From IMG/VR virus record IMGVR_UViG_3300025276_000270, positions 1 through 20,645 of that record: DNA of 20,645 nt; one strand, 5' to 3'. The translations under genes were made by a program, and so were the position numbers. This document shows, in pieces, positions 1-20,645 of this stretch; within the stretch, counting starts at the first letter, position 1, and the number at the start of each line of letters is the position of its first letter. The notes below the pieces were generated by a model. That model did not search any database, was not told where the DNA came from, and saw nothing but the letters and a program-made list of their open reading frames with translations. This stretch comes from a virus.

Positions 1-1227
1 ATAAAGGAAAAATTCAGTGGCTCTAGTAATGCTGGGCGTTTTATATTAAGTTTTAACGACAACAATGAGTCTGGAGCTAGTATTGAGCCAGTTCAGTTAA
101 GCGACGCACACCAGCAGTACCAGTTTTTAAGCGAAGAGTCGATGAGCAAAGTTATGGTTAGTCACAGAATCATAAGTCCTATGCTTTTAGGGATTAAAGA
201 TAGCAGTGGCTTAGGGAACAACGCAGATGAGCTAAAGACTGCAAGTATATTAATGGATAATACGGTAATTAGACCGTTTCAAAATTTGCTAATCAATGCT
301 TTTGATAACATACTAGCGTTTAATGGAATAACGTTAAACTTGTATTTTAGAACACTACAACCTTTGGAGTTTGTGGACTTAGAAAATGCAATGACTAAGG
401 AGCAAGTAGAAGAGGAAACAGGAGAAAAACTATCTCTTGCAGTTGAAATAGACGGACGAAAGGCTTACGAAACTATACAAGAAGCAGAAGCTAAAGCAAA
501 AGAAATGGGTTGCAGTGGGCATCACGAACACGAAAAAGAAGGTAAAACTTATTATATGCCTTGTGAAAGTCACAACTTAAAAGCACCTTGCTGGGACGGT
601 TACGAGCAGATAGGAACTAAGATAAAAAACGGCAAGGAAGTGCCTAATTGCGTACCTCTGGAGGATATAGACAGATTAAAGAAAGATGTTTACAAGTCAT
701 TAATGGACTTAGAGCAAGAAGATTTAAGCGATTATGAGCTTATTGATGTTAGACCAGCAAATGAATACGATGATGCTTTAAATTCTAGCTTAAATTTAGC
801 TAGTGTTGTTTCTAGTAGTCCAGCAAAAAAGAGTGAGCAAGATACTTCTATTTTAAAAGTAAGATACAAATATACAACTGGACGCTCAACGGCTGGTAAA
901 AGTAGAGATTTCTGCGAGAAAATGCTTTCAGCAGACAAGGTTTATAGAAAGGAAGACCTAGATAAACAAAGCTCGGACAATTCACAGTTTGCACCTAGTG
1001 GAGAAAGTACGTACAATATTTGGCTTTACAAAGGCGGAGTTAACTGCTCTCATTATTGGGAACGCAGAACGTATTTAAGAAAAAACAATGAAAGAATATC
1101 GGTATCAGAGGCAAGAGCTAAAATAATGCAGTTAGATCCTAGTTTAAGAAGCGAGGCTAAGATACCAGTAAACGACCCAGAGGTTGCACAAATTGCATCA
1201 GCTAAAAATAACTATTGGAGAAAATAA
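1..1227 (+). CDS. Phage portal protein, 5'-truncated
   Basis: The frame is open from base 1, so the true start lies upstream; 408 residues are visible. The first ~125 residues (through FLSEES, VSHRIISPMLLGIK, MDNTVIRPFQNLL and LNLYFRTLQPLEF) have the look of the core of Bacteroidota phage portal proteins, the ring through which DNA enters the capsid. Two Cys/His-rich cassettes follow, at about 466-573 (CSGHHEHE...YMPCESH) and 589-657 (CWDGYEQIG...VPNCVP), both of a kind I associate with head proteins of marine and Bacteroidota phages. The last third (SRDFC...KVYRKEDL...YKGGVNCSHYW) resembles the C-terminal region of head-morphogenesis (SPP1 gp7 / Mu gpF-like) proteins, so this may be a composite protein. 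Portal identity is likely; the roles of the cassettes and tail are inferred. Confidence 0.75.
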   Translation: MKEKFSGSSNAGRFILSFNDNNESGASIEPVQLSDAHQQYQFLSEESMSKVMVSHRIISPMLLGIKDSSGLGNNADELKTASILMDNTVIRPFQNLLINAFDNILAFNGITLNLYFRTLQPLEFVDLENAMTKEQVEEETGEKLSLAVEIDGRKAYETIQEAEAKAKEMGCSGHHEHEKEGKTYYMPCESHNLKAPCWDGYEQIGTKIKNGKEVPNCVPLEDIDRLKKDVYKSLMDLEQEDLSDYELIDVRPANEYDDALNSSLNLASVVSSSPAKKSEQDTSILKVRYKYTTGRSTAGKSRDFCEKMLSADKVYRKEDLDKQSSDNSQFAPSGESTYNIWLYKGGVNCSHYWERRTYLRKNNERISVSEARAKIMQLDPSLRSEAKIPVNDPEVAQIASAKNNYWRK

Positions 1228-1228
1228 T

Positions 1229-1729
1229 ATGGCAACAGTTTTATTTATAAAGAGACAAGATATAGTAAAAAATAGTATCATTGACGGAAACGTTGATACG
1301 GATAAATTTATTTACTTTATTAAGATTGCACAACAAATGCACATACAGAACTATCTAGGCACAAGTCTATATGATAGAATTTCTGCGGATATATTAAACA
1401 ACACGCTTTCTGGAGACTACTTAGGGTTAGTTAATGATTACATACAACCGATGCTAATACACTTTGCTATGGTGGACTATTTGCCATTTGCTAGTTATGA
1501 ATTAAGGAACGGTGGACTGTTTAAGCATAAGTCTGAAAATTCAGAAAGTCCAGAGAAAAAAGAAGTAGATTTTTTAGCACAAAGACATAGAAACTTTGGA
1601 GAGTTTTACACTAGGCGGTTTATTGACTATATGTCCTTTAACAATAATTTGTTTCCAGAATATAACACAAACCAGAACGCAGATATGTACCCAGACAAAG
1701 ATGCTAACTTTGTAGGGTGGGTTTTATAG
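1229..1729 (+). CDS. DUF6712-like head-tail connector protein
   Basis: This encodes 166 residues from ATG 1229, one base after the portal stop, with GGAG about ten bases upstream; an upstream in-frame ATG at 1184 lies inside the portal gene and is less likely. The text pattern (FIKRQDIVKNSIIDGNVDTDKFI, IQNYLGTSLYDRI, YIQPMLIHFAMVDYLPFA, FIDYMSFN, NLFPEY) is that of a protein common next to portal genes in Bacteroidota siphophages, which I recall as DUF6712, and which by position and size resembles gp6-type head-tail connectors. It is mostly helical, with no signal peptide or membrane segment. Function as a connector is inferred from position and size; the family match is from memory. Confidence 0.7.
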   Translation: MATVLFIKRQDIVKNSIIDGNVDTDKFIYFIKIAQQMHIQNYLGTSLYDRISADILNNTLSGDYLGLVNDYIQPMLIHFAMVDYLPFASYELRNGGLFKHKSENSESPEKKEVDFLAQRHRNFGEFYTRRFIDYMSFNNNLFPEYNTNQNADMYPDKDANFVGWVL

Positions 1730-1736
1730 AAAATTT

Positions 1737-1832
1737 ATGCCGTATAAAATAAAAAAGAAAAACTTTAACAAGTTGATAGCTTATTTAAAGAAAGAAAGAA
1801 AACCTTTGATAAGAAAAAAAATAATTAAATGA
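1737..1832 (+). CDS. Small lysine-rich peptide (31 aa)
   Basis: This short ORF starts at ATG 1737 and ends at TGA 1830-1832, overlapping the next start in an ATGA. It encodes MPYKIKKKNFNKLIAYLKK and so on, with 16 Lys/Arg in 31 residues and no acidic residue except one Glu. The exact overlap with the following gene argues for real translation and coupling. Its charge would suit nucleic acid binding or an interaction with an acidic virion partner, but no function can be assigned. It could also be only a leader that brings ribosomes to the downstream gene. Confidence 0.45.
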   Translation: MPYKIKKKNFNKLIAYLKKERKPLIRKKIIK

Positions 1833-2281
1833 TTTCTACAAATAACCTTATAAGAGCGAAGTCAGTAGAATACACAAGCAGAGGTTTAACGACTGAAAAA
1901 ATCTCTGTAACGTGGCGGCACTATATTAGTGGTATCTCTACATATACTTTGTATAGCACAGGAGCGACAACAGCCTTTCCTTATGCTTATGGCGGTATTG
2001 GTGTTCCTTTTGATGCTTATTTTAGTCAATTTCAACTGTCATCAATGCCTTATTCAAGTAGGCAGTTTCCCAACGGAAGTTCTTTGACTTTAAGTGTTTA
2101 TGTGGATGGTGTTTTAAAAGGTAGCGAAACAGGAACTTATACAAATACAGTAAGAGAAACAGTTGTTTTAGATTTTGGTAGGTCAATAGAAATAAATAGA
2201 GGTCAAACAGTAACGCTTAGACTACAAGTAAACGGTCAATGGTGGTATTCTACTAGCACTTCAATAATAATAGAAAGATAA
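1829..2281 (+). CDS. Beta-rich virion-region protein, unknown function
   Basis: A 150-residue protein starting in an ATGA overlap and ending in a TAATG overlap with the spike gene. It is rich in Ser, Thr, Tyr and Gly with alternating hydrophobic residues (LSVYVDGVLKGSETGTYT, VVLDFGRSIEINRGQTVTLRLQVNG), the pattern of an immunoglobulin-like or jelly-roll sandwich. There is no cysteine, signal peptide or membrane helix. Placed between the connector and the large spike/fibre gene, it is probably a head decoration or fibre-associated protein. I do not recognise the family; this is inferred from composition and location. Confidence 0.6.
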   Translation: MISTNNLIRAKSVEYTSRGLTTEKISVTWRHYISGISTYTLYSTGATTAFPYAYGGIGVPFDAYFSQFQLSSMPYSSRQFPNGSSLTLSVYVDGVLKGSETGTYTNTVRETVVLDFGRSIEINRGQTVTLRLQVNGQWWYSTSTSIIIER

Positions 2282-3525
2282 TGGAAAACCCTATACTAGC
2301 ATTAATACCTAGCGGATATACAAACGGCAAAGTTTATTCTGTTTTACCAGTTGATGGTGACGGAGATTTTGATTTTTTTAGGTTTGGCGATGCAACTAGA
2401 GTAAAAGAAAACGGTTTAATTGAAACTATAACAGGCTCAAACAACCCTCGCTTGAATTGGAGTGGTGATTGTCCTAGTCTTTTAATGGAAGGTACTAGAA
2501 CAAACAAACAATTAAGAAGCGAAGAATTTAATAATGCTTTATGGATAAAAACAAGAACAACCGTAACGGCAAACGAAGATGTTTCACCAGAAGGAACTGA
2601 AACCGCTGACAAATTAGAGTGCAATTCGTCAAGCTCTGGTGGTATGAACGTTAATAGTTCAACTTCAATTACAAGCGGTGCATCTGTTACTTTATCAGTC
2701 TTTGTAAAAAAAGGAAATGCTAGATATTGCAACTTGGGATTATTAAATAGCGCTTACAGTGATTTTTCACGTATATTTTTTGACTTACAAGATGGTTTAT
2801 CTTTTACTCCGCAAACAACTGGCAGCGACATAACTTTAATAGACAACAGTATTGAATCTTTTACAAATGGTTGGTACAGAATATCTATAACTTGTGAAAC
2901 TTCTGGTAACACAACTGTACGACCTTTTATTTACGGAACTACATCAAACGGAAATTTTACGGTCACTAAAGGCGATTACAATTATTTCTGGGGAGCACAA
3001 CTTGAAGAAGGGAACTATTTAAGCAGCTACATTAAAACGGTAAATGGACAACAAACAAGAGCTTTGGAGCGTAAGGTAAAAGCACAAACAGATTTTAACA
3101 AAAATAAAGGGGTAGTTTTTTTAGACGTTAAACCTTTTGCAGTTGCTTCCAGCGATACACTTGGTAACGTAATAAATTTAAGAGGTGGTACATACAATTT
3201 AATACAATTCGCATTTAAAACTTCAAACGTTTTACAGTTTTTTATAAATGAGTCCCCAAGCTCTCCAATAGTTAATTATAATTTTACGCACAATGGCGGA
3301 AGGCTTAAAGTAGCGGTTAAATGGGATAGTGGAAGTTATAAGCTTTTTGCAAACGGACAACTTTTAAATAGTTATTTAGACACAAATAGGTTATTTAGTT
3401 CATTAAACATATTTCAATTTCAAGGAAGTGATGACTACTTAAATTTTGAAGGAGAGATTTACAATTCACAAGTTTTTGGGAACGCTTTAACAGATGCGGA
3501 AATTATAACACTAACAACATTATGA
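2281..3525 (+). CDS. Phage spike/fibre protein with LamG-like C-terminal domain
   Basis: 414 residues. The N-terminal ~90 residues (LALIPSGYTNGKVYSVLP, DGDFDFFRFGDATRV, PRLNWSGDCPSLLMEGTRTN, LRSEEFNNALW) match the opening typical of head-spike or tail-fibre proteins in Bacteroidota phages. Residues ~90-255 look like a CBM4/9-type beta sandwich (GWYRISITCETSG, YFWGAQLEEGNYLSSYI), a module often used to bind glycans. Residues ~270-414 look like a concanavalin/LamG domain (KGVVFLDVKPF, VKWDSGSYKLFANGQLLNS). Together these suggest a surface appendage that binds polysaccharide on the host. It overlaps the preceding gene by one base and the next by four. Whether it sits on head or tail is not decided by sequence; the position near the portal favours the head or neck. 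Confidence 0.7.
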   Translation: MENPILALIPSGYTNGKVYSVLPVDGDGDFDFFRFGDATRVKENGLIETITGSNNPRLNWSGDCPSLLMEGTRTNKQLRSEEFNNALWIKTRTTVTANEDVSPEGTETADKLECNSSSSGGMNVNSSTSITSGASVTLSVFVKKGNARYCNLGLLNSAYSDFSRIFFDLQDGLSFTPQTTGSDITLIDNSIESFTNGWYRISITCETSGNTTVRPFIYGTTSNGNFTVTKGDYNYFWGAQLEEGNYLSSYIKTVNGQQTRALERKVKAQTDFNKNKGVVFLDVKPFAVASSDTLGNVINLRGGTYNLIQFAFKTSNVLQFFINESPSSPIVNYNFTHNGGRLKVAVKWDSGSYKLFANGQLLNSYLDTNRLFSSLNIFQFQGSDDYLNFEGEIYNSQVFGNALTDAEIITLTTL

Positions 3526-3830
3526 GAATAGGCAAATACGAGTTTAAAAGTAAAGAGCAAGTTCAAGATAAGATTGAAGATTTACCAGAAGGTACTTTTT
3601 TAATAGTTGAACTAGGGCATATAGTTTTAGAGGAAGGCGAATACGAATTAAACGAAGATGAAGAAATGCAGTTAATTAAAGAGCCAGTGATTAGCGATAA
3701 GTACCACGTTGATGTTATCTGGTACGATATAGAAAGTCACCCATACGGCTGGAAGACTTATAGTTGCGACTTGGATAGCGAAGGAATGCACAAATTTTCT
3801 GGCATTCCGTATTTAGAAAACAAAATATAA
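3522..3830 (+). CDS. Conserved phage protein of unknown function
   Basis: 102 residues, strongly acidic in its first half (LPEG, LEEGEYELNEDEEM), then SDKYHVDVIWYDIESHPYGWKTY and a C-terminal HKFSGIPYL. I recall this protein, with its HVDV.WY..E.HPYGW segment, as a frequent companion of fibre and lysis genes in Bacteroidota phages, always without a known role. It starts in the ATGA overlap with the spike gene and shares one base with the following membrane peptide. There is no signal peptide, membrane helix or cysteine-rich site apart from one Cys. A structural or assembly role is possible from position only. Confidence 0.6.
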   Translation: MRIGKYEFKSKEQVQDKIEDLPEGTFLIVELGHIVLEEGEYELNEDEEMQLIKEPVISDKYHVDVIWYDIESHPYGWKTYSCDLDSEGMHKFSGIPYLENKI

Positions 3831-3991
3831 TGACATTACAAGATTTGAAAATAGGCTTTTTAAACGCTATCACTTTAGGGATAAGCTTTACACACATAGA
3901 AAATAGTTTAAAGGTTATATTGCTATTACTATCAATAGGATATACTGCTCAAAAGATATACGAAACGCATAAAAAGAATGAGAAAAATTAA
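3830..3991 (+). CDS. Small membrane peptide (53 aa), holin-like or lysis accessory
   Basis: This gene starts at ATG 3830 (sharing the last base of the upstream TAA) and ends at TAA 3989-3991, 14 bases inside the amidase gene. It encodes MTLQDLKIGFLNAITLGISF, a short polar stretch, then a strongly hydrophobic helix (VILLLLSIGYTA) and a basic C-terminus (KKNEKN). One clear membrane segment, with a possible weaker one before it, plus tight overlap with the endolysin gene, suggests a holin, antiholin or pinholin-type partner. The neighbour downstream of the amidase is a better match to a known holin family, so the division of labour is uncertain. Confidence 0.6.
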   Translation: MTLQDLKIGFLNAITLGISFTHIENSLKVILLLLSIGYTAQKIYETHKKNEKN

Positions 3992-4400
3992 TAAAATAAT
4001 AGTACACTGCTCAGCTACGCCAGAGTGTAGAGACGTATCGCCAGAAGAGATTACAAGGTGGCACGTTGAAGACAATGGCTGGAGTGACGTAGGCTATCAT
4101 TTTATAATAACATTAGACGGAGTTGTGCATTTTGGCAGAGAAGTAGAAAGACCTGGTGCTCACGTTAGAGGTCATAACTCAGACAGTATAGGGGTTTGCT
4201 ACATTGGAGGTATGGACGCAGATATGAAGGAAGCAAAAGACACTAGAACAGAAGAGCAAAAAGAGGCTTTAGTGGATCTATTGTGCGAGTTAAAAGATAC
4301 TTACGGAGCAGAAATATACGGACATAGAGATTTTAGCTCTAAAGAATGCCCTAGCTTTGATACTAAAAAAGAATACGAAAATATAAGCAATAGATATTAA
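3978..4400 (+). CDS. N-acetylmuramoyl-L-alanine amidase (T7 lysozyme-like endolysin)
   Basis: 140 residues, a single Amidase_2 domain that cleaves the bond between MurNAc and L-alanine in peptidoglycan to release progeny. The zinc ligands are visible as H10 (IIVHCSAT), H116 (YGHRDFSS) and C124 (KECPSF). The catalytic Tyr and Lys of T7 lysozyme have counterparts in Y40 (DVGYHF) and K122, with nearly the same spacing as in T7 (His to Cys eight residues, Lys two before Cys). There is no signal peptide, so it needs a holin to reach the cell wall. It sits between two membrane-protein genes, overlapping the upstream one by 14 bases and the downstream one by one base. Confidence 0.92.
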   Translation: MRKINKIIVHCSATPECRDVSPEEITRWHVEDNGWSDVGYHFIITLDGVVHFGREVERPGAHVRGHNSDSIGVCYIGGMDADMKEAKDTRTEEQKEALVDLLCELKDTYGAEIYGHRDFSSKECPSFDTKKEYENISNRY

Positions 4401-4876
4401 TGCCTAGTTATAAAGATAAAAACGGAACGACAAGAGTAGGAGATGCTTTAAGGTGGCTTGTAAAACAAGGCAAGGAGGTAGCACCAGAAATACTTAAAAT
4501 CGCTGGAAACGTTACTGGAATTGAGGCTCTGGAGCAGTTAGCAGATAAGATACTTACTAATAAAACACTTTCTGAAATAGACAAACAAATGTTATTAGAG
4601 GAGTTGCGTTTTGATATGATCGAAATGCAAGAAGTTACTAAGAGGTGGCAATATGATATGAACTCAGATAGTTGGTTAAGTAAAAATATAAGACCTCTAA
4701 GCCTTGCCTTTTTAACCCTTAGTCTATTTATATATATAATTTTAGATAGTTGCTTAGAAAGCTTTAAAATAGCTAAGGAGTGGATAAACCTACTGTCTTC
4801 ATTGCTTCTACTTGTATATGGCGGTTACTTTGGAGCTAGATCAATGGAGAAAATTAGCAAACACTGGAATAAGTAA
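4400..4876 (+). CDS. Holin, 3TM / gene-transfer-agent holin-like
   Basis: 158 residues. The N-terminal two thirds is soluble and helical, and a conserved junction (RWQYDMNSDSWLSKNIRPLSL) precedes two hydrophobic stretches, SLAFLTLSLFIYIILD and INLLSSLLLLVYGGYFGARS. This arrangement, with W..DM.SDSWLSKNIRP before the helices, is that of the GTA_holin_3TM family. It would form the membrane lesion that lets the amidase out. It shares one base with the amidase stop and is the last gene before a 210-base gene-free stretch, so it probably ends the late transcription unit. Confidence 0.75.
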   Translation: MPSYKDKNGTTRVGDALRWLVKQGKEVAPEILKIAGNVTGIEALEQLADKILTNKTLSEIDKQMLLEELRFDMIEMQEVTKRWQYDMNSDSWLSKNIRPLSLAFLTLSLFIYIILDSCLESFKIAKEWINLLSSLLLLVYGGYFGARSMEKISKHWNK

Positions 4877-4903
4877 AAAAATCAAAGTGGACCACATATG
4901 AGA

Positions 4904-5012
4904 CTATAATAGCCTAGTCTATAATAGCTTTTATATATATATAATTTTCTATAATAGACTAGACTATTAAAGACTAGACTATAATAGACTAGCCTATAAT
5001 AGCCTATAATAG
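4904..5012 (+). repeat. Iteron-like array of a 9-bp dyad at 15-bp spacing
   Basis: The 9-mer CTATAATAG occurs exactly at 4904, 4919, 4949, 4979, 4994 and 5004, with a degenerate copy (CTATTAAAG) at 4964. Starts fall every 15 bases; the slot at 4934 is occupied by the run TATATATAT, and the last step is 10. Each copy is a dyad (CTAT-A-ATAG), and the linker is usually ACTAG or CCTAG, itself containing the palindrome CTAG. An AT-only block (4930-4949) interrupts the array. A further inverted repeat, GTGG-A-CCAC, lies just upstream at 4887-4895. The array fills most of the 210 bases between holin and NinG-like genes. It looks like a replication origin, a multi-site operator or a partition site; none is proven. 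Confidence 0.8.
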
Positions 5013-5062
5013 CAAAAAGAGAAAAATATTTCAATTAAAAAAACAAATTAGCATTTTTTTTA

Positions 5063-5070
5063 TAGCTTTG
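5063..5070 (+). promoter_or_regulatory. Possible Bacteroidota -7 element upstream of the NinG-like gene
   Basis: TAGCTTTG fits the Bacteroidota -7 consensus TAnnTTTG and lies 17 bases before ATG 5087, downstream of the dyad array. No TTG is seen about 20 bases upstream, where the -33 element should be, so the site is weak or needs an activator, perhaps one that binds the array. Confidence 0.35.
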
Positions 5071-5086
5071 TGTAAATAAAATAATA

Positions 5087-5485
5087 ATGGCAAAGAAGAG
5101 TAAAAGAAAAAAATTAATAGAAAAATTAGATAATATATTCTCGCAATATATAAGGCTAAGAGAGGCTAAGAATGGTATTGTAGAGTGCTTTACTTGTGGG
5201 AAACAAGAGTTCTGGAAGGGCAAAGGTATGCAAAACGGTCATTTTATGAGTAGAAAAAACTTATCTACTAGGTGGGACGAGGTTAATTGCCAAGTGCAAT
5301 GCGTAGGTTGCAATGTGTATAGATACGGAGAACAATATAAATTTAGTATAGGACTAGATGCTAAGTACGGAGGAGGAACTGCAGAAGAGATGCTTATAAA
5401 AAGCAGAGAAACAAGCAAGATTATGGACGTTGAGCTAGAAGAGAAAATAAAACATTACGAAAATTTGGTAAAAGAATTAATTTAA
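5087..5485 (+). CDS. ninG: NinG-like recombination nuclease
   Basis: 132 residues. After a basic start (MAKKSKRKKLIEKLD) there is CFTCG, then QNGHFMSRKNLSTRWDEVN, CQVQCVGCN and Y.YGEQYKF. This order of a CxxC pair, a GHF..R segment and a second Cys cluster is that of the lambda NinG/Rap family, zinc-dependent nucleases related to HNH enzymes that act on recombination intermediates. The GH of NGHF is the likely catalytic region. It is the first gene after the repeat array and is followed by a terminator, so it may form its own short transcript. The family call is fairly safe; the substrate is inferred from lambda. Confidence 0.75.
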   Translation: MAKKSKRKKLIEKLDNIFSQYIRLREAKNGIVECFTCGKQEFWKGKGMQNGHFMSRKNLSTRWDEVNCQVQCVGCNVYRYGEQYKFSIGLDAKYGGGTAEEMLIKSRETSKIMDVELEEKIKHYENLVKELI

Positions 5486-5500
5486 CTTAGATTTGCTTAG

Positions 5501-5519
5501 CCAGTTTTCTGACTACTGG
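5501..5519 (+). other. Short hairpin downstream of NinG-like gene
   Basis: CCAGT (5501-5505) and ACTGG (5515-5519) pair around a nine-base loop. No T-run follows directly, so this is not an intrinsic terminator alone. It lies 18 bases before the first base of the real terminator stem and may stabilise the end of the message. Confidence 0.4.
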
Positions 5520-5537
5520 TTTGTTATCATTGTTTTG

Positions 5538-5573
5538 AAAGAGGTTTGACTAATAATCAGCCTCTTTTTTTTT
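5538..5573 (+). terminator. Intrinsic terminator after the NinG-like gene
   Basis: AAAGAGG (5538-5544) pairs perfectly with CCTCTTT (5561-5567); inside it TGA (5547-5549) can pair with TCA. The 3' arm runs straight into a T-run ending at 5573. The T-run merges with the -33 region of the next promoter, so transcription ends and restarts within a few bases. Confidence 0.8.
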
Positions 5574-5602
5574 GGTTAATAACTTTATTTTATATATATT
5601 TG
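5572..5602 (+). promoter_or_regulatory. Strong Bacteroidota-type promoter, early operon 1
   Basis: TTG at 5572-5574 and TATATTTG at 5595-5602 are separated by 20 bases, a near-ideal -33/-7 pair (TTG-N20-TAnnTTTG). The first 19 bases are identical to those of the promoter at 9642, with the same spacing. A start site a few bases after 5602 would give a leader of about 20-25 bases before ATG 5632. Confidence 0.8.
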
Positions 5603-5631
5603 AATTATAAAACACTAAAACAGATAACATT

Positions 5632-5856
5632 ATGGAATTAAATCACCTTTACGGAAGAGTAAAAGAAGAGTACAGAGACTTTATTAGCGATTATATTAAA
5701 AAGTATAAAGCTAGTGGAGAGTTAATGAGAGAGGAGCTGACGAGTAAAGAATACGTTAGCAGATTGACTTATGCTTGTATTATATATTTACAAGACGCTA
5801 CGCATTTTTCAGGATCGCCTTTTGCGTTATTTAAAGAGATTGAAAATGACTTATAA
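5632..5856 (+). CDS. Small early protein, unknown function (74 aa)
   Basis: This is the first gene after the strong promoter. The start is ATG 5632, preceded by the leader AACATT also seen at other early genes. It is largely helical and charged (YGRVKEEYRDFISDYIKKYKASGEL), with a hydrophobic middle (LTYACIIYLQDA) too short and polar to be a confident membrane helix. I do not recognise a family. The position as first early gene fits a host-takeover or regulatory factor, but that is only inference. Confidence 0.6.
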   Translation: MELNHLYGRVKEEYRDFISDYIKKYKASGELMREELTSKEYVSRLTYACIIYLQDATHFSGSPFALFKEIENDL

Positions 5857-5989
5857 AGAAGACGTTAAAAGAGCAACAAGCCCAGACACAATTGACTTTT
5901 TAAATGCTAGGGTCGATGCACTACAAAGAAGAGTTGAGTTTCTGGAGGCTCAGCTGGAAGTTTCAAAACAAATTAACTTTAATAAATAA
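5846..5989 (+). CDS. Short coiled-coil protein (47 aa)
   Basis: The start chosen is ATG 5846, which overlaps the upstream stop by 11 bases; a longer reading from 5771 would lie inside the upstream gene. The product (MTYKEDVKRATSPDTIDFLN, then VDALQRRVEFLEAQLEVSKQ) has clear heptads of Leu and Val over residues ~22-42, predicting a coiled coil. It precedes the annealing protein by three bases. Small phage coiled-coil proteins of this kind often dimerise or bind a host factor; no specific role can be read here. Confidence 0.6.
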   Translation: MTYKEDVKRATSPDTIDFLNARVDALQRRVEFLEAQLEVSKQINFNK

Positions 5990-5992
5990 ACA

Positions 5993-6379
5993 ATGAAAAA
6001 AGAAAAACTAATGGAGTTGTATAAAAAGTACGACTTAGACAAAGATGACTTTTTTAAGCATCAGCACTACACAATAATTACTCGCCAAGGTATTGATAAG
6101 ATACAGGCATTAGAGCAAATGAGCGTTTCCTACGAGGTTGTAAGATGTGAGCCTAATTACGCAGTATTTAAAGCGTATGCAGAGAAAGACGGTAAAAAGA
6201 TTGAAACTTTTGGATCAGCATTGAAAGGAGAAGGATACAAGGACGGAAATACTAATAGCTGGTACGTTCCAGAAATGGCAGAGAAGAGAGCAATGAGTAG
6301 AGCGGTACTTAAACTTACTGGTTTTTATGAGCTAGGGGTTTTCGGAGAAGATGAAAGTGAATCATTTAAACGCAGTTAA
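5993..6379 (+). CDS. Putative single-strand annealing protein (Rad52/ERF-like)
   Basis: 128 residues. Visible pattern: YDLDKDDFFKHQHYTIITRQGIDKI, then a beta-rich stretch (VSYEVVRCEPNYAVFKAYA), ETFGSALKGEGY and finally EMAEKRAMSRAVLKLTGF, acidic at the C-terminus. The last helix with A..RA.SRA.L...G and the earlier alternation of strands are the general signature of phage annealing proteins of the Rad52/ERF superfamily, which anneal complementary strands. The following genes (an OB-like protein, then one with an SSB-type tail) and exonucleases elsewhere in the window support a recombination role. The exact family is uncertain; an accessory DNA-binding protein is the alternative. Confidence 0.55.
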   Translation: MKKEKLMELYKKYDLDKDDFFKHQHYTIITRQGIDKIQALEQMSVSYEVVRCEPNYAVFKAYAEKDGKKIETFGSALKGEGYKDGNTNSWYVPEMAEKRAMSRAVLKLTGFYELGVFGEDESESFKRS

Positions 6380-6380
6380 T

Positions 6381-6764
6381 ATGAAGAGCGGAACTATAAA
6401 ACACCTTGATCCAGACGGACAGTGGAACGGAATGAAAAAAACTAAGGTTACTTTCAAAGACGGAAGAGCTTACACTTTTTTCTCAAAAGGAGAGTTTACT
6501 GGCTCTATTGGAGATACTATAAAATACAATGTAACTAACGAGGATATGTATAACGCTAAGTTAGTAAGGGACGACTTTAAAAATAAAAAGTTTAAAGACA
6601 ATGAAGTAATTACAGAAAAAAAGAAGAGTACAAATACTTTTTCTTATATTGTAAAGCAAAACTGCATAAAAGCATCAGCTAATTTTCACTCAAAAAGAGT
6701 AGCAGATATTGACGATGTGCTAAGAGATGCAGAAAAAATGTATAATTGGATAATAAATAAATAA
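6381..6764 (+). CDS. Possible OB-fold DNA-binding protein
   Basis: The start chosen is ATG 6381, one base after the upstream stop; an in-frame ATG at 6351 would overlap the annealing gene by 29 bases. The 127-residue product has a beta-rich N-terminus (SGTIKHLDPDGQWNGMKKTKV, TFKDGRAYTFFSKGEF, GDTIKYNV) suggestive of a five-stranded OB barrel, a basic linker and a helical C-terminus (VKQNCIKASANFH, DVLRDAEKMYNWI). Similar proteins accompany annealing proteins in Bacteroidota phages. Single-strand binding or recombination help is a reasonable guess, not shown by a catalytic motif. Confidence 0.45.
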   Translation: MKSGTIKHLDPDGQWNGMKKTKVTFKDGRAYTFFSKGEFTGSIGDTIKYNVTNEDMYNAKLVRDDFKNKKFKDNEVITEKKKSTNTFSYIVKQNCIKASANFHSKRVADIDDVLRDAEKMYNWIINK

Positions 6765-6772
6765 CAAACATT

Positions 6773-7066
6773 ATGAATGAAAACAACAACAGTGAATTTA
6801 TGAACTTCTTATTTGCTAGAAAAGGCAAGTTTGATTTTATCGTAACAAATGTATCAGTTAAAGCTGATGAAATGATTGCTTGGCTAAAAGCTAATAAAGA
6901 TCAAGCAGAAAAAAACAATGGGTTTTTAACTTTTGATATTCTAAAAGCTAAGAGCGACCCTAATAAAATGTACGCTAAATTCTTTAAACCGACTGAGGGT
7001 TACCAAAAACCAGTTACGGCTAAGGAGCATATGCCAGACAGAGAAAAAGCTGACCTACCATTTTAA
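6773..7066 (+). CDS. Small protein with SSB-type C-terminal tip (DLPF)
   Basis: 97 residues from ATG 6773, with the leader AACAAACATT directly before it. The body (KFDFIVTNVSVKADEMIAWL, NNGFLTFDILKAKSDPNKMYAKFF) does not show a standard SSB OB-fold. The very end, KADLPF, copies the conserved Asp-Leu/Ile-Pro-Phe tip with which bacterial SSB recruits repair and replication proteins. It lies between the OB-like gene and a terminator, in the recombination operon. It may be a divergent or minimal single-strand-binding protein, or a protein that uses the tip to capture host SSB partners. Confidence 0.6.
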   Translation: MNENNNSEFMNFLFARKGKFDFIVTNVSVKADEMIAWLKANKDQAEKNNGFLTFDILKAKSDPNKMYAKFFKPTEGYQKPVTAKEHMPDREKADLPF

Positions 7067-7071
7067 TAATT

Positions 7072-7096
7072 AGGCTATCGAAAGGTAGCCTTTTTT
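7072..7096 (+). terminator. Intrinsic terminator with GAAA tetraloop
   Basis: AGGCTATC (7072-7079) pairs with GGTAGCCT (7084-7091), eight pairs including one wobble, around the stable tetraloop GAAA (7080-7083). A T-run to 7096 follows. It closes the operon that began at the promoter at 5572; the ATPase gene begins 12 bases later, so it may be partly read through. Confidence 0.85.
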
Positions 7097-7107
7097 AATA
7101 CAAAACA

Positions 7108-8034
7108 ATGACAATAAACTATCCAGAAACAATAGAAAAACTCAGACAGATACGAAATGGAAGTATTGCAGAGGGTTTGAAGTTAGATATACCAGATTTA
7201 GATGAGCATATAAGATTTAAGCCTAGCAATTTTAATGTAATACTAGGACAGGCTAATGTAGGTAAAACCTCAGCGGTATTATTTTTAATGCTATGTTATT
7301 CAATAAAACACAAAAAGAAATGGCTTGTATTTAGTAGCGAGAATGAACCTCACTCTATTGTACGTAAGCTAGTAGAGTATTTAGCTAAGAAGCCTATACA
7401 TTTAATAGAGGAGCTAGATTTTATAGAATACACAGAGTTTATAGACGACCATTTTAAAATCATTTCTCCAGATAAACTATATACATACAGAGATTTAATT
7501 AGTCTAGGCGTGGCTTACAAAGAGGCTTGGGACTATGACGGTTTTATGATTGACCCTTATAATTCAATAGTAAAAGACCCAGAGCTAATAAAAAGCATAG
7601 GAGGTCACGAGTACGACTATCAAGCTACGACAGAATTTAGAATTTTCTGTAAAAAAAATAATATAACGGTTTGGTTGAACGTTCACGCAAATACAGGAGC
7701 TATACGTATATTACATAGGTCGGATCATAAATACGCTGGATATCCAATACCTCCACAGTCTGGAGATGTAGAGGGGGGTGCTAAGTTTGTGAATAGAGCT
7801 GACGATTTTTGGGTTATACATAGGTACGTTCAACACCCTAACGATTTTATGATTACACAGATTCACGTTAGAAAGGTTAAAGAGGTTGAAACTGGAGGAA
7901 GACCTACTCCTCTTGAATTCCCTATACCACTAAGGTCTGTTATTAATAACGTTGGCTTTGGTATGGATAACGATAATTTAATACAAAAAATAGAAGAGGA
8001 GACTAGAGCTAATAAGTTTTTAAAAAGTATTTAA
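7108..8034 (+). CDS. RecA/DnaB-fold ATPase (phage helicase or recombinase)
   Basis: 308 residues with Walker A GQANVGKT at 47-54, a probable catalytic Glu in SSENE (76-80), Walker B in YDGFMIDP (143-150), a WLNVHAN strand-His motif (189-195) and DVEGGAKFVNRADDFWVIHR (220-239), which corresponds to the sensor region of DnaB/RecA-like proteins. There is no primase or zinc domain, so it is the motor alone, comparable to short DnaB-like or Sak4-like ATPases of phages. It probably acts as replicative helicase or as recombination ATPase with the annealing protein. The fold is safe; helicase versus recombinase is not decided by the sequence. Confidence 0.75.
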   Translation: MTINYPETIEKLRQIRNGSIAEGLKLDIPDLDEHIRFKPSNFNVILGQANVGKTSAVLFLMLCYSIKHKKKWLVFSSENEPHSIVRKLVEYLAKKPIHLIEELDFIEYTEFIDDHFKIISPDKLYTYRDLISLGVAYKEAWDYDGFMIDPYNSIVKDPELIKSIGGHEYDYQATTEFRIFCKKNNITVWLNVHANTGAIRILHRSDHKYAGYPIPPQSGDVEGGAKFVNRADDFWVIHRYVQHPNDFMITQIHVRKVKEVETGGRPTPLEFPIPLRSVINNVGFGMDNDNLIQKIEEETRANKFLKSI

Positions 8035-8067
8035 AAAAAATTACGTATATTAGTCAAAAAATTAGTA

Positions 8068-8295
8068 ATGATTATATACGCTTTCTCGGCTTTGGTAGTT
8101 CTTTTGATAGGACTACTAGCTATAACAGACAAATACAATCCAGTCTTGCAGTTTAATTTTATAACTGGACTGGGTTTTCTTTTTTTATATGACGAAGATT
8201 ATATAGAAGAGGGTAAACAAATAACATTTCAGTTGATGATTGCGGTTATTTTAATTTCAATAACCTATACTAAAGATGCTGGAGATACTGCATAA
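8068..8295 (+). CDS. Small integral membrane protein (75 aa)
   Basis: Residues 2-20 (IIYAFSALVVLLIGLLAIT) form a clear membrane helix, followed by a less hydrophobic FITGLGFLFLY and a third stretch, LMIAVILISITYT, with an acidic loop (YDEDYIEEGK) between. The arrangement suggests two or three membrane spans. Its end overlaps the sigma-factor gene by 20 bases, so the two are probably co-translated. A role in superinfection exclusion or membrane takeover is conceivable but nothing identifies it. Confidence 0.6.
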   Translation: MIIYAFSALVVLLIGLLAITDKYNPVLQFNFITGLGFLFLYDEDYIEEGKQITFQLMIAVILISITYTKDAGDTA

Positions 8296-8821
8296 ATACG
8301 ATAGGCTCTGGATAAAATACGTTTTAGAGCTTGGCTGTAATATTGATACTGCAAAAGATGTGGTGCAAGAGTTTTATTTAAAAATGCACGAGAAAGATGC
8401 AGATTATACTTTTAATGACGACCAGCCTAATTTTTACGGTTGCTACGTTATACTTAGAAATATGGTTTTTGATCTCAAAAGAAAGGAGAAGCGTTTTATT
8501 TTCGAGACAGAGGATAGTATAAAAGAGAGCAGCGAAGAGGTTTACAGTGAATCTGAGGTGCTTAATAAAATAGAGTGCGTTTTTGAGTGGATCAAAGAAA
8601 ACGACATCGACTTAAATAGCAGCATAAGGAATGCTAGTGATATGAAGAAGCTATATTTCAGCCAGATATTTCAAGACATTTTTTTAAACAATGTTAGCAT
8701 AAGTGCTTTGAGTAGAGAGTCAAACATTGGCTACTTCTCATTGAGAAACACAGTACAATTAATTAAAAAAGAAATACAAGAAAAATATGAAACTGGGGAC
8801 TTTACTAGAGAGAATATTTAA
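8276..8821 (+). CDS. Phage RNA polymerase sigma factor (ECF-like)
   Basis: 181 residues. Residues ~9-70 (DRLWIKYVLELG, DTAKDVVQEFYLKMHEK, FYGCYVILRNMVFDLKRKEK) match sigma-70 region 2, which binds the beta' clamp and the -10 element. Residues ~138-170 (VSISALSRESNIGYFSLRNTVQLIKKEI) form a helix-turn-helix like region 4. The region between is longer and more acidic than in typical ECF factors. It would redirect host RNA polymerase, most plausibly to late genes. It sits in the middle region between replication and small early genes, and its end overlaps the next small gene by 35 bases. Whether it is a full initiation factor or an anti-host decoy is not decided. Confidence 0.65.
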   Translation: MLEILHKYDRLWIKYVLELGCNIDTAKDVVQEFYLKMHEKDADYTFNDDQPNFYGCYVILRNMVFDLKRKEKRFIFETEDSIKESSEEVYSESEVLNKIECVFEWIKENDIDLNSSIRNASDMKKLYFSQIFQDIFLNNVSISALSRESNIGYFSLRNTVQLIKKEIQEKYETGDFTRENI

Positions 8822-8924
8822 AGTAACAGGGGTACAGTGGTTAGTTAAACGAATCTGGGGAGACGACTGTGGCTGCGAAGATAGGCGAGACAAATTGGAT
8901 AATTTTAAATTTAAAAGAAAATGA
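8787..8924 (+). CDS. Small conserved-looking protein with DCGCEDRR motif (45 aa)
   Basis: ATG 8787 lies inside the sigma gene (35-base overlap) and the stop TGA 8922-8924 overlaps the next ATG, giving an ATGA. The product opens with LLERIFKVTGVQWLVKRIWG and ends DDCGCEDRRDKLDNFKFKRK. I recall small phage proteins with a 'VTKATGI...DCGC..R...LN' pattern in Bacteroidota phages, with no known function. The paired cysteines could bind metal with a partner. The double overlap and its familiar pattern make it likely to be translated. Confidence 0.6.
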   Translation: MKLGTLLERIFKVTGVQWLVKRIWGDDCGCEDRRDKLDNFKFKRK

Positions 8925-9130
8925 CACTAGAACAATACAATAATTGGGAAGAGTTTAGAAAAAAGAAAGGAGACTTAACTGGAGCAGAAGCTAAAATGGT
9001 AGCTAAGTACTATGCAGATGTTTATAAAAAGGTATATAAAAAGCCTTGTACTTGTGATGGAAAGATTTACCAAAATTGGATAAATAAATTAAACGCTCAT
9101 TTTGAAAGCTTAGAAAAACCAACACAATAG
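8921..9130 (+). CDS. Small protein, unknown function (69 aa)
   Basis: A mostly helical protein opening with MTLEQYNNWEEFRKKKG and ending in CTCDGKIYQNWINKLNAHFE. The C-terminal segment with a CTC pair and an aromatic helix resembles small phage proteins of unknown role that often follow the DCGC-type protein. It starts in an ATGA overlap with that gene, implying coupling. The two share closely placed cysteines and may work together; this is inference. Confidence 0.55.
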   Translation: MTLEQYNNWEEFRKKKGDLTGAEAKMVAKYYADVYKKVYKKPCTCDGKIYQNWINKLNAHFESLEKPTQ

Positions 9131-9167
9131 AAACAATCAACCTTTAAAGTAAGGAAAAAACAACAAA

Positions 9168-9629
9168 ATGAATATAATAGAAAAGTACGAAAAAGCAACA
9201 GTTGATCTCTTAAACTTAGACGGTTGGGCTCTGGAGTGGTGCGGAAAGGATAATACTTTTTACGATGCTAAAGGTAAGACTCCAAAAGGAAACCCTTGCG
9301 TTATAGAAATGAAGTTCAGAAATAAATACTACAAGACTAAGTTGTTAGAAAAAAAGAAGTATCAAAACTTAATGAATATGCCAGAGGACATTGTTAAGAT
9401 ATACTTTGTTAATGATCCGAAGGGTAATTATATGTATTGGCTTAATAATTTGGTTATGCCAGAAGGCGAAGAGTTGTTATGCCCTAAAACAACGATGTGG
9501 GACAACACTAAGGTAAACAAGGAGACTTTTATGCTTACAGAGAAACAGGCTAGTGTTATAAATTGGTACGAGGTCGAGCCAGTAAAGTTTGGAGTTTGGG
9601 ACAATTATTTTAAAGGCAAAGAAAAATAA
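9168..9629 (+). CDS. PD-(D/E)XK nuclease-like protein
   Basis: 153 residues starting after an A-rich leader (AACAAAATG). The segment FYDAKGKTPKGNPCVIEMKFRN carries D33 and E47-M-K49, the spacing expected of a PD-(D/E)XK active site, in a beta hairpin followed by a helix (KTKLLEKKKYQNLM) and another strand (VKIYFVNDPKGNYMYWL). This is the layout of small restriction-type or Holliday-junction-resolvase-like nucleases. Two sub-segments, CPKTTMWDNTKV and FMLTEKQA, look conserved but are not known to me. A resolvase or DNA-degrading role is plausible; the substrate cannot be told. Confidence 0.55.
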   Translation: MNIIEKYEKATVDLLNLDGWALEWCGKDNTFYDAKGKTPKGNPCVIEMKFRNKYYKTKLLEKKKYQNLMNMPEDIVKIYFVNDPKGNYMYWLNNLVMPEGEELLCPKTTMWDNTKVNKETFMLTEKQASVINWYEVEPVKFGVWDNYFKGKEK

Positions 9630-9641
9630 GTTATTGTATAC

Positions 9642-9672
9642 TTGGTTAATAACTTTATTTATATTATATTTG
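9642..9672 (+). promoter_or_regulatory. Strong Bacteroidota-type promoter, early operon 2
   Basis: TTG at 9642-9644 and TATATTTG at 9665-9672 are 20 bases apart. The first 19 bases (TTGGTTAATAACTTTATTT) are identical to those of the promoter at 5572. It faces the run of small genes that starts at 9699, with a leader of about 20 bases. Confidence 0.8.
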
Positions 9673-9698
9673 GGTATATTAATAATAAAACAAACATT

Positions 9699-9833
9699 AT
9701 GATAACACACAAAATTTTACCTAGCGGAGTTCACGCAGTAATTAGAGAAAGCGGAAGAGTAGATATCTACACAGAAGCAGAATGGCAACACCTAACTTGG
9801 TGGGAGTTAGTTAAATTAAAATACCTCAGCTAA
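9699..9833 (+). CDS. Small early protein, unknown function (44 aa)
   Basis: The start chosen is ATG 9699, preceded by AACAAACATT and placed just after the promoter; a longer reading from TTG 9642 would run through the promoter itself and is rejected. The product reads MITHKILPSGVHAVIRESGR and then ends with a Trp-rich part (EWQHLTWWELVKLKYLS). It appears to hold a short beta hairpin and a helix. No family is recognised. It shares one base with the next start (TAATG). Confidence 0.55.
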   Translation: MITHKILPSGVHAVIRESGRVDIYTEAEWQHLTWWELVKLKYLS

Positions 9834-10075
9834 TGGACGTATTAAATAAGCAATTATTTGAAGCTAATTTCTCTGCTATAAGCCAGCAGTTTATAGAGTG
9901 GAAAGAAGCTAAGCCAGACAATAAGACATTAGATAGTTTAGCTAAATGTTTATTTGAGATATACGTTTACGCTAATGACTTAGAAATGAAAAACTATACT
10001 ATCCAAACGCAAGTTAATAAGTTTAGACACGAAAATTTAGAGTTAAAAATTAAATTACAAAACAATGAGAAATAA
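9833..10075 (+). CDS. Helical protein, unknown function (80 aa)
   Basis: 80 residues with predicted helices throughout (KQLFEANFSAISQQFIEW, LDSLAKCLFEIYVYANDLEM) and a C-terminal coiled-coil-like end (KFRHENLELKIKLQNNEK). The start ATG overlaps the upstream TAA, and its end overlaps the next Cys-rich gene by 11 bases. It belongs to the early run of small genes and has no recognisable domain. Confidence 0.55.
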   Translation: MDVLNKQLFEANFSAISQQFIEWKEAKPDNKTLDSLAKCLFEIYVYANDLEMKNYTIQTQVNKFRHENLELKIKLQNNEK

Positions 10076-10181
10076 TTATTACGAAGAGCCAGAAGAGTCT
10101 AGCAGTTGTTACCACTGTGGAGACGAAACAAATGGAGACACCTACTGTTCAACCGCCTGTAAACAATACGACTTAGAATGA
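10065..10181 (+). CDS. Mini zinc-finger-like protein (38 aa)
   Basis: ATG 10065 overlaps the previous stop by 11 bases and the TGA at 10179-10181 overlaps the next ATG (ATGATG). The product is acidic at the start (EEPEESS), then CYHCGDETNGDTYCSTACKQ. Four cysteines in the order CxxC-x9-CxxxC, with a His inside the first pair, fit a treble-clef or small zinc-binding knuckle. The tiny size suggests a protein-protein adaptor more than an enzyme. Confidence 0.6.
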   Translation: MRNNYYEEPEESSSCYHCGDETNGDTYCSTACKQYDLE

Positions 10182-10270
10182 TGTCGGACTGTTGCAATGC
10201 AGAAAACCTATGGGATATGGGTGTCTGTGCAGAATGTGGAGAACACGCAGAATTTATAGAAACAGAATAA
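10178..10270 (+). CDS. Cys-rich mini protein (30 aa)
   Basis: ATG 10178 (or the adjacent 10181) gives MMSDCCNAENLWDMGVCAEC followed by GEHAEFIETE and TAA 10268-10270. A CC pair and a CxxC pair eleven residues later form a possible zinc ribbon. It starts inside the stop of the previous Cys-rich gene and ends eight bases before the next start. The frame is different from that of the neighbouring longer reading that begins at 10192, which I regard as over-extended. A remnant of a larger zinc-ribbon protein is the alternative. Confidence 0.5.
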   Translation: MMSDCCNAENLWDMGVCAECGEHAEFIETE

Positions 10271-10278
10271 AAAAAACA

Positions 10279-10647
10279 ATGAAAACAATTAACAGAGAAG
10301 TACTAGAGTTTATACACGAGGAGTTGGAGCTTAGTGTAGATAGAGATGAAGCAAGGGAACTTGTGGAACAGTTAGAATCAGCACCCGATTTTCACCAAGA
10401 AATTGAGGGAGAAGAGTATCGCTTCATACGGGACAGTGAAATATGGGACATATATGTGGACGGTATAAAAGAAATAACAGAAGACTGTTACGATATAAAA
10501 GCTCCTAGCTGGTTAGCTATTGATTGGGAGAAGACTGCTGAGAATTGTCACGTAGACGGTTATGGGCATCACTTCAGTAGTTATGACGGAAGCGAAATAG
10601 AATACGACTTTGACGACCAAAGCTGGTGGATATTTAGAACTAATTAA
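10279..10647 (+). CDS. Acidic early protein, unknown function (122 aa)
   Basis: The start chosen is ATG 10279, with leader AAAAAACA; the longer reading from 10192 overlaps the Cys-rich mini gene out of frame and opens with an atypical basic, Cys-rich sequence. The product has a helical, acidic N-terminus (FIHEELELSVDRDEARELVEQ), then YRFIRDSEIWDIYVDGIKEI and DGYGHHFSSYDGSEIEYDF near the end. The last motif, G.HF..YDG.E, is familiar from small phage proteins of unknown role. Its strong negative charge could mimic DNA, as some anti-restriction proteins do, but this is speculation. Confidence 0.6.
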   Translation: MKTINREVLEFIHEELELSVDRDEARELVEQLESAPDFHQEIEGEEYRFIRDSEIWDIYVDGIKEITEDCYDIKAPSWLAIDWEKTAENCHVDGYGHHFSSYDGSEIEYDFDDQSWWIFRTN

Positions 10648-10658
10648 AAACAAACATT

Positions 10659-11288
10659 ATGAAAGTTTTAGAATTATTTGCCGGCAGTAGAAGTTTTGGG
10701 AAAGCAGCAGAAAGTCTTGGCTTTAAGGTTTTTAGTAGTGATATAAATAATTTTGAGAATATAAATTACACAGTGGATATTTTAAATTTTGATATTAATA
10801 AAGTGCCTTTTGTTCCTGATGTTATTTGGGCAAGTCCACCTTGTACGACTTATAGTATTGCTGCTATATCACATCATAGACCTAAAAACAAACCATTATC
10901 TGATTTTGCCAAAAAAAGTGATTTAATAGTTAAAAAGACTTTGCAAATCATTAAAGAACTAAACCCTAAATTTTGGTACATAGAAAACCCAAGGGGTATG
11001 TTAAGGAAGCAAGATTTTATGTTAGGAATACCTAAAACAACTGTTTGGTATTGTACTTATGGAGATACAAGGGCAAAACCTACTGATATTTGGACTAACA
11101 ATTTAAGATCATTATTAAACCCAGAGGGTTGGCAACCTAGACCAGAGTGTTATAATGGCAATAAAAATTGTCATCACGAAGCTGCACCAAGAGGAAGCCG
11201 AACTGGAACACAAGGAATAAAAGGTAACTACAATAGAAGTAAAATACCAAAAGAGCTTTGCTTAGAAATATTAAAAACAATTAATTAA
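10659..11288 (+). CDS. Compact DNA cytosine-C5 methyltransferase-like protein
   Basis: 209 residues. Motif I is LELFAGSRSFG (4-14), which binds AdoMet; motif IV is ASPPCTTYS (58-66) with the catalytic C62; motif VI is YIENPRG (107-113); and RSKIPKELCLEI (193-204) resembles the closing motif X. The protein is about half to two thirds of the length of typical bacterial C5 enzymes, and almost no target-recognition domain is left, only a short Cys/His segment (CHHEAAPRGSRTGTQG). It should methylate cytosine in phage DNA, protecting it from restriction or preparing it for further modification. It begins with the leader AACAAACATT. Confidence 0.8.
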   Translation: MKVLELFAGSRSFGKAAESLGFKVFSSDINNFENINYTVDILNFDINKVPFVPDVIWASPPCTTYSIAAISHHRPKNKPLSDFAKKSDLIVKKTLQIIKELNPKFWYIENPRGMLRKQDFMLGIPKTTVWYCTYGDTRAKPTDIWTNNLRSLLNPEGWQPRPECYNGNKNCHHEAAPRGSRTGTQGIKGNYNRSKIPKELCLEILKTIN

Positions 11289-11299
11289 AAACAAAAACA

Positions 11300-11635
11300 A
11301 TGAAAGAAAAAATGAAAAAAGTAGGAAATTATTTTAATTTTAAACTAACAGAAGATTGGGGTTTGCAAGACTATTATATTTATGAAGAGAGTACTGCTGA
11401 CGGATATTCAGTTTACGTTGCAACTCACGACACAAATAATATTTGCGTAAATGAGAATATATACTATTATGACAGTGACTTAAAAGATGCGTTAATAGAT
11501 CATATAATTGACAGGTCTGCTATAAATGAGACTATCGTTTTTATAGATGACATAAATGCTTATTTTGTAGATGAAGCAATAGACGAATTAAAGCAGTTAA
11601 TGGAGGAACGAATTGAAGAGGCTGAAAATGATTAA
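11300..11635 (+). CDS. Acidic protein, unknown function (111 aa)
   Basis: A strongly acidic protein starting after the A-rich leader AAAACAAAAACAATG (a second ATG four codons on is possible). The N-terminal half is beta-rich and Tyr-rich (FNFKLTEDWGLQDYYIYEES, YSVYVATHD), and the C-terminal half is helical (DEAIDELKQLMEERIEEAEND). I do not recognise a family. Its end overlaps the next tiny membrane gene by eight bases. Confidence 0.55.
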   Translation: MKEKMKKVGNYFNFKLTEDWGLQDYYIYEESTADGYSVYVATHDTNNICVNENIYYYDSDLKDALIDHIIDRSAINETIVFIDDINAYFVDEAIDELKQLMEERIEEAEND

Positions 11636-11720
11636 GGCGATAGGGTGGCTAGTTTTGGCTTACGTAGTTGGGCAGCTAGGTTTGATAATAGGAGAAAAAA
11701 TATTTAACAATAAAAAATAA
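11628..11720 (+). CDS. Single-span membrane mini-protein (30 aa)
   Basis: ATG 11628 lies within the last codons of the upstream gene and TAA 11718-11720 precedes the next start by four bases. The product is MIKAIGWLVLAYVVGQLGLI followed by IGEKIFNNKK: one membrane helix with a basic C-terminal tail. The overlap and spacing suggest translation. Such peptides in early phage regions often modify host membrane proteins, but no target can be inferred. Confidence 0.55.
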   Translation: MIKAIGWLVLAYVVGQLGLIIGEKIFNNKK

Positions 11721-11724
11721 AACA

Positions 11725-11961
11725 ATGAAAGAATTTTGTATAAAAGCAACGACACAATTATACTCAACAAATGGAGTGGTACACATACAGGCAATAGGAT
11801 ATAATCCAGAAGACGGATATATCGATATTGAATGGGACGCCAGAGAATTACTAAACGATATACCCTCGCTTTACCGAATGGCTAAACAGGGTTTAAAGGA
11901 AGAGGATAAACACTTAAAGAATAAATACAAACAATTTAAAAAAGAGCTAAATGAAATTTGA
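11725..11961 (+). CDS. Small protein, unknown function (78 aa)
   Basis: It starts after the leader AAAACA. The N-terminal half is beta-rich (FCIKATTQLYSTNGVVHIQ, GYIDIEWDARELL), and the C-terminal half is a charged helix (GLKEEDKHLKNKYKQFKKEL). The end overlaps the next gene by 11 bases. No family is recognised. Confidence 0.55.
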   Translation: MKEFCIKATTQLYSTNGVVHIQAIGYNPEDGYIDIEWDARELLNDIPSLYRMAKQGLKEEDKHLKNKYKQFKKELNEI

Positions 11962-12115
11962 CTTGAAGATTAAGCATCTAGGAAAAATAGATAAAAAAGA
12001 AGAGCGAGACGTTTACGAGCTAACGTTTAAAACTTATAACGCACAGATTGAAGGTAAGTTTGAGAGGAGCGAAATAAGGAATTTAATAGAACAATTAGAT
12101 AATGCAATAATATGA
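11951..12115 (+). CDS. Small basic protein, unknown function (54 aa)
   Basis: ATG 11951 overlaps the upstream stop by 11 bases, and TGA 12113-12115 overlaps the following ATG in ATGA. The product (MKFDLKIKHLGKIDKKEERD, VYELTFKTYNAQIEGKF, IRNLIEQLDNAII) shows two or three strands and a helix. This tightly coupled position between two other genes makes it likely real. Its strand-strand-helix layout resembles the second half of the neighbouring upstream protein only loosely. Confidence 0.55.
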   Translation: MKFDLKIKHLGKIDKKEERDVYELTFKTYNAQIEGKFERSEIRNLIEQLDNAII

Positions 12116-12312
12116 TGAAGCCAGAGTATTACGAAAACAAAATGCAGTATGATGTTATAGATGTTATACAAGACTACGGTTTAAACTTCAATAGAGGAAA
12201 CGTAATAAAATACGTCATAAGAGCTGGGCATAAGCAGAATGAATACCAAGACTTAGAGAAAGCCGTAGAATATTTAAATAGAGAAATGGACTTTTTAAAA
12301 AACAAATTATAA
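12112..12312 (+). CDS. DUF3310 protein (T7 gp1.7-related)
   Basis: 66 residues: YDVIDVIQDYGLNFNRGNVIKYVIRAGHK followed by DLEKAVEYLNREM. This is the core pattern of DUF3310 (D.I....L.F..GN..KY..R...K....DL.KA..YL), the family that includes the nucleotide kinase domain of T7 gp1.7. The protein here is only the core, with none of the extra regions of T7 gp1.7, so nucleotide kinase activity is uncertain. It starts in an ATGA overlap with the previous gene. Confidence 0.8.
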   Translation: MMKPEYYENKMQYDVIDVIQDYGLNFNRGNVIKYVIRAGHKQNEYQDLEKAVEYLNREMDFLKNKL

Positions 12313-12356
12313 AAAACCATAATTGCAAAAAAACGATAAAATGAAAATATAAACTA

Positions 12357-12503
12357 ATGAGAAAAGCAAAAGCATCGCAAGTACAAAGGATAGCAAACTT
12401 AGAGAAAGTTATTTCACAGATGTACTTAAAGATTGAAGCATTTAAAACAAGGATAGACGAACTAGAAAAAATAATAAAAAATGAAGATAAAATTACTGGA
12501 TAA
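12357..12503 (+). CDS. Small coiled-coil protein (48 aa)
   Basis: ATG 12357 to TAA 12501-12503, overlapping the exonuclease start by 23 bases. The product (MRKAKASQVQRIANLEKVIS, YLKIEAFKTRIDELEKIIKN) has heptad-spaced Ile/Leu over most of its length, a parallel coiled-coil candidate. It could be a regulatory or scaffold peptide for the exonuclease encoded next, but that is a guess from the overlap. Confidence 0.5.
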   Translation: MRKAKASQVQRIANLEKVISQMYLKIEAFKTRIDELEKIIKNEDKITG

Positions 12504-13257
12504 CACAGAACACGAAGTACAAGAATTAATAGACAACTCATACTCAGATGATTTTTACTATGGGTATTTAGGCAAAGCTGCCTTTTCGTCTAGTGCATTA
12601 AAACTATTATTAGATAGTCCAAAGACTTATCACTATGTAACTAAGTATGGACAAGAGCAAAACAGTCAAGCATTGAGAGACGGCTGGTTGTTTCATACTA
12701 TGATGCTAGAGCCAGAAAAAATAGATGACGTTGTTTTTGTAGATGTGCAAAGCAAGAACACTAAAAAGTTTAAAGAAGCTAAATTAGAATACCCAGAAGT
12801 ATTTACAATGAAAGAGAAAAACGACTCAGAGCGTTTAGTAGATGCAATGAGTAAGAACAATACGGCTATGGAGTTAATGAGGAATAGCGTTACGGAAATA
12901 CCAGCTATTGGTAATTTACAAGGCTATCCTTTTAGAGCTAAGGCAGATATACTAAAAAAATCTGGAGGACTTGTCGATCTTAAGACTACTATTGATGTTA
13001 AGAATTTTGATAAAAGTGCTGCAAAATATCGTTATTATCTACAAGTGTATATTTATTGCGAATTATTTAACGTTGATTACAAAGACTTTAAGTTCTTATG
13101 TATAGACAAAAAGAATTTAGACATTGCAGTGTGGGACGTATCAAAAGACTTTTACGAAAGAGGAGAGCAAGAAGTAGCTAGAGCTATTAAAATATACGAA
13201 CACTACAAAAGCGATGCATTTGATATTAACGATTTTATAATTAAAGGAACACTTTAA
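12481..13257 (+). CDS. PD-(D/E)XK exonuclease (RecE/YqaJ-type, DUF3799-like)
   Basis: 258 residues. Motifs in order: FSSSALKLLLDSPKTY (35-50), DGWLFHTMMLEP (67-78) with H72, E140 in TEIPAIG, KADIL (154-158), VDLKTT (165-170) with D166 and K168, and YYLQVYIYCEL (185-195) with the Q.Y pair. This is the pattern of phage exonucleases of the RecE/exodeoxyribonuclease VIII group, which resect a 5' strand to leave single-stranded DNA for an annealing protein. The annealing candidate lies over 6 kb upstream, unlike the usual side-by-side pair. The start overlaps the coiled-coil gene. Confidence 0.8.
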   Translation: MKIKLLDNTEHEVQELIDNSYSDDFYYGYLGKAAFSSSALKLLLDSPKTYHYVTKYGQEQNSQALRDGWLFHTMMLEPEKIDDVVFVDVQSKNTKKFKEAKLEYPEVFTMKEKNDSERLVDAMSKNNTAMELMRNSVTEIPAIGNLQGYPFRAKADILKKSGGLVDLKTTIDVKNFDKSAAKYRYYLQVYIYCELFNVDYKDFKFLCIDKKNLDIAVWDVSKDFYERGEQEVARAIKIYEHYKSDAFDINDFIIKGTL

Positions 13258-13260
13258 AAA

Positions 13261-13755
13261 ATGGATATGACAGAGAAAGAAATGTATAACCACGAATGGT
13301 TAAGAGAAAGAATACTTTACTATACAAAAGTAGATGTTTTAGACAAAAGGAGAACAAGAGAGAATGTTAATGCAAGAGTAATTTTTTGTAAGATAGCGAG
13401 AGAACTGTTTTGGCATACTTGGAGAAGGATAGGCGAATACTTAGGTAAAGACCACGCTACTGCTATGCACTCAGCTAATGGGTTTGAGGTTGTAAAAAAT
13501 TACGAGCATAAATTTTACAATGCGTTTAAAATGATATTAGTAGAGCTAGAGGGCGAGGAGCTAATAATTAAACATCACAATTTTGGTTTAATTGATAACC
13601 TAGACGAATATATTATAAATTACAGAGAGTCGATTAAAAATAAAGTAGAAGAGATAAAACAAGAAATTAAAATTAAACAAGAAAATAAAGTAATAAAAAA
13701 CGAAGCGTTTACAAGTGTAGCAAAAAGATTTAAAGAATTAAAAAATACAATTTAA
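13261..13755 (+). CDS. Protein with DnaA domain IV-like helix-turn-helix
   Basis: 164 residues. Residues ~30-75 (RTRENVNARVIFCKIARELFW, TWRRIGEYLGKDHATAMHSAN) match the DnaA C-terminal domain: a basic R.R..V.AR start, a helix-turn-helix and the signature (G)KDHAT.(M)H corresponding to GRDHST.LH of DnaA. No AAA+ ATPase part is present. The rest is helical and Lys/Glu-rich (VEEIKQEIKIKQENKVIKNE), possibly a coiled coil. A role as origin-binding protein, or as a DnaA-box competitor, is plausible. It shares one base with the ParB-like gene. Confidence 0.7.
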   Translation: MDMTEKEMYNHEWLRERILYYTKVDVLDKRRTRENVNARVIFCKIARELFWHTWRRIGEYLGKDHATAMHSANGFEVVKNYEHKFYNAFKMILVELEGEELIIKHHNFGLIDNLDEYIINYRESIKNKVEEIKQEIKIKQENKVIKNEAFTSVAKRFKELKNTI

Positions 13756-14345
13756 TGGAACTAGTAAAAATCACAGAAGTAAAGGGCAATAAAGATAACC
13801 CTAGAATTATCAAAGACGCTAAATTTAAAAAGTTAGTACAAAGCATAAAGGACTTTCCAGAAATGCTTAAAATACGACCAATAGTAGTAAACGGAGAAAT
13901 GACTGTACTAGGAGGCAATATGCGATTAAAAGCTTGTCAACAGGCTGGGCTAAAGGAAGTCTGGATATTAAAAGCAGACAATTTAACTGAGGATCAACAA
14001 AAGGAATTCATAATAAAGGACAACTCTGGTTTTGGAGAATGGGACTGGGACACATTAGCAAATGAGTGGGACGTTGATAAACTAGAAGACTGGGGACTTG
14101 ATGTACCAAGCATAGAAGACTTTACTGGAGTTGAGGAACAAGAGATCGAGTTTAGCGAATATTTAGACGAGTCGCATAATTACGTTGTATTACTTTTTGA
14201 TTCGGAAGTAGATTGGCTATCAGCACAAACACATTTTGATATTAGCTCAGTACACTCAATGAGAGCGAATGGCAAACCTTGGTCTAAGGGCATAGGAAGG
14301 GTTTTAAATGGAGCTAAATATCTTAGAAGTATCAAAGATGAATAA
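13755..14345 (+). CDS. ParB-like (ParB/Srx-fold) protein
   Basis: 196 residues. Residues 1-95 hold the ParB N-terminal fold: NPRIIKDAKFKKLVQSIKDF (15-34), IRPIVVNGEMTVLGGNMRLKA (40-60) with the GGNMR loop, and IIKDNSGFGEWDWDTLANEW (86-105), a phage-type variant of the next segment. The C-terminal half (NYVVLLFDSEVDWLSAQTHF, SKGIGRVLNG) is a separate domain often seen in phage ParB-like proteins near terminases. Phage relatives act as nucleases or as partners in DNA base modification. It overlaps the first glycosyltransferase by eight bases. Confidence 0.75.
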   Translation: MELVKITEVKGNKDNPRIIKDAKFKKLVQSIKDFPEMLKIRPIVVNGEMTVLGGNMRLKACQQAGLKEVWILKADNLTEDQQKEFIIKDNSGFGEWDWDTLANEWDVDKLEDWGLDVPSIEDFTGVEEQEIEFSEYLDESHNYVVLLFDSEVDWLSAQTHFDISSVHSMRANGKPWSKGIGRVLNGAKYLRSIKDE

Positions 14346-15054
14346 CATATACATACCCTCTTACAATAGAGCTGACAATGTTAGAACATACGAGTATCTG
14401 GGTTGCGGTAAAATAATAGTACCTAAAAGCCAAGAGAGTGAATATAAAAAAAGATACGGAAATGCAGTGCAAAGTATTGAGGACAACAGAGACGGATCGG
14501 TTGCTAAAAAAAGAAATGCTATTTTAGATTTAATCAAAGAAGAGCAAAAGGACGGATATGGCTGGATAATAGACGATGACTTAGTAAAGGTTAAAAGAAA
14601 GAAAGAGGGCAATGATCTGGGGGGAGACGAAACATTAGAATTATTAGAAAAAATATACATAATGGCTAAAGACTCTGGTATTAAATATGCTGGAGTAGAT
14701 TACTCGCTTGACAATATGAAGCTAAAAGATTATCAGCCTTTCTCGTTTACTAAGGTTATTTTTGGAGGTACTTTGGTTTGCGAGAATGATGGACTTAGAT
14801 ATGACGAGAGATTTAAAATAAATGAAGACGTAGAGTTCTGGGTACAAAAGTTAAACTCAAATAGAAGGCTTTTAAAGGACAATCAATATGCAATGGTGTT
14901 CTACGGTCAAGACGGAGGCAAAGATAGTGTCATAGGCTATACAAATGACGATAGGAGGGTTTATGCTACTATGTTAAACAATAAGTGGGGAGAAAAAATA
15001 ATGAACTGGAACAAAACAAGGTTTGAATTTAAAATACCAATTAAAGGAGTATGA
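14338..15054 (+). CDS. Glycosyltransferase, TET-associated (TAGT)-like, copy 1
   Basis: The start chosen is ATG 14338, overlapping the ParB stop by eight bases; the alternative at 14308 adds ten residues of different character. The 238-residue product begins MNNIYIPSYNRADNVRTYEY, has a GWIIDDDLVKV segment (75-85) as the DxD metal site of GT-A enzymes, a FGGTLVCENDGLRYDERF stretch and KINEDVEFWVQKL as probable catalytic region. This resembles the TAGT family, which adds sugar to modified bases in phage DNA. It is a paralogue of the next gene, with shared opening and ending (IPIKGV / APIKGI). Confidence 0.65.
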   Translation: MNNIYIPSYNRADNVRTYEYLGCGKIIVPKSQESEYKKRYGNAVQSIEDNRDGSVAKKRNAILDLIKEEQKDGYGWIIDDDLVKVKRKKEGNDLGGDETLELLEKIYIMAKDSGIKYAGVDYSLDNMKLKDYQPFSFTKVIFGGTLVCENDGLRYDERFKINEDVEFWVQKLNSNRRLLKDNQYAMVFYGQDGGKDSVIGYTNDDRRVYATMLNNKWGEKIMNWNKTRFEFKIPIKGV

Positions 15055-15794
15055 ATATATATGCACCGAGTTACAAGAGAGCTAAGGGGGTTAAGACTCA
15101 CAGAATAATAAAAGACGTTATTTATTGCGTTCACGAGTTTGAAGCAGATGACTATAAGAAACTAGGGTACAACGTAGAGGTTATGCCAGATAGTATAAAA
15201 GGAAACATCGCTAGAGTCCGTAATTATATGCTTGACAATTATATAGGGGACAAGGGTTTGATAGTTGACGATGATCTGGAGGCTATAAAGCGTTGGAACG
15301 TAAAAGAAGGTAAGCCGAAACAAGAAACAATAAACAACATTACAGAATGGATAGAGCAAGGCTTTAATATGTGCGAAGAGGTCGGAGCTAAGTTATGGGG
15401 GGTTAACATTCTAGGGGACAAAGGTAGTTATAGAGAGTACTCGCCTTTTAGTTTGACTAATACGGTATCAGCATCTTTTATGGGTTTTCTAAATAACAAA
15501 CTAAGGTTTGACGAAAGACTACCACTAAAAGACGATTACGACTATTGCTTACAGAATCTAAATGAATACAGAAAAATACTAAGAATTAACTATGCTTGTC
15601 TAGTAAAGAAAGATCACGCCAACTTAGGAGGTTGTGCCGATTACAGAACAATGAGTAGAGAGAAGGATCAAATAAAACTAATGCAGAAAAAATGGGGGTC
15701 AAAAATTGTAAAGCTAGACACTACTCAGAGAGGCAAGAAAAAAAAGAACTTTGACTTAAACCCTATAATAAAAGCACCAATAAAAGGAATATAA
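15051..15794 (+). CDS. Glycosyltransferase, TET-associated (TAGT)-like, copy 2
   Basis: 247 residues, starting in an ATGA overlap with copy 1 and preceded by AAAGGAG. It opens MNIYAPSYKRAKGVKTHRII, then VIYCVHEFEADDYKK (23-37), VMPDSIKGNIARVRNYM (44-60) and GLIVDDDLEAI (69-79), the DxD site. The HEFEADDY, GN.ARVRN and VDDD elements look closer to canonical TAGT proteins than copy 1, in which the first is replaced by VPKSQESEYKK. Later come FDERLPLKDDYDYCLQNL and VKKDHANLGGC, which probably form the active-site base and acceptor pocket. The two copies may add different sugars or act in sequence. Confidence 0.7.
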   Translation: MNIYAPSYKRAKGVKTHRIIKDVIYCVHEFEADDYKKLGYNVEVMPDSIKGNIARVRNYMLDNYIGDKGLIVDDDLEAIKRWNVKEGKPKQETINNITEWIEQGFNMCEEVGAKLWGVNILGDKGSYREYSPFSLTNTVSASFMGFLNNKLRFDERLPLKDDYDYCLQNLNEYRKILRINYACLVKKDHANLGGCADYRTMSREKDQIKLMQKKWGSKIVKLDTTQRGKKKKNFDLNPIIKAPIKGI

Positions 15795-15795
15795 A

Positions 15796-16146
15796 ATGAA
15801 CAAAACCGAACAACATAAAAAGGCAATACTCGAAGCTTTAGAAAAACACTTAGGAATCGTTACAACGGCTTGTCGTACAGTTGGAGTAGGTAGGACTACT
15901 TTTTACGGCTGGTTAAATGATGACAAGAAGTTTGCTGAGAAAGTGGAGGACGTACAAAACATAGCTTTAGATTTTGCAGAGAGTCAATTACATAAACAAA
16001 TAGGAGACGGAAATACTTCGGCTACTATATTTTATTTAAAGACTAAAGGCAAGGGCAGAGGCTTTGTAGAGAGGCAAGAAATAACAGGAGCTAATGGTAT
16101 GCCAACTAATTTTCAAATTGAGATAATTGAGAATACCGAGGATTAA
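15796..16146 (+). CDS. terS: Terminase small subunit
   Basis: 116 residues. The N-terminal ~50 residues form a helix-turn-helix (ILEALEKHLGIVTTACRTVGV, GRTTFYGWLNDD), which would bind the packaging start site. A helical oligomerisation part (FAESQLHKQIGDGNTSATIF, YLKTKGKGRGFVERQ) follows, a frequent signature of small terminases in this phage group. Direct overlap with the large-subunit gene confirms the assignment. The start lies one base after the glycosyltransferase stop. Confidence 0.85.
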   Translation: MNKTEQHKKAILEALEKHLGIVTTACRTVGVGRTTFYGWLNDDKKFAEKVEDVQNIALDFAESQLHKQIGDGNTSATIFYLKTKGKGRGFVERQEITGANGMPTNFQIEIIENTED

Positions 16147-17290
16147 AACCAACGTAGTTTATAAGCACCTACTCAACAGTAAAAGCAAAATCGTAGTTGA
16201 ACAAGGTGGGACTAGGTCTGGAAAGACTTATAATATAATTCTATACATAATTTTTCAGTATTGCTTGAAGCATACAAAGAAGACTATTACTATCACTAGA
16301 AAAACCTTTCCTAGCGTTAGAGCTTCTGTAATGAGAGATTTTATTAGTATCTTAAAAGAGTACGATATATACAGAGAAGAGTATCACAACAAGTCCAATA
16401 GTGAATACTATCTAAACGGAAACTTAATAGAGTTTATTAGCGTAGATCAACCTCAAAAAATTAGAGGACGTAAAAGAGATTTACTATTCATAAACGAGGC
16501 TAATGAATTGGAGTTTGAAGACTGGCAACAGTTAATATTCAGAACTACCGATAAAATTATAATTGACTACAATCCCTCTGACGAGTATCACTGGATATAT
16601 GACAGAGTGTTGAATCGAGATGATGTTGAGTTTTACAGAACAACATATCTAGACAATCCTTTTTTAAATAGTAGTATAGTTGCTGAGATTGAAAGATTAA
16701 GAGAAACTGACGAACAGTACTGGCAAGTTTACGGACTAGGGTTAAAAGGAGTTAGCAAGTCTGTTATATTTACTCACAATGTAGTGGAGAAAGTTCCAGA
16801 AGATGCTAAGTTTATTTCTTTTGGCTTAGATTACGGATATACTAATGACCCTACTGCTTTAGTGGGCATCTGGATCAAAGACTATGATTTGTATATTAAA
16901 GAGTATTTATACCAGTCAATGATGACAGGACACGATATACACAAGAAGTTTAAAGACATCGGAATAGCAAGAGAACTAATCTGGGGGGACTCAGCAGAGC
17001 CTAGATTAAATGATGAGCTAAAGCGTATGGGTTGGAATGTAAGAGCTAGTATAAAAGGAAAGGACAGTGTAAATGCTGGGATCGACTTATTAAAGAGGTA
17101 TAAAATAAATATCACAAAGGATAGCTCAAATGCGATACAAGAGTTTAGGAATTACAAGTGGCTAGAGGACAAATCTGGAAACTTAACTAATAAGCCAGAG
17201 GATCGAAATAATCACATTATCGATGCGGTTAGATACGGAACTTATAGCATCATAAGTAAGCCAAACTTTGGCAAGTACACAATTTCATAA
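16127..17290 (+). CDS. terL: Terminase large subunit, non-ATG start
   Basis: About 387 residues. Walker A is GGTRSGKT (27-34), Walker B with catalytic Glu is DLLFINEANEL, and the nuclease domain shows FGLDYGYTNDPTAL, IWGDSAEPR and HIIDAVRYG with the three Asp residues that bind metal. It packages DNA into the capsid and cuts it. The frame is closed by TAA at 16124-16126, and no ATG or GTG exists before Walker A (the first ATG is about residue 70), so translation begins at TTG 16127, or less likely ATT 16142. It overlaps the small-subunit gene by 20 bases. Length and motifs suit the PBSX/Terminase_3 group. Confidence 0.92.
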   Translation: MRIPRIKTNVVYKHLLNSKSKIVVEQGGTRSGKTYNIILYIIFQYCLKHTKKTITITRKTFPSVRASVMRDFISILKEYDIYREEYHNKSNSEYYLNGNLIEFISVDQPQKIRGRKRDLLFINEANELEFEDWQQLIFRTTDKIIIDYNPSDEYHWIYDRVLNRDDVEFYRTTYLDNPFLNSSIVAEIERLRETDEQYWQVYGLGLKGVSKSVIFTHNVVEKVPEDAKFISFGLDYGYTNDPTALVGIWIKDYDLYIKEYLYQSMMTGHDIHKKFKDIGIARELIWGDSAEPRLNDELKRMGWNVRASIKGKDSVNAGIDLLKRYKINITKDSSNAIQEFRNYKWLEDKSGNLTNKPEDRNNHIIDAVRYGTYSIISKPNFGKYTIS

Positions 17291-17317
17291 AAACAATAAA
17301 TAATACGTTATATTAAT

Positions 17318-17965
17318 ATGAACATTAAACTAAATGTACCAAACAAACTTAGTGAGATAGCATTGTCTGACTATGTGAAGTATTTAAAGATACTAGACAT
17401 TAATGAAGAAGACGAGAATAGCGATGTTTTTGTCCAGCAGAAAGTTCTGGAGATATTTTGCGGAGTGCCTTACAATGATTCGCTAGAGTTTAAAATGAGC
17501 GACGTTTCTAAGATTGTCAATGTAATAAATAACACACTAAGTGAAAAACCAGCATTAGTTAAGTCTTTTAAGCTGGGGGATACAGAGTTTGGCTTTATAC
17601 CTAAGCTGGACGATATGAGCTTTGGAGAATACATAGACGTTGATACAAACATAGGTGACTGGGACAATATGTACAGAGTTATGAGTGTTTTATATAGACC
17701 CATAAATCAGAAGAGTGGAGAGAAATATTTAATAGACGAATACAAAGGGGACTTGTATCACGATGCTATGAGGCATACACCAATGGACGCAGTTATTAGT
17801 AGCTTAGTTTTTTTTTACAATTTAGGCAAGGAGTTGTCGATGGCTATGATAAACTTTTTGGGGACGGAGACGGAGGAGGACTTGACGCAACATCAAATTT
17901 CAATGAGCGATACGGCTGGTATAACTCAATTCAGGCACTTGCTGAGTTCGATGTCCTTAAAATAG
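17318..17965 (+). CDS. Tail assembly chaperone, G-like (zero-frame product)
   Basis: 215 residues: LNVPNKLSEIALSDYVKYLK, QQKVLEIFCGVPYN, FGFIPKLDDMSFGEYIDVD, MYRVMSVLYRPINQ and SLVFFYNLGKEL. I recall this series of segments from tail proteins of Bacteroidota siphophages. The position (first tail gene after terminase) and the overlapping -1 frame with no start codon identify it as the equivalent of lambda G, which chaperones the tape measure during tail assembly. A minority of ribosomes would shift and make a 251-residue fusion ending at 18072. It starts 27 bases after terL with AT-rich sequence and no clear Shine-Dalgarno site. Confidence 0.75.
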   Translation: MNIKLNVPNKLSEIALSDYVKYLKILDINEEDENSDVFVQQKVLEIFCGVPYNDSLEFKMSDVSKIVNVINNTLSEKPALVKSFKLGDTEFGFIPKLDDMSFGEYIDVDTNIGDWDNMYRVMSVLYRPINQKSGEKYLIDEYKGDLYHDAMRHTPMDAVISSLVFFYNLGKELSMAMINFLGTETEEDLTQHQISMSDTAGITQFRHLLSSMSLK

Positions 17966-18072
17966 ATGAGGTCACGAGATTAAATGTTCATACGTGCTTA
18001 CACGCACTTAGTTATAAGAAAGAGAAAAACGAGCTAGAGAGTAGCAGAATAAAAAATAAATTTAACAAATGA
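17803..18072 (+). CDS. Tail assembly chaperone, T-like extension reached by -1 frameshift
   Basis: This frame opens after TAG 17800-17802 and runs to TGA 18070-18072, in the -1 frame of the G-like gene. It contains no ATG, GTG or TTG codon, so it cannot start on its own. The conserved-looking part is NFNERYGWYNSIQALAEFDV, EVTRLNVHTCLHALSYKKEK and a basic end (SSRIKNKFNK); the GWY-containing segment is familiar from tail genes of this phage group. Its TGA overlaps the next ATG (ATGA), as expected for a translated gene. By analogy with lambda GT, the fusion protein bridges the tape measure and the tail tube protein. Confidence 0.75.
   Translation, partial: LSFFLQFRQGVVDGYDKLFGDGDGGGLDATSNFNERYGWYNSIQALAEFDVLKIDEVTRLNVHTCLHALSYKKEKNELESSRIKNKFNK
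17857..17863 (+). other. Candidate -1 frameshift slippery heptamer T_TTG_GGG
   Basis: In the zero frame the codons are TTT TTG GGG ACG, giving the X_XXY_YYZ heptamer at 17857-17863. A shift here would keep the helix FFYNLGKELSMAMINFLG and join it to a Gly/Asp linker (DGDGGGLDATSN) before the T-like part. A second candidate is T_TTT_TTT at 17809-17815, within a run of nine T, just inside the overlap. A purine-rich stretch (17860-17880) directly follows the first site. No strong downstream hairpin was found by eye. Confidence 0.55.
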
Positions 18073-18548
18073 GTGCAATAGAACATAGAGGAGCGTATGC
18101 GTATTACGATGTATTGGAGAAGTTAAAAAATAACTTACTTTCAGACGTAAACATTAATACAGTTACAGAGGGCGATATAACACAAGTTAATTTAAACAAA
18201 CAAGACATATTCCCACTGTCGCATATAATGGTTAATAGCGTTGCTGAGAACGGACAAGTAATGACGTTTAACGTTAGTGTTATGGCTATGGATATCGTGG
18301 ACGTGAGCAAGGCTAAGACGGTTGATATATTCAGAGGTAACGACAATGAGCAAGATGTTTTAAACACACAGTTAGCGGTATTAAATAAATTCTTGCAACA
18401 GTTAAGAAAAGGCAACCTACACTTTGACGGTTACCACTTAGAAAGTAGTGTAAACTTAGAGCCGTTTAGAGATAGGTTTGAGAACCAAGTCGCTGGGTGG
18501 GTAGCAACGTTTAGTCTGGTAGTTATGAATAACATAGACGCTTGTTAA
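18069..18548 (+). CDS. Tail protein, probable tail terminator or neck component
   Basis: 159 residues: AYYDVLEKLKNNLLSDVNIN, VNLNKQDIFPLSHIMVNSVA, FNVSVMAMDIVDVSK, FRGNDNEQDVLNTQLAVLNK, then LRKGNLHFDGY and NQVAGWVATFSLVV. The central GNDNEQDVLNTQLAVLN segment is familiar to me from Bacteroidota siphophages. The alpha/beta layout with a final strand (GWVATFSLVVMNN) is like tail terminator proteins (lambda gpU, HK97 gp10 neighbours), which stop tube growth. It is translationally coupled to the frameshift ORF. Tail role is supported by context; the exact part is inferred. Confidence 0.6.
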   Translation: MSAIEHRGAYAYYDVLEKLKNNLLSDVNINTVTEGDITQVNLNKQDIFPLSHIMVNSVAENGQVMTFNVSVMAMDIVDVSKAKTVDIFRGNDNEQDVLNTQLAVLNKFLQQLRKGNLHFDGYHLESSVNLEPFRDRFENQVAGWVATFSLVVMNNIDAC

Positions 18549-18549
18549 A

Positions 18550-19062
18550 ATGACATACAAGAATTTAAAGGAAGCGTTAGCAGAAGTAAGAGACCTTATA
18601 GTCAAGGAGTCTAAAGAGAATTTAATCGCTGCAAAAAAGGGCGGAGGAGCTTTAGAGGACAGTATTAAGGGTACGCCAGTAAGTGAAAGTGGCAGCTCTT
18701 TGATGTTTCAGATTTTAATGGAAGACTACGCTACATTTGTAGATAAGGGAGTCAGTGGAACGAAGATTAAATACGATACTCCGTACTCATATACGGATAA
18801 AATGCCACCTCCTAGTGCGTTAGACAAATGGACTGTTAGAAAGGGCATAGCACCGAGAGATGATAAAGGAAGGTTTATGTCAAGAAAGACTTTGCAATTC
18901 TTAATAGCTAGATCTATTTACAGAGACGGTATTAAACCAAGTCTATTTTATACAGAGCCGTATCATAAATATTTAAAAAACATAAGCAAGAGGCTGGAGA
19001 AGTCTTACAGAGTTGATGTTAGAGATTTCACTGACTTTACAATAAAACAAACACAGAAATAA
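18550..19062 (+). CDS. HK97 gp10-like tail completion / neck protein
   Basis: 170 residues. Residues ~10-70 (VRDLIVKESKENLIAAKKGG, ALEDSIKG, YATFVDKGVSGTK) resemble HK97 gp10-type proteins, whose signature is a helix followed by Y..FV..G. The remainder (YSYTDKMPPPSALDKW, IAPRDDKGRFMSRKTLQFL, ARSIYRDGIKPSLFYTEPY) includes a loop with a PPPS turn and a basic patch found in the phage version of this family. It probably joins the head to the tail tube or completes the tail. It lies one base after the previous stop and one before the next start. Confidence 0.65.
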   Translation: MTYKNLKEALAEVRDLIVKESKENLIAAKKGGGALEDSIKGTPVSESGSSLMFQILMEDYATFVDKGVSGTKIKYDTPYSYTDKMPPPSALDKWTVRKGIAPRDDKGRFMSRKTLQFLIARSIYRDGIKPSLFYTEPYHKYLKNISKRLEKSYRVDVRDFTDFTIKQTQK

Positions 19063-19063
19063 A

Positions 19064-20176
19064 ATGGCAAAAATTAATGTAAGAAGTCCTTACTATGTAT
19101 ATTTAAACGAAACTAAATTAACATTTGCTTCTATTAAAATATGGATATATACAGGAACGTATGGAAGCAGACCAACTCTTGAAACCTACAACCTAAGTGC
19201 TTTAGCGGTAAACAATACAGTAAACTTTGAGATTGCTGAGCTTGTTAGAGATTATATAACTTATAACGCTGATGACTACGAAACAGAAATAGTCTGGGTT
19301 GATTATGAAATAACGAAGATTGTTGCTGGAGCTGAAACTACGCTACCTATCGTGCGTAACAGAGGGTTTTATGGTTATGGTTATTTTGAGCAAGGAGTAA
19401 ATCCACAAAATGATTCTGGTTTATTACAGTCTAATTTAACAATAGTAAAGCTAGATGATGCACCTGTTTATTTGCCTGTTGATACTAACAAAGTATCCAA
19501 CGTATATTTTTATTCAAATGGTGAGCAGATATATGAAAAAAACTTTAGTGTAACAACTGGGTCATCAACTCAAATACAATATGTAACCAATACAATAAAC
19601 CCAGCAGATGAGTTTGAAGAGAGGGTTTTAAATGATGGGGGTACTTTTGAAGGTAGCCTATGCTTAAATCAGTTCTTAGATAGTACGGCTTTGTTTCCTG
19701 TTGATACTATATACGTAAACTCAATAGGTGGAAGCGTTGATTTAATCAAAGTAGATAATATTGAAGAGTGTAAATATGAGCCTTACAAATTAAGTTTTAT
19801 AAACAAGTTTGGAGCTTTACAAGATATATGGTTTTTTAAACGAAGCAATAAACAACTATCAACTAAAGCAGAAGATTTCAAAAGAAATACACTTGTAGCG
19901 AATAGCTATGCAGTAGATAAGCATCAGACAAAAAACCTATATAAAATGGGTACTGAAAAAATGGACTTAAATACTGGCTTTTATCCAGAAGCATACAACG
20001 AAGTCTTTAAGCAAATGCAATTAAGCGAAGACTGTTGGATTGAAATAGGTGGGAATGTTTTACCAGTAAATGTAACAGATTCTAGCTTCAGTTATAAAAC
20101 TAGTCTTAACGACAAGCTAATTAATTACACCATAAAAATAGACTTTGCTTTTGACACTATAAACAATATTAGATAG
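19064..20176 (+). CDS. Tail structural protein, unknown specific role (370 aa)
   Basis: 370 residues, beta-rich throughout (YYVYLNETKLTFASIKIWIY, LPIVRNRGFYGYGYFEQG, DTIYVNSIGGSVDLIKVDN), with a basic middle segment, LSFINKFGALQDIWFFKR. It has no cysteine-rich region or signal peptide. The segment GALQDIWFFKR and the later KQMQLSEDCWIEIGG look familiar as parts of a conserved tail protein of Bacteroidota siphophages. Position within the tail block suggests a tube, baseplate or adhesion component. It ends directly against the next start (TAG-ATG). Confidence 0.6.
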   Translation: MAKINVRSPYYVYLNETKLTFASIKIWIYTGTYGSRPTLETYNLSALAVNNTVNFEIAELVRDYITYNADDYETEIVWVDYEITKIVAGAETTLPIVRNRGFYGYGYFEQGVNPQNDSGLLQSNLTIVKLDDAPVYLPVDTNKVSNVYFYSNGEQIYEKNFSVTTGSSTQIQYVTNTINPADEFEERVLNDGGTFEGSLCLNQFLDSTALFPVDTIYVNSIGGSVDLIKVDNIEECKYEPYKLSFINKFGALQDIWFFKRSNKQLSTKAEDFKRNTLVANSYAVDKHQTKNLYKMGTEKMDLNTGFYPEAYNEVFKQMQLSEDCWIEIGGNVLPVNVTDSSFSYKTSLNDKLINYTIKIDFAFDTINNIR

Positions 20177-20645
20177 ATGCAGATAATAGACTTATATATT
20201 AGAGGTGGTAATAAATTTACTAGCGTGGGTTACTTTCCATCATCGACTAGGCTTGTAGATACTTCAACAGATTTCACAAATGGGAACTTTAGTGTAGGAC
20301 AAATCATCAAAGATATATCAACAGGAATTGAAGGAAAGATTACTGCAATAGCTCCAAGCGGAAACGACACTCTGGATATTGATGGAGGTATATTTTCTGG
20401 GACTAAAACATATGAAATCTATGATGACTTTACAAAGCTAGAATTATTTAATGACGAGAGCGTTTCAATTACTGACACGATTCAGAATGTAAAAGACCCA
20501 GCTAAGATATTTGCACCCTTTAGCCAACAGTTTAGCGTTCCAGCTTCTAAGCACAATAATAAGTTTTTCAAGCATTACTATGATGTGGACGTTAATAATA
20601 GTTTTGATGCTAGGTATCAAGGCGATGGACTTATTCAGCTAAATG
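20177..20645 (+). CDS. Tail/baseplate protein, 3'-truncated by window end
   Basis: The reading frame opens at ATG 20177, immediately after the previous stop, and runs off the window after 156 codons. The visible part has beta-rich sequence (MQIIDLYIRGGNKFTSVGYF, IIKDISTGIEGKITAIAPSG) and then LELFNDESVSITDTIQNVKD followed by FAPFSQQFSVPASKHNNKFF. The 'LFNDE...FSVPAS..N...F' segment is one I associate with a large tail or baseplate protein found downstream of the preceding gene in Bacteroidota phages. Function beyond a tail component is not clear. Confidence 0.65.
   Translation, partial: MQIIDLYIRGGNKFTSVGYFPSSTRLVDTSTDFTNGNFSVGQIIKDISTGIEGKITAIAPSGNDTLDIDGGIFSGTKTYEIYDDFTKLELFNDESVSITDTIQNVKDPAKIFAPFSQQFSVPASKHNNKFFKHYYDVDVNNSFDARYQGDGLIQLN

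Follow-up and report, generated by a model that had tools for sequence, protein, structure and literature searches.

The window, a term that here denotes the whole 20.6-kb virus record that was analysed, stems from a marine Bacteroidota phage and contains a gene whose expression by frameshift is strongly supported by sequence comparison. We consider it somewhat probable that this is a two-product gene of the G/GT type, in which the shift proceeds mostly via slippage of RNA polymerase at an uninterrupted tract of nine thymines (T9, 17808–17816, plus strand). A constraint on the length of this tract is shown by the comparison of its relatives, and it is from such patterns in the sequence that RNA polymerase emerges as the putative main agent. 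In the proposed mechanism, unshifted reading would yield a G-like protein of 215 residues. A polymerase slipping on the nine T's would add one U to the mRNA, and on such a transcript the ribosome would read normally into the -1 frame to produce a fusion of 251 residues, by which a minority of the products would gain a helical T-like C-terminal domain. The same fusion would result from a -1 slip of the ribosome on U_UUU_UUU, and both agents may contribute.

Gene layout and relatives

The gene is located on the plus strand directly downstream of the terminase large subunit (16127–17290; Terminase_3, 9.2e-25). Its zero-frame, G-like reading frame (17318–17965) extends from an ATG at 17318 to a stop at 17963–17965 and encodes the 215-residue product of unshifted reading, the predicted N-terminal part of a tail assembly chaperone, which matches phrog_32199 (2e-16) and is kept across a 53-member alignment (A3). 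The T-like open frame (17803–18072, plus strand) comprises 90 codons including the TGA at 18070–18072 (89 without it), overlaps the zero frame by 163 nt and ends in an ATGA at 18069 that contains the start of the next gene (18069–18548, plus strand; 159 residues, phrog_30964). Read over its entire length, this frame contains no ATG, GTG or TTG. Its translated part starts at the T tract (17809 onwards) and includes a conserved GWY core. The earlier note had described this start-less frame with its overlap and its ATGA junction, correctly on each of these points. Reading through both parts (17318–18072, plus strand), either with one U gained or with a -1 slip of the ribosome at the tract, would give a fusion of 28.8 kDa with the junction peptide HTPMDAVISSLVFFLQFR, and the loss of one U is computed to give a truncated protein of 168 residues that would terminate in FFTI.

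Other features of the window include a portal-like protein with a DUF3721 segment (1–1227; PF12518, 4.5e-9) and two tandem paralogous TET-associated glycosyltransferases (14308–15054 and 15051–15794; PF20691, 2.5e-14 and 6e-11), near which a ParB-like gene and a C5 methylase gene are found. The neighbourhood of the PF20691 pair and the methylase possibly relates to DNA base modification; a 2OGFeDO oxygenase of the TET/JBP type is annotated in the Nonlabens phage P12024L and none was seen in the window.

Relatives were collected from viral contigs, bacterial genomes, a phage collection and genome searches. Both parts are present in 433 of 435 usable loci, and in each of these 433 the second part is in register -1 relative to the first, with a T tract at the same point. 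The loci represent 363 distinct sequences, which group into 141 lineages at less than 70% identity, 84 at less than 60% and 43 at less than 50%; counts by lineage provide a partial phylogenetic correction, and the results were recalculated at each of these three cut-offs. Cultured relatives are the Nonlabens phages P12024L and P12024S (Inhavirus), which share the gene order, the T9 tract and the -1 relation of the two parts (gp40/gp41 and gp38/gp39), whereas their proteins are only about 27% identical and are deposited as two separate hypothetical proteins. A survey of 400 genomes at the level of the Flavobacteriaceae and 396 at the level of the phylum returned only two new matches, one of them in a 3.9 Mb contig, where the copy lies between a terminase gene and a gene resembling a tape measure and is probably a prophage. 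Two further records, 66–67 kb 'plasmids' of Lysinibacillus (CP045836.1) and Escherichia fergusonii (NZ_CP040811.1), carry near-alike copies of a relative of the window phage, in which frames are broken and each record is matched twice; an assembly of phage long reads without error correction has probably contaminated both records. Their tracts of T8 and shorter were excluded since their frames are also broken elsewhere, as in uncorrected long reads.

Site of the frame change and dual coding

The position of the shift is reflected in the conservation of the -1 protein, which is kept from the first residue at the T tract with the pattern FFLxFRxRxxxxYDxLFG followed by the GWY core. Few parts of the second domain are as strongly conserved as the segment FFLxFRxRxxxxYDxLF. 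Conservation thus starts exactly at the T run, as emerged from the alignment of homologues in both frames that the earlier note had proposed, and this fixes the shift at the tract (17808–17816). Two heptamers in the window are in zero-frame phase, T_TTT_TTT at 17809–17815 and T_TTG_GGG at 17857–17863, and a fusion of 251 residues would result from either. The latter had been preferred in the earlier note, and we now assign next to no probability to a ribosomal frameshift at this site. It is present in the window and in two very close relatives and qualifies as slippery in just 16 of the 363 distinct relatives (not in the other 347), and with a slip there the conserved -1 stretch FFLxFRxR...YDxLF would not be translated; the heptamer is not conserved and probably unused. 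It is instead the second choice of that note, T_TTT_TTT, that lies within the conserved T9 tract, which the note had left unmentioned.

It is also very improbable that the -1 frame has a start of its own and forms an independent gene, which is how gp41 and gp39 of the Nonlabens phages are annotated. The deposited annotation uses an internal ATG, and an ATG is found there in 26 of the 363 relatives, whereas 223 of the 363 lack ATG, GTG and TTG ahead of the core of the domain and conservation reaches the T tract, upstream of any start. Remote structural relatives in BFVD (among them A0A516L611, 258 residues, and A0A6J5N0W0, 267 residues) match both parts in what appear to be single proteins. In the window the -1 frame is start-less, and all 433 two-part loci show the -1 relation, a consistency not attributable to chance.

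Past the tract, the zero frame of the relatives continues over about 55 codons (median). Within this overlap, 150 close pairs show 99 changes that are silent in both frames compared to 22.7 expected, and 1380 changes that alter both proteins compared to 1831 expected. This excess and this deficit indicate that both frames are under selection, and the stretch at 17817–17965 (plus strand) of the window is thus dual coding, with the C-terminal tail of the zero-frame product and the -1 domain both subject to purifying selection.

Constraint on the tract and the agent of the shift

A ribosomal heptamer requires no more than seven T's, whereas the run in this gene counts at least nine in 432 of the 433 loci (9 in 342 loci, 10 in 88, and 11, 12 and 8 in one each). 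Across lineages the tract is found in all three codon phases, with T's on its 5' and 3' sides compensating for each other, as illustrated by GTT TTT TTT TAC, GGT TTT TTT TTG and GTC TTT TTT TTT CTG. Where GGT, GCT or AGT precedes two TTT codons, the codon that follows is TTG or TTC; where there are three TTT codons, it may be CTG or GTG; and where GTT, CTT or ATT precedes, it starts with T, except in L396. The latter is the sole T8 locus (GTT TTT TTT CAG), with its heptamer intact. If the flanks were independent, runs shorter than nine would be expected in 7.6 of the 43 lineages at less than 50% identity compared to the one observed, and none of 10,000 shuffles was as low.

A second pronounced feature concerns the last base of the in-phase T_TTT_TTT heptamer, which is itself present in all loci. 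This base, the third of the second Phe codon, is C in none of the 96 lineages where such a change would be silent in both frames (0 of 27 at 50% identity), whereas equivalent silent sites of the overlap carry C in 50 of 134 cases, or 37% (13 of 39, 33%, at 50% identity). A potential source of bias is that the search patterns of two scans (A1 and A7) included the junction Phe-Phe, although these allowed both TTC and TTT; those of the other scans were clear of the junction. Elsewhere in 570 kb from 86 lineages, coding sequence contains 46 runs of T7 and four of T8 and no T run of nine or more; longer T runs in these phages are intergenic, many of them following a terminator-like inverted repeat. 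No excess of downstream RNA structure was detected in 86 lineages, with a mean z of 0.07 in a model that does not cover pseudoknots.

The selection on tract length, the lack of a silent C and the lack of downstream structure are together better explained by polymerase slippage than by ribosomal frameshifting alone, and transcriptional over ribosomal slippage at the same site is therefore moderately favoured. Insertion of one U leads exactly into the -1 frame. On nine consecutive A or T residues, slippage of bacterial RNA polymerase is efficient (reviewed in PMC5009743). For the E. coli enzyme, T runs are more slippery than A runs, and it inserts bases about three times as often as it deletes them (PMC6260861). 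Ribosomes in E. coli are prone to shift on the heptamer U_UUU_UUC, of which IS elements make use (PMC4066793), and a C at the end of the heptamer would thus be expected to be allowed if ribosomal slippage alone were at work. Several observations weigh against slippage of the polymerase. Every T9 also holds the in-phase U_UUU_UUU, one locus (L396) has a T8, runs of nine to ten A's are tolerated in coding sequence of the same phages, and the direction of the shift is always -1 (433/433) with no variation between orthologues, a constancy that by a published rule is a sign of ribosomal shifting (PMC3711429). We think that this rule is weak in the present case because the two domains overlap in a fixed register, and dual coding over about 50 codons would lock the direction either way. 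Even so, the constancy of direction remains a point against slippage.

The main alternative, which we regard as the less probable one though far from negligible, is classic ribosomal -1 frameshifting on U_UUU_UUU (17809–17815), as in lambda G/GT with a different heptamer, in which case the length of the tract would be a by-product of flanking hydrophobic or aromatic residues. It would account for the heptamer in phase in every locus and for the invariant direction, and it agrees with the ribosomal shifting used by known chaperones (PMC5009743) and with the above-background shifting on U_UUU_UUU in E. coli (PMC4066793), although the latter is much less than on A_AAA_AAG (PMC5009743). However, it leaves unexplained why the run measures at least nine whatever the flanking residues, why T's on the 5' and 3' sides compensate for each other, why U_UUU_UUC is absent and why downstream structure, pseudoknots being outside the model, was not detected. 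Of the ribosomal frameshifting assumed in the earlier note, the -1 shift is upheld; as to its agent, the evolutionary pattern points at least equally to transcriptional slippage.

Slippage by the polymerase as the prevailing agent would relate this gene to known cases of programmed transcriptional slippage, namely Thermus dnaX (a 9-nt homopolymer), Shigella mxiE and Citrobacter tssM1 (A11), with which it shares an uninterrupted homopolymer kept at nine or more, the lack of a detected stimulatory structure and two length variants. Unlike these cellular genes, it is a phage assembly gene with a fixed direction of the shift, for which slippage is proposed from sequence. We found no description of slippage by a Bacteroidota RNA polymerase in the literature searched.

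Identity of the protein and implications

The gene probably encodes a G/GT-type tail assembly chaperone that would link tape measure and tail tube, a reading of the earlier note that is upheld by the two-product design and the gene context. Its G-like part is predicted by AF2 to fold with good confidence (pLDDT 83.5) and its T-like part to form four helices with moderate confidence (pLDDT 70). The PDB contains no match in fold or sequence and Pfam none for the chaperone-like gene. In BFVD, the G-like part matches uncharacterised phage proteins, with named tail assembly chaperones only below threshold (E 0.2–0.5), and several uncharacterised viral proteins of 234–267 residues match the models of both parts, which suggests that they are a natural one-frame fusion. 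Gp10 of Flavobacterium phage 6H, a weak fold match, contains TTTTTTC near its end followed by an immediate stop in the -1 frame and was not used.

A tail chaperone gene directly before the tape-measure gene is the usual arrangement, although not a universal one. In relatives, a tape-measure gene, which had been anticipated within a few kb and would lie past the end of the window, was found 4.5–5 kb downstream (L161: phrog_1533, 1e-50, and PF10145, 5.6e-30; L108: phrog_24676, 2.9e-17), separated from the chaperone-like gene by four genes. This order, with the chaperone-like gene after the terminase and four genes before the tape measure, is unusual (window 17318–20645, L108 and L161). Together with the lack of a significant match in fold or sequence to a named chaperone, such a position would be compatible with a real frameshift in another assembly factor of two forms. 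We consider this unlikely in light of the -1 design with two products, the small helical C-terminal domain, the presence of a tape measure in these phages and a weak match to tail proteins (phrog_166, four members).

Frameshifting in tail chaperones is well known, and that of the lambda type serves as a model of ribosomal recoding and as a standard aid in annotation. With lambda G/GT and its HK97-type relatives, the gene shares a short upstream product, a product extended in the -1 frame, overlapping frames and a tailed phage with a tape measure. In contrast to lambda, where the heptamer is G_GGA_AAG, the site is a T9–10 tract after which some 50 codons are truly dual coding, the gene is set apart from the tape measure and there is no detectable sequence similarity. 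In the literature searched, which mostly comprised papers accessible without subscription, we found neither the T9–10 site nor the constraint on its length nor the likely mechanism of slippage, and their novelty is thus provisional.

Collectively, the balance of the evidence tips slightly towards a large clade of siphovirus-like phages of Bacteroidota in which the ratio of the chaperone products would be set not by the ribosome but by slippage of the polymerase on a T tract close in length to the 9–10 bp RNA:DNA hybrid of this enzyme. If so, tools for annotation that consider only heptamers would misplace the site and mispredict the protein in this clade, and the genomes of P12024L and P12024S already list its two parts as separate proteins. 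Transcriptional slippage would then decode a tail assembly chaperone, a case of which we found no description, and the gene would provide a natural system for slippage by the RNA polymerase of Bacteroidota.
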